Shown here: piece after piece, positions 1-64,000 of the stretch
How the letters are laid out: every line of letters starts with the position of its first letter
Position numbering within the stretch: position 1 is the stretch's first letter
Assembly: GCF_000689375.1 (NCBI RefSeq)
Contig: NZ_CBQZ010000001.1
Coordinates: forward strand, 186,001 to 250,000
Reading direction: 5' to 3'
Length of the DNA: 64,000 bases
Source of the DNA: Cardinium endosymbiont cBtQ1 of Bemisia tabaci
GTDB lineage: Bacteria > Bacteroidota > Bacteroidia > Cytophagales > Amoebophilaceae
Translations under genes and position numbers: made by a program
The notes under the pieces: model-generated
What the model was told of the DNA's origin: nothing
The model's input: only the letters and a program-made list of their open reading frames with translations
Databases searched by the model: none

Positions 1-1679
1 GCTTCTTCTACTTTATCACCCAATTCTTTGAGTTGTTTCTCTACTTCAAATATAAATGAATCGGCTTGGTTTATCTTATCTATTTGCTCTTTTTCTGCTT
101 TATCTGCTGCTTCGTTGCGTTCTGCTTCTTCTTTCATCCGTTTGATTTCATCTTCGGTTAAACCAGATGAAGCTTCGATGCGAATTTTTTGTTCTTTTCC
201 CGTTCCTTTATCCTTTGCCGAAACATGCAATATACCATTGGCATCTACGTCAAAAGCAACTTCTATTTGTGGAACGCCCTTGGGAGCAGGTGGTATATCA
301 GATAAATGAAACTGGCCAATGGTACGGTTGTGTTTAGCCATAGGTCTGTTGCCTTGCAATACATGTACCATAACCGAAGATTGATTGTCTGAAGCAGTAG
401 AAAAAACCTCTGACTTTCTCGTTGGAATAGTAGTATTCGCTTCAATCAATTTGGTAAAAACGCCGCCTAAGGTTTCAATACCTAGTGATAGTGGAATCAC
501 ATCAAGCAATAAAACATCCTTTACTTCTCCCGTTAAGACCCCTCCTTGGATAGCAGCTCCTACGGCTACTACTTCATCAGGATTCACACCTTTAGAAGGT
601 TTTTTACCAAAAAAATGGGCTACTTCTTCTTGAATCTTTGGTATACGGGTAGACCCACCCACTAAAATAACCTCATGAATTTTGTTTTGTGGATCAGCAA
701 TGTCGCCAAAGGCGTCTTTTAAAGCTTGCCTACAAGGGGCAAGTGTGCGTTTTACCAGGTCATCTACCAGTTTTTCAAACTGCGCCCTAGATAGCTGCTT
801 TACCAAGTGTTTAGGGACCCCATCAATAGCTGTAATGTAGGGTAGATTGATCTCGGTAGTGGTTGCACTAGAAAGTTCTATTTTGGCTTTTTCAGCAGCC
901 TCCCTGAGCCGCTGTAGCGCGGTTGGGTCTTTTCTTAGATCAACCCCTTCTTCTTTTTGAAAATTATCTGCTAGCCAATCGGTTATTTTTTGGTCAAAGT
1001 CATCTCCACCTAAATGAATATCGCCATTGGTAGATTTAACCTCAAAAACGCCATCACCTAGTTCTAAGATCGAAATATCAAAAGTACCCCCCCCTAAGTC
1101 AAATACTGCAATGGTGATATCTTTATTTTTTTTGTCTAAGCCATAAGCCAAAGCAGCAGCCGTTGGCTCATTAATAATCCGTTTTACCGTCAAACCGGCT
1201 ATTTCTCCTGCCTCTTTAGTGGCTTGCCGTTCTGCATCATTGAAATAGGCAGGAACGGTAATAACTGCTTCTGTAACCGTTGTGCCTAGGTAGTCTTCTG
1301 CAGAACTTTTCATCTTTTGCAAGATAATAGCGGAAATTTCTTGCGGTGTATAGAGGCGATCACCAATCCGCACACGGACGGTATTGTTGGCCCCACTTTC
1401 TACCTTGTAAGCCACTTCATTTAGCTCATTGGCTACACTGCTGTATCCTTTACCCATAAAACGCTTGATCGAGCTTATGGTATTATGTGGATTGATAATG
1501 GCCTGACGTTTGGCAGGATCACCTACTTTGCGTTCACCCTGTCCACCATTTAAGAAAGCTACTACCGATGGAGTAGTTCTTTTGCCTTCATTATTAGGAA
1601 TGACCACTGGCTCGTTGCCTTCTATAACGGCAACACAGGAGTTAGTGGTTCCTAAATCGATTCCAATTATTTTTCCCAT
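1..1679 (-). CDS. dnaK: Chaperone DnaK (Hsp70), partial at the window edge
   Basis: This is the cytoplasmic Hsp70 chaperone, which binds exposed hydrophobic peptides in an ATP-dependent cycle with DnaJ and GrpE. About 559 codons are present, starting at an ATG at 1677-1679 and running off the left edge, so roughly the last 75 residues of the lid are missing. The N-terminus has the Hsp70 signature [13 protein letters not shown]. Further in are the phosphate-binding motif FDLGGGTFD, the adenosine motif [11 protein letters not shown], and the substrate-binding domain start [18 protein letters not shown]. The last visible part is the charged helical lid. No frameshift is visible. The neighbour upstream on the same strand would be the MutS-like gene's region, about 170 bases away, so dnaK is probably transcribed separately. 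No CIRCE-like operator was recognised ahead of it. Confidence 0.97.
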
Positions 1680-1851
1680 ATTTAATTTCTATTTTGTTTG
1701 TATTGGACCCTAGGGCCTAGGTTGCCTTACCTATTTAACTTTCATTTAAGCAGGTATACTACAAACTCCATGCCAAATGCATTAACTTGCAGCAGATTGT
1801 GTCAAAATGACATAACCTGGTGCAGGATGCTGCTATAAAAGTGATGGGATA

Positions 1852-3966
1852 CTATTTTGCAAAGCTTTTGCGGTACTGTTCTGGATGGTTGATAATATCT
1901 CTTGCTTGTTCCAACATTTCAGTTGCATACCCTTGGGCTGCTAGTATATCGATGGCAATGGTTTGGTTCGAAGCACCAGGAATTACCTTATAGGTGTAGT
2001 GAATCTTGCCATCTTTGCCTATGGATTTGATAAATACTTTATAGTTTTTAAACCCTTTTTGAGGTTCACGTTGCTCTAAAAGCATTACGACTGGATAGTG
2101 GGTGGCTACTATATTAAAGGCGTTGCTATACTCGGCAATATAATTTAACACGGAATATTCTGCTGCCGAACCCTCTACTGGATTGGTGCCACTAAAGGGT
2201 TCATCAAAAATAGTAAAACTAAATTCTGCTTTTTTTAACTGTTTTAATAATTTTAAATGAGACTGAAAACGATTCACTTCTGCCATAAAGAGTGATTTAC
2301 CCGCAGCAATGTCATCTGCAATCTCTATATAGGTATTTATTTTACTAAATGGAGTTAGTTCACAGGATTTAGCGGGAGCAATACCAAAGGTTTGGCTTAA
2401 CACAACCGCTGTAGCCACACCCGTTAAAAAGGTGGATTTACCGCCTGCATTGGGACCAGTTAGAATAACATTGCGTGTTTTACTTGCCTCATCCATGGTT
2501 AGATCATTGCCAACCGCTGTCGTAGGGGTAAGCATAGGGTTCCACATTTCAACCAGTGCCAATCGAGGTTTTCTATATCCTTTAGGTGATAACAATTTGG
2601 TAAATGTATAGCGATGTGGCCCATTTAGCGCAGCTGTTTCTTCCATAAGGGTTGCGATAGAGAGAAAAGCATCTAATTCCCCTAAGGCATACATGGCATC
2701 ATGGAAAACAGCTTTATGGGCTAGAAAAAGCTTGTAACTGGCCAATAGCTTCCCAGCATGATTCCAGATATAGGACCAAGAACGGAGGGGCAACTCCTCT
2801 AGATAACGCAATAGATTCCCTACTTCAGAGGACTCGTTCAAACGGGCCAATAGCCTGTTGATGGGTTCAAGTTGTAGGCCATAGTGTGCCGCGAAAGCAG
2901 GATTTTGCGCTACCAATTTCTGGACCTTTTTAGCCGTTATCAAAAAGTTCTGCACATCTGCCATACGCAAAGCAAGATGGTGCAACACGCCTGCATATTC
3001 TTTGTAGTTGCGGTACCCTTTGTAATATTGATAGAACGAATGTATGGTATATAGTATAGGCGGAACATAAAGTACAGCATCAAGACCATGAGTATTACCA
3101 CCTGCTTGTTTAAGTTCTTTAATTCCTTCGTGGGTATGGTATATATTATATGCAGGTAGCCAGTTTAGGTACAGCATTGAGAATGCATCTTTATGGGTAT
3201 CAGGAGATATAAATTGATAGACTATTCCTGCAATAGGCAGCCCTATTAGAGGATACCAAGTATAATTACTATAAATATTCCAAATATCTCGGAGCCATAT
3301 TTTTTTGGTTTGCAATGTCGTAGCCGATTTATTGGAAGCAGCAGAACCGGTATAAAAGAGCCTGGTCAAATATTTGTCATATTCTTTCGCATACAGCGGA
3401 TCTGTTTCAGTCCAAAAAGAAAGCATCGCTTTTTCAGATGGCTGGTAATCTTGCAACGCACTTTTTAAACCATTGTAGAGTGGTCTGTCTTCGCACAACA
3501 AACCTATAAACTCCTGCCGTTTTGTAAGGGCTTCCAGATCCGCAATAGGTGCACCTATTAGTGAAGCCAGTGCCCCTTCTCCTAAGACCGTAAGGGTTCT
3601 ATTGATGCGGGATAAAAAATGGTAGCCCGGTGCAGTAGTGGTCCCATAAAAAAGATGTAAATCATGCCAACCATATGGGTTGAATAGGCTCTGTTGGAAG
3701 CGCGTTTGATAATAACTACTTTGGGCAAAAATTTTATTGAATACTACCTCCCGCTCTGTTTTTGGTGAAAGATGTATTTCGGTAATAGTTGTATCCAATC
3801 TTTTTGTTTGCTTAGATGGATCCATTTTTGGCAAAGGGTTTACGGATTCCACAAATGATTTTAAATAATGATCCGCCAATTGGGTAGCCATGGAAGAAGA
3901 TCCTTCAATAGCTATGGCACAAGGTGGTAAACAAAATAAAAAGGATAAATATGAAATAATACGCAT
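1852..3966 (-). CDS. Membrane-anchored MutS-like ATPase
   Basis: The 704-residue protein carries a C-terminal MutS-type ABC ATPase domain: Walker A TGPNAGGKST near residue 500 and Walker B FTIFDEPFSGTNP near 590, followed by a switch histidine in ATHYPV. The N-terminal mismatch-recognition domain of canonical MutS is not recognisable. Instead the protein begins with a signal-like hydrophobic segment (LSFLFCLPPCAIAI) and has two probable membrane helices near residues 235-255 and 295-318. A central helical region resembles the MutS lever/clamp area. MutS-like proteins with membrane segments occur in Bacteroidota and are of unknown function; a role in mismatch repair is not implied. It is divergent from the ATP/ADP translocase gene, with about 200 bases between them. 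Confidence 0.8.
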   Translation of the reverse strand: MRIISYLSFLFCLPPCAIAIEGSSSMATQLADHYLKSFVESVNPLPKMDPSKQTKRLDTTITEIHLSPKTEREVVFNKIFAQSSYYQTRFQQSLFNPYGWHDLHLFYGTTTAPGYHFLSRINRTLTVLGEGALASLIGAPIADLEALTKRQEFIGLLCEDRPLYNGLKSALQDYQPSEKAMLSFWTETDPLYAKEYDKYLTRLFYTGSAASNKSATTLQTKKIWLRDIWNIYSNYTWYPLIGLPIAGIVYQFISPDTHKDAFSMLYLNWLPAYNIYHTHEGIKELKQAGGNTHGLDAVLYVPPILYTIHSFYQYYKGYRNYKEYAGVLHHLALRMADVQNFLITAKKVQKLVAQNPAFAAHYGLQLEPINRLLARLNESSEVGNLLRYLEELPLRSWSYIWNHAGKLLASYKLFLAHKAVFHDAMYALGELDAFLSIATLMEETAALNGPHRYTFTKLLSPKGYRKPRLALVEMWNPMLTPTTAVGNDLTMDEASKTRNVILTGPNAGGKSTFLTGVATAVVLSQTFGIAPAKSCELTPFSKINTYIEIADDIAAGKSLFMAEVNRFQSHLKLLKQLKKAEFSFTIFDEPFSGTNPVEGSAAEYSVLNYIAEYSNAFNIVATHYPVVMLLEQREPQKGFKNYKVFIKSIGKDGKIHYTYKVIPGASNQTIAIDILAAQGYATEMLEQARDIINHPEQYRKSFAK

Positions 3967-4164
3967 AAAAATGTAAGTATAGAGTGAATGTATTTGTTTT
4001 AATCAGTTGGGATAAAGCCAGGACAGCTTCAACATTATGCAAAAACCCAATATTAGACTAATCTATTTTCTAGTAAAAGTTGCGCTAGCTCGCAGCAGTA
4101 AGGAATATATATAATTTTTTACTAAATTCGGCTAGAAAATAAAAATTTTATATAGCCAGCCACT

Positions 4165-5655
4165 ATGGTGCATCTTATCTCTTTACTGTGGTTAAAAAAA
4201 TGGTTGCAAATTATTTTTCCCATCCGAAAAGGAGAAAAGCAGAAGGTTTTTCTCCTTCTTTTTTTAAAATTTCTTATTTCTTTTGTCTATTGCATTTTAG
4301 CTGCACTTAAAGATACTGTTTTGGTGACGGCCGACTCCTCTGCTGCGGAGGTTATTCCCATTATAAAAGGATCTATTATTTTTCCTATTTTTATAGGGGT
4401 CGTTTTATTGTATACAAAATTAAACAATTGCTTAAAGCAATCTACCCTTTTTTATAGTACGATTCTTTTTTTCTTAGGGCTGATTCTTTTATATGGTTTT
4501 GTCCTGTATCCCCATGCAAACAAAGTAAGTCCGTATGGTATGGCGGATTGGTTCAGTAGGTATACAGGTGGTAAATATTTGCATTGGATTACTGCATTCC
4601 GCCATTGGATCCACGTATTGTTTTTTGTAGTTGCTGAACTTTGGGGACAAGTGGCACTTATGCTACTCTATTGGAGTTTTGTAAACCATGTTTGTAAAAT
4701 CCAAGATGCGAAACGTTTCTATGCTATTTTAATTGCTGCAGGAGATGTTGCACTGATTATTACTGGGCCATTGGTCTTAGCCTATACTAAAAAATATAGT
4801 CATAGTGACTTTGTATACACGGTACAAGCCTTAATAAAGTATGTAGCTTATGGTTGCGCAGCCATTTTATTGACCTACTGGTTTACCAATCGTATGGTGA
4901 AACCAAATCTTATAAATGTAAGCCGTAATGCGCCTGATCAAAAATTACGTTTATCGCTCTGGAAGAGTCTGAAACATGTGGCTGTTTCGCCCTATTTAGG
5001 TAATGTAGCCATTATAGTGGTTGCCTGTGGACTATCTATTAATATAGTAGAAGGAACCTGGAAATCCTATCTGAAAGAAGCCTTCCCAAAGGCGGTAGAT
5101 TATCAAACTTTTATATCAAAACTAAATTTTTGGACCGGGATCGTTGCGCTGCTGCTCTCTCTTTTTTTTAGTGGGGGTATTTTGAGAAAATTTGGGTGGA
5201 AAAGAACTGCACAGATTGCACCTGTAATGATTGGGATAATGGGCTCTCTCTTTTTTTTAATGAGTTATAGTAAAAATCATGCACCTTGTTTAACGAATTG
5301 GATGGGGTCTAAGCTGGTTTTATACATTGTGGTCTTTGGTGGCATTCATAATATAATGGCAAAATCTATCAAGTATGCGTTTTTTGATAAAACAACCCAG
5401 ATGGCTTATATTCCACTTGATCCAGAGGCAAAAATTAAAGGAAAAGCAGCTGTAGATCTATTGGGGTCTCGCCTAGGAAAAGCAGGTTCTTCTTGGATTC
5501 AAATTGGATTACTGGAATTGCTACATACCAGCAGCATGCAACCCCTTTCAGGTATATTATTGGTTTTTTTGTTGATCACCACTATTATGTGGTACCGCGC
5601 AGCTGGCAATATTGATCAACAACTCCATAAACTAGAAGCAGCTAAAAACAGTTAG
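4165..5655 (+). CDS. tlc: ATP/ADP translocase (nucleotide transporter)
   Basis: The 496-residue polytopic membrane protein belongs to the Tlc/NTT nucleotide transporter family of obligate intracellular bacteria and plastids, which exchange host ATP for bacterial ADP or import nucleotides. The N-terminal part shows the family pattern KFLISFVYCILAALKDTVLV, and about 11-12 hydrophobic helices follow. The C-terminal family segment AFFDKTTQMAYIPLD, followed by KIKGKAAVDLLGSRLGKAG, is well preserved. The length matches the family norm (about 500). It stands alone between two genes on the opposite strand. This is the clearest sign of an energy-parasitic intracellular lifestyle. Whether it exchanges ATP/ADP or moves other nucleotides cannot be told from sequence alone. 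Confidence 0.95.
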   Translation: MVHLISLLWLKKWLQIIFPIRKGEKQKVFLLLFLKFLISFVYCILAALKDTVLVTADSSAAEVIPIIKGSIIFPIFIGVVLLYTKLNNCLKQSTLFYSTILFFLGLILLYGFVLYPHANKVSPYGMADWFSRYTGGKYLHWITAFRHWIHVLFFVVAELWGQVALMLLYWSFVNHVCKIQDAKRFYAILIAAGDVALIITGPLVLAYTKKYSHSDFVYTVQALIKYVAYGCAAILLTYWFTNRMVKPNLINVSRNAPDQKLRLSLWKSLKHVAVSPYLGNVAIIVVACGLSINIVEGTWKSYLKEAFPKAVDYQTFISKLNFWTGIVALLLSLFFSGGILRKFGWKRTAQIAPVMIGIMGSLFFLMSYSKNHAPCLTNWMGSKLVLYIVVFGGIHNIMAKSIKYAFFDKTTQMAYIPLDPEAKIKGKAAVDLLGSRLGKAGSSWIQIGLLELLHTSSMQPLSGILLVFLLITTIMWYRAAGNIDQQLHKLEAAKNS

Positions 5656-5758
5656 TCATCGGTTTGTTGCAGGGGCTTAAAATGGCTGAAGGAATGAGCA
5701 TTTTTGAAGATCTTGTTGACATATTTTACAAACGCGACAGAACCAGATTTTTTATCTA

Positions 5759-7063
5759 TTAAACCCTTTCAATTGATGCGCCTAAGCTATTGAGGCGTTG
5801 GTCAATGTATTCATATCCTCGATCAATTTGGCCAATATTTTCAATCGTGCTTGTGCCTTCTGCAGCTAGTGCCGCAATTAATAAAGCAATGCCAGCTCTA
5901 ATATCACTTGAACTCATATGGGTACCCTGCAGCCTATGGTCAGGGCCTAAGCCTACTATATGGACCCTATGTGGATCGCATAAAACTAGCCGTGCACCCA
6001 TTTCAATCAAGTGATCTACAAAAAACAGCCTGCTTTCAAACATTTTTTGGTGGATTAAGATATGACCTTGTGCGTGTACTGCAGCTACAACCGCAATACT
6101 GATTAAATCAGCAGGTATACCTGGCCAAATGGCATCATAGAGGGTTACTAAGTTCCCATCCATTTCTGTTTTAATAGCATGGCAGGGTTGCACCGGAATA
6201 TGCAATCTATTATCCTGCTTTTCTATTACAATGCCTAATTGTTTAAAACAATACCAAACCGGTGCAAAAAGCTTAATGGGCACATCTGTAATGGTTAGTG
6301 CGGATTGGGTAACTGCAGCCAATCCAATAAAGCTCCCAATTTCCAATAGATCTGGTAAAATGGTATGGGCAGTCCCTTTGAGTGCTGGTACCCCCTCTAT
6401 CGTTAATAAATTAGAGCCAATACCTGTAATGCGCCCACCCATGGCTACCAGCATATGGCAAAGTTGCTGTATATGGGGCTCACAAGCCGCAGGATAAATA
6501 ATGGTTTTGCCTTTGGCCATGCTGGCAGCCATGATCAAATTCGCGGTCCCTGTTACCGATGCTTCTGGCATCAGTACATCAGCACCCTTCAATGCATCGC
6601 ATTTGGCTTCCCAAGTTGCTTTAGCACCATCGTAGTAAAAAGAAACACCTAATGGTGCAAGTCCTTTAAAATGCGCATGTAGTCCTCTGCGTCCAATCCG
6701 GTCTCCTCCAGGTTTTGTTATAGTTACTTCTTTAAGACGGATTAAGAGTGGCGCCAGTAACATAATAGAGCCCCTTACTTTAGTGTACGTTTGCTGGAAT
6801 ACTGTTGTATAGATAACCTCTTTATCCAGGTCCACCGCACAAAACTGATGCCCTCCATCCTCTAATGGCGTAATTTTAACCCCCAGTAGGGCCAGTAGCT
6901 TCATTACATGTTGTACATCTGTAATGTTGGGAATATTATATAAAGTTACCACTTGGTCAGTCAATAAGGTGGCACATATCACCTGCAGTGCTTCATTTTT
7001 TGACCCTTGTGGCTTGATGGTGCCAGACAACTGGCGCCCTCCATGGATAATAAATTTCCCCAT
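5759..7063 (-). CDS. murA: UDP-N-acetylglucosamine 1-carboxyvinyltransferase
   Basis: MurA transfers enolpyruvate from PEP to UDP-GlcNAc, the first committed step of peptidoglycan precursor synthesis in the cytoplasm. The 434-residue length is normal. The start FIIHGGRQLSGTIKPQGSKN contains the conserved GSKN substrate-binding Lys/Asn. The catalytic loop reads PGGDRIGRRGLHAHFKGL, so the usual Cys of PGGC is Asp. That substitution is known from naturally fosfomycin-insensitive MurA enzymes and is common in Bacteroidota. The C-terminal SSDIRAGIALLIAALAAEG motif, with its conserved Arg, and the final IDRGYE are present. It follows the DUF4290 gene on the same strand with a 39-base gap, a pairing seen in Bacteroidota, suggesting co-transcription. 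Confidence 0.96.
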   Translation of the reverse strand: MGKFIIHGGRQLSGTIKPQGSKNEALQVICATLLTDQVVTLYNIPNITDVQHVMKLLALLGVKITPLEDGGHQFCAVDLDKEVIYTTVFQQTYTKVRGSIMLLAPLLIRLKEVTITKPGGDRIGRRGLHAHFKGLAPLGVSFYYDGAKATWEAKCDALKGADVLMPEASVTGTANLIMAASMAKGKTIIYPAACEPHIQQLCHMLVAMGGRITGIGSNLLTIEGVPALKGTAHTILPDLLEIGSFIGLAAVTQSALTITDVPIKLFAPVWYCFKQLGIVIEKQDNRLHIPVQPCHAIKTEMDGNLVTLYDAIWPGIPADLISIAVVAAVHAQGHILIHQKMFESRLFFVDHLIEMGARLVLCDPHRVHIVGLGPDHRLQGTHMSSSDIRAGIALLIAALAAEGTSTIENIGQIDRGYEYIDQRLNSLGASIERV

Positions 7064-7102
7064 TCCTTTAATTTTATACCAGTCTATAAATATGGGCTCC
7101 AG

Positions 7103-7699
7103 CTACTTTTTAGCCGTACTAGTTTTTACCTGATATTTGCTTCTAAACTTTTGACCGTTTGCACCTTCATCTGGTAGCGTGCGTATTATTTCTACATCAA
7201 GTGTTGTACCATCTGGTATCATCCGTTTGATATCCTCTATCATTTTTTCATTACTAATGTAATCATTGTTCCATGTGCTACTAAAACGGCGCATAAGTTT
7301 GCCAACTGCTATAACCATTTGCTGTTGTTCTTTAAGCGTGGGCAAGGTAATGATCTTTTTCAGGAGTGATTCCATATGCCGCCCATAATATTTGTACCTG
7401 ATTCGTTTAACCAAGGCCATATGGGCATAATGGGGCTGACTACTTTCTCGTTTAATAGGTTTGGGATTGGGGCCGTCGATATCTAACTTGTAATCTAATA
7501 AAATAAAAAGATCACCCCAACGTTTTTCAAGGGATCCTGCCTTAGGATTGACCACTTCCATCAGATTTACAATACTATGGGCCTTTTGCGTGCGAACTGT
7601 TTTATCCTTAATCGCTGCAATGTGCTCCATAAGCTTTTGTATGTTTCTACCATACTCTTTAAGGATTAAAGGCGATCGAGTTGTATTATAGTCGTACAT
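7103..7699 (-). CDS. DUF4290 family protein
   Basis: This 198-residue soluble protein resembles the DUF4290 family, found in Bacteroidota, often directly ahead of murA as here. It starts MYDYNTTRSPLILKEYGRNI and contains the family-like stretch GDLFILLDYKLDIDGP. No catalytic motif or signal peptide is visible, and the function is not known. The C-terminus is basic (FRSKYQVKTSTAKK). The 39-base distance to murA on the same strand suggests one transcript. The family call is from memory of the family's look and genomic position. Confidence 0.75.
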   Translation of the reverse strand: MYDYNTTRSPLILKEYGRNIQKLMEHIAAIKDKTVRTQKAHSIVNLMEVVNPKAGSLEKRWGDLFILLDYKLDIDGPNPKPIKRESSQPHYAHMALVKRIRYKYYGRHMESLLKKIITLPTLKEQQQMVIAVGKLMRRFSSTWNNDYISNEKMIEDIKRMIPDGTTLDVEIIRTLPDEGANGQKFRSKYQVKTSTAKK

Positions 7700-7741
7700 T
7701 ATGGGTTATTGGGTTATAATAAATAATATTCAATAGGCTTT

Positions 7742-10018
7742 TTAGGTGGAAGGCAGTATTTCTAGTTTTGCATAATTTAACAATAAAGTCTTTTCCCCGA
7801 ATTTATGAAAAAGAATAACAGCTTTACGCATGGCTGAAGATTCCACCAACTGTAAGACTTTTCCTACACCAAAATGAAGATGTTGGACCGTATGACCAAC
7901 CTGTATAGCAGTCGCATCAGTACTAGACCGAATGCGTAGTGTGGCAGGTGCCAATATGGGGCCAATAGTGCGCGCTTTGTTTGACTGCTTTTGGGTAGCC
8001 ATAGGCTTACCAGTACGGGAAGAATCAGTCGCTATGCTTTTAGCGATAGCTTTGGTTGCTGTATTGTCCCAACCCATCTCTTTTAAAAAACGACTTGGCT
8101 GAACATTGGCTAATTTACCAAATCGGTATCTGCTTAATGCATAAGATAAGGTTAATTTTAGCTGGGCACGGGTAACAGCTACGTAAAAAAGGCGTCTTTC
8201 TTCTTCTAAGTCTGCTTTGCTGCCCAACATCATAGAAGAAGGAAAGAGCTCTTCTTCCATGCCTACCAGATATACGCACTTGAATTCTAGCCCTTTAGCA
8301 GCATGAATGGTCATTAGTGTAATCGAATCCTCTTTTGTAGTTTCTTTATCTTCACTGGTAATCAGTGACACTTCTTGTAAAAAACTGCCTAGGCTTGGAT
8401 CATGGTGGTCAGAGTGGTCTACAAACTGTTTGATGCTATTTAACAGTTCTTGGATATGTTCATAGCGGGTTAATCCCTCTACTGTTTTATCTTCATGTAG
8501 TTCCTTAAGTAAACCAGATGCTTTGGCCATATAGTCTGCTATAGCATATGCATTTTCTTTTTCTAGCTTTAAGGTAGCGGTATGAATCAATGTTACAAAA
8601 CGGGCTACAGCCGCTGCAGTCGTACCACTTAAAAAATCACTTGCATTACCCAGTACGGTCCAGAGGGGGACCATTTTTTCGGCTGAAATAGAAAAAATTT
8701 TATTAATAGTAGTAGTGCCTATTCCCCTTCTAGGGAAGTTAATAATCCTTCTAAAAGCTTCCGTATCATTATGGTTTACTACCAAACGCAAATAGGCTAA
8801 AAGATCCTTTATTTCTTTGCGTTGGTAAAAAGAAAGTCCCCCTATGATGCGGTAAGGAATATTCTTCTTACGCAATGCTTCCTCAAAATTTCGGGATTGA
8901 TTATTGGTACGATACAAGATAGCAAAATCGCGATAAAGCAGTTGGTGGTTCAATTTTTCTGCTAAAATATTATCTGCGATCAACCGACTTTCTTCCATAT
9001 CTGACAGTGTCCTTAGTACCTGAATGGGGGCACCCATCGGATTGGAGGTCCAAACCTTTTTCTTTAATTGTCTTTCATTGTAGCTAATGATACGGTTGGC
9101 TGCATCCACAATATGTTGGGTAGAGCGGTAATTTTGTTCCAGCTTGATCATTTGATGATCCGGATAGTCATGGGTAAAATGCAAGATATTTTGAATATCG
9201 GCACCTCTAAATGCATAAATACTTTGTGCATCATCTCCCACTACGCAAATATTCTGGTGGTAGGCAGCTAGTTTTTTAGCAATACGGTATTGAACCAAGT
9301 TGGTATCTTGAAACTCATCAATAAATATATAGCGAAATTGTTGTTGATACTTTTCACTTAATGCAGGATAATCATATAGCAACTTGTGGGTCTGTACCAA
9401 TAGATCATCAAAATCCATTGCACCAGCTTGCAAGCAGTAATGGGTATATTTTATAAAAATTTCACTGAATCTAGCCATACGCATATAGGCATCCTCTTTT
9501 TGATAGGTTGGGTCTGCAGCATACTCCTTTGGGCCAATCAATCTATTTTTGGCATGGGAGATACGTGCTAGTATAACACTTGGTTTGTATACCTTCTCAT
9601 CAAGGTCTATTCCTTTAATAATTTGTTTGATAAGTGACTTACTGTCGTCTGTATCATAAATACTAAAATTGGAAGGATATCCCAAACTATTGGCTTCATA
9701 TCGCAATAGTTTCATAAATACACTATGAAAAGTTCCTAGCCATATTGCTTTAGTTCCATTGCCCACTACCTGGGTGATGCGGTCACGCATTTCAGCAGCC
9801 GCTTTGTTCGTAAAGGTTAAAGCAAGAATTTCATCAGCTGCTGCTTTGTTTTGTTTAAGGAGATGGGCTATTCTGGCGGTTAATACCTTGGTTTTACCAG
9901 AGCCAGCACCTGCTACCACAATAGAGGGACCTTCGGTATGGGTAACTGCTTTTTTTTGCATCTCATTAAGTCCAGAAAGATAGGATGCTTCTATAACAGG
10001 TTTGATTGTGATGGCCAT
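7742..10018 (-). CDS. UvrD/PcrA-type DNA helicase
   Basis: This is a superfamily 1A 3'-5' DNA helicase for nucleotide-excision repair and removal of replication blocks. The 758 residues include the Q-motif region LNEMQKKAVTH, Walker A VVAGAGSGKT, motif Ia LTFTNKAAAEM, Walker B FIDEFQDTN, motif III VVGDDAQSIYAFRGA, motif IV LEQNYRST, motif V LMTIHAAKGLEF and motif VI RRLFYVAVTRA. After a linker rich in Ala, Ser and Thr, a C-terminal Tudor-like segment reads VGHTVQHLHFGVGKVLQL, which matches the RNA-polymerase-binding tail of PcrA/UvrD. No frameshift is seen. A 253-base divergent spacer separates it from the lipoprotein gene. Confidence 0.95.
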   Translation of the reverse strand: MAITIKPVIEASYLSGLNEMQKKAVTHTEGPSIVVAGAGSGKTKVLTARIAHLLKQNKAAADEILALTFTNKAAAEMRDRITQVVGNGTKAIWLGTFHSVFMKLLRYEANSLGYPSNFSIYDTDDSKSLIKQIIKGIDLDEKVYKPSVILARISHAKNRLIGPKEYAADPTYQKEDAYMRMARFSEIFIKYTHYCLQAGAMDFDDLLVQTHKLLYDYPALSEKYQQQFRYIFIDEFQDTNLVQYRIAKKLAAYHQNICVVGDDAQSIYAFRGADIQNILHFTHDYPDHQMIKLEQNYRSTQHIVDAANRIISYNERQLKKKVWTSNPMGAPIQVLRTLSDMEESRLIADNILAEKLNHQLLYRDFAILYRTNNQSRNFEEALRKKNIPYRIIGGLSFYQRKEIKDLLAYLRLVVNHNDTEAFRRIINFPRRGIGTTTINKIFSISAEKMVPLWTVLGNASDFLSGTTAAAVARFVTLIHTATLKLEKENAYAIADYMAKASGLLKELHEDKTVEGLTRYEHIQELLNSIKQFVDHSDHHDPSLGSFLQEVSLITSEDKETTKEDSITLMTIHAAKGLEFKCVYLVGMEEELFPSSMMLGSKADLEEERRLFYVAVTRAQLKLTLSYALSRYRFGKLANVQPSRFLKEMGWDNTATKAIAKSIATDSSRTGKPMATQKQSNKARTIGPILAPATLRIRSSTDATAIQVGHTVQHLHFGVGKVLQLVESSAMRKAVILFHKFGEKTLLLNYAKLEILPST

Positions 10019-10271
10019 TTTACTTTTATATTACCTAGAATCTAAGCAGGTGTGCTTTCATAGTTTAAACTTTTCATAGGGATTACATTTGTGCGTTGAT
10101 AAATGGGTGAAGCAATTTAATAAATAGTTAGATAAAGGCCAAGCAAGGAATTGCCTGTACCATCCTAATCGGGTCCATCTTTTTTAAAACAGATCAAAAA
10201 TGCTATATTTAATTATTCAGGAAATCGTTTAACCATTTATTTCGCCACTGTTTTTATGGCAATTTACCAGT

Positions 10272-11606
10272 ATGTGCTACATCATAGGGATTTCTAAGGC
10301 CCTTGTTTCGATTGGTCGATCTAGTTTGATGGTTTCTTTGGCCCTAGCCGTTAGTTGTAGCAGTAAAAATTGTGTACGCAAGCATGACAAAGGTAAAGTA
10401 CCACTTCCACTAAATACCCAAACACTATTGACTTCAAAAGCTTCATTAGGGAAAAGTGATGCCATTCCAGCAGCCGATAAACTAAAAAAAACTGATACAG
10501 AAACGTTTTGTTTGTCAGATAATCCTAATCTATATCCAAACAAAATAAATAAATTGAAAAGAATCGCTAAAGTAGAAGAGAAAAAACAAGCTATTGTATT
10601 ATTGCATGGATTGCATAGGCTCTCTTATGACTTTGCTACTATGGAGGTAGTTTTAAAAGAAGAATTTCCACATGCTACCATATTGGCTTCAACAAGTCTG
10701 AATAAAGATTCTACTGGCAAAGGCGGACTAATGTCCTTTGTCTCGCCTACTACCTCACGTTGTATAACAGACCAAGCTAAATCAGTATATGAAGAAATAA
10801 AAGCAAAGCTTCCCGGTAGGCATATCGTAATTGTTGGCCATAGTCAAGGGGGATTGCGGGGGTTTGCCCTGATTAAAAACCATGTGGCTGATTTAAAAGG
10901 AGAAGATATCCATATTAATCATTTAATCACTATAGGTACACCATGGAAAGGTGCACCCGTAATGGAACATATGAAAAATATCAAACAGTTCCAGGAAAAA
11001 TTTAATGAAATAGAATCTACTTTGGATAGAGTAGAAAAAAATTATGCTAAAGCCGTAATCAAATATTTTTTTAAATTTATGCCCGAATTAGCCCAAGCAT
11101 GGCCTAGTTTGTACCAACTAGCAGTCTCCTACTTTATCAAATCAAAATGTCCAGGCGCCGAGGCATTAGATCCACAGAGTGATTTTATACGTGAGGTTTC
11201 TACAGCACTTCAGACAATGGATTTGCCCATTACTGCTATTGCAGGTGTTTTAACTGATTTTTCTAGTCTTTTTGATCGGTTTCCCTCTATTAATAAAGAG
11301 GAGTTGGATAAACTCAATGCTACTTATGCAGGTTTGATTGGTTGTAAGAAAAATTCTGAACATGATATGTTGCTTCCTGTTGATACACAACATGCAGAAG
11401 GATGTACTAAATCAAATTTTAAACGTATAAAAGTATATGGTGCCTGTCATGGCAATAAAGTAGGTGTTACCGTAAAAAAAGGCATTTCGGAGCTCAATAA
11501 TAGGGAGGTTATACAAAGAGTAGTGGAGTCTATAAAAGCTACTTTTTACGAAAACAAAGAGGAAGTATCTATGGAACCCCCACAATCATGTTCTTCTGCT
11601 GCTTAG
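10272..11606 (+). CDS. Lipase-like alpha/beta hydrolase, probable lipoprotein
   Basis: The protein has an alpha/beta-hydrolase fold of the lipase type. There is an oxyanion strand IVLLHGL, a nucleophile elbow IVGHSQGGLRG with the catalytic Ser near residue 197, and a late His in YGACHGNK. The Asp could lie in LTDFSSLFDRF. The N-terminus contains a lipoprotein signal ending LALAVSCSSK. A second start at 10329 (MVSLALAVSC) would give a more typical signal peptide than the first ATG at 10272, so the true start is uncertain. A low-complexity linker follows the lipid anchor. A paralogue lies at 44659-45648, sharing the HGL and GHSQGGLR motifs and a C-terminal NFKR segment. The substrate is unknown. 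A surface or secreted lipase acting on host lipids is one possibility, as is a role in the symbiont's own envelope. Confidence 0.75.
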   Translation: MCYIIGISKALVSIGRSSLMVSLALAVSCSSKNCVRKHDKGKVPLPLNTQTLLTSKASLGKSDAIPAADKLKKTDTETFCLSDNPNLYPNKINKLKRIAKVEEKKQAIVLLHGLHRLSYDFATMEVVLKEEFPHATILASTSLNKDSTGKGGLMSFVSPTTSRCITDQAKSVYEEIKAKLPGRHIVIVGHSQGGLRGFALIKNHVADLKGEDIHINHLITIGTPWKGAPVMEHMKNIKQFQEKFNEIESTLDRVEKNYAKAVIKYFFKFMPELAQAWPSLYQLAVSYFIKSKCPGAEALDPQSDFIREVSTALQTMDLPITAIAGVLTDFSSLFDRFPSINKEELDKLNATYAGLIGCKKNSEHDMLLPVDTQHAEGCTKSNFKRIKVYGACHGNKVGVTVKKGISELNNREVIQRVVESIKATFYENKEEVSMEPPQSCSSAA

Positions 11607-11646
11607 CTAGGTATAGAACAAAAGAGATCATTTAAACGATAAAATC

Positions 11647-13077
11647 TTGGATAGTGTAAAAATTAAAAAGTCTATCGTTTCCTTGGATGGGATGCTGGAT
11701 CATCCCATCTTACGTCAAATTGGGGCCATTGCTGATAGCCTTTCATTAGAAACCTATGTGGTGGGAGGATTTGTGCGCGATTTGTTTTTAGGCCGTATTG
11801 CCAAAGATATTGATATTGTGTGCGTAGGAGATAGTATGGTACTTGCACAAGCTGTAGCACAATACAAAGGTGTTCCAGTTACGTTTTTTAAACGTTTTGG
11901 TACCGCTGTGTTGCAATGGGATGAGTGGGCCTTAGAGTTTATAAGCGCCAGGAAAGAATCCTATGTGCTGACTTCTCGTCATCCAAGTGTATCAACAGGA
12001 ACACTCGCTGATGATCAAATGCGTCGAGACTTTACCATTAATGCAATGGCGGCCTCTTTAAATAAAGAAGATTATGGACGATTCATAGATCCATTCAACG
12101 GCCAGAGCGATTTGATCCATGGTTTGATTAGAACCCCTTGTAATCCCTATCAAACCTTTTCAGATGACCCATTGCGAATCATGCGTGCCATACGCTTGTC
12201 GACACAGCTCTATTTTACCATAGTACCAGAAACATGGGTCGCCATAAAAGCGGTTCGGGATCGATTGGGTATTGTAGCTCAGGAGCGTATATCAGAAGAG
12301 CTCCATAAAATAATAATGACCGATCGGCCTTCTTATGGGTTTAAACTTTTATTTGATGCAAATCTATTATCCGTTGTACTACCAGAATTATACCACCTTG
12401 CAGGGAAAGAACAAGTTGGATGCCATTCTCATAAAGATAATTTTTTTCATACCCTTGAAGTTTTGGACAATCTAGCCCATCATTCTAGTAAATTATGGCT
12501 TCGCTGGGCAGCTGTTTTGCATGATATCGCCAAACCATTGACTAAAAGATTTGATCCCATACATGGTTTTTCTTTTCATGGACACGAAGAGCAGGGTGCC
12601 AAAATGTTGCCTAAGCTTTTTAAAAGAATGCGCTTCCCTATCACTAAAGAAGTATTGGGCTATGTACAAAAATTGGTTAGATTGCATCTACGTCCTATAG
12701 CTTTGGCCAAGGAGGTCACAGATGCAGCTATACGGCGTCTTTTGTATGAAGTTGGGGATGATTTAGAGGATTTGTTTTTGTTGTGTAGAGCTGATATAAC
12801 CTCTAAAAACGAGGTTAAAGTGCAACAATATTTGGCCAACTTTGATAGGGTACAGCACCGGGTCTGGCAGGTCGAAGCACGTGATAAAATTAGAAATTTT
12901 CAACCTGTTATTACGGGTGAAATTATTATCCAAACATTTGGATTAAAACCATCCCCTCAGGTAGGCCTTATTAAGCAGGCAGTTAAGGAGGCTATATTAG
13001 AAGGTAAAATTAAAAACAGCTACCAAGAAGCATTTGATTATATGTTAATGGTTGGTAAACGGTATGGGCTATCCTAA
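11647..13077 (+). CDS. cca: CCA tRNA nucleotidyltransferase / poly(A) polymerase family with HD domain
   Basis: This enzyme adds or repairs the 3' CCA of tRNAs. That fits the three tRNA genes in this window, none of which encodes CCA. The head shows VVGGFVRDLFLGRIAKDIDI, with the nucleotidyltransferase DxD metal-binding motif, then the RRDFTINAMA motif and DDPLRIMRAIRLS. The C-terminal half carries an HD domain with WAAVLHDIAKP. The 476-residue length fits the HD-containing bacterial class. The first codon is TTG at 11647; the next in-frame ATG is 11692, and either start leaves the catalytic head intact. It follows the lipase-like gene by 40 bases on the same strand. Whether the enzyme adds CCA or only A cannot be decided by eye. 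Confidence 0.92.
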   Translation: MDSVKIKKSIVSLDGMLDHPILRQIGAIADSLSLETYVVGGFVRDLFLGRIAKDIDIVCVGDSMVLAQAVAQYKGVPVTFFKRFGTAVLQWDEWALEFISARKESYVLTSRHPSVSTGTLADDQMRRDFTINAMAASLNKEDYGRFIDPFNGQSDLIHGLIRTPCNPYQTFSDDPLRIMRAIRLSTQLYFTIVPETWVAIKAVRDRLGIVAQERISEELHKIIMTDRPSYGFKLLFDANLLSVVLPELYHLAGKEQVGCHSHKDNFFHTLEVLDNLAHHSSKLWLRWAAVLHDIAKPLTKRFDPIHGFSFHGHEEQGAKMLPKLFKRMRFPITKEVLGYVQKLVRLHLRPIALAKEVTDAAIRRLLYEVGDDLEDLFLLCRADITSKNEVKVQQYLANFDRVQHRVWQVEARDKIRNFQPVITGEIIIQTFGLKPSPQVGLIKQAVKEAILEGKIKNSYQEAFDYMLMVGKRYGLS

Positions 13078-13142
13078 CTGGTTTGATTTTGTTGCATCTA
13101 TATAAAAAAATAATAACCGCTAGCCATCCATGTAGTTGTTTT

Positions 13143-13742
13143 TTATTTGAACGCATGTGGCTGTAAGGCTTTTTTAATAAGCGCTTCGAGCGTAAGCGGG
13201 GTAAGTGTCTCTGCCCGCACCGTTGCAATGGCTTTTTCTGCAATTTTTGGGGTAAGGCCCAATTTAATTAAAGCCATTATGGCGTCTTGATCTATCTTGC
13301 TTTCGGTCGGTTGTAGTACCGATATATCTTGCATATCATGCAACTTTTGCGCTTTATCCGAGAGTTCTAGTATCAATCGTTGCGCAGCTTTTGCGCCAAC
13401 CCCTTTAATGGAGGTAAGCAAACGTTCATCCTTACGTAAAATAGCTTTATGTAAAACAGCTGGATTGAGAGAAGATAAGATCGTCAGGGCAATCTTAGGA
13501 CCAATGCTACCAACAGAGATAAGTTGCAACCACCATGATTTTTCTTCTAGTGTATAAAACCCATATAAAGTAGCAGCTTCGTTTTTTACTTGCATAACCG
13601 TCAATAAAGTACAGCTATCTAAGCTTTTTATTTGGTCAAAAGTATGTAAAGAAATATGTAAACCATAGCCTACTCCCCCTACATTTAAAATGACATAAGT
13701 AGGTTCCTTATATAATAATTGTCCTATAAGTTGTGCAATCAT
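13143..13742 (-). CDS. ruvA: Holliday junction DNA helicase subunit RuvA
   Basis: RuvA binds four-way DNA junctions and loads the RuvB motor for branch migration; RuvC, encoded at 36489-37046, then cleaves. The 199 residues begin MIAQLIGQLLYKEPTYVILNVGGVGY, the OB-fold domain I. Helix-hairpin-helix motifs follow in domain II (LISVGSIGPKIALTIL and SIKGVGAKAAQRLILEL). A three-helix domain III, which contacts RuvB, closes the protein (MALIKLGLTPKIAEKAI). Length and order are normal. It is followed downstream by the convergent cca gene with 65 bases between the two stops. Confidence 0.96.
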   Translation of the reverse strand: MIAQLIGQLLYKEPTYVILNVGGVGYGLHISLHTFDQIKSLDSCTLLTVMQVKNEAATLYGFYTLEEKSWWLQLISVGSIGPKIALTILSSLNPAVLHKAILRKDERLLTSIKGVGAKAAQRLILELSDKAQKLHDMQDISVLQPTESKIDQDAIMALIKLGLTPKIAEKAIATVRAETLTPLTLEALIKKALQPHAFK

Positions 13743-13815
13743 AGAGGTAATACTAGAAGATTACTTCGATCTAGTACTTAATAGTACAAAAAAATCATAG
13801 ATCGATGCAATACCA

Positions 13816-15600
13816 TTACGATCTATTTTTTTTCTTATTATTGGCTTGAATAGCCGAAGCAACCCTAGACTGAAAAGAAAGCTTAGCACCACCTTGTTTT
13901 GCGTTTTGTTGTCTAGCCATCAATTTTTCCTTGATACCATCTGTATCCACCCAGTAATTTATAAATCTTTGTTGTAAAAAGGTCATAAGATTAGAGATGC
14001 AATAGTAAAAACTTAATCCAGCAGGAAATGTATTCAGGACAATCATAAAAACAAAAGGCATTGTATAAGATAGTACTTTCATAGGTCCCTCTTTTGGACC
14101 ACTTTGGTTGCTAAAAATGGTTGATAACGCCATTAGTAATGTAAACAAACTTACATGATTGCCATAGAATGGTATGGTAAAAGGCAGGGTCATAATGCTA
14201 TCATAAGTTGATAAATCATTTACCCACCAAAAAGAAGCTTGCCGCAGTGCAATGGCATGAGGGAAAAAATTAAACATAGCCAACAGAATAGGCATTTGAA
14301 GCAGAGCAGGTATACAACCACTTAATGGATTAATACCCAATTCCTTACAAAAAGCAGCTTGCTGAATTCGTTCTTGTTGTACATCATATTTGTATTTCTC
14401 TTTTATCTTATCCAATTCCGGCTTTAGAACTTTCATTTTAGCCATAGAGATAAAAGAACTATAAGCAAGAGGGGCTAATAATAACTTAATGATAAAAACC
14501 AATAAGAAAATGATTAATCCATAATTAGAAAAATATTTTTCCAAAAAATAAAAAAGTGGAATAATCAGCCCTTTATTGACCCATCTGACAATAGCCCACC
14601 CCAAAGGTATATTTTGCTCAAATCCTTTTGTAACCTTTTTCAGAATTTTATAATCATTGGGCCCAAAGAACAAGACGAATTGACCATGACCTGCCGCTTT
14701 ATCTTTGTCAGACAAGGCAAGGGATAAAGCAACAGACTTCGTAACATTTGACGATACCGATGGTTCCATACACAGGTCTCCTAGTTTAAAAGAATCATCA
14801 GCAACAATAGCAGATGAGAAAAAACGTTGCTTAAGACTCATCCATTTGATGGGTACTGCTATATGCTTTTTTTCAACTTCTGTTGAGGATTCTTTTAACT
14901 TATCAAAAGTCTCATCCAGTAAATAATACTGCACGGTACTTCTAGAAGCATCTGCTTTTGTATCCGTTTCTAAACTTTTCATAGCCATATTCCAATGGAA
15001 ATTAGCCTGAGTAGTTGAATTAAGATAGGGCTCCATGCCAACAGCATGCCAGTCATAGTTGATTTGATAGCTCCTTCCAGAAAAGGTAAATGATTGCTCC
15101 AAGTATTGAGCGCCATTTAACTCCAGCCGAAAAACTATTTTAGCTTGTTCAGCTTCTTTCAGCTTATAAACAGGTCTGGATTGGGTTTGAAAATATAAGT
15201 CTTTGGTATTTATACTTAAATTCTCATAGGGAAAAGAAATGCCCATATGACTGCTCTGCTCATCCAATAAGACCAACGCTTCCCCGTTTTTATCCTTATA
15301 CTGCTTTAGTACAACCTTTTTTATGGTACCACCTTTTGTACTCAGCACTACTTTCAGCAACTCATTTTCAACTGTGATATCCTTTTCTTCTCCCTGAAGT
15401 GCCACCCTAAAAGGAGTAGAGGCCAGCCGATTGGCTTCATTTGTTTTACTTAATGGAACTATTGTTTGATCTGTAGTAGCAGGAGATACAACGCGTTGCA
15501 TTTCCGATTTAGGGTTAAAGAAATAAAAATAAATAAGTAAACCTGTTGATATCAAAAACAATCGAACAATTTTATTTTTATCTAGAACCATATACAACAA
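13816..15600 (-). CDS. yidC: Membrane protein insertase YidC
   Basis: YidC inserts and folds inner-membrane proteins, alone or with SecYEG (secG is at 54075-54455). The 594-residue protein has one N-terminal membrane helix (IVRLFLISTGLLIYFYFF) and a large periplasmic beta domain of about 300 residues. Near residue 360 begin the five conserved helices of the Oxa1/YidC core, including the region PALLQMPILLAMFNFFPHAI and the final VLNTFPAGLSFYYCISNLM. A basic tail ends GKK-type (NNKKKNRS). Length fits Bacteroidota YidC (about 600). It lies 73 bases upstream of ruvA on the same strand and may be co-transcribed with it. Confidence 0.96.
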   Translation of the reverse strand: MLYMVLDKNKIVRLFLISTGLLIYFYFFNPKSEMQRVVSPATTDQTIVPLSKTNEANRLASTPFRVALQGEEKDITVENELLKVVLSTKGGTIKKVVLKQYKDKNGEALVLLDEQSSHMGISFPYENLSINTKDLYFQTQSRPVYKLKEAEQAKIVFRLELNGAQYLEQSFTFSGRSYQINYDWHAVGMEPYLNSTTQANFHWNMAMKSLETDTKADASRSTVQYYLLDETFDKLKESSTEVEKKHIAVPIKWMSLKQRFFSSAIVADDSFKLGDLCMEPSVSSNVTKSVALSLALSDKDKAAGHGQFVLFFGPNDYKILKKVTKGFEQNIPLGWAIVRWVNKGLIIPLFYFLEKYFSNYGLIIFLLVFIIKLLLAPLAYSSFISMAKMKVLKPELDKIKEKYKYDVQQERIQQAAFCKELGINPLSGCIPALLQMPILLAMFNFFPHAIALRQASFWWVNDLSTYDSIMTLPFTIPFYGNHVSLFTLLMALSTIFSNQSGPKEGPMKVLSYTMPFVFMIVLNTFPAGLSFYYCISNLMTFLQQRFINYWVDTDGIKEKLMARQQNAKQGGAKLSFQSRVASAIQANNKKKNRS

Positions 15601-15858
15601 ATAAAAATTTTGGATGCATTATCATGATAAGTCATAAAGAGACCGCTGGCTTCATGATAGCTTTTAAGGACACAGAAAAACAAATATAGTTATTCTTAAC
15701 GAATTATGTTAAAAAACAACTTTTTTCTGATAAATTTTTTAATTACTTCTGTTCCCACTTTGATTTTACTAAGGCAAACATCTAGTTGTGTTTTACTTAA
15801 ATCCAATTCTAATGGCAACCATTTTAGATACATGGAAGAAAATCTAGAATACGTTACT
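15601..15858. other. Non-coding stretch upstream of yidC
   Basis: About 260 bases without a credible reading frame. It is AT-rich and presumably holds the yidC promoter. No hairpin or known RNA was recognised. Confidence 0.5.
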
Positions 15859-15999
15859 AACCTCAATTTTAGATTATAGTTATTCTAAACCAGTTATATA
15901 TATTAGATATAGAAGGTTTGTTCTCTTTTAGTCCAATAAGCTGTAATTACAACAATTAAATTGACAAAGAAATTAGGTATGTTTCTATGTCTAGAATGT
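15859..15999 (-). mobile_element. Degraded 3' end of an IS982-family element
   Basis: This stretch aligns by eye with the end of the complete IS982 element at 38654-39655. Both share the terminal AACCT, then GATTA, TTATT and TAAACC, and then the coding end of the transposase. On the minus strand it reads IEHSRHRNIPNFFVNLI, against IEHSRHRSIPNFIVNLI in the complete copy. The following codons differ and end early. Only about the last 45 codons and one terminus are left, so this is a dead remnant. Its inner boundary at about 15999 joins the unknown lipoprotein gene and overlaps its last few codons. Confidence 0.85.
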
Positions 16000-17076
16000 T
16001 CTATGCTGTGCTTTATTTTTCGTTTGCTCATGTGACTTTAGTTTTTCTAAAAACTTAATAATATAACACCTTTTATACTTACAAGTTATAGGATCTTTAT
16101 TGTTGGGATATTTTTGCAAACAATTATAAGTGCATTCTTTGTCAGGTAGAACTTCTTCTATTAATTCTAGAAATTTGATTAGGTTACGAGGAATTTCTTT
16201 TAAATCATAGAACCTATACTGATTTTCTAAAGTATAACCTATATCCTGCAGTAATTTTAGAAGAAAAATAGAACCTTTTGATATAAGAGATTTTATTAGC
16301 CGATAGGCTCCATTAATATCATTATTATGAATCAATATATCTAGTATATTATTACCGGTTTGAAGATCTCTTACAGATGGATTTATTTTTCCACTATCTA
16401 ACAGTAGAGGCAATATCTCCCAATCAAATAAGATATTATAATCATTATCTGTCTTTTGTAGATCTTCCTTTATATTACGGGCTGTTGTGGATAAAATTTC
16501 AAAAAAATTCTGGTCACTATATAATTTTTTAGGAAACTCTTCTATTAGTAATCTAACAGCTGGTACACAACGATTTTCCAATCCTATGGATAGACCTAAG
16601 AAGTACGCTTTTTCATCCATATGCACGATCTGTTGTATGATAGAAGTGAGCTGATTCAATAGTTCTTTATCTTCTTTTCTATGGCTATTAAATATTTCGA
16701 TTTGATCTGATTTATACAATCTTAGCGAATTTTCCAAATTTTTAATACATTTTAACATATTAGTACGTTCTAATTCCTTAATATGCTCTATAGAATGGTC
16801 AGAAGTAACTTTTTGGTCAATCTCTAAATCTTGATCATTCTTCTTATAGACTTTATATTCTCCTCCAGATAACAGATTAGGGTTTACATCTGGATAATTC
16901 TTCGAAATCGCCTCGTAACATTTGCCACCAGATAACAAATATTTATTAATACTCTGTAAGGGTTTGTTGACAGAAAAAACAGTATTTCCCGTACTACAAG
17001 AAACTGTAGTAAAAGATAAAATTATATTAATCCTTAATACGAGATTATAGTATTTCTGATAGATTTTAATGCACAT
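15991..17076 (-). CDS. Unknown lipoprotein with a weak ankyrin-like segment
   Basis: The function is not recognised. The 361 residues start with a hydrophobic signal followed by FTTVSCSTGN, a plausible lipobox cysteine, so the protein is probably membrane-anchored outside the cytoplasm. The body is helical and charged. Around residues 230-270 there is a segment of ankyrin-like character (QTGNNILDILIHNNDINGAYRLIKSLIS), but no run of clear ankyrin repeats. Several cysteines near the C-terminus (ECTYNCLQKYP and CKYKRCYIIKF) could form a metal or disulfide cluster. The final codons (AQHRTF) lie within the IS982 remnant read in another frame, so the original C-terminus may have been replaced by the insertion. 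Confidence 0.55.
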   Translation of the reverse strand: MCIKIYQKYYNLVLRINIILSFTTVSCSTGNTVFSVNKPLQSINKYLLSGGKCYEAISKNYPDVNPNLLSGGEYKVYKKNDQDLEIDQKVTSDHSIEHIKELERTNMLKCIKNLENSLRLYKSDQIEIFNSHRKEDKELLNQLTSIIQQIVHMDEKAYFLGLSIGLENRCVPAVRLLIEEFPKKLYSDQNFFEILSTTARNIKEDLQKTDNDYNILFDWEILPLLLDSGKINPSVRDLQTGNNILDILIHNNDINGAYRLIKSLISKGSIFLLKLLQDIGYTLENQYRFYDLKEIPRNLIKFLELIEEVLPDKECTYNCLQKYPNNKDPITCKYKRCYIIKFLEKLKSHEQTKNKAQHRTF

Positions 17077-17263
17077 GATTATAGACTTAGTTAGAAAGTA
17101 TCAGGAGTTTGAATGATCTGTTATATTTTTTTCAGTTGTTGTACTCGTTTTTTATCTGATTATAACAATACCATAAATTTATTATAATTTTCTATTAGAG
17201 TAAATTTTTAATAATCAATAAGATTTTTGCAAATTTTTAGCACCATAAAAATTACTTGTTTTA

Positions 17264-18709
17264 TTAATATTTATACAAATGTTTATTAAAATATACGATT
17301 TTCTCTAATTTTTTCGCTCTAATATAGTGCCCCACCAGCATGAATAAAGCATTTGCCAATATAGAAATAAAAGTACCACTGGTTGGTCCTACCATAGGGC
17401 TGACCCATTTTTGCCAAGCATATAGAGTAGATATACCTGTAACCATGCCCATGAAAGCAATAGGAGTCGCAATACGGAACCCTAAGACAGCTAAAATAAA
17501 AGGAGCCATTACTATAACCGCATATATACAAGTAGTTGAAACAAGCAAACTAAGCAAATTGGGAAAAAATTGCTCATGGAACGATAATAGCATAGCAAAT
17601 ATAGATACTACCACGATAGTCATGCGCGTCAGTAAAATCTGTTTGACAGAATCCATTTTGGTACGAACTATACTACCAAATAGATCATAAACAATCAAAA
17701 TAGCAGAAGTATGTAGCTTAGAGTCCGCCGTGGACATAGCCATAGCCAACAAACAAACACAAATCAGTGCCCTAATATTGGGAGAGGTGGTCGTTAGAAT
17801 ATAGTCCCAAACCGATATACTAGGTAAATCTGACATCTTTATAAACACAAATAAACCTATTAATAATATGCAGGCCATAATAATACAGGAAACAAAAGCA
17901 GCATATCTAAATACGATTTTGGCTTGGGAAGGGCTAGCAGACATATAAACCACCTGCATAATAGAAGGTTCTATATTAGCTATAACGGATAGATAGTAAA
18001 GAATAGGTAATAACTTATTTTGAAATGGGAAAAATATATTAGAGATACTTAATTCAAATTTTTTTTGCATTTTCAAAAAAGAAATGGTTTCAACCATTGG
18101 TTGATTTAGATGCTTAAAGGTGAGCCACGTTAGTATAAGTATGATGCTAAAAAAAACTATAAACTGCCATACATCGGTAATAGTAACTGAATGAATACCA
18201 CCAAACATTGTATATAGACAAAGAATGGTAGTAGCAACTATAGTAACTATATATGAATTCGAAGCAATACACATGTTTATAGCCTGAGACATGACTTTAA
18301 TTTGTATGGTAACAAAAGTAATCAGATAAGGGATGCTAAGTAAAGCAGTAATCATTCGTGTATATTTTCCATACATCCGCCCCATTGTTTCTGGCATAGA
18401 CATATGATACATAAACTTACCCATATACCCTGCTAACCAACTAATGGTCAATAAGAGAAGCCCATTTATAAGAAATTTCCAAATTATCCAGAAAAAGTTA
18501 CTAGAAGAAAATGTAGTGACGTTTAGGATGAGAATCCCTCCCCCATAATAAGAAGCGAGTAAGGTAATGACCAATGTAGTGGTAGAAAATGCTTTTTTCC
18601 CTATAGCATATTCTTGAAACGTCATACGTATTTTAATAGAAGATAGTCCTATGACTAGGGTAACCAATAAAAAAAATGCTATTAGGAGTAAAGGTGTTTC
18701 AAATGACAT
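17264..18709 (-). CDS. Sodium/solute symporter (SLC5/SSS family)
   Basis: The 481-residue protein has about 13 hydrophobic helices and the general pattern of the sodium:solute symporter family (proline, pantothenate, sugar and similar transporters). Supporting motifs are MTFQEYAIGKKAFSTTTLV after helix 1, LYTMFGGIHSVTITDVWQF in the core and LAMAMSTADSKLHTSAILIVYD, a family hallmark. The closest relative in the window is the transporter half of the broken fusion gene at 31977-36291 (LYTSIGGIKAVTITDMVQF). This copy has no extra C-terminal regulatory domain and stops after the last helix. The substrate cannot be deduced. Confidence 0.85.
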   Translation of the reverse strand: MSFETPLLLIAFFLLVTLVIGLSSIKIRMTFQEYAIGKKAFSTTTLVITLLASYYGGGILILNVTTFSSSNFFWIIWKFLINGLLLLTISWLAGYMGKFMYHMSMPETMGRMYGKYTRMITALLSIPYLITFVTIQIKVMSQAINMCIASNSYIVTIVATTILCLYTMFGGIHSVTITDVWQFIVFFSIILILTWLTFKHLNQPMVETISFLKMQKKFELSISNIFFPFQNKLLPILYYLSVIANIEPSIMQVVYMSASPSQAKIVFRYAAFVSCIIMACILLIGLFVFIKMSDLPSISVWDYILTTTSPNIRALICVCLLAMAMSTADSKLHTSAILIVYDLFGSIVRTKMDSVKQILLTRMTIVVVSIFAMLLSFHEQFFPNLLSLLVSTTCIYAVIVMAPFILAVLGFRIATPIAFMGMVTGISTLYAWQKWVSPMVGPTSGTFISILANALFMLVGHYIRAKKLEKIVYFNKHLYKY

Positions 18710-19225
18710 AAAAAGGGTCTTTCTAAAAGATTGTGTAAATACTTAAAATGGTTCTCCCGCATCTACATTTATTTTGCCTAATCTCCTGTCCGTTGTCTTA
18801 AAATTTACGTATTATGGCGCCATAAGTTTAGCCAGTTCCAAGCCTCTATACCTTAAAGAAAAACGACATTGGATGTACACAAATAATAAAATTACCTCTG
18901 CTGAACCACAAAATCCTCTAAAATATCGCAATAATTTTTTATAATGCCAAACATCTTGGCTAAGTTTTAAACGAAAACACTAATTTAGGCCTTTCTTTGA
19001 AACAAATTCGACAGAGCCGTTCAAAAAGTCTATCGCAACTATTATTTATTTTCTTAGATTTCATCCTTGCACATGCGACATATCTTATAATAAAAACAAT
19101 TGAAAAAAATAATCATATCTTGTACCTTAAAGATACAACTGACACATTAAACTGAAATGACAGATGGAATCCTTGCTCTATACGTATCTGTAAGATAAAA
19201 TATTGATTTTTATAAGACAAAAGCA
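18710..19225. other. Divergent intergenic region between the symporter and rnr
   Basis: About 515 AT-rich bases with no credible reading frame. It must hold promoters for both flanking genes. A short piece at about 19025-19040 (AAAAGTCTATCGCAAC) vaguely resembles the end of the IS5 element at 38321, but it is too short to call. Confidence 0.4.
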
Positions 19226-21325
19226 GTGCAAAATTATACTACGATTATTTGTAAGACCTTACAAGAAGATCTACATCACCCATATACCATACAACAACTC
19301 TGTATAATATTACAGATCAATTCAAAATCAGATAAAACCAAATTAAAAAAAGCGTTATTAAATCTTGTGCAACAAGGTAAAATTAAAAAGCTAAAGAGAG
19401 GGCGTTATGCATATGCCAGTGCGCCTATTTATGTAATAGGTCGAGTAGATTATGTCCGTAAGGAATATGCTTATATTATCGTACCTGATCAATCTATAGA
19501 TATATTAGTGCATCAAAAAAATTTACTATATGCACTAGATAAAGACTTAGTTAAAGTTTGCTTGTTTCCAGGAAAACGCCGTAAACGACCAGAGGGTGTG
19601 GTAGTAGAAATTATTGAGCGCAATACTGCACCCATCATTGGGCGCATTACCCTTTTTGGAAAGCAACCTCAAGCCATTTTTGAACAAAAACGCACTACAT
19701 ATACTGTTCCATTAGAGGGAAAACATAACGACATCCTACAAGAAAATGACAAGGTAGTCATTGCATTAACTTCTTTTCCCAATACGCATAAGCAATTAAC
19801 AGGTACCGTGGTGCAGCATCTTGGCCAAGCTGTCCTACATGAAGTAGAGATGCATGCAATTATGGCTGAGTTTGGCTTAAAAGAGACCTTCCCTGACCAT
19901 GTAGTTGAAAGCATTAAAAATATACCTACAGTTATTACCGAAAAAGAAATAACCACAAGAAAAGATTTTCGCGCTATACCTACTTTTACCATAGATCCAG
20001 TAGATGCTAAAGATTTTGATGATGCCCTCTCTTATCAGCCTTTGCCCAATGGCCACCATCAAGTAGGTATTCATATTGCAGATGTAAGTCATTACGTTAT
20101 ACCAGATAGCTTGCTGGATAAAGAAGCATATGCACGCAATACCTCTGTATATTTAGTACATCGTTGTATTCCGATGTTACCGGAAATACTTTCTAATGGG
20201 TTATGCTCCTTGCGTCCAAAGGAAACTAAATTAACCTTTTCAGCTATTTTTGAATTGGATGCACAAGGAAAAGTTTATGATAAATGGTTGGGAGAAACCA
20301 TTATTTATTCCGATAAAAGGTTTTCTTATGAAGAAGCCCAAATGACCATAGATTGTCAAAGAGGTGATTTTTACCAAGCGCTTACGGTATTGAATCACTT
20401 AGCCAAACAGCTTCATGCAAAGCGCTCGCAGAAAGGAGCGATTAATTTTGAGACCCGGTCGTTGGTATTTGATTTGGATACCAATGGTAAGCCACTTAAA
20501 GTGACGTCAAAGTGCCGCACAGATGCCCACAAACTTGTTGAGGAGTTTATGCTACTGGCCAATCAGGAAGTAGCTACCTATGCAGCAAACCTAAAATCAA
20601 AACAGGAAAAATTAGGGCCTACTTTTATATATAGAACGCATGGCCATCCAGACCCGGACAAGTTAAATGAATTTTTTCTATTTGTGAACCAGCTAGGATA
20701 TAAAATAAATGGATCCAAAACATCTATATATAAAGCCATGCATGATCTAGAAAAGTCTATTCAAGGCAAAAAAGAAGCACCCATTATCCAATCGATGGCC
20801 ATCCGATCTATGGCCAAAGCCCTTTACACTACAAAACCTGATCCACATTTTGCATTGGCCTTTGCACATTATACCCATTTTACTTCTCCGATCAGAAGGT
20901 ACCCAGATCTATTGGTACACCGTTTTTTGAAGCAATATTTAAAAGGTGCACACATCTATGATGTAGCATCCTATGAAAAAAAATGCCAATATGCTGTAGA
21001 AAAAGAATACCTCGCTGCAAATGCAGAAAGGGCCTCTATCAAATACAAACAAGTAGAATTTATACAAAATCTAAAGGAACAAATATTTGAGGGAATCATC
21101 AGTGGCATAACCGAATGGAATATATATATAGAAATCTTATCAAATGGTTGTGAAGGGATGGTGCGTCTATCAGACCTTACCGATGATGTCTATGCTTTTG
21201 AGGAGAAGCACTTTCAAGTAGTTGGAAAATTGTCTAAAAAATGTTACCGATTAGGAGATATCGTAAAGGTAAAAGTCAAAAATTGCGATTTAGATAAACG
21301 ACATATTAATTTTTGGTTATGCTAA
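19226..21325 (+). CDS. rnr: Ribonuclease R
   Basis: RNase R is a processive 3'-5' exoribonuclease that degrades structured RNA and takes part in RNA quality control. The 699 residues begin with a winged-helix-like domain (HHPYTIQQLCIILQIN). Cold-shock/OB domains follow, then the RNB catalytic domain with FTIDPVDAKDFDDALSY, which carries the metal-binding Asp residues. Next come the RNB motif HYTHFTSPIRRYPDLLVHRF and a C-terminal S1 domain (GIISGITEWNIYIEIL). The start used is GTG at 19226, because no in-frame ATG lies close to the conserved N-terminus. Length is typical. It is monocistronic by spacing and converges with serS. Confidence 0.94.
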   Translation: MQNYTTIICKTLQEDLHHPYTIQQLCIILQINSKSDKTKLKKALLNLVQQGKIKKLKRGRYAYASAPIYVIGRVDYVRKEYAYIIVPDQSIDILVHQKNLLYALDKDLVKVCLFPGKRRKRPEGVVVEIIERNTAPIIGRITLFGKQPQAIFEQKRTTYTVPLEGKHNDILQENDKVVIALTSFPNTHKQLTGTVVQHLGQAVLHEVEMHAIMAEFGLKETFPDHVVESIKNIPTVITEKEITTRKDFRAIPTFTIDPVDAKDFDDALSYQPLPNGHHQVGIHIADVSHYVIPDSLLDKEAYARNTSVYLVHRCIPMLPEILSNGLCSLRPKETKLTFSAIFELDAQGKVYDKWLGETIIYSDKRFSYEEAQMTIDCQRGDFYQALTVLNHLAKQLHAKRSQKGAINFETRSLVFDLDTNGKPLKVTSKCRTDAHKLVEEFMLLANQEVATYAANLKSKQEKLGPTFIYRTHGHPDPDKLNEFFLFVNQLGYKINGSKTSIYKAMHDLEKSIQGKKEAPIIQSMAIRSMAKALYTTKPDPHFALAFAHYTHFTSPIRRYPDLLVHRFLKQYLKGAHIYDVASYEKKCQYAVEKEYLAANAERASIKYKQVEFIQNLKEQIFEGIISGITEWNIYIEILSNGCEGMVRLSDLTDDVYAFEEKHFQVVGKLSKKCYRLGDIVKVKVKNCDLDKRHINFWLC

Positions 21326-21494
21326 TCTGGGTATATGATAAAAAAGAGGCCTATCATAGGTCCATTAAGGTTTTAGATTACACAATCCTCTTAAAGCGCT
21401 TCCAAAAAAATTCCCATAGGTAGTTAACAGCCATGTTCATACTACATTTTGAGAAGCGCAAAAGGCCCTTTAAAAAAGTTGTAGTAAGAAAAAT

Positions 21495-22766
21495 TTAGTC
21501 AATTATATCAAATCCTGTATAAGGTTGTAAGACCTTTGGAATATGGATCCCTTCTGGGGTTTGATTCAATTCTAATAATGCAGCTAGTACACGTGGAAGA
21601 GCCAGCCCACTTCCATTTAAAGTATGTAAAAGACAAGTTTTTTTTGTTTTGTCCTTATATCTTAAGGACAACCTATTGGATTGGAAGGTCTCAAAATTGC
21701 TGATTGAGCTCACTTCTAGCCATTTATCTTGAGCTATAGCATATACCTCTATGTCATAGGTCATAGCAGCACAAAACCCTAAATCTCCATCACAAAGCTT
21801 TAGAACACGGTAAGGTAGCGCTAGTTGTTCCACCAATCCTTGTACATAGGTTAACATTTCTTCTAACTTTGCATAAGAATAGTCCGGATGAGCAATCTGA
21901 ACCAATTCTACCTTATCAAATTGATGCAGCCTATTTAGTCCACGTACATCAGCTCCCCAAGAGCCTGCTTCTCTTCTAAAGCAAGGTGTATAACCTACAT
22001 GTTTAACTGGTAGAGCACTTTCTGCTATAATCGCATCACGATAGATGTTGGTGATCGAGACTTCTGCAGTAGGTATTAGATAGAATGGCGTTGATGCAAT
22101 TTGATACATCTGACCTTCTTTGTCAGGCAGCTGACCCGTTGCATACGCAGATGCTTCATTTACCAAAATAGGAGGTTGAATTTCGGTATAGCCTGCTTTT
22201 AATGCTTGATCCAAAAAAAAGTTTATTAAAGCACGTTGTAGCTTAGCACCTTTTCCCTTATATACTGGGAAACCAGCTCCGGTAATTTTATTGCCTAACT
22301 CAAAGTCGACTAAGTCATATTTTTTAACTAAATCCCAGTGGGCCGAACCCCCTTTTACAACCATTCGTGGTGTTTGATAGATAATAACATTATCATCAGC
22401 ATGGCTCCCCGCTGGTACGCTTTCATGGGGCAAGTTTGGAAGCGTATAAAGCTGCGCCAACAGATCTGATCCATGTGCTTTAAATTTTTCTGCCAATTGC
22501 TTAATCTTTTTTTTTAATTGGTTGCTTTCTTCCTTTTTAGCTTCTAAAGTAGCTGCTGGATCCTTTTTGCGCAACACGTCTGCTATTTCCTGATTTAGTT
22601 TATTCAGTGTAGCGGATAAGTTGTCTAATTGAAGTTGTATAGCCCGTTTTTCTATGTCCAGGTTGTATATGGCTTGAATAAGCCCTTCTGCATTAGATAA
22701 ACCTCGCTTATGCAAGCCATCTATTATTGCTTTTTTGTCTGTTCTTATACGATGTAACTCAATCAT
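21495..22766 (-). CDS. serS: Seryl-tRNA synthetase
   Basis: SerS charges tRNA-Ser (a tRNA-Ser gene lies at 45692-45776). The 423 residues begin with the long antiparallel coiled-coil tRNA-binding arm (about residues 30-105). The class II catalytic core follows: motif 2 CFRREAGSWGADVRGLNRLHQ and motif 3 NGSGLALPRVLAALLE near the C-terminus. Length is normal. The gene converges with rnr, with 169 bases between stops. Confidence 0.97.
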   Translation of the reverse strand: MIELHRIRTDKKAIIDGLHKRGLSNAEGLIQAIYNLDIEKRAIQLQLDNLSATLNKLNQEIADVLRKKDPAATLEAKKEESNQLKKKIKQLAEKFKAHGSDLLAQLYTLPNLPHESVPAGSHADDNVIIYQTPRMVVKGGSAHWDLVKKYDLVDFELGNKITGAGFPVYKGKGAKLQRALINFFLDQALKAGYTEIQPPILVNEASAYATGQLPDKEGQMYQIASTPFYLIPTAEVSITNIYRDAIIAESALPVKHVGYTPCFRREAGSWGADVRGLNRLHQFDKVELVQIAHPDYSYAKLEEMLTYVQGLVEQLALPYRVLKLCDGDLGFCAAMTYDIEVYAIAQDKWLEVSSISNFETFQSNRLSLRYKDKTKKTCLLHTLNGSGLALPRVLAALLELNQTPEGIHIPKVLQPYTGFDIID

Positions 22767-23389
22767 ACTATTTATGTTGATGCCCTATAATTTAAGTTTT
22801 TAACCTAAAATCATAGTAAATTTAAAGGCTTAGTCTGTCTTTTTTACAAAAAAAATACTTTGTTTGATTTTTTAAAATTATAGTTGTATTATTGCTCATA
22901 TTGCTTTGTCACAGGGCTGCATTCAGAGTCCTGAGTTAGTATTCATTCTTTTGGTTTGATTTTTAGTATAAGTTTCCGCATTACATCTATAATATTATAT
23001 ATTCTATATAGGTATAAAAATGTCTTTGTTTTTGACCATTCTTACTAGATTTAAAAAGCAAAATCAGACTAAATAAGCAGGTAATATCTTATTTGAATTA
23101 TAGATGCTACTTTTGTTTAGTAGTTAAAAATAGCTAATTTTCACGTGTTTAAAACCATAAATTATTAAAATGATTTTACTTAGTGCTATTGAAGCATTTT
23201 ATGTAAAGATATTTTTATGAATGAATCATCAACGGGCAGATCGTATTTGCTCCATTCATGTTCACACACTTCGTTTACATAGCTACTACAGTAATATAAG
23301 CTACTACTATTTTAAGCACATTTGTTAAAATAGTTAAGATGATGCCTATTATTTTAATAGGATTTATTTAACTTACACCTAACTCAATC
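22767..23389. other. Long divergent spacer ahead of rho
   Basis: About 620 AT-rich bases between the divergent serS and rho genes. No reading frame, tRNA or strong hairpin was recognised. Long leaders ahead of rho are known in other bacteria, where Rho regulates its own gene, so a leader transcript is possible but is not shown by the sequence. Confidence 0.4.
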
Positions 23390-24928
23390 ATGTACAATAT
23401 CGGAGAACTCAATCAAAAGCTTATTTCTGAGTTACGCGAATTAGCAGAAAAATTTAAAATTAAAAGCTATAAAACGCTTTCGAAGGAAGAACTTATTTAT
23501 AAAATATTAGACCAGCAAGCACTACTACCTGTAAGGGAAATTACTCAAAAAAAGAACACTCCAATGGCTATTGCACCTCTGCAACCAAAAGAGGTATCCC
23601 CACCTTTGTCGTCCAAGAAAAGTTATACAAAATCTAAGGCAGTAGAAATACAAATTGACACTAATATAGAAGATAAAAATAGTGAAATTAGTGCTACCGA
23701 GTCAGCCAAATCAGTAGCTATTGAATACGCTGCTGTTTCTACTATAAAAGAGCCAAAGGAGGCTATCTCCTCATCTGAAAAAGGTAAAAAAGAGACAGTT
23801 GCGCAGCACAATTTAGATACTACGATTGAAGGAGAAGGTGTACTGGAGATTATGCAAGATGGCTATGGGTTTTTGCGTTCATCTGATTATCATTATTTAG
23901 CTAGTCCAGATGATGTCTATGTATCTCCTTCTCAAATCAAGGTGTTTAACCTAAAAACAGGTGATACCATTCGTGGAAAAATACGCCCACCGAAAGAAGG
24001 AGAAAAATATTTTGCACTTTTAAAGGTAATATATATGAATGGCGTGACCACGGAAGAGGGACGCAATCGTATCCCCTTTGAACACCTTACTCCACTTTTT
24101 CCACATAATAAGTTACATATTTCCAACGGGGCTAGCCAGTATTCAACCCGCATTATGGACTTATTCTCACCTATTGGTAAGGGGCAACGTGGTATGATTG
24201 TAGCCCAGCCTAAAACGGGTAAGACAGTACTATTAAAAGAAATTGCCAATGCAATTGCATCCAATCATCCAGAAGTTTATTTAATTGTTCTTTTAATTGG
24301 TGAACGTCCTGAAGAAGTGACAGATATGTCCAGAAATGTGCAAGCAGAAGTGATCGCTTCGACTTTTGATGAACAAGCTGAACGGCATGTAAAAGTTTCT
24401 AATATTGTTTTAGAAAAAGCAAAGAGGATGGTAGAATGTGGTCGTGATGTAGTTATTCTCTTGGATTCTATTACCCGATTGGCTCGGGCACATAATACGG
24501 TTAGTCCTTCTTCTGGTAAAGTACTTTCTGGTGGTATTGATGCCAATGCACTGCATAAACCCCAGCGATTTTTTGGTGCAGCTCGTAATGTAGAGCATGG
24601 CGGTTCGTTGACCATTTTGGCTACAGCACTTATTGATACAGGATCTAAAATGGATGAGGTAATTTTTGAAGAGTTCAAGGGTACGGGTAATATGGAACTA
24701 CAACTGGATCGAAAATTAGTCAATAAACGTATCTATCCAGCTATTGATGTACCTGCTTCTGGAACAAGACATGAAGAGTTGTTAATAGGTAAAGAGGAAT
24801 TGGCACGAATTTGGATATTGCGCAACATTATGGCAGATATGAGTTCTACAGAAGCTATGGATTTCTTACTTAAGAAAATGAGGGGTACACGTAATAATGA
24901 AGAGTTTTTAGTTTCTATGAGTAATTAG
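23390..24928 (+). CDS. rho: Transcription termination factor Rho
   Basis: Rho is the hexameric RNA-dependent ATPase that ends transcription. The 512-residue protein is longer than the E. coli enzyme (419), mainly because of a charged insert (about residues 55-140) after an N-terminal helical domain ([21 protein letters not shown]). Rho of Bacteroidota is often extended in this place. The RNA-binding cold-shock-like domain has [20 protein letters not shown]. The ATPase has Walker [16 protein letters not shown], Walker [17 protein letters not shown] and the secondary RNA-site region [16 protein letters not shown]. The C-terminus, with [18 protein letters not shown], is normal. Confidence 0.97.
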
Positions 24929-25089
24929 TTAGATGCAATATGCCAGACAACAAGCTGTAAAAAACTATTAAAATCAAAGGTAAGCGTTAGATTGGCATCA
25001 TCAGTAGTATACTATTCTGTTACTTTTACAGCTTATTTTTCATTTAGGTTTTTACCTAATTTTACTGCTACCGTTTCAAAAAAAATGGC

Positions 25090-25797
25090 ATGGAAAAAAT
25101 AAAAATCATTAAAATAATTTGGTATGAAAATAGCTTATTTTTTTACCTGATTACTGCTTTATTGGTTATCGGTGTTTTTCCACTTTTTGTATGGGATAAA
25201 GTTGCTTTTTTTATTTTGCTTAAACAGTGGCATCATCCTATGCTAGATTGTATAGCGCCTTATTTTACTTGGTTGGGTGATGGAATTACCTATCTATCTT
25301 TGCTATGTATAGTAACTTTATTACATGCAACTTGTAGAAAGACTATGGTTATAGGAGGAAGTTTTGTCATGATGACTATAGTGGTACAACTATTAAAACG
25401 TCTTTTTTTTAGAGATCAATTAAGACCTATCGCTTTGCTTCCTGTAGATGTATCACTACACTTAGTAGATGGGGTATCGCTACCAACAGATTTTAGTTTT
25501 CCTTCAGGTCATGCTGCTACCATCTTTTCCTTGATATCTGTACTACAACTATTGTCTAGTAGCAAAAATTTTTTTTATAGTCTAATTTTGTTAGGAATAG
25601 CCCTAATGGTTGTCTATTCAAGAATTTATCTTTGTCAACATTTTTATACAGATGTTTATGTAGGTGCTTGGATTGGTACGATTGCTGCTGTAGTGACATG
25701 CATCTATGTTATGGATTATAATGGGCCAAGTTGGTTGGACCGTTCTATCTATTTTTTGTTGTACCCCCATGGGAAAAGGTTTCCAATTAAAAAATAG
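25090..25797 (+). CDS. PAP2-family membrane phosphatase
   Basis: The 235-residue membrane protein has about six hydrophobic helices and the type 2 phosphatidic acid phosphatase motifs: KRLFFRDQLRP (first motif, Lys and Arg), FPSGHAATIFS (second motif with catalytic His) and SRIYLCQHFYTDV (third motif with His and Asp). Such enzymes remove phosphate from undecaprenyl diphosphate, phosphatidic acid or lipid A. The next gene, an ArnT-like glycosyltransferase, overlaps its end, so a shared role in lipid-carrier or lipid A chemistry is plausible but inferred. Undecaprenyl-diphosphate phosphatase is the simplest alternative. Confidence 0.88.
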   Translation: MEKIKIIKIIWYENSLFFYLITALLVIGVFPLFVWDKVAFFILLKQWHHPMLDCIAPYFTWLGDGITYLSLLCIVTLLHATCRKTMVIGGSFVMMTIVVQLLKRLFFRDQLRPIALLPVDVSLHLVDGVSLPTDFSFPSGHAATIFSLISVLQLLSSSKNFFYSLILLGIALMVVYSRIYLCQHFYTDVYVGAWIGTIAAVVTCIYVMDYNGPSWLDRSIYFLLYPHGKRFPIKK

Positions 25798-27385
25798 TAT
25801 CGTTTTTTATTTTCTAATTGGCTTTGGATGCATTTTTGCACTCGGTATAAGGGAGGTCCATCTATTTGATTTAGATGAACTCTATTTTGCCGAAATTACC
25901 AGAGAAATGATACGTACGGGGCACTATGGTCAAGTGACTTTTAATTTTGAGCCACTCTATGAAAAACCACCTTTTTTCTTTTGGTTACAAGCAGTTTCTA
26001 TGCATTTTTGGGGTATTAATGAGCTAGGAGCCCGTTTCCCTAATTTGGTCTGTGGACTATTAACCCTTGTAACCCTATACTATATAGGTAAGCAATACAA
26101 AGATCAATGGTTTGGCTTTCTATGGATGTGCTTGTACGCAACTTCTTTTTTGCCTCACTTTTATTTTAAATCAGCTATTATAGATCCTTTTTTTAATTAC
26201 TTTTTGCTACTCGCCATCTATTTTTTATCTCATAGCATGATGCCATCTAATCCATGGTTGTATGGCGGTTCGGGTTTAGCTATAGGTTGTGCACTATTAA
26301 CCAAAGGACCTATGGCTCTGATCATACCATTGGCCACGCTAGGATTATCTTACACTTGGTTTAAGAGAAGTATGGTTTCCTTCAAATCATTGGTTGTAGC
26401 GCTATTGATTGCTACAATGGTTCTGTCCTGTTGGCTTATTCCAGAGATTTGCTCTAATGGATGCACGTTTATTAAAGAATTTTGGGATTACCATCTATTG
26501 CTCTATCATCAACCGGTTGATACCCATGACCAACCTTGGTACTATCATTATTTAGTACTTTTTTTTGGATGTTTTCCAAGTGCTCTATTTGCGATATTTA
26601 TTTTAAAACAAAAACGATTGATTCAAGACAGTTATTTTGCAGCCAATATGCAAGCTTTATTAGCCGTTGTGTTACTTATTTTTACCTTAGTTGGTACAAA
26701 AATTGTGCATTATAGTGCTATGTCCTATTTCCCCATAATATTTTTTGCAACTGAGTTTTTGCACCAACAGATATACAATAGGCAATATAGCCATTCAGGT
26801 ATGGCTTTTTTAGTGATTGGAGTAATCATAGGGAGCGTTTTAGCGCTTATACCATGGATGATGTTACATAAAACCTTATGGATCAGTCTTGTACAAAATC
26901 AAACTATAAAAGACGCACTACAGCTATCGGTTATATGGAACTACTGGGATAGTATCCCAGGTATTATCTATACCATAGGTATAGGGACCGCCTACTATTT
27001 TCTTGTACAATTCCGTTTTATTCCCTTTATAAGTAACTTTGCGTTAGTCAATATTTGCACATTGGCATTATTCTTGATCCGTATAGCACCTAAAGTAGAA
27101 GCTTATACCCAAAAACCAATGGTTGATTTTTGTAAAGCCTGTAAAGGAAAAAGTTTATATCTTGCCACCGTTGGTTTTAAATCAGCCGCCCCTCTTTTCT
27201 ATGCTGACTTACCGAAAAGCTTGCGGGTAGTCGATATAAATTGGCTATTAGAAGGTCCTATTGATAAGCCTTGTTTTTTTATTTTATATAAAAAAGACAG
27301 CGCTATGTTAAAAAATTATCTAGATATTACTTATATAAAAAGTTCTGGATGTTTCGCATTTTATAAGCGATTGCCTAAATCATAG
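25769..27385 (+). CDS. ArnT-like membrane glycosyltransferase (GT-C fold)
   Basis: This is a polytopic membrane protein of the dolichyl-phosphate-mannose transferase/ArnT type, which moves a sugar from an undecaprenyl-phosphate carrier onto a lipid or protein on the outer face of the inner membrane. The N-terminal loop has the GT-C acidic motif LFDLDELYFAEITREM and the family sequence FNFEPLYEKPPFFFWLQA. LTKGPMALIIPL also fits the family. About a dozen helices follow. The frame is open from 25706, but an ATG at 25769 gives a sensible N-terminus (MGKGFQLKN) and a 29-base overlap with the PAP2 gene, so it was chosen. The overlap points to translational coupling. The acceptor and the sugar are unknown. 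Confidence 0.82.
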   Translation: MGKGFQLKNSIVFYFLIGFGCIFALGIREVHLFDLDELYFAEITREMIRTGHYGQVTFNFEPLYEKPPFFFWLQAVSMHFWGINELGARFPNLVCGLLTLVTLYYIGKQYKDQWFGFLWMCLYATSFLPHFYFKSAIIDPFFNYFLLLAIYFLSHSMMPSNPWLYGGSGLAIGCALLTKGPMALIIPLATLGLSYTWFKRSMVSFKSLVVALLIATMVLSCWLIPEICSNGCTFIKEFWDYHLLLYHQPVDTHDQPWYYHYLVLFFGCFPSALFAIFILKQKRLIQDSYFAANMQALLAVVLLIFTLVGTKIVHYSAMSYFPIIFFATEFLHQQIYNRQYSHSGMAFLVIGVIIGSVLALIPWMMLHKTLWISLVQNQTIKDALQLSVIWNYWDSIPGIIYTIGIGTAYYFLVQFRFIPFISNFALVNICTLALFLIRIAPKVEAYTQKPMVDFCKACKGKSLYLATVGFKSAAPLFYADLPKSLRVVDINWLLEGPIDKPCFFILYKKDSAMLKNYLDITYIKSSGCFAFYKRLPKS

Positions 27386-27400
27386 AGGTTCTGTCGCATT

Positions 27401-28545
27401 GTGTGTCGTAGATAAGTATTACATGAAAAAAAAAGTAAGTGATAATAAAAGCTTCATATAAGATGAAGGAAGGCCCTTCGAGATCGGATTTCAGGATCAG
27501 GTCTCAAACCACCTTAGTCGGCTGTCATTAAGAGTGATGGTGCTGAGCGCAAAAGGAAAAGCTGGAAATAAATTCAGCAGGTGTGGATTAGAAAGATGAA
27601 TGAAACTGAACTCTTGTTGACGTGTCGAGAAGAACATACAAGATATCAAAAATGGAATAGAATGCGGTTCCATGATAAGTCTATAAGTTACCTGATTACT
27701 GGTATAGACGGTATCCGGCATAAAGAGAGCATGATTCTAATTTTGGGTTATATGAGGAACTGCGAGAACCAGTCATCTTGATGCTAATGGAGCCCCCCAA
27801 ATAGCAAACACTATAAGGGACAGAGTACCGATGCAAGAAACTGGGTCGGATCAATCCGTAGTAGTGAAGAAGTTTCTGTAATGGGAATGGAGCGAATGGA
27901 TTGAGCTTAAGCAGTCATTAACATTAAACAACTCGTAAGAGGAGGAAATTTTGGTAAAGAAAAAACCGTTTACTATTAACAAGCACTTAGTGCTACAAGC
28001 TTATAAACTAGTTAAATCAAATGCTGGTTCTAGCAGCATTGATAGTCAAACAATAAGAGAATTTGATAATAATTTAAAGAACAATTTATACAAGATATGG
28101 AACAGACTATCCTCTGGTAGTTATTATCCTGCAGCAGTAAAAGCAGTACCTATATTAAAGAAAGATGGAGGTGAAAGAATCCTAGGTGTTCCGACTGTAA
28201 GTGATAGAATTGCTCAGATGGTAGTCAAGTTAGTATTTGAACCAGAATTGGAACCTCATTTTTATGAGAATTCGTATAGTTACAGACCAAACAAGTCAGC
28301 ACTTGACGCAGTTGGAATAACACGTAGTAGATGCTGGAAATATAATTTTGTACTAGAATTTGATATCAAAGGTTTATTTGATAATATTGATCATGAACTT
28401 ATCATTAAGGCGGTTAGGAAGCATACAAATACGAAATGGGTAATATTATATATAGAAAGATGGCTAAAAGCTCCCATACAATTTCCTGATGGAAGATTAG
28501 TTGAAAGAACAAAAGGCACACCATAAGGAGGAGTAAATAGTCGTC
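27401..28545 (+). mobile_element. Truncated group II intron (5' part with the start of its reverse transcriptase)
   Basis: The RNA part starts at about 27401 with GTGTG, fitting the GUGYG 5' end of bacterial group II introns, 15 bases after the stop of the ArnT-like gene. About 550 non-coding bases follow with the look of domains I-IV (for example AGGAACTGCGAGAACC and GGGACAGAGTACC), then the reverse-transcriptase frame. The element ends at about 28545, where the upstream sequence of an IS5-type transposase begins. Domains V and VI and the rest of the protein are missing, so it cannot splice or move on its own. The boundaries are judged by eye. Confidence 0.75.
27951..28526 (+). pseudogene. 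Group II intron reverse transcriptase/maturase, N-terminal fragment
   Basis: The 191 codons match the N-terminal half of intron reverse transcriptases: KAVPILKKDGGERILGVPTV (RT1-2), SYSYRPNKSALDAV, and FDIKGLFDNIDHELI (RT3). The frame stops at a TAA exactly where the conserved GTPQGG motif expects the Gln codon CAA; the codons after it still read GGV. The YADD catalytic box, maturase and DNA-binding parts are absent. The start is TTG at 27951, with an unusually strong ribosome-binding sequence (AGGAGG) a few bases ahead, unlike most host genes here. It is non-functional. Confidence 0.9.
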
Positions 28546-28653
28546 CCTGAAATACTATATAATTATTTGTTAATCAGCAAATAAGTTTCTAAATTTGTAT
28601 TAGTTAATCACCAGTTTTAGAGTTGTTTTGTATAAAAAACTTGCAAAATAAGG

Positions 28654-29061
28654 ATGAAATCTAAGAAAATAAATAATAGTCTTGCTCGTCTGTTTGAGCA
28701 GCGCTTATCTAGTTTTCTTAACTCCAAACATTCTTTATTCCAGTTGTCTGATTCGATTCCTTGGCACGCCTTAGCATCAGATTTAGACCGGGATTTTAGC
28801 TATGGTCCTGGTCAGCCTCCTTTGCCTATTCGTTTAATTATAGGTCTTCTCATTATCAGTCATATGTATAACATTTCTGATGAACAAGTAGTGATTAGAT
28901 GGGTAGAAAATCCTTATTGGCAATACTTTTGTGGATATGATTATTTTCAGTTTAAGGTACCTTGTAACCCTAGCTCATTGACCCGTTGGCGACATAGATT
29001 AGATCAAGAAGGACTTAATCACTCACATTCCGCACCAGTATTGTATTTTAGATTAGATTAA
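28654..29061 (+). pseudogene. IS5-type transposase, N-terminal fragment
   Basis: The first about 122 codons read as the N-terminal domain of IS5-type transposases (DUF772 style): FSYGPGQPPLPIRLIIGLLI, then VENPYWQYFCGYDYFQ, then PSSLTRWRHRLDQEG. The frame is cut at about 29019 by the left inverted repeat of the IS1634 element, and the last about 14 codons are read from that element. No DDE catalytic domain follows on the other side of the IS1634 copy, so the rest was lost. The left part of this element also cuts off the group II intron. It differs from both other IS5-family elements in the window. Confidence 0.82.
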
Positions 29062-30985
29062 AATTTTGTAAGATATTAGGTTTAAACTTCTTTTGTTTAT
29101 TTTAGGAGTATTTAGTAATGTTACAAGAAGATCAAATTGTAGGGAGCTTAGTACTAGATCATTTAGGTATCATTTCCAGTGTAATAGATAAAATTGGCTT
29201 GATGTCAAAAATAGATGCACGTCTTCCAGTCTCCCAAGAAAAAGGAGCTAAGCTAACTATGGGTGAGCGTGTATCTGCAATGATACTAAATGGCTTAGGC
29301 TTTATGGACGATCGTCTTTATATGTTCCCCGAATTCTTATCCAATAAACCAGTTGATAAGTTATTTCGACCTGATGTTAGATCAGATATGTTTAATGACC
29401 ATGCTTTAGGTCGATGTTTAGATGCTATTTCAGATTATGGTCCCACTAATCTTTTTTCAGAAGTAGCTTTTGAGATTGGTACAGCATTTAACTTATTGGG
29501 TAAAACCGCCCGTTTAGATACAACTACCTTAACTGTTTTTGGAGAATATGACCATCCAACATTAGATTCAAAAAGTGATAATCAAACTAATGAATTTAAA
29601 ATTAGCCATGGTTATTCCAAAGATGGAAGGCCAGATTTAAAACAAATGGTGCTTAATATAGCTACTACAGGGGCAAAATCTTTTCCTATTTGGATGGAAG
29701 CCCACAAAGGGAACGCTTCTGATAAAATTATTTTACAACAATCAGCTAAACGGATGAGCGCATTTTGTAAACAACTCAAAGCAGCTCCTGCTTTTTTATT
29801 TGTATCAGATAGTGCTATGTATGAAAAGTGTGTTATAGAAAATCCAGCTATCCATTGGCTTTCAAGGGTTCCTGGTAGTATTAACCAATCTAAAGTCTAT
29901 CTACAAAAAAGTGACAAAGATATCACGTGGCAAATATTGGAGAACGGATACAAAATTAGCTCCTTTAGACAAGTATACAAGGGTGTAGACCAACGCTGGT
30001 TATTAGTATACTCAGAACAATCTTATAATAAAGAAGTAGCTACATTGGAGCGTAAGATTGATAATGAATACGATAGTATGCGTAAAGTTATTGATAAATT
30101 TGAAAATCAATTATTTTCATGTAAACCTGATGGAGAAAAAGCACTTACTTTTATCAGTAAATCGATTAAATATCATGAATTGCTCATCACTCAAGTGAAA
30201 GAAATTACTAAATATAATGGCCAAGGCAGGCCTAAGCAAGGTGCTCAACCTACCATCATAGGCTATAATTTGTCTATTGAAATGGTACCCAATAGATCCA
30301 AAATAGATCTATTAAAAGCCCAACAGGGAAGATTTATTTTAGCTACCAATGAACTGGATAACAAAGTTTTAACAGATCATGACATATTACTAGAGTATAA
30401 AGATCAGTACAAAACAGAACAAGGATTTAGGTTTATTAAAGGAAATGCATTTGAGGTATCTTCTGTTTTTCTAAAAAAAGCAAGTCGTATACAAGCCTTA
30501 ATGATGGTTATGACGCTATGTCTAATGGTCTACAGCTTTAGTGAGCTTTGGTTACATCAATCTTTGGTACAGCATAATGCTACTGTTCCTAATCAACTCA
30601 AGAAACCAACACAAAAGCCAACTATGATATGGGTATCTCGTCTATTTTATGGTATTCATGAACTGCACCTGAAATTTAAAGGGTATATAAAAAAGTATGT
30701 AATTAACTTAAAGAAGGTAACTAAACAGATTATAAGCTATTTTGGACCAAAAGCCATGGCTATTTATGGATTAAAAACAAATGTGTAGTTTTTTAGGGGA
30801 GAAGTCTGTCCTTTTTGGAAAAAAAGATAAAAATATTGGTTTACAATCAATAAATACAGTTGTTAAGTCATTATACAGCTTAACCAAATACAATAAAACA
30901 TTCCAAAAATTACAAAAAAAAGAAAATAAATGAACTCAACATTTTTCATGCGAAGAATATTTTTATCTGGTGCGGAATGTGAGTG
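29020..30985 (+). mobile_element. IS1634-family insertion sequence, complete
   Basis: Terminal inverted repeats frame the element: CACTCACATTCCGCACCAG at 29020-29038 and its exact reverse complement at 30967-30985, 19 bp each. The total is about 1966 bp with one transposase gene. No clear target-site duplication was found: the left flank is CTTAAT and the right flank AAACCC. The fragment it interrupts does not resume on the right, which points to a later deletion or rearrangement. Confidence 0.85.
29118..30788 (+). CDS. IS1634-family transposase
   Basis: The 556-residue DDE transposase is of the IS1634 type. The N-terminal part has KLTMGERVSAMILNGLGF. The acidic residues appear to lie in ARLDTTTLTVFGEYD, in FVSDSAMYEK and in the late YKTEQGFRFIKGNAF. 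Length is full for the family (about 550). A ribosome-binding sequence (AGGAG) precedes the ATG. No frameshift is visible, so the protein may be active. Confidence 0.92.
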   Translation: MLQEDQIVGSLVLDHLGIISSVIDKIGLMSKIDARLPVSQEKGAKLTMGERVSAMILNGLGFMDDRLYMFPEFLSNKPVDKLFRPDVRSDMFNDHALGRCLDAISDYGPTNLFSEVAFEIGTAFNLLGKTARLDTTTLTVFGEYDHPTLDSKSDNQTNEFKISHGYSKDGRPDLKQMVLNIATTGAKSFPIWMEAHKGNASDKIILQQSAKRMSAFCKQLKAAPAFLFVSDSAMYEKCVIENPAIHWLSRVPGSINQSKVYLQKSDKDITWQILENGYKISSFRQVYKGVDQRWLLVYSEQSYNKEVATLERKIDNEYDSMRKVIDKFENQLFSCKPDGEKALTFISKSIKYHELLITQVKEITKYNGQGRPKQGAQPTIIGYNLSIEMVPNRSKIDLLKAQQGRFILATNELDNKVLTDHDILLEYKDQYKTEQGFRFIKGNAFEVSSVFLKKASRIQALMMVMTLCLMVYSFSELWLHQSLVQHNATVPNQLKKPTQKPTMIWVSRLFYGIHELHLKFKGYIKKYVINLKKVTKQIISYFGPKAMAIYGLKTNV

Positions 30986-31146
30986 AAACCCTAATTTTTT
31001 GTTCATTTTCTCCCGCTGGTCCATCTAAAAAACAGGCCTATACTTTTAAGAACTTTTATAAACTTATGGTCGCATAATACCAAAATTTCGGATAAGGGGG
31101 AGGAATATACAAAATCAACTATAGACGCGAAAGATCCGATAGAGCC
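30986..31146. other. Unassigned remnant DNA between IS1634 and the kinase-like pseudogene
   Basis: About 160 bases. On the minus strand the frame of the kinase-like gene stays open for about 45 codons after its stop (reading FVYSSPLSEILVLCDHKF and on). It matches nothing I recognise and may be chance or a relic. Confidence 0.3.
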
Positions 31147-31766
31147 CTATAAAATAGGTTCTATTTCTTCTTGAAAAACTTTCCTTGGATCTCTACTTTT
31201 TATTTTTACATTAACCACTTCGATACCTATTTCTTGAATAATAGGATGTTGTTTAATGCGCAAAAATCGATTTGAATCATTTAAGTATTTTTCTGGATTA
31301 TTCTTGTATTCAAATTTGGTTTCAGCGCGTTTTTCCGCTGCTGTGTAATCTTCCGTAAGTATAATAGAAACCAAGGGATAAGTATACCTTATATGTTTAG
31401 CATATGTTTAGCGAATAGAAAAAAGAACTTCCTAGCATCTTCCAGATCCCAATCAGATATTTGATTTTGATAACCAAATGTTTCTAAAAAATAACCTTTA
31501 GAAACTACTATGGAATCTTTACTCCAATCAACTTTATCAAATATTTCTTTGCTACAAGTAAGATAAAGTAAAGCTTCTGTAAAAGAAGATAAAAAAATAT
31601 TATGATGAAGAACTATGTTGTTAATTAGTTTTCCATAGTTAGACCCCTTCGGATCAGATATAAGCGTTATTTGTTTACCCTTTTTCTCAAAATATTGCGC
31701 TATACAATCTGTTACTTCTTGTCTAGGAGTACCTGATATTCCATTAATAGTATATAAAAGAGCCAT
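31147..31766 (-). pseudogene. Thymidylate-kinase-like gene broken by an 11-bp tandem duplication
   Basis: Two adjacent frames together resemble a small nucleoside-monophosphate kinase of the dTMP kinase type. The first (31389-31766) has the N-terminal pattern LYTINGISGTPRQE, where a P-loop would be, and FTEALLYLTCSKEIFD. The second (31147-31374) has LVSIILTEDYTAAEKRAETK and a C-terminal segment like the end of dTMP kinase. The break is an exact tandem repeat, GCTAAACATAT twice on the minus strand (plus-strand positions 31391-31412). Removing one copy joins the frames as FAKHIRYTYPLVSI. The P-loop lacks the usual GxGKST, so even the repaired protein might not be a normal kinase. The function is not established. 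Confidence 0.7.
31391..31412. repeat. 11-bp perfect tandem duplication causing a frameshift
   Basis: ATATGTTTAGC occurs twice in direct succession (31391-31401 and 31402-31412). The extra 11 bases shift the minus-strand frame of the kinase-like gene and create a stop (ATATAA) directly after the repeat. Confidence 0.9.
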
Positions 31767-32416
31767 ACGAATTATATTGTTTTTTTATAAAAATTAATTA
31801 TACTAATATAATACTAATTAAGTTTATTTAAATTAAACATAAAGTATGAGATAAAAATCATTTCAATTATTATTGATTTATAGATATTTATATTAATATT
31901 TTTCCAAATTTTTTAATGATGATATTATTTATATATGGTTATTAAATATTAAGTATAAAAACTAAAATGAACCAATATGAATTACATAGATTTAGATCAC
32001 AGTATCATATATATTTTTTTATTGGTTACTTTTTTAATAGGACTCTTTGCAGGAAAAAATTCTAAAACTATAGAAGAATATACTATTGCACATAAAATGT
32101 ATGGTCTTATTCCACTAGTTGCTACTTATTTAGCTACTGATATAGGTGCAGGAAGCATATTGAGCGATGCTTCAGCTGTATTCAATAAGGGTATTATCGT
32201 TAATATTTCTATAGCTTCTCTTCCCATAGCGTATATAATCAGGGCAGTCTTTATTGTGCCTAAAATGGTCTACTTTGATAAATATTTGACCTTTGCAGAA
32301 ATTATGGGGATTTATGGTAGATTCGCTAGAATCATTAGCGGGGTTTTAAGTATTTTGAACTCGATTATACATACCAGTATCCAGTTAACAGCTATCGGGA
32401 TAATTATATAGTGTCG

Positions 32417-32791
32417 TCATAAGAAGTTAGCCCATAGATGGATACATCTAATTTGGACAGCTGCCAAGAATGATGCTGTGTTTTTTGCATACCTAGTGGA
32501 GATTCCTCTCCATTGCTTAATTTTGAGAAACATATTTTCAACAAGATGTCGGAATTTATATAGATTTTTGTCAAAATCACGCTTTATTTTTCTGTTTTTT
32601 TTGGGAGGGATAACAGGAACAATACCTTTTTCTCTAGCATATTTAATGATTTTATCGGTATCATAGGCGCGGTCTGCTAACAAATGCTTTGGAGTTATCC
32701 CTTCAATAAGATATGTAGATTGGCTACAATCAGCTCTGGTACCTTCTGTGATAATAGCTCTGACCGGCATACCAGACGCATCCACGGCCAA
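32417..32791 (-). CDS. IS5/IS427-type transposase, OrfB part
   Basis: The 124-codon frame holds the rest of the DDE domain: the second Asp in LLADRAYDTDKI and the Glu in FRHLVENMFLKIKQWRGI. It is probably made as a fusion with OrfA by frameshifting, since it has no good start of its own; the first usable codon is TTG. It ends six bases inside the right-hand inverted repeat region. Confidence 0.85.
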   Translation of the reverse strand: MAVDASGMPVRAIITEGTRADCSQSTYLIEGITPKHLLADRAYDTDKIIKYAREKGIVPVIPPKKNRKIKRDFDKNLYKFRHLVENMFLKIKQWRGISTRYAKNTASFLAAVQIRCIHLWANFL

Positions 32792-33180
32792 ATGTAGCTT
32801 CGTATTAAGCCCCCTTTTGTTCGACTCATAGATTGGTTTCCTCCTTTCGCACCCGTTCCATGCATATGTACTTTTATATAAGTAGAATCAATCATAAGCC
32901 ATTTAAAATCAGGATTATTAATTAGTCTCTCTAAGATCCTTTCCCATATACCATTATCTCTCCAGCGAGAAAATCTACGATGGGTGTTTTTCCAATCCCC
33001 ATAGCTAGATGGAAGATCACGCCAAGGAGATCCTGTACGTAAAATCCAAAATACTGCATTAATAAACAGCCTATTATCTTTGGCAACAGCTCCCCAACCT
33101 CCTTGTTGACCTGGAAGTAGAGGTGATAAAATAGACCATACTTTGTCTGAAATATCATGACGGTGAATCCATTTAGACAT
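32695..33180 (-). CDS. IS5/IS427-type transposase, OrfA part
   Basis: The 161-residue frame holds the N-terminal half of the transposase: DISDKVWSILSPLLPGQQGG, FWILRTGSPWRDLPSSYGDW and the first catalytic Asp in MIDSTYIKVHMHGTG. After SRTKGG the frame leaves the conserved sequence. A shift by -1 at a run of A and G (ACAAAAGGGGGC on the minus strand) continues as LNTKLHLAVDASGMP in the second frame. IS427-group elements commonly make the full enzyme by such a frameshift, so this is likely normal rather than damage. Confidence 0.85.
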   Translation of the reverse strand: MSKWIHRHDISDKVWSILSPLLPGQQGGWGAVAKDNRLFINAVFWILRTGSPWRDLPSSYGDWKNTHRRFSRWRDNGIWERILERLINNPDFKWLMIDSTYIKVHMHGTGAKGGNQSMSRTKGGLIRSYIWPWMRLVCRSELLSQKVPELIVANLHILLKG

Positions 33181-36100
33181 CTTAGGAATATAATTGATCT
33201 TATTAATCTAAAAATATAATACGAACTACAAACCTAATATATAAAATATTTCATGACGACACTATCTAGTGAACCTTTACTAGGTATACATTCTACTTGG
33301 TCTATTTTAATAGGAGGTTTTATTACAATATTATATACATCAATAGGGGGTATTAAAGCAGTTACCATAACAGATATGGTACAGTTTTTCATATTTATCG
33401 TTGCTGTTCCTCTTATTACTTATCATGTAGTATATCATGTAGGAAGTATAGAAGCACTATTTACAAAAGTACCATCAGAAAAATTTTTGATCTTAGGGCA
33501 TGAAAGATTTTATCGTTACACAATCTATTTTATGATATGGTTATTGCAAATAGGTATGGTAGATCCTGCGGTGGTGCAAAGGATGCTTATGGCTAAAAGC
33601 AAACTTCAATTGTGTAGAAAGTATATGATTGTTGCCTTGTTTGATCCTACTTTCCGCTTCCTGGTTATGCTTATTGGGTTAGGAGGACTCGTTTTATACC
33701 CTTCCATAAAACCCAATATAGTTGTACCACATATCATTCAAGAATTATTACCAGCAGGGATAAAAGGATTAGCTATAGCTGGTTTATTAGCTATTATAAT
33801 GTCCAGTGCTGACTCTTATATTCATATAGCAGGAGTAACTTTGATACATGACGTAATTAGCCCTTTATGTAAAAAAAGATTAACAACTTTTAATGAATGT
33901 TATTGGGTAAGATATACTACCTTACTAACAGGGTTTTTAGCAATATTTATAGCATTAAAAATGATTCATATTCCTTATTTGGGATTTAAAGCATTGGAAC
34001 TAATAGCACCAATGCTCCTGGTACCATTTATATCAGCTATTATGGGTCTTAAAGCCAATAAAAAAGCTTTTATAGCTTCCCTAATTACTTCAGTATTAAT
34101 TTTTATATTTTCTAACAGTCTACTGCCTACTATATACAATATACTCTCTATACCCATCACTACTTTGAGTAGCGGATTTATTTTCTTTTTAGTTCACTTG
34201 TGTACATACAAAAGATGGGAAGTAATGGACCGTTTTGTAAATACATTTATAATAAAGTTTAAACCAACTAGTGTTGGTTTATTTCAAATACTAACCAAAG
34301 ATATACTTAATTTTTATACGATTCTATTTTATATAAAGCATAATGTGCAAAAATATGGATCCCCTTATGTATTATCTGGAATATTGTGTGGATGCAATCT
34401 TCTTATACCCAATTTTATTGATCAACAAGCTATAACATCTAATCAAACGCTCTTGCTTAGTTTACTATCTTCAGGTATTATTTTTTGCTTCTTTTTAATC
34501 ATAAAAGATAAGTGGCCTCAAAATATTCAAGATAAATATCTTTCACTATTTTTTCTTTTTACCGTTTCTTACTGTTTACCATTTTTTAATACAATCATGG
34601 TGTTAGCTACTAAAGGAAATATAATATGGGTTATACAGATGCTACTCTCTCTTATCTTTTTTATCTCATTGATAGATTATTTAAATATGATATGGCTAAT
34701 GCCGTTGAGTATTATAGTTGGATGGTTGATATTTAAGGGTCATTTTGGTACTATGCAATGGAATATTTATAATAATTCGTATTATCTAGTTGGTTATCAA
34801 TTTACGATGTCGTTACTTGTTGCTTTTAATTTTTCTTACAGGAAACGAAAGAAAATAGTAAAACTATATGCGCAACAACAGCAAATAAACCATACCTGTA
34901 GATTAAATGAATTAGACTATTTACATAATATACAACATCAACTATTACAGGAAAAGTATTTTTTTAGTCCAATAGATTATTTTAACTGTGTAAAGAATGT
35001 TATCAATAACATATCAAGACAATCGATTCAAGAAAATCCTTATATACAGAAATCTATTGAGCAACTAGATTCTTTTACTTCCTACTATAAAAATCAGGTC
35101 TATAGCAATATAGACTATTTACGGCTTAGTGTAAGCTCTATAGAAATTAATCAACTGTTTACTAAACTAGCTGCATCACTTAAACCACTAGGATTAGAAG
35201 AAAAAATACAAGTTTACATCAGAACAAAATATGAGTCTATATATTGTGATAGTGAGCAAATTATTCAATTACTTCTAAATAAACTAAATGATTTACAAAA
35301 AGAATCGAAAGGTTTTTTACTTACGTTATCTTTGCAAGAAACTACATTGTGTTATCCATTACATGTAGTAACCAACCGAAACTATAAAAAAATAGTTCCG
35401 GCAATTGGCTTTATACTTTCTACAACACAAAATCTTGTAAAGATAAAACCTACTTATACGGTAGATAGAAATATATTAGAAATTAGCATTCCTAAAGATA
35501 TAACTCAGCTAATTGAATATAAAAATCAACGCATAATACATGCGCACTATGGCTATTGCACAACCATAACCACTGAATCAGATATCCAGGTGGTGTATAT
35601 AATACCAATAGATTTACAATCTATTCGCCCTAAAATAATAGATACTTTATCTTTATTGGAAGGTCCATTAGAAACTGAATCATCTCTAGTTTTAGAAAAG
35701 TATTTTTTATCTCAACTAGAAGAAAAAACGAATTTAGATGTAACTTTTGTTCAAAATACTATACAACAAATTAAGAAAATACATAAAGGTCAGTTTAGAA
35801 AATCAGGTGAATTGTTTTACACACATCCATTGGTAGTGGCTACCATTTTATTAAAGATGACTAATGATCCGGATGCTATCATTGCAGCTTTACTCCATGA
35901 TACGATAGAAGACACACCATTCTGTTTATATCAAATAGCTTATCAATATGGGAAAGAAGTAGCTTATATAGTTGACAAGGTTACAAATATGGATTGTATA
36001 TCATCGAAAAAAATAAAGCTTACAGAAAAAGAAAATAAAGATAAAATATCTGATTATAAAGATATAAGAGTAGTTATGGTAAAACTAGCTGACCGGTTAC

Positions 36101-36291
36101 ATAACCTACAAACTATTGAATTTCAATCATTTGATAAGCAAAAAAAAATAGCTCAAGAAACATTAGATTTTTATATTCCATTAGGGGAAATACTTAAAAT
36201 ACGTGTTGTAAATCAAGTAGTTGATGAAATGAAAACAATTTGTAACAATATTATAAATCAGGTAAATACAAAAAAAGAAATAGTAATATAA

Positions 36292-36488
36292 ATGGGGTCA
36301 TGTCAGGAAACGGAAAATAAAGCACGCTAAGGGAATTTTTATAGTGTTGCTAAAAAGTTGGTTCAGTATAGTGTACTGAAAAATTAGTACTGTTTTTTTA
36401 TAGTGGACCTAAAAATCAAACAAATTTTTATAAATTTTGTTTCCTATATCAATCAAATAAAAATATTGCATGGACAGCCAGTTAACAC
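36292..36488. other. Intergenic stretch with an IS-end-like piece
   Basis: No gene is seen. At 36401 TAGTGGACCTAAAAA resembles the IS3-type terminus at 38483 (TAGTGGACCGAAAAA), so an old IS end may be present. The rest is AT-rich and unassigned. Confidence 0.4.
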
Positions 36489-37046
36489 TCAACAAACAGA
36501 TAACTTGCGATTGGGATGTGCGGTTATAAATTGAGACCAGGTTTTGGGCTTAGCAGTAGAAGATAGACGTTGTTGGCTATGGCATAAAGCTACTGCTAGT
36601 GCATCTGAAGCATCTAAAAAAGTAGATGGAATGGGTAAGTTAAGGAGATGGCCCACCATAGCAGCGACTTGTTCCTTAGACGCATTACCGTTTCCTGTAA
36701 CCGCTTGTTTTACCTTACGTGGCGCATATTCTGTAATAGGCATGTCACAAGCTAAAGCTGCTGCAATCGCTACTCCTTGTGCCCTTCCTAACTTAAGCAT
36801 AGATTGTACATTCGATCCATAAAAAATTGACTCAATAGCTACTGCATCTGGCGTATGTTTTTGGAACAATCCTACCATGTGTAAATAGATATGACGCATT
36901 CGTAACATATGTCCTTTGTATTTTTTTAACTCCAAAATACCATAGTCTATTAGTTTTATAGCGCTACCTATTGCTGATTCTTGAATAATACCAAAGCCCA
37001 TAATCAGACTTCCAGGATCTAGTCCTATAATAATTTTTCCACCCAT
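36489..37046 (-). CDS. ruvC: Crossover junction endodeoxyribonuclease RuvC
   Basis: RuvC resolves Holliday junctions by paired nicks. The core has IIIGLDPGSLIMGFGI with the first catalytic Asp, then VAIESIFYG with Glu, then KQAVTGNGNASKEQVAAMV, and DASDALAVALCH with the final Asp residues. The start chosen is ATG at 37046 (MGGKIIIGLDPG). The frame runs six codons further to a TTG inside the IS5 element, but those codons come from the IS end. The IS duplication ends one base before this ATG, so the natural leader has been displaced. The C-terminal tail after the conserved core is short and basic. Confidence 0.94.
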   Translation of the reverse strand: MGGKIIIGLDPGSLIMGFGIIQESAIGSAIKLIDYGILELKKYKGHMLRMRHIYLHMVGLFQKHTPDAVAIESIFYGSNVQSMLKLGRAQGVAIAAALACDMPITEYAPRKVKQAVTGNGNASKEQVAAMVGHLLNLPIPSTFLDASDALAVALCHSQQRLSSTAKPKTWSQFITAHPNRKLSVC

Positions 37047-37051
37047 AGATT

Positions 37052-38337
37052 GAGACCGTTGCAATAGATAGTTATTGTAATTTTTGATAAGTTTCTAGTG
37101 TTATTTTTTGTGGTTTTTATGGTTAAGGATGCATAAAAATCATTATTTATTGATTTTCAAGTTAATTTTTGTTCATTTTAGATATACCATCCCCCTAAAA
37201 ACCCTTTAAAATGATATTTGGGGCCCTATATAAATTATAGGCTATAGCTTCCATAACATGTTGCGTATGGGTTTTTTCCAGTCCTATATAACGAGCTCCT
37301 GCACTACGGAACCAACGCTTAATATTACCAAATACCCGCTCTACTTTATAGCGCGTCTTGGATACCAATTTATTGAAACGTTTAGCAGTAGGTGATAAGG
37401 GATGGTTTTTAGTAGCTTTCTTTTGAATAGCTGATTTTAAGCTTTTTTTCTTTAATAAAGTTTCGTTCGGTAACCCGCTATAGCCTTTATCTCCATAGAG
37501 CCTGCTGCCTGCTTTTAAGGATACTTTATCCAATAATATGGGTAAATGGGCACCATCATGATTAGATGCCTTTGTGGTACTGACTGCCAGCACTAAACCT
37601 TCTTTACTTTCTACAAGGACATGGCGTTTATAGCCATAGTAAAGATCATGACCTTTTTTGGTCCAACTAGCTTCTTGATCTACCCCTTTTTGATAACTAT
37701 GGGATACCGATATAGTACCATCTTCATGCAAATTATAGCTTTTTTTACCTTTGGGACCTCTAGAAGTAGGCGTTATAGAGGCGTCAATAACTGCACCATG
37801 TTGAACCAGTACACCATGACTCGATAACTGATTATTAATTATTGTTAATAACCTATCTAAAGCCTTCTTTTCCGTAAGAGCAGTCCTAAATCTGCTTAAT
37901 ACACTATGATCTGGAACTGAATTATCCATCGATATACCACAAAACCTGCTAAATGTAATACGATCATTTACCTCTTCTTCGACTTGGTAGTCACTTAATC
38001 CATACCACTGTTCAAGCAAAAGCATTTTAAATAAAAGAAGGGGACTATAGGCAGGTTTGCCTGACAAACGTAAGCCTTTCGGATAATAAATACAAAGCTC
38101 TTTTTCTACTGATGACCAATTAATTAGATTATTTATTTGATTAAAAAAAGTATGCTTGCATTTACGGAGACTAGCTGATATATCTCCAAAAGATAACTGG
38201 CTACTTGTTTTTATTGCCATAACTATATCATCAAAAAACTAAATAAAAACTTTCATATAAAAACTAAAAATTAACTATTTCATAAATATAAAAGTACTTG
38301 TTTAATACAAATCTTAAAAGTCTATTGCAACGGTCTC
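37052..38337 (-). mobile_element. IS5-family insertion sequence, complete, next to ruvC
   Basis: Inverted repeats GAGACCGTTGCAATAGA at 37052-37068 and its reverse complement at 38321-38337 (17 bp) frame a 1286-bp element. A direct repeat AGATT flanks it (37047-37051 and 38338-38342). If T/A are counted in the inverted repeat, the duplication is GAT. The intact ends, duplication and transposase suggest a recent insertion. Confidence 0.9.
37195..38220 (-). CDS. IS5-family transposase
   Basis: The 341-residue DDE transposase has the N-terminal DUF772-like domain (YSPLLLFKMLLLEQWYGLSD, then NSVPDHSVLSRFR). The catalytic core has AVIDASITPTSRGPKG, LYGDKGYSG and RYKVERVFGNIKRWF. Full length and unbroken. 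It is transcribed toward ruvC, which begins 150 bases downstream of its stop, so read-through could feed ruvC. Confidence 0.93.
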   Translation of the reverse strand: MAIKTSSQLSFGDISASLRKCKHTFFNQINNLINWSSVEKELCIYYPKGLRLSGKPAYSPLLLFKMLLLEQWYGLSDYQVEEEVNDRITFSRFCGISMDNSVPDHSVLSRFRTALTEKKALDRLLTIINNQLSSHGVLVQHGAVIDASITPTSRGPKGKKSYNLHEDGTISVSHSYQKGVDQEASWTKKGHDLYYGYKRHVLVESKEGLVLAVSTTKASNHDGAHLPILLDKVSLKAGSRLYGDKGYSGLPNETLLKKKSLKSAIQKKATKNHPLSPTAKRFNKLVSKTRYKVERVFGNIKRWFRSAGARYIGLEKTHTQHVMEAIAYNLYRAPNIILKGF

Positions 38338-38482
38338 AGATTATTTATTTCAAGTATATATAAAAATTTTTAGCATTGATAATGCCATTTTGAATCCCTA
38401 TACAATTTTTTTCTATATTTTATAGCACAGCACAAAACAAGGTTTTATCTATACAAATAACAGGATTACCTCTTATGTAGTA

Positions 38483-38653
38483 TAGTGGACCGAAAAAACT
38501 GGACAAGAAATGACTTAAAATGTTTCCTAGTTTAGTAGTTTTATTATTTCAAAATGGATTTTATCAAATGGGGAAAAAAAAGGTCAGAAAATTTAGCTCA
38601 GTAGAGAAGACTAAGATAGTTTTAGATTTATTGAAAGAAGAATTAACGTTAGT
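38483..38653 (+). mobile_element. IS3-family element remnant (left end and start of OrfA)
   Basis: The left terminus TAGTGGACCGAAAAAACTGG at 38483 is typical of IS3-type ends. An OrfA start at 38568 reads MGKKKVRKFSSVEKTKIVLD, the helix-turn-helix beginning of IS3 OrfA. After 29 codons the complete IS982 element cuts it. Sequence on the far side of IS982 does not clearly continue the frame, so most of this IS is gone. Confidence 0.75.
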
Positions 38654-39655
38654 AACCTGAACTCTGGATTAGAATTATTGTAAACCAGTTGTATATATAT
38701 TAGCTATAGCCGGTTTTTTCTCTTTTAGCCCATAAGCAGTAATACCAGCTATTAAATTGACAATAAAATTAGGTATGCTTCTGTGTCTAGAGTGTTCTAT
38801 TTGGCTAATATTTTTAAGCTGATCGATGATGGTTTCAATGATGGATCTCTTTCGAAGCATTAATTTATCCCATAATGTCATAAAAGCATTTTTCATATTT
38901 TTCTTGATATGGGTAATGAGCTCTATTCCTTTTTCCATAAGTTTTTCAAATAATTCTTTGCTGATATAGCCTTTATCCGAGAATACTTTACCGATTAAAT
39001 TTTTGCATAAACTTTTTGCAGGGAATCTATCGTTGACCCTACCTGGGGTAAGTGTAAAATTCATAATTTCACCTAAATCATTTACAATCAAATGTAACTT
39101 GAACCCAAAAAACCAGCCAGTCGTTGTTTTACCTTTAGTAGCTATTGATTTAAATACTTTGTTAGAACAAGCCCTTTGTACCTTACAAACTTTAATGGCT
39201 GTTGAATCTATAAAATAACAACCTGTTCTTGTCTTAGAAAGACTATGCGTAAAGAAATACATAGGAACTAACGTTCTTTTTACTAGTGATATGAATCTAT
39301 TATAGCTCACTAATGTTCTAAACTCACTTGAGTGAAATTGCTCTAAATGAATATAATACATCTTAAAATTTCTAAAACCTATTAGATGAAAAGCAATTAG
39401 TATAGTCATTATTTCGCTTAAGTTAAGAGAACAAGTTCTAGTGGGTTTTCTTGTGGGCTCTGTTAACAGCTTTTTCTCCATATAAGGCATAAATTTTATT
39501 AAAAACTCATCTACCATATAATATATTTCTACTAATTTGTCTACATTCATAATTGGCTCCTTTAGTTTTTAGAGGTAATTTTCAATCACCTAAATTTAAA
39601 ACTCAAAGGAGCTTCTTTATACGCAAATATGAAAATCTAATCCAGAGTTCAGGTT
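38654..39655 (-). mobile_element. IS982-family insertion sequence, complete
   Basis: Inverted repeats AACCTGAACTCTGGATTAG at 38654-38672 and the exact reverse complement at 39637-39655 (19 bp) frame a 1002-bp element with a full transposase. No clean target duplication was found. A degraded copy of one end lies at 15859-15999. Confidence 0.9.
38675..39550 (-). CDS. IS982-family transposase
   Basis: The 291-residue DDE transposase has the family's N-terminal part (SEIMTILIAFHLIGFRNFKM). The catalytic region shows CYFIDSTAIKVCK, KVFSDKGYISKELFEKL and MLRKRSIIETIIDQLKNI, which carry the acidic triad. A strong ribosome-binding sequence (AAAGGAG) sits ahead of the ATG at 39550. Full length without stops, so it may be active. 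Confidence 0.93.
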   Translation of the reverse strand: MNVDKLVEIYYMVDEFLIKFMPYMEKKLLTEPTRKPTRTCSLNLSEIMTILIAFHLIGFRNFKMYYIHLEQFHSSEFRTLVSYNRFISLVKRTLVPMYFFTHSLSKTRTGCYFIDSTAIKVCKVQRACSNKVFKSIATKGKTTTGWFFGFKLHLIVNDLGEIMNFTLTPGRVNDRFPAKSLCKNLIGKVFSDKGYISKELFEKLMEKGIELITHIKKNMKNAFMTLWDKLMLRKRSIIETIIDQLKNISQIEHSRHRSIPNFIVNLIAGITAYGLKEKKPAIANIYTTGLQ

Positions 39656-39689
39656 ATTAGGAACAAAATTAATAAAAAAATAGAGTAAT

Positions 39690-39719
39690 CAATCTTTTCA
39701 TTATCAAATGAAAAGATTG
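39690..39719 (-). terminator. Strong 13-bp hairpin, possible terminator
   Basis: CAATCTTTTCATT and its exact complement flank a 4-base loop (ATCA). It lies about 50 bases past the end of the Rpn-like gene on the minus strand. A T-rich stretch follows about 10 bases later on that strand rather than directly, so a rho-independent terminator is possible but not classic. Confidence 0.5.
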
Positions 39720-39767
39720 TAGAACCATGAAATACAACTCTGTTTGTTTTATTTAATATTTTGAATA

Positions 39768-40688
39768 TCAGTAACCAGTAATAAGCACGATATCTTCAAT
39801 GGAGTAACCTTGTAAAAGCATAGATTTAGCGATTTCCATCTTTCCCTCTATCTTACCTTTTTCTTGTCCTATTAAAATTCCTTTTTCTTGTCCTATTCGG
39901 ATCCCTTCTTGTCTCCCTTTTTGCTCTCCTTCTAATCTACCTTTTTGTTCACCTTCTCTTCTATATTTTTCTACTGTATTGGCTTCTATTCTCAACTATT
40001 TCAAGTGATCTTCATAAGCCATTCTTTCTTCATCGGTCAAGTTTAGCGTATCTAAAATGTGCAATGCCTTTTTCAGGGTATGGATGGCCAACGGTCCTGG
40101 TAGGTTATCCTTATTCAGCAAATCATGACGCGTAAGAAAGGCCGTCCAAATGTCTAAAGAGGTTTTAATCTTTTTCAATAAACTATTTAGATCTTCCTCT
40201 GGATCTTTACTGAACTTGGTTAGCTCTATAGTATGTAATTCTAAATCCCTAAAATAGGGTAACCCGCTTTCTTGTTCTGTTATACGAAACACATTATGAT
40301 ACTTCTGATTATCTGTTATAGATACAAAGTTAAGTATATGAATACCTATCGCTTTATTTAATGTAGAATAATCCTGAGAAACCTTTAATTGATCTGTATA
40401 CAACTTAGCCCAATAATATAAAGCACGTTTATCATAATCTGCTTCATCAGTAATTTGGATTTCTATATTAAACCTTTTACCTTTTTCACTAATTGCTTTA
40501 ATATCTAGGATGGATAGTTTATCTGTTCTAAAGTTTTTTGGGTTATAAGGGTTTAATAGCGTAACATCTACTACTTGATCTTCTTTTGAAACCGTTGCGT
40601 TTATTAACGCAATCAATAGATCTTTGTTTTCCTCTACTCCAAATATTTTCTTGAACGCTAGATCTACTTTAGGCGTAATCCTTTCCAT
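39768..40688 (-). pseudogene. Rpn/PD-(D/E)XK nuclease family protein with an in-frame stop
   Basis: The protein belongs to the Rpn-type family (recombination-promoting nuclease, often labelled putative transposase). The N-terminus ITPKVDLAFKKIFGVEENKD is typical, and SILDIKAISEKGKRFNIEIQI carries the Asp and Glu-x-Gln of the nuclease core. After 230 codons a TAG at 39996-39998 stops the frame; the same frame then goes on for 75 codons. This tail repeats units such as EGEQKGRLEGEQKGRQEG and IGQEKGILIGQEKG, as usual for the family, and ends with a short helix (MLLQGYSIEDIVLITGY). A single base change would repair the stop. The nuclease core is complete before it, so the shorter protein may still work. 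Confidence 0.85.
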
Positions 40689-40834
40689 ATATAATTTATA
40701 TCTATTGATTTCTAATCACAGCCATATAATATAATTATATGATACAATATACATACTTTTCATAGATCTCTTTTATCTACAGTTAATGCTCACTAGATGT
40801 TTAGTCCCACTAAGAAGTTAATCCCTAATTGACG

Positions 40835-41488
40835 TTATTTTAACATAAAACATAGATAATAGATCTGCATCCCTTGTGCTATGAATCGCTTTTCATAAGT
40901 AGTTTGAATACCAAAATGGTGATCTATTAATGAAGAACGATATAGATTTGTCGTATAGTTAAGGGGTTCTATCCCCTTTTCTTGGAGTAAATCTAATGTA
41001 TGGTTAAACAGTAAGTTGCTATCTGTTTTTAGGTGAATAGGTCCATTTTGTATAAGTATGGCTTTATATAGGTTTAAAAAACGAATACTGGTTAGTCTAC
41101 GTTTTATATCCCTAGTTTTAGGTCTAGGATCTGGAAACGTAATCCAAATCTCAGCCACTTCATTTTCTGCAAAAAAATCCAAAAGGTGGGTTACCTGTGT
41201 ACGTAGAAAGGCAACGTTTTTTAAGCCATATGTTTTGGCCTCTTCTCCACCTTTCCACAGCCGGTCTCCTTTAATGTCAATCCCTATAAAATTTCTTTCT
41301 GGAAATATTTTAGCCAGTCCTATGGTATAGGCACCATGGCCACAACCTATTTCTACAGTAATAGGATGCTTGTTTTGAAAATATAAATCATTCCATTTTC
41401 CTTTAATAGTATTATAAATCGGATGTCTTGGCTCTATAAGATGTTTCAACCATTTGTTTGCCTCGAAACGTTTGCGCTTCTGCCTCAT
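40835..41488 (-). CDS. trmB: tRNA (guanine-N7-)-methyltransferase
   Basis: TrmB makes 7-methylguanosine at position 46 of tRNA using S-adenosylmethionine. The 217 residues contain the SAM-binding motif TVEIGCGHGAYTIGLAKIFP, the next strand FIGIDIKGDRLWKG, and the TrmB signature IWITFPDPRPKTRDIKRRL. Length is normal. It lies 158 bases from map on the same strand. Confidence 0.95.
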   Translation of the reverse strand: MRQKRKRFEANKWLKHLIEPRHPIYNTIKGKWNDLYFQNKHPITVEIGCGHGAYTIGLAKIFPERNFIGIDIKGDRLWKGGEEAKTYGLKNVAFLRTQVTHLLDFFAENEVAEIWITFPDPRPKTRDIKRRLTSIRFLNLYKAILIQNGPIHLKTDSNLLFNHTLDLLQEKGIEPLNYTTNLYRSSLIDHHFGIQTTYEKRFIAQGMQIYYLCFMLK

Positions 41489-41646
41489 GATTTTATTTAG
41501 TGCGTATAATGCTTAATATAGAAAACGGTTAAGGAACCATTCGGAAGGATGGCTCAATTGATGGACTAATATTGGGTCAACTAGTTGGATATATCCGATC
41601 CGTAAGGGTGAAAGTTTGATGATTTATCTTAAAATTTGTACCCGTG

Positions 41647-42408
41647 TTAAACGGAGTCTTGCATTAAAGTAGTTAAAATAGTATATCCTTCTTCTTCAAC
41701 AGCAATGGTATGTTCAAAGTGGGCTGAATCTTTTCCATCTTTGGTAACAATGGTCCAACCATCTTGTAAAGTTTTAATGGCTGAATGGCCCAAATTGCAT
41801 ATAGGTTCTATAGCCAATACCATACCAGCTTTTAAAATAGGTCCCTGGTTAGGTTGCCCATAGTTTGGAATTTTAGGTGGTTCGTGAAGCCTGGTGCCTA
41901 CGCCATGTCCACCCAATTCTTTTACAATGCTTAGTTTATGTTGTGTAGCATATTGACCTATGGCATGAGAAATAGTAGATAGATGAGTACCTGCTTTAAT
42001 GACGCGTAATCCTTCCCATAAAGCTTTTTCAGTGTGGACCAATAAAAATTTTTTCTTATCAGAAATATTTCCTACAGGGTAGGTCCAAGCACTGTCTCCA
42101 ATGTACCCTTTATACTTTACACCTATGTCGATGGAAACAATGTCGCCCTCCTCCAATAGTTGATTGTTGGGTATACCATGTACTACGCTATTGTTAACAG
42201 AGATACAAGTAGCATTCGGAAAGCCAAGGTACCCTTTGAATACAGGATCTGCACCGTTGCTTCGAATGATTTTCTCTACTATGGCGTCTAAGGCTAGGCT
42301 ACTAACACCTGGTTGGATGGTATTTTTTAAAACATCATGACAAAGTGCCACAATATGGCCTGCCTGTTGCAATAGCTTCCGTTCAATATGCGATCGTACT
42401 TTTATCAT
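41647..42408 (-). CDS. map: Methionine aminopeptidase, type I
   Basis: This metalloenzyme removes the initiator methionine from new proteins. The 253 residues show substrate His in VVHGIPNN, metal ligands in IVSIDIGVKYKGYIGDSAWT (two Asp), His in KELGGHGVGTRLHE, and Glu in VLAIEPI and FEHTIAVEEEG. All five metal ligands are present. Type I is indicated by the lack of a long insert. The tRNA-Ala gene lies upstream on the same strand. Confidence 0.96.
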   Translation of the reverse strand: MIKVRSHIERKLLQQAGHIVALCHDVLKNTIQPGVSSLALDAIVEKIIRSNGADPVFKGYLGFPNATCISVNNSVVHGIPNNQLLEEGDIVSIDIGVKYKGYIGDSAWTYPVGNISDKKKFLLVHTEKALWEGLRVIKAGTHLSTISHAIGQYATQHKLSIVKELGGHGVGTRLHEPPKIPNYGQPNQGPILKAGMVLAIEPICNLGHSAIKTLQDGWTIVTKDGKDSAHFEHTIAVEEEGYTILTTLMQDSV

Positions 42409-42587
42409 ATAGCATGACTAGAGGCCAGCGTCAAATTGTGTGCCACACTTAATGCAAAATTACTTTAAAGCTTTATTGTGTTGATTAATGAATAGATTTT
42501 TTATAGCAGCGTAGTGCTAAATAGCACTTTCAGTGCATAATTTAGCATTTTTTGTAAACTGATAAAATATGTACCAGTCCTTATAAG

Positions 42588-42661
42588 TGGAGAATATCGG
42601 ATTCGAACCGATGACCCCTTGCTTGCAAAGCAAGTGCTCTAGCCAGCTGAGCTAATCCCCC
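42588..42661 (-). tRNA. tRNA-Ala (anticodon TGC)
   Basis: A full cloverleaf can be drawn on the minus strand: acceptor GGGGGAT with ATTCTCC (two G-T pairs), D-arm with AGCTCAGCTGG, anticodon stem CTTGC/GCAAG with loop TTTGCAA (anticodon TGC), and T-arm with GGTTCGAATCC. The discriminator is A. CCA is not encoded. Confidence 0.96.
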
Positions 42662-42766
42662 ATTGTATTATATACAATCTATTTTCTACACAAATATAGT
42701 GGTATTTATTGAATAAGTCAAAATAAATCCCTTTTTTTATTGAAGTATATTTCTTTGTGATACATT

Positions 42767-43264
42767 ATGATTATATCTATTATTGTGGCGATGTCTTTAA
42801 ATAGGGTTATTGGCAATCAAAATAGCCTTCCTTGGCATCTTCCTGCTGATTTAAAAGAGTTTAAAAAAAAAACATTAGGACATCACTTGCTAATGGGTAG
42901 CCATACTTTTCACTCTATTGGTCGTATTTTACCCGGTCGGATTAGTATAGTAGTTAGTACAAAAATGGATCGGTCTGTTGTGGGTTATCATGTAGTACGT
43001 AGTATTCAGGAAGCAATAAGCTTAGCAAAAGGGCAAGGTGCGTTGGAATTATTTGTCATAGGAGGGGGAAAAATTTACGAACAAACCTTGCCTTTAGCCC
43101 ATAAAATTTACCTAACAAAAATCCATCTGATGGTATCAGGAGATACCTATTTCCCTTTGATAGGGGAGGAATGGGTTCAACGTATCATCAGTTCTTTTAA
43201 AGCAGATCATAAAAACCCTTATGATTATGAATTTATTCTATTAGAAAAGGCAGAGAAACGATAA
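42767..43264 (+). CDS. folA: Dihydrofolate reductase
   Basis: DHFR reduces dihydrofolate to tetrahydrofolate with NADPH. The 165 residues show the N-terminal strand IISIIVAMSLNRVIGNQNSL, the substrate loop LPWHLPADLKEFKKKT with the catalytic acidic residue, the NADPH region LLMGSHTFHSIG and FVIGGGKIYEQTLP. Length is normal. Keeping folA suggests that folate-dependent steps are still made at home. Confidence 0.95.
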   Translation: MIISIIVAMSLNRVIGNQNSLPWHLPADLKEFKKKTLGHHLLMGSHTFHSIGRILPGRISIVVSTKMDRSVVGYHVVRSIQEAISLAKGQGALELFVIGGGKIYEQTLPLAHKIYLTKIHLMVSGDTYFPLIGEEWVQRIISSFKADHKNPYDYEFILLEKAEKR

Positions 43265-43493
43265 ATCTTTTTAAGTTTTTTTATTAAATTGCATAGGTTT
43301 AACTTTAATCTAGCTAAAATAACATTATAATAATATTTCTGAAATACAGAAATAGAAGCTTTCTCTATAATTTTAGATATCCACGTGGATTTGGCTATTG
43401 GGCAAACAGATAAAATGTTTAAAAAATGTGTAAACGTCTCTTTAGGTACCAGTATCATTCCCACGTTTAAATCAGAAAAATAAAAAAGTAATT

Positions 43494-44606
43494 ATGGAGT
43501 TCACGGTATCATCAGCTTTGCTTTCACAGCAGCTAACGGCCATTAGTGGGGTTATCACCCGTAATCCAGTTGTTCCAATCTTAGAAAATTTTCTTTTTCA
43601 GATAACGCATAATCATTTAGTTGTTACAGCATCAGATTTGCAAACTTCTATTAGTGCTGCTTTAACGATTCAATCGGATGCACAAGTAAGCGTAGCCATA
43701 CCTGCTCGTATGTTGCTCGATACGGTTAAGAACCTGCCAGAACAGCCTATTAAGTTAGAAATTAATCCCAAGTCTTATACAGTTTCTATTCAATCAGATA
43801 ATGGCCACTATAAATTGGCAGGAGAGAGTGCGAATGATTTTCCTCAACTAGCTGGTTTAGAGGATGGTATAGTTTTAGATGTAGAAGTGGATGTATTGAA
43901 AAACATTTTGCAAAAAACTCTATTTGCAACTAGTAATGATGAATTAAAACCTGCTATGTCAGGTGTATATATGGAATTTACGCAGGCTATGGCTACTTTT
44001 GTGGCCACCGATGGTCATCGGTTGGTTCGTTATCTTCGTGAAGATCTGACCGTATCTGCACAAAGTCCAATTATTGTACCCAAAAAGGCATTGATGCTTT
44101 TAAATGGCCTAATAAGTAGTAGAGATAAGCAGGTAGGCTTTACTTTTGATCGGCATAAAATCCAATTTAGTATCGATAATATTAGTGTGGTCACTAGGTT
44201 AGTCGATGAAAGATACCCAGACTATGAAAACGTGATACCTAAGGAGCATACTAGTAAACTTACTGTAAATAAACCTGCATTGGTAAGTGCCCTTAAGCGG
44301 GTTGCTATTTATGCCAATAAAGCTACCCATCAAGTAAAATTGATCCTTACTACCAATGAATTGACTATTTCAGCAGAGGATTTGGATTTCTCTAATGAAG
44401 CAAAAGAAAATCTTATTTGTATATACGAAGGCTTGCCGCTAGAAATAGGATTTAATGCAAAGCTTTTATTAGATATGCTCGCTAGTATCCTCACAGAGGA
44501 AGTGGAATTCTTTTTCTGGGGGGCTAATAAAGCAGTTTTAATATTTCCTAAATCACAAAATAAGCAAGAACATTTGCTGTTATTGATTATGCCTATTATT
44601 TTTTAA
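43494..44606 (+). CDS. dnaN: DNA polymerase III sliding clamp (beta subunit)
   Basis: DnaN is the ring-shaped processivity clamp of the replicative polymerase. The 370 residues have the three-domain layout: N-terminal LLSQQLTAISGVITRNPVVPILENFLF, the middle KPAMSGVYMEF and FVATDGHRLV, and C-terminal VVTRLVDERYPDYENVIP. The end is slightly unusual (LLLIMPIIF), where many clamps finish MPMRL. It stands 230 bases after folA on the same strand. No dnaA is adjacent, so this is not evidence of the origin. Confidence 0.96.
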   Translation: MEFTVSSALLSQQLTAISGVITRNPVVPILENFLFQITHNHLVVTASDLQTSISAALTIQSDAQVSVAIPARMLLDTVKNLPEQPIKLEINPKSYTVSIQSDNGHYKLAGESANDFPQLAGLEDGIVLDVEVDVLKNILQKTLFATSNDELKPAMSGVYMEFTQAMATFVATDGHRLVRYLREDLTVSAQSPIIVPKKALMLLNGLISSRDKQVGFTFDRHKIQFSIDNISVVTRLVDERYPDYENVIPKEHTSKLTVNKPALVSALKRVAIYANKATHQVKLILTTNELTISAEDLDFSNEAKENLICIYEGLPLEIGFNAKLLLDMLASILTEEVEFFFWGANKAVLIFPKSQNKQEHLLLLIMPIIF

Positions 44607-44658
44607 ATTTATTTTTATTGCGATAATCTGACGTTTGTAAATTAATGTTGATCAACCT

Positions 44659-45648
44659 ATGTCTTACATCTTTTATAGATTTCCGTTAGTTCTCTTTTTT
44701 TTATTCTTATTTCCAAATTTTGTTCAAGGAAAATTGGATAAAAGGCAGTCGAATACATTGATCATCTTATTTCATGGATTGGGCAATCATGCGGCCTCTT
44801 TTAATACGATGAAAGAGAAGCTTGAACAAGCTTTTCCTGCTGTTTCTGTCGTGGCTTTGAGCAGTGTGGAAGGTATGAAGAGTATAAGCCTTTCTATAGA
44901 AGAACAAAGTGCAATTAATTTTGAAGAGCTTTCTACTAAGGTAGAAGATTTAGCGCAAAAGTCTATTATCTTGATAGGTCATAGTCAAGGTGGTCTCCGT
45001 GCATATGCTTTCCTGAGAAAATATGAACACCTTAATATAAAAGGGCTGGTGGCCTTAGCTACGCCATGGGAAGGCGTTCCTGGAGCTAGGGTAGATGCGG
45101 AAATGCTTGCACACCATTTGACAGTTCCTGTTTTGAATGATCTACGTGAACTCTCGCTTGATCTTGGTTATGCTCAAACCGATCTTGAAAAGCAACTTAT
45201 CTTAAATGTACAAGACAATCAATCAGTATGTCTTTTCCCTGGTGGTAAAGATTTGATAGAGGGTAGTGCTTTTTTACGTGAGGTCAAAAAATCACTTCCC
45301 AATGTACCTATTCCTATACTGGCCATAGGAGGTGGGCAAACTGATTTTAGTGCGTTGCTAACCAGTCGAAAACGCTATCGTTTTAAGGCTTTAAATGATA
45401 TGTATACTTTTTTTGTAGTGGGTAAAAAACACCTTAACCAGTACCATGATATGCAAATTCCCCTTTATAGCCAACATGCGTTTAATATGCTCCCTAAGGC
45501 CAAGTGCAATTTCAAAAGAGTTTTGATCAAAGACGCTTTTCATAGTACCCATGTTTTGAAGATACCGGTTCCAAAGTATAAATCCATGCTTGAACACCCT
45601 GCTGTTTTGCATGCAGTGATACAATTCGCTAAAACCATAGTTAAGTAA
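44659..45648 (+). CDS. Secreted lipase-like alpha/beta hydrolase
   Basis: The 329 residues start with a clear signal peptide (FYRFPLVLFFLFLFPNFVQG) without a lipobox cysteine, so the protein is probably exported. The lipase fold shows LIILFHGL, the nucleophile elbow LIGHSQGGLRAYAF with the catalytic Ser, and a late His in DAFHSTHVL. The Asp may lie in QTDFSALL. It is a paralogue of the lipoprotein at 10272-11606: motifs and order agree, including ATPWEG versus GTPWKG and QHAFNMLPKAKCNFKRVLI versus QHAEGCTKSNFKRIKV. It follows dnaN by 52 bases. The substrate is unknown. Confidence 0.78.
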   Translation: MSYIFYRFPLVLFFLFLFPNFVQGKLDKRQSNTLIILFHGLGNHAASFNTMKEKLEQAFPAVSVVALSSVEGMKSISLSIEEQSAINFEELSTKVEDLAQKSIILIGHSQGGLRAYAFLRKYEHLNIKGLVALATPWEGVPGARVDAEMLAHHLTVPVLNDLRELSLDLGYAQTDLEKQLILNVQDNQSVCLFPGGKDLIEGSAFLREVKKSLPNVPIPILAIGGGQTDFSALLTSRKRYRFKALNDMYTFFVVGKKHLNQYHDMQIPLYSQHAFNMLPKAKCNFKRVLIKDAFHSTHVLKIPVPKYKSMLEHPAVLHAVIQFAKTIVK

Positions 45649-45691
45649 ATAAGCCAAAACATCCTTTCATTACTTTATGCGTATGGTTTTT

Positions 45692-45776
45692 GGAGTAGTG
45701 TCTGAGTGGTTTAAGGTATCCGTCTCGAAAACGGATGTATCGTGAGGTACCGGGGGTTCGAATCCCTCCTACTCCG
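45692..45776 (+). tRNA. tRNA-Ser (anticodon CGA)
   Basis: The 85-base length with a long variable arm fits tRNA-Ser. The acceptor is GGAGTAG/CTACTCC with discriminator G, the anticodon loop is CTCGAAA (anticodon CGA), the variable arm is GTATCGTGAGGTAC, and the T-arm is GGGGGTTCGAATCCCTC. CCA is not encoded. Confidence 0.95.
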
Positions 45777-45921
45777 CTTCTGGCTTAAGTATATAAATCC
45801 GCCACTATTTGGTGTAACGTTTACCTAATAAATCGTTTTTCTATTCCTATCTATGCCCTTTAAAGCATAGTTTTATATGGGTATGGTAGGTATTTGTATT
45901 ACCTTGAAAGTACCTATATCT

Positions 45922-46914
45922 ATGCAAAAGTTATTAATAACGGGTGGAGCTGGTTTTATAGGTGCACACTGTATTCAATTGTTTTTGGCAAAATACCCTA
46001 ATTATTATATTGTTAACCTAGATAAGTTGACCTACTCAGCCCGTAGGTCTTTTGCACTTGAAGAAAAACCAAATTATTATTTTGTGGAAGGAGATATTGC
46101 CAATTTTTTATTGGTTGAAGCCTTGTTTCAAAAATTTAACTTCGATGGTGTGATTCACTTCGCTGCTGAATCACATGTAGATAGATCGATTCTCGATCCT
46201 TTTCTTTTTATAAAGACCAATATAGAAGGAACGGGTGTGCTGTTGCATGCAGCTTATAACCATTGGTTTAAAGGACCAAATCAGTCACAAAATCCTAATC
46301 ATCAGTTTGTATATGTTTCTACAGATGAAGTGTATGGTTCATTAGATGCACATAATAAACCGTTTACAGAGTCCGCTATGCTCGCACCAAGTAATCCCTA
46401 TAGTGCTAGTAAGGCAGCAGCAGAATGTTTGGTAAAGTCTTATAACCATACTTATGGGCTCCGTACAGTTATTACCCGATCAACCAATAATTATGGACGG
46501 TATCAACATCCAGAAAAATTGATTCCCATGGTATTGAAAAATGCATTACAAAAGCAGTCTATTCCATTGCATGGAGATGGAAGTAGCATTCGAGATTGGC
46601 TACATGTGGAAGACCATTGTAGAGCTATTGATTGCCTTTTTCATAAAGGGCAAAGTGGCCAATCATATAATATTGGTGGCCATGAAGAGCAAACTAATCT
46701 TCAAATCGCATCTATGATTTGCCAAATACTGGATCAATTAAAACCATTATATGGAAAATCTTATACTTCCCTTATTTATTTTACTTCTGAAAGAATAGGG
46801 CAAGATAGACGTTATGCACTTGATGCGAGAAAAATTAAAGAAACACTAGGTTGGAAACCAACTATTCAATTGCAAGTCGGGATTCAGGATCTTATCCGCG
46901 ATTGTATTCAATAA
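45922..46914 (+). CDS. rmlB: NAD-dependent sugar-nucleotide dehydratase, probably dTDP-glucose 4,6-dehydratase
   Basis: This is a short-chain dehydrogenase/reductase of the extended type. The start at 45922 gives MQKLLITGGAGFIGAHCIQ with the NAD-binding GxxGxxG right at the N-terminus; the frame is open 15 codons further upstream. HFAAESHVDRSI and the following FVYVSTDEVYGS match RmlB closely, and YSASKAAAECLVKSY has the catalytic Tyr-x-x-x-Lys. TRSTNNYGRYQHPEKLIP and SIRDWLHVEDHCRAI are also RmlB-like. RmlB acts in dTDP-rhamnose-type sugar synthesis. The other rml genes are not in the window, so the pathway is open. Confidence 0.9.
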   Translation: MQKLLITGGAGFIGAHCIQLFLAKYPNYYIVNLDKLTYSARRSFALEEKPNYYFVEGDIANFLLVEALFQKFNFDGVIHFAAESHVDRSILDPFLFIKTNIEGTGVLLHAAYNHWFKGPNQSQNPNHQFVYVSTDEVYGSLDAHNKPFTESAMLAPSNPYSASKAAAECLVKSYNHTYGLRTVITRSTNNYGRYQHPEKLIPMVLKNALQKQSIPLHGDGSSIRDWLHVEDHCRAIDCLFHKGQSGQSYNIGGHEEQTNLQIASMICQILDQLKPLYGKSYTSLIYFTSERIGQDRRYALDARKIKETLGWKPTIQLQVGIQDLIRDCIQ

Positions 46915-46973
46915 AATTGATATTTGAGCTGATTAAAAGTATCCTTTTAGGAAAGTTATTGATAATAAAGTAG

Positions 46974-49217
46974 TTAACCATTATTTTCTTTGCAAATCTC
47001 TATGGCCTGTTCTGCTGCGATTGTTAATGCTTCTACAATTTTAGCATTTAAATATTTCTTTGCTAGTTCAATATCTATGGTAAGCGTTTCTTGAGCCATG
47101 CATTTTAACTCATCTAAATACATATAGCTTTTAGCATGTCGTAGGTCATAAAGCCGTTCAGCCAGTTTAATACAAAGTATAAAAAGTTGTTCTCGGTTGA
47201 TTACTTGTTTAAACGAATTCTTGATATAAAGTCCACATGGTTCCATACTTTGTCGATCATTTACTGCTAAAACGTTCTCTACGAAAGAGTATATGTTCAG
47301 ATCATAATTGGCTTTAATATAAGAAAGAGGTAAATCTGCATAATGGACTAAACCATATAGTAAAGTAACATAAACAGGTTCTGGATAGAACCGGATCCAT
47401 TCTGCAACCAACTGTGCAATGCCTATCGAACGGACATACAATAATTGCCCAGATGAATGGCGCTGAAAACCATAGCACCGCCTTGTTAATAGGACTATTT
47501 CATCAATTACTGCTCTACGTGCTTCAGATATTTCTAATATTTGATTGTACGATTTAACAAATACCTCTATGGATTGATCAATTTCTTTTTGGGTTATCGG
47601 TGCATTTAAAGGGCCTATATTAGAAATCATTGCATCTCTAACATTTACTACATTATGAGGCACTACCATTAGCATAGGTCTTTTCCTAGCAATGGGAAAG
47701 CGTAGGTAGCCGTAGTGCGCACGAATGGCTCGTTCTATTACACGTTTTTCTACATGTATATGTTCTGCATTTGTATGACTATTGTGCCACTTCAGGTCTC
47801 TACCTTCTGTAATATCTTCATAATGATTTTTAATTTTGGGTAACATCATTAAAGGAGTAGTAGCGTTGCTGATTACCAATGCTATAGCTGGAAAGTTCAT
47901 TTCTGAGTGGGATGTGCCTGTTCGTGTATTCTTTTGCGTATATTTTAATTGAGTGGTATATAATTGCATTCTTATGCGTTCACTTTTTGAACCATCAAGG
48001 TTAGCAGTGTGTAAAATAGTGGGAACTAATGATTGAATCATATGATTGATATCACATGTAATTCTTTTAGGAATGGTATTGTCTTTTATTTCTATAGCTA
48101 GCTTTGGAGTTGGTGGTCCTTTAGTTTCTAGCACAGCCTCTAGTTTAGCAATCAATTCATCTATAGCAATTTCATTTGGCGTTAATAATATGTGCTCTAT
48201 ATATCTGGCACGTTGTTTTAAAAAAGCAGTAAAAGTCATAAAATTGTTGATAATGCTTTCAAGGTCTTGCTTGTAAAAGGGTCGATTGTCTAGGTATGAA
48301 ATAAGTTCGGTAGCATCTTGCATCCCTTTTTCTACAAAAGATCCAAACTTTTTTCTGTTTTTAGGAATAGCTGCTGAGTCTACATTTAGATTAGGGTTTA
48401 TAGTTTCATCTTGCCTTTTTTCTTCTCGAATTAGGTAGTTTTTAACGTAACGGTTGTAAATTTTATAAGAAGTTATTTGGCGCTTATGGTAAATGATAAT
48501 ATAAAAAACGATTAGGCCAAACAGTAGTAGATATAATAAAGAATCATTTAATGACAATAGGGTATTTAAGCCTATGTTATACATTGCATAGAAAATGATG
48601 CACAATACACCAGCTACTAGCTTTATGCTTATATAAAGGGGCAATACAAATAAGGTTGTGGATAAATGTGCTATAGATAGAGTTAGTGCAAATTGGGGGT
48701 CTTGCAACTTTGTCCAATGCCATAATACATTTATAGGAAGACAAAAAACAGAGGATACTAGCCAAAACAGACCAATTTTCCAACCTGGTTTTTTACTTTT
48801 TGGCGCTATTGCATAGGTTACAAGAGCGGTACCTACAAGAAACTGTAATATATACCAGTAAATAATAGTCTGCTCATTGATACAATCTAATACGGTGGTA
48901 AGTATAATATAACATCCTGTAAATCCAATTACTGCATCACTTGGTATCAGTTTAGCTAATTTTTCTTTTATAGAAATAAACTTTAATATATTTTTTATGT
49001 ATGCTTGTTTACTTTTGATAGATTGTTCAATCGCTTTAATTTCATGTAGAAATTGCGTGTTATCTACGTCATCTTCCTCTAATGAACTAGCAGGTAGATT
49101 CAAATAGAAAGCAATTACTAAAACGAATAGCAAAAAGGATAATGCTATAAGAAAAAATGCATAAAATGGCATTGTGCATGTGGAATAAATTGCTAAAGGA
49201 ACTAGTATAATATACAA
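46974..49217 (-). CDS. Multi-helix membrane protein with decayed kinase and pseudo-HD domains
   Basis: A member of the three-protein family described for 31977-36291. The 747 residues begin with two helices (residues 1-40), a charged linker, and about six helices (residues 95-260; for example IGFTGCYIILTTVLDCI, SSVFCLPINVLWHW). The soluble part has a helical segment, then an ATPase-like region without its motifs (CDINHMIQSLVPTILHTANL) and RAHYGYLRFP where an HGG-type glycine box would be. The C-terminus follows the RelA/SpoT HD pattern: SGQLLYVRSIGIAQLVAEW, VTLLYGLVHYADLPLSYIK and CIKLAERLYDLRHAK, with AQETLTIDIELAKKYL last. The metal-binding His, His-Asp and Asp are replaced, so hydrolase activity is not expected. 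It is full length. The closest relative is 51306-53382. Confidence 0.7.
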   Translation of the reverse strand: MYIILVPLAIYSTCTMPFYAFFLIALSFLLFVLVIAFYLNLPASSLEEDDVDNTQFLHEIKAIEQSIKSKQAYIKNILKFISIKEKLAKLIPSDAVIGFTGCYIILTTVLDCINEQTIIYWYILQFLVGTALVTYAIAPKSKKPGWKIGLFWLVSSVFCLPINVLWHWTKLQDPQFALTLSIAHLSTTLFVLPLYISIKLVAGVLCIIFYAMYNIGLNTLLSLNDSLLYLLLFGLIVFYIIIYHKRQITSYKIYNRYVKNYLIREEKRQDETINPNLNVDSAAIPKNRKKFGSFVEKGMQDATELISYLDNRPFYKQDLESIINNFMTFTAFLKQRARYIEHILLTPNEIAIDELIAKLEAVLETKGPPTPKLAIEIKDNTIPKRITCDINHMIQSLVPTILHTANLDGSKSERIRMQLYTTQLKYTQKNTRTGTSHSEMNFPAIALVISNATTPLMMLPKIKNHYEDITEGRDLKWHNSHTNAEHIHVEKRVIERAIRAHYGYLRFPIARKRPMLMVVPHNVVNVRDAMISNIGPLNAPITQKEIDQSIEVFVKSYNQILEISEARRAVIDEIVLLTRRCYGFQRHSSGQLLYVRSIGIAQLVAEWIRFYPEPVYVTLLYGLVHYADLPLSYIKANYDLNIYSFVENVLAVNDRQSMEPCGLYIKNSFKQVINREQLFILCIKLAERLYDLRHAKSYMYLDELKCMAQETLTIDIELAKKYLNAKIVEALTIAAEQAIEICKENNG

Positions 49218-49470
49218 AATAAACTATAGAAAGAATATACAAGTAGCTACGACAGTAAAATTCGAATATTATATGCACTTAGAATTATTTGAATGAAAGG
49301 ATAGATATACAAATAATATCATTTCGAACTTTAGTTATTTGATCGTTTATAGTTTTAGTTTATTAAATTTAGTTTTTACATTGGCCAGAGAGGATAAACG
49401 CCAACAGGCATTTACTTATGGCAGACTAGCTGCTAAAAAATAGCCATACCACCTATATGGATAAAACGTA

Positions 49471-50823
49471 TTATTTATCCATTATCTGAGCTTTGTGATC
49501 AGGTCTGTAGGAATAGTTTAGATCGTGAGGAGCGAGTCTATTGTATGCGATCTCTTCTGGAGAGGGCTCTATTCCTTTTGTTGCATTAGAATTATAAAAG
49601 TGTTTTATGAATTGTTCAAAAGTATAGTCAGATGAATCAGGTAAACTGCTAATGGCACTATTTTGGATGCCATTGATTACATAATCCACCCATTTAAGCT
49701 TTTTGGCGCGGTCACCATGCTCTTCCCAATCTCCATACATAGATTTTTCATAGAGCTTTTTATTGAATGCTTCAAGAGATATCCCCATTTTTTTAGCTAC
49801 CCTGCCTCCTAAACGCTTCCATGTTTCATGTAAATCCATATAAGTTTCTTTTGCTGCTCTGAGATTACTATGAGGATGCATGAATAAAATACCAGGTTGA
49901 TGATGTAAAATAGTAGCATTTGGATAAGCATAAGACTTAGTAGCTAGTGTAGTAATTATAGCTGCCATAGAAGCAGCCAATGATTTTACGACTACGTAAA
50001 CAGGTGCTTTACTATACTCTATAGCTTGTAAAATATTGTAGCCTGCAGTTACATATCCTCCTGGAGAGTAGCCAATAACAAGAAATATAGGATATTCTTT
50101 GTTTTGGTTATTAAAATAATGAATTTGATCTACAATATAGTTTGCTTTCCAAGGTGTAATGGTACCATTTAACTCAATACATCGATCAGAAAGCACTAAA
50201 GTATTGCTTTGCTTGATAAATGGGTCTTTTAAGTAAATAGGTTTTTTTTGAATGTATTTATGCCGAGTATTTGTCGCTTCTAAAACCTCTATTTCTGCTT
50301 TTAACCGATGGCTGGTCTCTTGCAGCAGCTGTGCTTGGCCTTTTTCTAATTGTATTTTTTTATCTATTTCAGTTAACTGGGTATGATACGGTTCCATTTC
50401 TTTCATACACCTAGCTTGCGCCAATCCTAGCTCAATAGTAAGCCTTTCTTGCTCCATATTTAACAAAAGCATAGCTTTATCATGTGCGCAGCGCACATTT
50501 TCATTTTCTATTTCCTTGTTTAGCCGTTGATGCTCCTTCTTAAGACGTAGCTGTTCAATTTGAGCAATAATAGCTGAAAGTTGTTTTTCTAAGCGTGCCC
50601 GCTCAAGTGCATTTTCTGCTTCTAGCTCATGTTGCAACTTAGTTTTGCTAATGGTATTAGTGCCATTTGTGTTAGGTTTTTTTTGTATGGTAGGAGATAC
50701 AACCGCTACTTCTTTCTTTTTACTTTTTGTCTTATCTGCTACCGCTATATTACAATACGTTAATAATATAAAAAAAGAAACCCCTAATCTTATTAATCCA
50801 CAATGATACTTCAAACCAAACAT
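49471..50823 (-). CDS. ClpP-like serine protease with signal peptide and coiled coil
   Basis: The 450 residues start with a signal peptide or anchor (LIRLGVSFFILLTYCNIAVA). A long charged coiled coil follows (about residues 60-205, runs of Glu, Lys, Leu). The C-terminal half is a ClpP/crotonase-fold protease domain: IGYSPGGYVTAGYNI fits the glycine-rich oxyanion strand of ClpP (NSPGG), SLAASMAAIITTLA holds the nucleophile Ser, ATILHHQPG the His, and MYGDWEEHGDRAKKL a likely Asp before WVDYVI. Catalytic residues thus look intact. Ordinary ClpP is cytoplasmic, about 200 residues, and has neither addition. The protein is probably exported or membrane-tethered, so it would not work with ClpX or ClpA. 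Partner and substrate are unknown. Confidence 0.75.
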   Translation of the reverse strand: MFGLKYHCGLIRLGVSFFILLTYCNIAVADKTKSKKKEVAVVSPTIQKKPNTNGTNTISKTKLQHELEAENALERARLEKQLSAIIAQIEQLRLKKEHQRLNKEIENENVRCAHDKAMLLLNMEQERLTIELGLAQARCMKEMEPYHTQLTEIDKKIQLEKGQAQLLQETSHRLKAEIEVLEATNTRHKYIQKKPIYLKDPFIKQSNTLVLSDRCIELNGTITPWKANYIVDQIHYFNNQNKEYPIFLVIGYSPGGYVTAGYNILQAIEYSKAPVYVVVKSLAASMAAIITTLATKSYAYPNATILHHQPGILFMHPHSNLRAAKETYMDLHETWKRLGGRVAKKMGISLEAFNKKLYEKSMYGDWEEHGDRAKKLKWVDYVINGIQNSAISSLPDSSDYTFEQFIKHFYNSNATKGIEPSPEEIAYNRLAPHDLNYSYRPDHKAQIMDK

Positions 50824-50865
50824 CTTAAAGTTATTTTTTAAGTTTGTAAATGATTGTTTTAAAAG

Positions 50866-50937
50866 CTGTCCGGCTAGGACTCGAACCTAGAGTCTTCTGG
50901 ACCAAAACCAGACGTGTTACCATTACACTACCGGACA
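50866..50937 (-). tRNA. tRNA-Gln (anticodon TTG)
   Basis: A cloverleaf on the minus strand: acceptor TGTCCGG/CCGGACA with discriminator G, D-arm region TAGTGTAATGGTAACAC, anticodon stem TCTGG/CCAGA with loop TTTTGGT (anticodon TTG), and T-arm with AGGTTCGAGTCCT. The unpaired-looking start T-A and the TTG anticodon are typical of tRNA-Gln. CCA is not encoded. Confidence 0.95.
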
Positions 50938-51305
50938 GTAGGTGTGTGATGTGCACCTACAAATATATGAAATATATTTTTTAAAAGTAAACAAGTATCC
51001 GCTTGTTATAGTTGTTTGTATTTTATATCTTTCTGTATGGTATATGGCCTTTTTATGCCCAATAAATTTGAATAAGCGAATAAAAAGTGGTATATTTTAG
51101 CATCAGTAATTAATATTTTTTTAACTAGTGTGTAAATCTGATAATCTGATAATTAACCATTACCTAATCGATTGTTTCATAGTTCTTAGCGTCTTTAGTT
51201 CTATTGGGTATTTAACCCACCATTTTCAAAGTTTTTTCTGTTATCCGAGCAATTTAGTATAATGCTTTCGTTTTAGATGGTTTTTTTATAGCTAAAAGAT
51301 TAGAA
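50938..51305. other. Intergenic stretch upstream of the second family member
   Basis: About 370 AT-rich bases with no gene or clear signal. It presumably holds promoters for tRNA-Gln on one side and the broken membrane gene on the other. Confidence 0.4.
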
Positions 51306-53382
51306 ATGTTCTTTCGTACTCTATCTTTTATTTTGGTATGCATGTTTTTATTATTGAATTCTTCTTTTTTTAAGAAAGAAGAATTGGTAAAAATTAAGCC
51401 AAATAACGCGATCATAGGATTTACAGGATGTTATGTTATATTGACTACTATATTAACGTATATACATGTCGGTCCTGTCTATTGGTATCTACTTCAATTT
51501 GTTACAGGTCTTTCGCTCATAGGTTATGCAATTAATTCCTACAAATAATTCCTACAAAAAAAAATTATCCGCCAAAATGGCGCTAGTTTGGTTGCTAAGT
51601 GTACTTTTTTGTTTTCCTGTAAATGTGCTTTGGCATTGGTCAGGGACACTCCACGGTTCATTAGCCTTTATATTGGCCTTATCTATAGCCCATTTGGCTG
51701 TAACTTTATTTATCTTACCCTTGCGTATAAGTGGACAGCTTGTAGCCTTTATGTTATTGGTGATTGTTTACGCCATATATTGTAGAGGTACGGATCTATT
51801 ATTGAAATCGTCTAATTTTTTAATATGTTTGGTGGGCTTAAGCTTAATACTTTTTTTCATTATCGTTTATCAAAAACACAAATTAGCTAACTATACAGAT
51901 TATTCAAATTATTTAAAAGAAAAACAAATTAAAGAACAGGAAATAAACCAAACTGAATTTTCTTTAAACTCCAATCTAGAAACCATTCGTGATGATCCAA
52001 AAGAAGCGGATGTTGTTATAGATCAGATGATGAAAGGGATAACAAAATTTATTGCCTATTTAGACAATAGGCCAATTTATAAGGAAGATTTAAATCTTAT
52101 TATAAATAATTTTGTTATTTGGGACATTTTTTTAAAGCAACGAGCTAGATCTAGAAATAATGTTATCTTGATACCAAGTAAAGTTAGCTTTGATGAGCTA
52201 ATTCAAAAACTAGAGGTTGGATTAGAATTGGAATGTAAGCAGCATACTATTCCGAAGTTCATGATAGGGTCTAAAGATGATAAACTGCCTGAAAAAATTA
52301 TATGTGATGTAAACCAGGTAGTTTCCTTATTGACATCTGTTCTACTAAGCATGGCTAGTTTAGATACTTCAAATGGGTTTGTAAGCATTCAATGCTATAC
52401 TACTTATTTAGAATATGAGTTGGCACGATTTTCTGAAGATAAATCTACTACAGATGTGCGGTTTCCTGCTATAGCCCTAGTAATTGGTCATGGGGCTATT
52501 CCTGAAGAAGCGTTACCTAAAATTAAAAATTGTTATCAAAATATTGCGGGAGATAGTCAATTCAATTGGCATAGTGTAGTTCAAAAAGAATCAGAATGGG
52601 CTAACATAGAAAAGCGTAATATACAGCAGATTGTTCGTACCCATTATGGTTATTTACAGTTTCCAACTTCTCCTAAAAAACCTATGCTTGTAGTACTTCC
52701 TTGTAACGTAGCTGCTGTGCGGGATAAAATGATTGCTGCTATAATACCTTCAAGTACTTTTATTGGCTCTAAGGAACTCAAGATATCTATGATCGTTTTA
52801 AAGAAGGCTTATAACAGTCTTTGCACACTGGCTGATATGCGTCCGACTGTATTAGATGAACTTTTTTTATTGATAAGGCGTTGTTATGGTTTTAGGCGTC
52901 ATGCGTCAGGACAATTATTCTATGTCCGTGCATTAGGTATTGCTGAATTAGTAGCAAAGTGGGTACCTTATCAACCTAAACCAGTTTATTTTAGTTTACT
53001 TTATGGCTTGGTACGTTATGGAGGCTTACCACTTCCTTATGTTAAAGCCAATTATAGTATAGACGTTTATTCCTTTATAGAAAATATTATCTCTGTCAAT
53101 AAGCGCCAAGATATGGAGCCATGTGGACTTTATATAGGTAGTCGCCTTAAACGGATCATCAACAGAGAACAACTTTTTATACCTTGTATTAAATTTGCTG
53201 AACGACTTTATGATTTACGTCATGCTAAAGACTATACTTCTTTAGAAGAAGTAAAGCATATGGCTCAAGAAACGCTTACAATAGATGTTGAACTTGGGAA
53301 AAAGTATTTAAATGCAAACATCGTAGAAGAATTAGTAGAAGCAGCCAACCAGGCGCTCCAGGCTTGTAAAGGTATATGTTAG
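51306..53382 (+). pseudogene. Membrane / decayed-kinase / pseudo-HD protein broken by a 13-bp tandem duplication
   Basis: The gene is the paralogue of 46974-49217. Frame one (51306-51548) has the first helices (NNAIIGFTGCYVILTTILTY, WYLLQFVTGLSLIGYAI) and then stops. Frame two (51526-53382) has the remaining helices (SVLFCFPVNVLWHW) and the soluble part: DVNQVVSLLTSVLLSMASLD, RTHYGYLQFP, SGQLFYVRALGIAELVAKW, FSLLYGLVRYGGLPLPYVK and CIKFAERLYDLRHAK, ending AQETLTIDVELGKKYLNANI. The switch is an exact tandem repeat TAATTCCTACAAA at 51533-51558. Removing one copy gives AINSYKKKLSAKM in one frame. As in the paralogue, HD metal residues are replaced. Frame two alone could still be made from an internal start such as the ATG at 51577. 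Confidence 0.8.
51533..51558. repeat. 13-bp perfect tandem duplication causing a frameshift
   Basis: TAATTCCTACAAA occurs twice in direct succession (51533-51545, 51546-51558). The extra 13 bases shift the plus-strand frame and create a TAA stop at 51546-51548. Confidence 0.92.
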
Positions 53383-53397
53383 ATGGCGATTTTTTTA

Positions 53398-54006
53398 TTA
53401 GCCCAGTAAGTTGTAATGTATCTTTAATGCAAGTTGCTTAGGTCTATAACCTCTATCTCGATCAGCTAGTCTAGAACTTATAGACTTTTTGTCTAGTCTT
53501 GATTGTCCCAATTCAAAATCAATATCTATTAAAAAATCGCCTAAAGCTATCCCTATGCCTAATGTATAGCCATTGATCTTTTTCTTATAGCTTTCTATAA
53601 GCTTATTAGCTTTAAATTTCTCATTCTTGTATAGCTCGCCTAAAGGTATTCGAAAAATAAGACCAATATGAGGACGGAATACATTAAAAACAGGCATGCC
53701 AATTGTTAAAGGTGCCTGAATATATTTGAAGCAATTAGAATCTTCTGTATTCGGCAATCTATACCAATCTAATACAAACAATCCATCTAATTTAGCATAT
53801 AAAAGCCAAAGATCTAACTGTGCAAACCATCCTATCTGCAGTGCTAGATTGTCTATAGAAATTTTTAAATTTTTTTCTTTGAAGGTGGTATAAAATCCAG
53901 CTATACCCAAAGATGGCCCTGTAGCCAACCCAACAGCGCTTGATGGATATGCCACCGATGTATAGGCTAGAAAAAAAAAGGCCAATATGGATTTTCTTAT
54001 CTTCAT
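53398..54006 (-). CDS. Probable outer-membrane beta-barrel protein
   Basis: No family was identified with certainty. The start at 54006 gives a clean signal peptide (MKIRKSILAFFFLAYTSVAY); the frame is open 13 codons further upstream. The mature part of about 180 residues has alternating strands with aromatic ends (LALQIGWFAQLDLWLLYAKL, PHIGLIFRIPLG, YTLGIGIALGDFLIDIDFEL) and ends LALKIHYNLLG, as in small Bacteroidota outer-membrane barrels of the PorT-like kind. It converges with the preceding broken gene, with 15 bases between stops, and precedes secG on the other side by 68 bases. Confidence 0.55.
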   Translation of the reverse strand: MKIRKSILAFFFLAYTSVAYPSSAVGLATGPSLGIAGFYTTFKEKNLKISIDNLALQIGWFAQLDLWLLYAKLDGLFVLDWYRLPNTEDSNCFKYIQAPLTIGMPVFNVFRPHIGLIFRIPLGELYKNEKFKANKLIESYKKKINGYTLGIGIALGDFLIDIDFELGQSRLDKKSISSRLADRDRGYRPKQLALKIHYNLLG

Positions 54007-54074
54007 TGCTTTTAGTTGCGTAACTATTTTTACTGTGAAAAACAATACCCACTTTTATACCTTTACCATTAGCG

Positions 54075-54455
54075 CTAAGGAGAGGAAGCTCTTTCCTTGC
54101 ATCCAGATTGCTGATCTACATGGGCCGTAGCTACTTCATCCGTACTACTTGGCGCAATAGCGCTATTTGATGCTTCTTTGCTCTGTGCTTTGGCTAAATT
54201 AGGACTCTTGTTCGATAGTGGTGCATTTTTGAGAAAAATAGAAGATAATAGCGTTAAAAAAAGCAATAGGCCTACTAGTACCCAAGTAGATTTTTCTAAA
54301 AAATCTGCTTTTTGATTGATTCCAATGCGGTGTATAGAAGCTGCGCTTCCACCTGAAGGTGTGATCCGTTCTTTAGGCTCTTGCAGTAAAATAACACCAA
54401 TCAATAGGATGGCTACGATAATAATAAATATAGTAAGCAGATTGAATATAGACAT
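54075..54455 (-). CDS. secG: Preprotein translocase subunit SecG
   Basis: SecG is a small auxiliary subunit of the SecYEG channel. The 126 residues have the two expected helices (LLTIFIIIVAILLIGVILLQ and STWVLVGLLLFLTLLSSIFL) around a loop with EPKERITPSGGSAASIHRIG. The tail is long and Ala/Ser-rich, common in Bacteroidota. It starts 2 bases after the TPR gene, at the end of a tight run that begins with miaB. Confidence 0.9.
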   Translation of the reverse strand: MSIFNLLTIFIIIVAILLIGVILLQEPKERITPSGGSAASIHRIGINQKADFLEKSTWVLVGLLLFLTLLSSIFLKNAPLSNKSPNLAKAQSKEASNSAIAPSSTDEVATAHVDQQSGCKERASSP

Positions 54456-54457
54456 AG

Positions 54458-55093
54458 CTAAAGATCATTTTTTAAGCTAGAAATGATATCCTCAATATAC
54501 GATTTTTTTTCAGGATGCTTTGCCATTAAATGGTTATAAATTTCAATGGCACGTTTATATTTTTTTTGTTGGACCATTATTTTAGCTAATGTTTCAGTTG
54601 CAAAACGATCATCTAAAGTAGTGGCTTGTGCACAAAGATCTATACAGCCTTCCTCTTTTAATGGTGTGACTTCTAGAAAGGGGTCAAACTGTAAATTTTT
54701 ATTTAAAATAGTATCAATAACATTGAACTGCTTAATGCTATTTTCATTTGTACCCTTTTTAAGGGATTTTTTAGCAATTATTGCTAAATAGTTATTAGCA
54801 GTAGTGGCAGTTTGTTGCATAGCCTTATCATTGGCGTTCCTGGCTATTGGAGGTATAGAAAGTTTGTTTTCTAACCATTTGCGCAATTGTGTACGATCAA
54901 TCGCATAGGTAGCAGCCCTCTGAACCACATACTTTTCTACATCTTTCTCTTGTCTATAACTTGCTTTGGCAAGCAATGCATAGGCTAAGTAAAAGTAAGG
55001 GTAGCTTTGGATGAGGGCTTCTAAATCGCGTATATCTGCTGGCGAAAATGTTGCAGGATGCCTCAGTAATTTTAATAGTCTTTGAACTTGCAT
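54458..55093 (-). CDS. TPR-like helical protein between lptE and secG
   Basis: The 211 residues are soluble and helical. The N-terminus (PADIRDLEALIQSYPYFYLA) and the C-terminus (ETLAKIMVQQKKYKRAIEIY, then NHLMAKHPEKKSYIEDII) resemble tetratricopeptide repeats. The middle is a linker. A protein of this kind lies at the same place in many Bacteroidota; its role is not known. Spacing is 19 bases after lptE and 2 before secG, so it is co-transcribed. Confidence 0.75.
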   Translation of the reverse strand: MQVQRLLKLLRHPATFSPADIRDLEALIQSYPYFYLAYALLAKASYRQEKDVEKYVVQRAATYAIDRTQLRKWLENKLSIPPIARNANDKAMQQTATTANNYLAIIAKKSLKKGTNENSIKQFNVIDTILNKNLQFDPFLEVTPLKEEGCIDLCAQATTLDDRFATETLAKIMVQQKKYKRAIEIYNHLMAKHPEKKSYIEDIISSLKNDL

Positions 55094-55112
55094 GGTAAAA
55101 ACAGTTTAAAGT

Positions 55113-55628
55113 TTACCAATTATCTATGGATTTGTTACAAATATCATCCACTAGTTGACGGAAGATTTCTTTAATCAATTGATTTTCTTTTTCATTATGA
55201 TTTTCAGTAGAAAGCATATCAGCACTGGCTGAAAATGATTTTTTATTAAAAGAGGATGTTTCATCAGAAGGATTGATGAAGGAAACTTCTACGGTTATGG
55301 TTAGGCGTTGTATTTCTTTAGGATTATCTTTATCCTCGCTTTTGGTACTGAAAGTTGTACGATATGAAAAGGACTTAATCACCCCTTCGTACTGGATGTC
55401 ACCATCTTTATCTTGTTTGGTTAAGGACGTTAGCCGTAATATCTTTGATTCAAGTGCTTCAGTAAGCTTTTTTGGTAAATCTGTTGGTCCATCTGATGTC
55501 TCTGTATAAAACTCCTGAATAGAAAAAGTTTGTATATCACCAGGGAGTGAAACCCCTGAGAAAGTAAAAAGACCACAACCATGCAGCCAAAATAGGCTAA
55601 ATAGAAAGTATAGGTTACGGTTTAACAT
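55113..55628 (-). CDS. lptE: LptE-like LPS-assembly lipoprotein
   Basis: This lipoprotein has the Bacteroidota LptE pattern; LptE plugs the LptD barrel that places lipopolysaccharide in the outer membrane. The start at 55628 (MLNRNLYFLFSLFWLHGCGL) gives a signal peptide with lipobox HGC; six codons upstream another ATG exists. GVSLPGDIQTFSIQEFYTE and a C-terminal helix (ENQLIKEIFRQLVDDI) fit the family. It overlaps the end of the sigma-54 activator gene by 14 bases. Its presence suggests the symbiont still exports an LPS-like glycolipid, although no lipid A genes are seen here. Confidence 0.82.
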   Translation of the reverse strand: MLNRNLYFLFSLFWLHGCGLFTFSGVSLPGDIQTFSIQEFYTETSDGPTDLPKKLTEALESKILRLTSLTKQDKDGDIQYEGVIKSFSYRTTFSTKSEDKDNPKEIQRLTITVEVSFINPSDETSSFNKKSFSASADMLSTENHNEKENQLIKEIFRQLVDDICNKSIDNW

Positions 55629-56859
55629 TGAACTCTTCAATCTCATATTGTTTAATTTTTCGATAAAGCGTTCTTTCAGAAATCCCTAAATCATCAGCTG
55701 CATTTTTACGATTTCCATGGTTTTTTTGCAGGGATCTACGAATTAAAGCCTGTTCTTGGGCTTCAATGGATAGGTTTTCTGTTTTATGGGATGCGTCTGT
55801 GCAATTTAGGCGATCTTCTTTAAAAGATTGTGCTATTTCTAATAGATGGATCTGTTTGGCTATATTTTTTGCGTCACTATGGGTGCTGAATAGGCGTGTG
55901 TCTTCTTTTATAATAGGGTGATTTATAGCACCAGACCCCATTAAATTAAATAGTAACGCTTTTAATTCTGCGATATCTCTTTTCAAATCAAATAAAATAG
56001 GATAAATATATTCTTTTTCAAGTAGCTCATTATTGTTCCATTTTTTATAAAGTACCGGTAAGGTATGGTTTTGTACTTTTGGTAAATACTTTGCCAATAC
56101 CTCTGGTGTGACCATTACTACTTCTTCAAGAAGTGCCATTTGTTCTACAATATTTTTTAATTGACGGATATTACCTGGAAATGGGTAGGTACATAAAATA
56201 TCTTTTGCTTCTGTACTGATTTCTATTGGTTTAGTGCGATACTTGATAGCAAAATCACTAGAAAATTTGTGAAACAATTGTATAATATCTGCACCTCGTT
56301 CACGGAGAGGGGGTATGGTAATGGGAACAGTATTGAGTCTGTAATACAAGTCTTCTCGAAATTTACGCTGTTGAATGGCATGGACTAAGTCTACATGGGT
56401 AGCAGCCACTACACGCACTTTGGTTTTTTGTACACTAGCGCCACCTACTTTTATATATTCTCCATATTCTAATACCCGTAAAAGTCTGGTTTGGGTCCCC
56501 AAAGGCATTTCACCTATTTCATCTAGAAAGATGGTACCCCCATTGGCTTCTTCAAAGTAGCCTTTTCGGCTTTCTAATGCACCTGTAAAGGAACCTTTTT
56601 CATGGCCAAAAAGTTCAGCGTCTATTGTGCCTTCTGGAATGGCTCCACAGTTAATAGCTATAAATTTACCATGTCGGAAGGGACTGAGTCCATGAATAAT
56701 TTTTGAAAAAGATTCTTTTCCAGTACCACTTTCACCCATAATTAAAACAGATAAGTCAGTAGAAGCTACCTGTATGGCTACCTCAACCGCTCTATTCAAC
56801 AATGGTGCATTGCCAATAATATTAAACCGTTGCTTGATGTATTGAAGATCTTCTTTCAT
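55615..56859 (-). CDS. Sigma-54-dependent transcriptional activator without receiver domain
   Basis: This AAA+ bacterial enhancer-binding protein remodels RNA polymerase with sigma-54. The 414 residues begin almost directly with the AAA+ domain: Walker A IMGESGTGKESFSKIIHG, the sigma-54 contact loop GSFTGALESRKGYFEEA, Walker B GGTIFLDEIGEM and RLNTVPITIPPLRERGADI. The C-terminus has a Fis-type helix-turn-helix (NRKNAADDLGISERTLYRKI). There is no N-terminal receiver or sensor domain, so control must come from another route. It lies 4 bases after miaB and overlaps lptE, an order known in Bacteroidota. rpoN is not in the window. Confidence 0.92.
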   Translation of the reverse strand: MKEDLQYIKQRFNIIGNAPLLNRAVEVAIQVASTDLSVLIMGESGTGKESFSKIIHGLSPFRHGKFIAINCGAIPEGTIDAELFGHEKGSFTGALESRKGYFEEANGGTIFLDEIGEMPLGTQTRLLRVLEYGEYIKVGGASVQKTKVRVVAATHVDLVHAIQQRKFREDLYYRLNTVPITIPPLRERGADIIQLFHKFSSDFAIKYRTKPIEISTEAKDILCTYPFPGNIRQLKNIVEQMALLEEVVMVTPEVLAKYLPKVQNHTLPVLYKKWNNNELLEKEYIYPILFDLKRDIAELKALLFNLMGSGAINHPIIKEDTRLFSTHSDAKNIAKQIHLLEIAQSFKEDRLNCTDASHKTENLSIEAQEQALIRRSLQKNHGNRKNAADDLGISERTLYRKIKQYEIEEFNVKP

Positions 56860-56863
56860 AATC

Positions 56864-58315
56864 TTATAGAGATACTACTGTGCCAAATAAAGTAGCTGCA
56901 TTGCAATTTGTAATCTGTACATTTACATAATTACCTATTGTATAGTTCCCTGTAGGGAAGACAACAATCTTATTTTGACTGGTTCTACCTTGCAAAAATG
57001 CTTCCGATTTCTTGGAACGTTTTTCAATCAACACTTCGTAAACTTGATCTATACTTTTTTGATTGTGCATTAAGGCCTGTGCACGTTGCTTGGCTATAAT
57101 TTCACTTAATCTACGCTTTTTGATGGTTTCTGATACATCGTCTGGGTATTTTCTAGCCGCCAATGTACCTGGACGCTGGGAATAATAAAACATAAAAGAA
57201 AAGTCATATTGAACCTCATCCATTAAAGAGAGTGTATCGTTATGTTCTTCTTCTGTTTCGGAGCAAAATCCTGCAATCATATCAGAGGAAATGGCACAAG
57301 ATGGACCTAAAATAGTTCTAATGGCCTGAATTCTTTCAAGATACCATGTTCGATCATAGGTGCGGTTCATGAGCGCTAAGATGCGGCTATTGCCACTTTG
57401 CACAGGAAGGTGAATGTGCTTACAGATATTGGGATAACGTTTCATGGTATACAACACTTCATCGCTCATATCCTTGGGATGAGAGGTAGAAAAACGTACC
57501 CTTAAGGTGGGGTCAATTTCAGCCACCATAGCTAGTAATTGGGAAAAGTGGATCACCTGATCGTTGGTTCTATTCAATAGTGGGTCAGTAGCTGATGCGA
57601 GAGATGGATGCCAGCTATAGGAGTCTACATTTTGTCCTAGAAGCGTAATCTCCTTATAGCCTATTTCAAATAATTTTTTGGCTTCTTGGACTATAGAATA
57701 GGGATCTCTACTTCTTTCGCGCCCTCGGGTAAAGGGAACAATACAAAAAGAGCACATATTGTTGCACCCTCTCATAATAGAGATAAAAGCGGTTACCCCA
57801 CTGGAGTGTAAGCGAATAGGGGCAATATCGGCATAGGTTTCTTCTTTAGATAGAAAAGTATTGACTGCTTTATACCCTTGATCTACTTGACTAATAAGTC
57901 GGGGAAGATCTCTGTAGCCATCTGGACCTACTACCAAATCAACTACTTTTTCTTCTTCTAGTAATTGCGTTTTAAGCCGTTCTGCCATACACCCTAATAT
58001 ACCTACAATAAGATCTGGTTGGTTTATTTTTTGTTGGTTAAAAAGCAATAGCCTATTGCGGATGGTTTGTTCTGCTTTATCCCGAATGGCACATGTGTTG
58101 ATCAGAATAAGGTCTGCTTCATGATGCTGATTTGTAAAAATAAAGCCTTGTTGGGCCATAATAGAAGCCACGATTTCACTATCAGAAAAGTTCATTTGAC
58201 AGCCGTAGCTTTCTATATATAGCTTTCTAGGCAACTGAGAATTGTGCGTACCAAGCGGTTTAGGTAGGCTTTTTTCAGCAGAATAATTTTTAGAGATAAA
58301 TGTGTTTTGTTCCAT
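56864..58315 (-). CDS. miaB: tRNA-2-methylthio-N6-isopentenyladenosine synthase MiaB
   Basis: MiaB is a radical-SAM methylthiotransferase acting on i6A37 of tRNAs. The 483 residues show the N-terminal cluster motif [13 protein letters not shown] with cysteines also in [10 protein letters not shown] and ILGCMAERL, the radical-SAM motif [20 protein letters not shown], and a C-terminal TRAM domain ([20 protein letters not shown]). Six cluster cysteines are present. It is the first gene of the run to secG. The gap to acs upstream on the same strand is 118 bases. Confidence 0.96.
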
Positions 58316-58433
58316 CTGTATAGGGTCATGTTGCTATATAATAATCTATCCAAGTCTTTTGAGTAGGATAGATGAAAATTTGCTAAAAGCTATACAAAAA
58401 TACAAAATAGATAGGATTGCCCCTATGGGGTCG

Positions 58434-60440
58434 TTACAGCGTCTTGGCCTTATGTAAAATAAGTGCGCGTATCTGATCAATAATATTGGGGTCTACTAGT
58501 GTGGAAGTATCTCCTAAATGCACTTCTTCTCGTACTATTTTTCTGAGCAGTCGACGCATTATTTTGCCAGAACCCACTTTAGGAAGTGCCGGTACAGGTT
58601 GTACCAGATCCGGAACGGCAAAGGCCCCTATTTGCTTTCGAATGATGGCTTTGATCTCAGATTCCATTACATGATTGTATAGCTGTTCCTGTTTTAAGAC
58701 AATAAAACAATGGATGGATTCACCTTTTATAGCATGAAGGGCAGAGACGGCAGCCACTTCTGCTATTGAGGGATGTTGCATCAATACAGATTCAATTTCA
58801 GCGGTTGATATCAAGTGACCGGAGCAATTCAGCATATCATCTGTTCTACCTGTTATCCAAAAATAGCCATCTGCATCACGTTCTGCACCATCGCCTGTAT
58901 AGTAATACCCATGGTATGGCTCAAAATAGGTGGCTTGAAACCGCTGATGATCCCCATCAATGGTCCGTGCCATTCCTGGCCAGGGATTTTTGATCACCAG
59001 ATGGCCTTTTCCTCTACCTATAATTTCAATACCATCTTCATCAACGATGGTGGGCACAATGCCCCAAAAAGGGAGTGTAGCAGAGCCAGGCTTCAATGGT
59101 GTAGACCCAGGAAGTGGGCAAATAATGGGTGCGCCTGTTTCTGTCTGCCAAAAGGTATCAATGATGGGACAGCGACTTGATCCCACTACTTCGTAAAACC
59201 AGCGCCAGGATGAAGGATCAATCGGTTCACCCACTGAACCCAGTATGCGCAAGGAGGCTCTATTATATTTTGTTACATATGAAACGGGCAGTTGCATAAG
59301 GGTTCGAATCGCTGTAGGAGCTGTATAAAATGTCGTTACCTTATACCGATCAATCAAATCCCAGAAGCGCCCTCCGTCTGGATAAGTTGGAATACCGTCA
59401 AATACAACAGAAGTGCTTTTACAGGCCAGTGCACCATAAACATTAAAAGTATGACCTGTAATCCAGCCTAAATCTCCAGAACAGAAAAATATATCTTCTG
59501 GATGGTAGTCAAAGGCATATTTAAATACCGTTGCAGTATATAACAGGTATCCGGCTGTTGTATGGAGTATCCCTTTTGGTTTGCCAGTGGAACCACTTGT
59601 ATAAAGTATAAATAGGGGATCTTCGCCATCCACCCATTCAGGTGTACATACTTCTGAGGCAGCAGCCATCAATTTCTCCCAAGCGCAATCTATAGCGTCA
59701 TCCCAAGGAATCTCAGGTATGTGTTGGGTAGTTTGCAAGCGATTCAACACGATACAATGGTTCAGTGGGTGAGCAGCTGCCTTACATTGTATCAATGCTT
59801 GGGTTGCAATTGATTTGAGGGCAATAAACTTTGTGCCCCGAAATGTTCCATCAGCGGTTATCAAGAGTTTTGCTTGTGCCGCTATGATTCGTTCTGCTAG
59901 TGCGTTTGCTGAGAATCCTGCAAAAACAACAACATGGACCGCACCAATCCGCGCACAACTTAACATAGCTACTATGGCCTCTATCGTATTCGGCATATAA
60001 ATGGCTACCCGGTCTCCTTTTTTTATCCCCCGATCCTTTAAAACATTGGCACATTTACAAATAGCCTTTAGCAGGGCTTGATAGGTGATTTGCTTTTGTT
60101 CACCTGGCTCATTTCCTTCCCAATAATAGGCGATCTTATCTCCATAGCCATCCTGAATGGGTTTGTCTACTAGGTTATAGCAAATGTTGGTGGTAGCACC
60201 TTCCATCCATTTTATAAAAATATTTCCCTCGTTTGGGTCAAAATTATAGTTAAGAAATGGACCCGCTGGTTTCGTTTTCCAAAAAAACGCTGTAGCTACT
60301 TTTTCCCAAAACTTCGCTGGATCCTTAACGGAGGCGTTATATATTTTTAGATATTCATCCAATGATGCAATGTAGGCTCTTCTTTGAATGGCATCAGAAG
60401 GAAGGTAGACTGCTTTTGAATCAGTTGTAGGGCTTTTCAT
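58434..60440 (-). CDS. acs: Acetyl-CoA synthetase
   Basis: This enzyme converts acetate, ATP and CoA to acetyl-CoA via acetyl-AMP. The 668-residue length matches the family (about 650). The ATP/AMP motif reads LYTSGSTGKPKGILHT, followed by WQTETGAPIICPL and TGDGAERDADGYFWITGRTDD (hinge Asp). The C-terminal catalytic Lys lies in PKVGSGKIMRRLLRKI, the site usually regulated by acetylation. No deletions are seen. In an energy parasite it may supply acetyl-CoA for fatty-acid synthesis from host acetate; this is inference. Confidence 0.96.
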   Translation of the reverse strand: MKSPTTDSKAVYLPSDAIQRRAYIASLDEYLKIYNASVKDPAKFWEKVATAFFWKTKPAGPFLNYNFDPNEGNIFIKWMEGATTNICYNLVDKPIQDGYGDKIAYYWEGNEPGEQKQITYQALLKAICKCANVLKDRGIKKGDRVAIYMPNTIEAIVAMLSCARIGAVHVVVFAGFSANALAERIIAAQAKLLITADGTFRGTKFIALKSIATQALIQCKAAAHPLNHCIVLNRLQTTQHIPEIPWDDAIDCAWEKLMAAASEVCTPEWVDGEDPLFILYTSGSTGKPKGILHTTAGYLLYTATVFKYAFDYHPEDIFFCSGDLGWITGHTFNVYGALACKSTSVVFDGIPTYPDGGRFWDLIDRYKVTTFYTAPTAIRTLMQLPVSYVTKYNRASLRILGSVGEPIDPSSWRWFYEVVGSSRCPIIDTFWQTETGAPIICPLPGSTPLKPGSATLPFWGIVPTIVDEDGIEIIGRGKGHLVIKNPWPGMARTIDGDHQRFQATYFEPYHGYYYTGDGAERDADGYFWITGRTDDMLNCSGHLISTAEIESVLMQHPSIAEVAAVSALHAIKGESIHCFIVLKQEQLYNHVMESEIKAIIRKQIGAFAVPDLVQPVPALPKVGSGKIMRRLLRKIVREEVHLGDTSTLVDPNIIDQIRALILHKAKTL

Positions 60441-60536
60441 GCTTTAAAAATTCTTCTATCCATGTGTAAAGTAGACAATCCAAATTATAGGGGCAATAGA
60501 ATGATTGATTTTTATCTTTTTCAGTCTACTATAATT

Positions 60537-63500
60537 TTAAGGAATGGCTATAGTGGCCAGTAGATTTCTTGCTGAAAGGACACTATCCAAATCTGCAGTA
60601 AGCGTCAGTATCAAGTTTTGACCCATTTTTTTTAGCTGGCAATAAGCTGGATGTTGTTGCATATAGTCCATAATATTTTCCCACATATTCAAATTCATTT
60701 TATGAAAATCAGCTCCTAAGTAGCAATATAGGCATTGGCCTTTAAATGAAATTTTTTGAAATCCAATTCGTTCTGCTTCCCATCGCAGTTGTACGGTTTC
60801 CAATAAAGTTTCTGTAGCGCTAGGTAATGGACCAAATCTATCGATTAACTCTTCTTTAAATTCAGTTAATTGATCGATGTTTTTAAGCCCATTAAGCCTG
60901 GTGTAAAGTGTGATCCGTTGCGTTGTACTAGCCACATATTCAGGTGGTAAAAGTGCTTCACAGTCTGTTTCAACGGAGCATTCGTTGTATACCCTTTTGG
61001 TTTCTTGGGGAAACAATGTTTGAAAATCAGTATGTTTTACCTCTTCTACTGTTTCTTCTAGTATTTTACAATACGTATCAAAACCAATATCTGATATAAA
61101 GCCACTTTGTGCTGCACCTAGTAGATCCCCTGCGCCACGTATGTCTAGATCCCTCATAGCCAGTTTAAAGCCATCTCCTAATGCAGAACATTCTTCTAAT
61201 GCAGCTAGTCGTAATTTTGCTTCTGGCCTAAGGGTTGTATCTTCAGGAATCAATAAATAGCAAAAAGCTTGCACATTAGAACGACCTACTCTTCCACGCA
61301 TTTGATGTAAATCAGCAAGGCCAAAAAGATGGCTATCATTGATGATAATGGTATTTACATTAGGTATATCCATTCCAGATTCTATAATATTGGTGGCTAC
61401 TAGTATGTCGTACCGGCCTACCATAAACTGTAGTATTTTTTCCTCTAGCATAGATCCGGCCATTTGACCATGGGCTATACAGATGCGTGCGGTTGGCAAT
61501 AAGTCTGATAAATTTTGTGCTATAGTCTCGATATTGCTTACCCTATTGTGTACAAAAAAAATTTGTCCTCCACGGGCCATTTCATCTTCTATGGCTGCTT
61601 GGATGATTTTAAAATCGAAGCGGTGCACCTTTGTTTGGATAGCCAGTCTATGGTTAGGAGGGGTACGCAGTATACTTAAATCTCTAGCGCCCATCAGTGA
61701 AAAATGAAGGGTGCGTGGAATAGGTGTAGCCGTTAAGGTGAGTGTGTCTACATTCAAACGAATTTTTTTCAATTTTTCTTTCGCACTTACACCAAATTTT
61801 TGTTCCTCGTCAATAATCAACAACCCTAAATCTTTAAATTGTACACTATTCGTCAGCAGTTTGTGTGTACCAATAAGAATATCCACCTTGCCAGAAGCCG
61901 TATCGGCAAGCGTTTGCTGAATTTCTTGTTTGGTTTTAAACCGGTTGATGTAGCCAACGTGAACGGGTAAATCAGCGAGTCTGTTGATAAAAGCGTTATA
62001 GTGTTGTAGTGCTAAAATAGTAGTGGGCACCAGTACAGCCACTTGCTTGCCATCTGCTGCTGCTTTAAAAGCTGCACGAATGGCTATTTCTGTTTTCCCA
62101 AATCCTACATCGCCACACACCAGTCGATCCATAGGGGTGGGGCGTTCCATGTCTTCCTTTACTGCATCAATGGCTATAGCTTGATCGGGCGTTTCTTCAT
62201 AGCAGAAAGAAGCCGCTAGTGCACCATCTAGTACACTATTTTTGCCAAAAGCAAACCCTTTCGTTTTTTTTCGTTCTGCATAGAGTGTAATGAGTTCCTT
62301 GGCAATGTCTTTGATCTGTTTTTTAACACTGTTTTTTTTACGTTGCCAGGCAGCGGTCCCTAATGTATGCATATGAGGTGTTGTGCCATCCTTGCTAGTA
62401 TATTTGCTGATCTTGTATAGTTCGTGTACGTTTACGTAGACTATATCATTGTTTTTATAAATCAGTCGGATGGCTTCTTGCTTCTGTGTATGGATGTTTA
62501 AGGCATGTAAGCCAGAAAATCGGCCAATGCCATAGTCACTATGCACCACATAATCACCAATTTCTAGTTTCCTGCATGCATCGGCTAGTAAAGCTTCTGT
62601 TGTAGCATGGGATTTGGGTGGTTGGTACCTATAGTATCTATTAAAAATTTCATGATCACTATAGCAGACTATTTTGCCTGTATGATCTATGTACCCTTCC
62701 CGTAAACTGACCAACAATGGTGTAAAAGTTGTTGTAGGAGAGGTGTCTGCTAAAATAGTTTTCAGTCGTGCAAGTTGCCCTTCAGAAGCAGCTGTAATAC
62801 ATACATGGTAGTTTTGCTGATTTCTTTTATTGAGGTCAGCTGCTAGAAGGTTAAATTTTTTTTGAAAATGAGGTTGTTTTTCAGTATTGTAGTGTAGTGT
62901 AAGATCGTTATCTCCTATAACAGATGTGACCGATCCAAATAAAATTTGATGAAAGGGTAGCATAGATGCTGTAAAACTTTCTATTGTTTCTAGACTATGG
63001 GAAGGGCCTGATGGAATATCTGGGCCAGATGGCTGTGCCAGTATTTTTGCTTTGTTTTTTAGCCAAATGGAGCTACCTGTTGGTAAACAAGCTGCAAAAG
63101 AAGTGTAGCGCAATGGTTTTTCCGTTCTCGTTTCTGGGTTGGATACAATCGTTGCCACATTGGTTTGTTTAAAAGATTTTTGGTCTTTGGGATCAAAAAT
63201 ACGGATGGTGGAAACTTGATCTCCCCATAGTTCTATTCGATAAGGGAATGATTGGTTGACCGTATATATATCAATAATGCCACCACGTATGGCAAATTGA
63301 CCTGTGTGGTATACAAAATCTACCTTTATAAATCCTTTTTGTTTAAGCATGCTTTCCAAGCTTTGCATCGACAGCGTTTGATTTACTGCTATCTTGTAAG
63401 ACATAGTGGCTACTAGAGATGGGTCTAAGATCTTTTCCAGCAGTGCGGCGATATGTGTGACGATCAATGGTGCAAATTTGCTTTCGTTTATAGCATCTAT

Positions 63501-63872
63501 GATGGCCGATCGTTTCTGTTGAATCGTTTTATACTTATCCTTATGTTCTTCTAAACTGGGTAAGCGCAGCACAGAGCAGCTGGGCAATAAGTTTTTTAAG
63601 TCTCCATACATAGCCAGTGCTTCTTCTTTATCTTCAACTACCACTAATTGTAAATGGGCAGAACTTTGGTGCAGCGCGGCAATTAATACAGCATCCAAGC
63701 TGCCTTGTATGCCATATAGATGGAGGGCTTTATCTTTTGGATCTTCTTTTAGGTAGTCTGTAAGTTTGGTAACTACTTTTTGTTTTTGGTATAGTGCTAT
63801 AAAATCGTTGATCTGCAAGATTAAAATAAAAATTAATGAATGTAAAATAGCTGTTGTATATGAGCTATTCAA
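60537..63872 (-). CDS. mfd: Transcription-repair coupling factor
   Basis: Mfd removes stalled RNA polymerase from damaged DNA and recruits the UvrABC repair proteins. The 1111 residues show the UvrB-like N-terminal part (HTGQFAIRGGIIDIYTV), the polymerase-binding domain (LEIGDYVVHSDYGIGRFSGL), the helicase with Walker A GDVGFGKTEIAIRAAFKA, DEEQ box LLIIDEEQKFGV, TLTATPIPRTLHFSLMGARD, and the motif VI region QMRGRVGRSNVQAFCYLL. A C-terminal D7-like domain closes it. The frame starts with ATG at 63872, but that gives a hydrophobic 18-residue leader unusual for Mfd. A TTG at 63818, leading into QINDFIALYQ, may be the true start. Length is normal. Confidence 0.95.
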   Translation of the reverse strand: MNSSYTTAILHSLIFILILQINDFIALYQKQKVVTKLTDYLKEDPKDKALHLYGIQGSLDAVLIAALHQSSAHLQLVVVEDKEEALAMYGDLKNLLPSCSVLRLPSLEEHKDKYKTIQQKRSAIIDAINESKFAPLIVTHIAALLEKILDPSLVATMSYKIAVNQTLSMQSLESMLKQKGFIKVDFVYHTGQFAIRGGIIDIYTVNQSFPYRIELWGDQVSTIRIFDPKDQKSFKQTNVATIVSNPETRTEKPLRYTSFAACLPTGSSIWLKNKAKILAQPSGPDIPSGPSHSLETIESFTASMLPFHQILFGSVTSVIGDNDLTLHYNTEKQPHFQKKFNLLAADLNKRNQQNYHVCITAASEGQLARLKTILADTSPTTTFTPLLVSLREGYIDHTGKIVCYSDHEIFNRYYRYQPPKSHATTEALLADACRKLEIGDYVVHSDYGIGRFSGLHALNIHTQKQEAIRLIYKNNDIVYVNVHELYKISKYTSKDGTTPHMHTLGTAAWQRKKNSVKKQIKDIAKELITLYAERKKTKGFAFGKNSVLDGALAASFCYEETPDQAIAIDAVKEDMERPTPMDRLVCGDVGFGKTEIAIRAAFKAAADGKQVAVLVPTTILALQHYNAFINRLADLPVHVGYINRFKTKQEIQQTLADTASGKVDILIGTHKLLTNSVQFKDLGLLIIDEEQKFGVSAKEKLKKIRLNVDTLTLTATPIPRTLHFSLMGARDLSILRTPPNHRLAIQTKVHRFDFKIIQAAIEDEMARGGQIFFVHNRVSNIETIAQNLSDLLPTARICIAHGQMAGSMLEEKILQFMVGRYDILVATNIIESGMDIPNVNTIIINDSHLFGLADLHQMRGRVGRSNVQAFCYLLIPEDTTLRPEAKLRLAALEECSALGDGFKLAMRDLDIRGAGDLLGAAQSGFISDIGFDTYCKILEETVEEVKHTDFQTLFPQETKRVYNECSVETDCEALLPPEYVASTTQRITLYTRLNGLKNIDQLTEFKEELIDRFGPLPSATETLLETVQLRWEAERIGFQKISFKGQCLYCYLGADFHKMNLNMWENIMDYMQQHPAYCQLKKMGQNLILTLTADLDSVLSARNLLATIAIP

Positions 63873-64000
63873 AATTTCTTAGACTGCTACGGTTGGGTTG
63901 CAAAGTAAAATATCCATGCTGTATATATGATGCCTCATGCAAATCTACAAATACTTTTTTAAATAGAGATCCCTATGAATGGCAAAGGAAGAAGTATTGA
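63873..64000. other. Right edge of the window
   Basis: About 130 bases upstream of mfd. An ATG at about 63975 (reading MNGKGRSI) could start a plus-strand gene continuing outside the window, but too little is visible to call it. Confidence 0.3.

Follow-up and report, generated by a model that had tools for sequence, protein, structure and literature searches.

A predicted exported ClpP-type protease with a long helical stalk in Cardinium and in several distant bacterial phyla

The locus and the layout of its product

The gene described here lies in a window of 64,000 nucleotides (the whole stretch of DNA analysed) of the Cardinium endosymbiont cBtQ1 of Bemisia tabaci, and encodes a predicted exported ClpP-type protease of 450 amino acids, the parts of which are collected in Table 1. 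The open reading frame given in the preliminary description proved to be real and its coordinates exact; it is read from the minus strand. It is not a chance reading frame, since comparison with the nearest orthologue yields a dN/dS of 0.27 overall, 0.22 for the helix and 0.26 for the ClpP domain; judged by these substitution rates, the helix is under purifying selection.

Table 1. Features of the gene and of its product, in window coordinates
Feature	Position	Strand	Basis or remark
Whole gene, exported ClpP-type protease (predicted)	49471..50823	-	450 codons + stop
Sec signal peptide (predicted), residues 1-29, AVA/D cleavage site	50737..50823	-	sequence; helix 7-23 in AlphaFold model
Linker, unstructured, residues 30-57	50653..50736	-	pLDDT <50 for residues 27-60
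Long single helix (stalk), residues 60-190	50254..50646	-	AlphaFold model
ClpP catalytic domain, residues 208-385, handle helix 321-346	49669..50202	-	Pfam, AlphaFold, structure comparison
Catalytic Ser285 codon	49969..49971	-	alignment with ClpP triad
Catalytic His308 codon	49900..49902	-	alignment with ClpP triad
Catalytic Asp365 codon	49729..49731	-	alignment; Asn or Glu in 4/104 rows
C-terminal extension, residues 386-450, with tail motif	49474..49668	-	pLDDT 83 for residues 431-440
tRNA-Gln, neighbour outside the protein	50865..50937	-	41 bases upstream of the start codon

Two similar genes, paralogues as judged by eye, flank the ClpP-type gene: one at 46974-49217 (minus strand), with a weak match to HD_4 (23.7 bits, below the cut-off of 27.2), the other at 51306-53382 (plus strand), divided between two frames that encode 80 and 618 amino acids. 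Further out, an open reading frame at 44659-45648 (plus strand) begins with an apparent signal peptide, recognized by eye, and is similar to palmitoyl-protein thioesterases (PF02089, 43.7 bits, cut-off 26.8); these are eukaryote-type enzymes, and its predicted product could act on host proteins. On the other side, at 55113-55646 (minus strand), lies an LptE-like gene (PF04390, 46.8 bits, cut-off 23), a part of the lipopolysaccharide assembly machinery in a small symbiont genome.

The signal peptide postulated in the preliminary description is borne out by a hydrophobic stretch ending at the AVA/D site (residues 27-29). A simple, home-made signal peptide test, in which starts were chosen for hydrophobicity, so that pass figures are optimistic, was passed by the window protein, by 12 of the 16 Amoebophilaceae sequences (window included) and by 86 of 87 more distant relatives, the 88th (first copy at L086) being cut at its start and left out; as a control, the same test with the same choice of starts was passed by 100 of 239 neighbouring genes. 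The second copy at L074 (L074:3297-4640) carries a lipobox-like LLGGC in place of the AXA site, and may be a lipoprotein.

The AlphaFold model, a monomer built with 56 sequences (mean pLDDT 81.1, pTM 0.59), shows between linker and ClpP domain one continuous helix of 131 residues; its pLDDT in ten-residue blocks is 81-94 over residues 71-180, with 67 and 71 at the ends. A coiled coil of about 145 residues had been expected here: the long helix stands, if a little shorter, while a strict coiled coil finds no support, as neither the heptad nor any other period is significant in the window helix by a simple spectral test. Across the family, the mean of the same test peaks at 115 degrees. This agrees with a harmonic of the 25-residue period brought out by a further family-wide scan, the Z values of which are overstated because its rows are related. 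When periods were compared row by row, 25 residues came out best in 29 of 56 rows (29 of the 40 outside Amoebophilaceae, none of the 16 inside), and reaches p < 0.05 in 38 of 56 rows, including 5 of 16 Amoebophilaceae (p 0.26 for the window protein); correction over all periods from 5 to 40 leaves p < 0.05 in only 4 of those 29 rows. In some relatives (L079, L065 and L104), the helix consists of rows of 25-residue repeats, close to ENKLxxEKxKxxIAxLxxELxKLxL, the number of which varies between species: the helix measures 179 residues in L065 and 204 in L079, a difference of exactly one repeat. At the opposite end of the protein, the tail holds a motif which in many relatives approaches LPxLxPFDxYxLYNPDxYYR and reads APHDLNYSYRPDHK in the window protein.

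ClpP fold, catalytic triad and contact residues

Residues 208-357 match the CLP_protease family (PF00574) with 76.8 bits against a cut-off of 20.2 (E 2.5e-21), and the same family is found at E <= 0.01 in all 56 members of the family alignment, bit score and cut-off referring to the first member only. The ClpP domain is modelled with a pLDDT of 89-98 in ten-residue blocks, except for 73 at residues 311-320. When the model was compared with known structures, the best 50 entries were all ClpP (Z 21.8-22.2, 165-180 residues aligned), other folds being possible further down than these 50 matches; Foldseek likewise pointed to the ClpP fold.

Many of these structure alignments begin at model residues 180-192, opposite chain residues 3-21 of ClpP: the end of the helix thus meets the place of ClpP's own N-terminus, which according to PMC9035409 lies at the axial pore. 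If a ring is formed, the helix would stand on its pore face.

No more specific family could be assigned. The window protein scores 53.2 bits with the clpP equivalog TIGR00493, below the cut-off of 308.6 (best E among the 56 members 8.3e-18); no NCBIfam model exceeds its cut-off for the window protein, the best E among the other 55 members being 1.4e-21, and neither in Pfam nor in NCBIfam was a family-specific model found. Profiles of other ClpP-fold proteins also remain under their cut-offs: SppA_dom (25.9 bits, cut-off 155.45), NfeD1b (16.4, cut-off 40), SDH protease (18.6, cut-off 31.3), NF047768 (20.7, cut-off 250) and the phage head maturation protease NF045542 (39.4, cut-off 120). PHROG 94 is matched with an E of 4e-11. 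The protein had been regarded from the start as distinct from cytoplasmic ClpP and from the NfeD and SppA types, and these scores agree with that view.

The window protein has a true ClpP domain with a complete Ser-His-Asp triad, the Asp of which had previously been considered only probable: Ser285, His308 and Asp365 align with the triad of 20 ClpP sequences having no stalk. Conservation was followed over 104 rows, 16 from Amoebophilaceae and 88 from more distant relatives (E < 1e-30, loci L058-L113 without L061), some of them incomplete: the second copy at L109 is cut before the triad, while L017, the second copy at L064 and L100 end early. Ser is kept in 102 rows, a count biased upward because the rows were collected by a profile search in which one of the two peptide patterns holds the catalytic Ser, His in 102 and Asp in 98. 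The losses of Ser and His are due to one truncated row and one dead copy; in the 4 rows having Asn or Glu in place of Asp365, Ser and His are intact.

Residues other than the triad were compared in 56 rows, namely the 16 Amoebophilaceae and 40 of the 88 others, hand-picked for spread, against the 20 stalk-less sequences, which were taken as housekeeping ClpPs, some of them forming a second clade in the tree. In the family, the SPGG loop retains its two glycines. The Arg beside the catalytic Asp, which we take to be the oligomerisation sensor residue (Arg170 position), is Arg in 20 of 20 stalk-less rows, versus Gly in 53 and Ala in 3 of the 56 family rows. Similarly, the Tyr62 position, Tyr in all 20 stalk-less rows, is Val in 47 and Ile in 7 family rows, and the Met92 position is Lys in 53 and Arg in 2 of them, versus neither in any of the 20 stalk-less rows, where it is mostly Thr (14/20) rather than Met. 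Among the positions of the ATPase-docking pocket, four are still hydrophobic or aromatic: 247 (Phe in 56 of 56), 278 (Val in 54), 298 (Tyr or Phe in 56) and 300 (Tyr or Phe in 54). In the QXT motif, Asn occupies the place of Gln in 55 of 56 family rows, but Gln itself is found in only 9 of the 20 stalk-less rows; the third position is Thr in 37 of 56.

At the N-terminal side of the domain, the model of the window protein predicts no helix between residues 191 and 207, and a profile built from the stalk-less rows, 228 positions long, finds its first match in the window protein at position 54, so that the N-terminal segment is unrecognisable there; among the 56 rows, however, 25 are matched from position 41 or earlier. 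Family rows were cut at residue 195 in the residue alignment, which covers the sequence downstream of this point. According to PMC9035409, the N-terminal segment of ClpP serves the axial pore and ATPase contact, docking of the ATPase takes place at the H sites, and the two rings are joined through the oligomerisation sensor and the QXT motif. A clean loss of axial loop and ATPase pocket was considered but does not follow, given the four hydrophobic or aromatic pocket positions and the N-terminal matches in 25 rows. The ATPase-docking pocket appears partly changed, and the evidence for a lost ATPase contact is mixed; with residues of the ring contact altered, the protein may fail to form a double ring.

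Compared with ClpP, family S14 of MEROPS, the window protein has the same fold, the same order of Ser, His and Asp and the same handle helix, while adding a signal peptide, a helix of 130 residues before the domain and the C-terminal tail motif; the family differs further in the Gly or Ala replacing the Arg beside the catalytic Asp, and in the partly changed docking pocket. SppA (S49) acts in the envelope by means of a ClpP-like fold, a Ser-Lys dyad and a membrane anchor; the window protein, in contrast, keeps the Ser-His-Asp triad. NfeD/1510-N and SDH proteases are ClpP-fold relatives, weakly matched by profile, and are not known to have a long helix or a tail motif such as those of the window protein. 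The ClpP core is also common to the window protein and the ClpP-like head maturation proteases of phages.

In the literature searched, for the most part outside subscription papers, neither a description of an exported or membrane ClpP class of such make-up nor a match to an already described membrane class was found. The accessible parts of PMC12419801, PMC5698495, PMC3486910 and PMC9035409 do not describe a protein of the window type; a secreted protein combining PDZ and ClpP-like domains does appear in PMC12419801, its make-up being different. With moderate confidence, we regard the protein as a member of an extracytoplasmic branch of the ClpP (S14) peptidases, so far without a name: fold and peptidase type are known, while no description of the branch was met with in these searches.

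Occurrence, gene copies and tree

Full-length or nearly full-length orthologues, 34-84 % identical, were found in 16 of 21 Amoebophilaceae genomes, that of the window included, and in all 8 sampled genomes of the window's genus; the copy of G020 runs off its contig. Within Bacteroidota the gene is seen only in this family. None of the 36 genomes from other families of the order yielded a full-length match, the hits obtained in 34 of them beginning no earlier than residue 178, and in a Bacteroidota sample the only match at E <= 1e-30 among the candidates scored, 1 out of 395 genomes, was the window's own genome. A search for the same architecture in other Bacteroidota symbionts, as had been suggested, was thus fruitful within Amoebophilaceae and fruitless in the genomes sampled elsewhere in the phylum.

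As a feature of Bacteroidota symbionts, the framing of the preliminary description, the protein is too narrowly seen, since it is also present in Verrucomicrobiota, Planctomycetota, Elusimicrobiota and Thiotrichales. Search of genome contigs with the single protein returned no relative; profile search of the same contigs detected 65 loci: 10 Amoebophilaceae-like by label or position, 34 from Verrucomicrobiota (mostly Opitutae), 11 from Elusimicrobiota, 5 from Planctomycetota, 4 from Thiotrichales (Beggiatoa, Thioploca and kin, Gammaproteobacteria) and one labelled only 'bacterium'. Relatives complete enough to be judged feature signal peptide (86 of 87), helix, ClpP domain and tail. In genome samples, each around a centre genome picked as a carrier of the gene and labelled after the group of its locus, the frequency at E <= 1e-30 is at least 21 of 288 in Verrucomicrobiota, 7 of 246 in Planctomycetota, 12 of 149 in Elusimicrobiota and 3 of 229 (two already known) in the class of the Beggiatoa genome, these counts being lower bounds because only part of the first-look candidates was scored. 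No relative was confirmed on viral contigs, and plasmids yielded ordinary clpP only, in 2 records.

Amoebophilaceae carriers have one copy each, while two tandem copies occur in 34 of the 55 loci outside this family, that is in 33 of the 34 Verrucomicrobiota loci and in L106, the locus labelled only 'bacterium'; the Beggiatoa genome has 3 matches. Tandem pairs were considered as a rule for Verrucomicrobiota and rejected, the paired loci being mostly Opitutae: in an even sample of Verrucomicrobiota genomes two matches were found in only 6 of 21 carriers, adjacent in 5, these counts again being lower bounds. In all readable pairs both copies carry the triad, except at L113, where the first gene (L113:3881-5200) is a dead copy in which Ser, His and Asp are replaced by Gly, Glu and Gln, next to an intact partner (L113:5314-6714). 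Tandem genes, in one case active plus dead, recall the mixed systems ClpP1/ClpP2 and ClpP/ClpR, from which the window family differs in its predicted export, in its stalks and in being single-copy in Amoebophilaceae.

No neighbour gene is common across phyla among the 65 loci. In Opitutae loci, a Prc/Tsp-like gene lies nearby in 7 of 65, a rhomboid-like one in 6 of 65 (both recognized by eye) and an ordinary ClpP in six, a neighbourhood which fits envelope proteolysis. The window's own genome contains a separate ordinary ClpP and, as judged by eye, a separate SppA-like gene. The idea that the protein is the sole periplasmic protease of the symbiont was discarded: a DegP-type protease (PF13365), which coexists with the exported ClpP, occurs in 20 of 21 Amoebophilaceae, G000 included, and the S41/Prc type (PF03572), present in 9 of 21 Amoebophilaceae and in none of the 8 genomes of the window's genus, is found in some genomes together with the exported ClpP, while others have neither.

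In a quick tree, with SH-aLRT as the support measure in place of bootstrap, a long branch (support 100) parts the family from the stalk-less ClpP rows. Verrucomicrobiota form one group (98), and 14 of the 16 Amoebophilaceae rows are grouped at 87; the other two, L018 and L019, are long branches outside this main group.

Possible mechanism, alternatives and significance

The reading that we prefer, and to which we give about equal shares of credence and doubt, is that of an ATP-independent, extracytoplasmic ClpP ring, bearing helical stalks at its pore face and engaged in the turnover of envelope proteins and peptides. Judging from the signal sequences found across phyla, Sec would export the protein in vivo and the signal peptide would be removed. 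The ClpP domain, modelled here as a monomer, would probably assemble into rings via its handle helix. Each subunit would contribute a helix of about 130 residues, some 20 nm long if fully extended, and, since the helix ends at the ClpP N-terminus and axial pore, one would expect a bundle or crown of helices to stand out from the pore face. Such a crown, rather than ClpX or ClpA, may gate the pore, fix the ring in the envelope, or capture unfolded chains or peptides, because the docking pocket and ring contact are partly changed and no ATP is expected outside the cytoplasm. Captured chains and peptides would then be cut at the Ser-His-Asp sites, and damaged or leftover envelope proteins and peptides may be turned over in this way.

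The best surviving alternative, which we nevertheless hold to be unlikely, is that of a scaffold or oligopeptidase: the ClpP ring would mainly order the stalks as an envelope spacer or ruler, cutting being secondary or confined to small peptides. A helix which, between the two nearest orthologues, is constrained to about the same degree as the ClpP domain, built in some species of 25-residue repeats and changing in length by a whole repeat, would suit such a device, as would the variation of Asp365 and the dead tandem copy. The dead copy has, however, an intact partner, and the preservation of Ser and His in 102 of 104 rows goes beyond the needs of a scaffold, even if the Ser count is raised by the search pattern.

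That the protease is exported past the outer membrane to cut host proteins appears improbable. Amoebophilaceae are intracellular symbionts, and the fact that 16 of 21 genomes of the family, among them all 8 from the window's genus, carry the gene and keep it at a size of 0.9-1.5 Mb would agree with such a role, but a signal peptide by itself leads to the periplasm, and the same architecture is found in Verrucomicrobiota, Planctomycetota, Elusimicrobiota and Beggiatoa-type bacteria. Together with the rest of Thiotrichales, these groups are for the most part free-living, which makes it unlikely that the protease is generally aimed at host proteins, an option raised in the preliminary description that found no support here.

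Still more improbable is a cytoplasmic ClpP paralogue working with ClpX or ClpC, the hydrophobic N-terminus being a signal peptide that does not work. Fold, triad and the several docking-pocket positions still hydrophobic would all be at home in such a protein; against it stand the 86 of 87 distant relatives passing the signal test, the changed Arg170 and Tyr62 positions, the separate ordinary ClpP of the same genome and the long branch that sets the family apart in the tree. That the protein should be a signal peptide peptidase diverged from the SppA, NfeD or SDH type is scarcely credible, as the weak profile similarity to these three types lies entirely under the curated cut-offs, the His and Asp of the ClpP triad are kept and a separate SppA-like gene, recognized by eye, is present in the same genome.

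An ATP-independent extracytoplasmic ClpP ring thus remains our preferred reading. Rather more doubtful, and advanced only tentatively, is its fullest form, a self-compartmentalising exported ring in which a crown of repeat helices takes over from the AAA+ ATPase. Such a Clp machine would operate without ATP in the bacterial envelope of five phyla, and some of these may have rings that mix active with dead subunits.

ClpP, a drug target, is known from textbooks as the core of an ATP-dependent protease of the cytoplasm. The family described here is probably hidden under plain Clp protease names, because no family-specific model was found. An exported branch having both the catalytic machinery and a conserved stalk, with a ring-contact residue and part of the ATPase-docking surface altered, lets the ATPase-free work of ClpP barrels in the envelope be put to the test, and every one of the 8 genomes sampled from the window's genus has retained the gene, although these are near 1 Mb in size. 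The recurrence of the same design in several distant phyla suggests a protein-cutting device operating outside the cytoplasm, without the usual ATP-driven partner.
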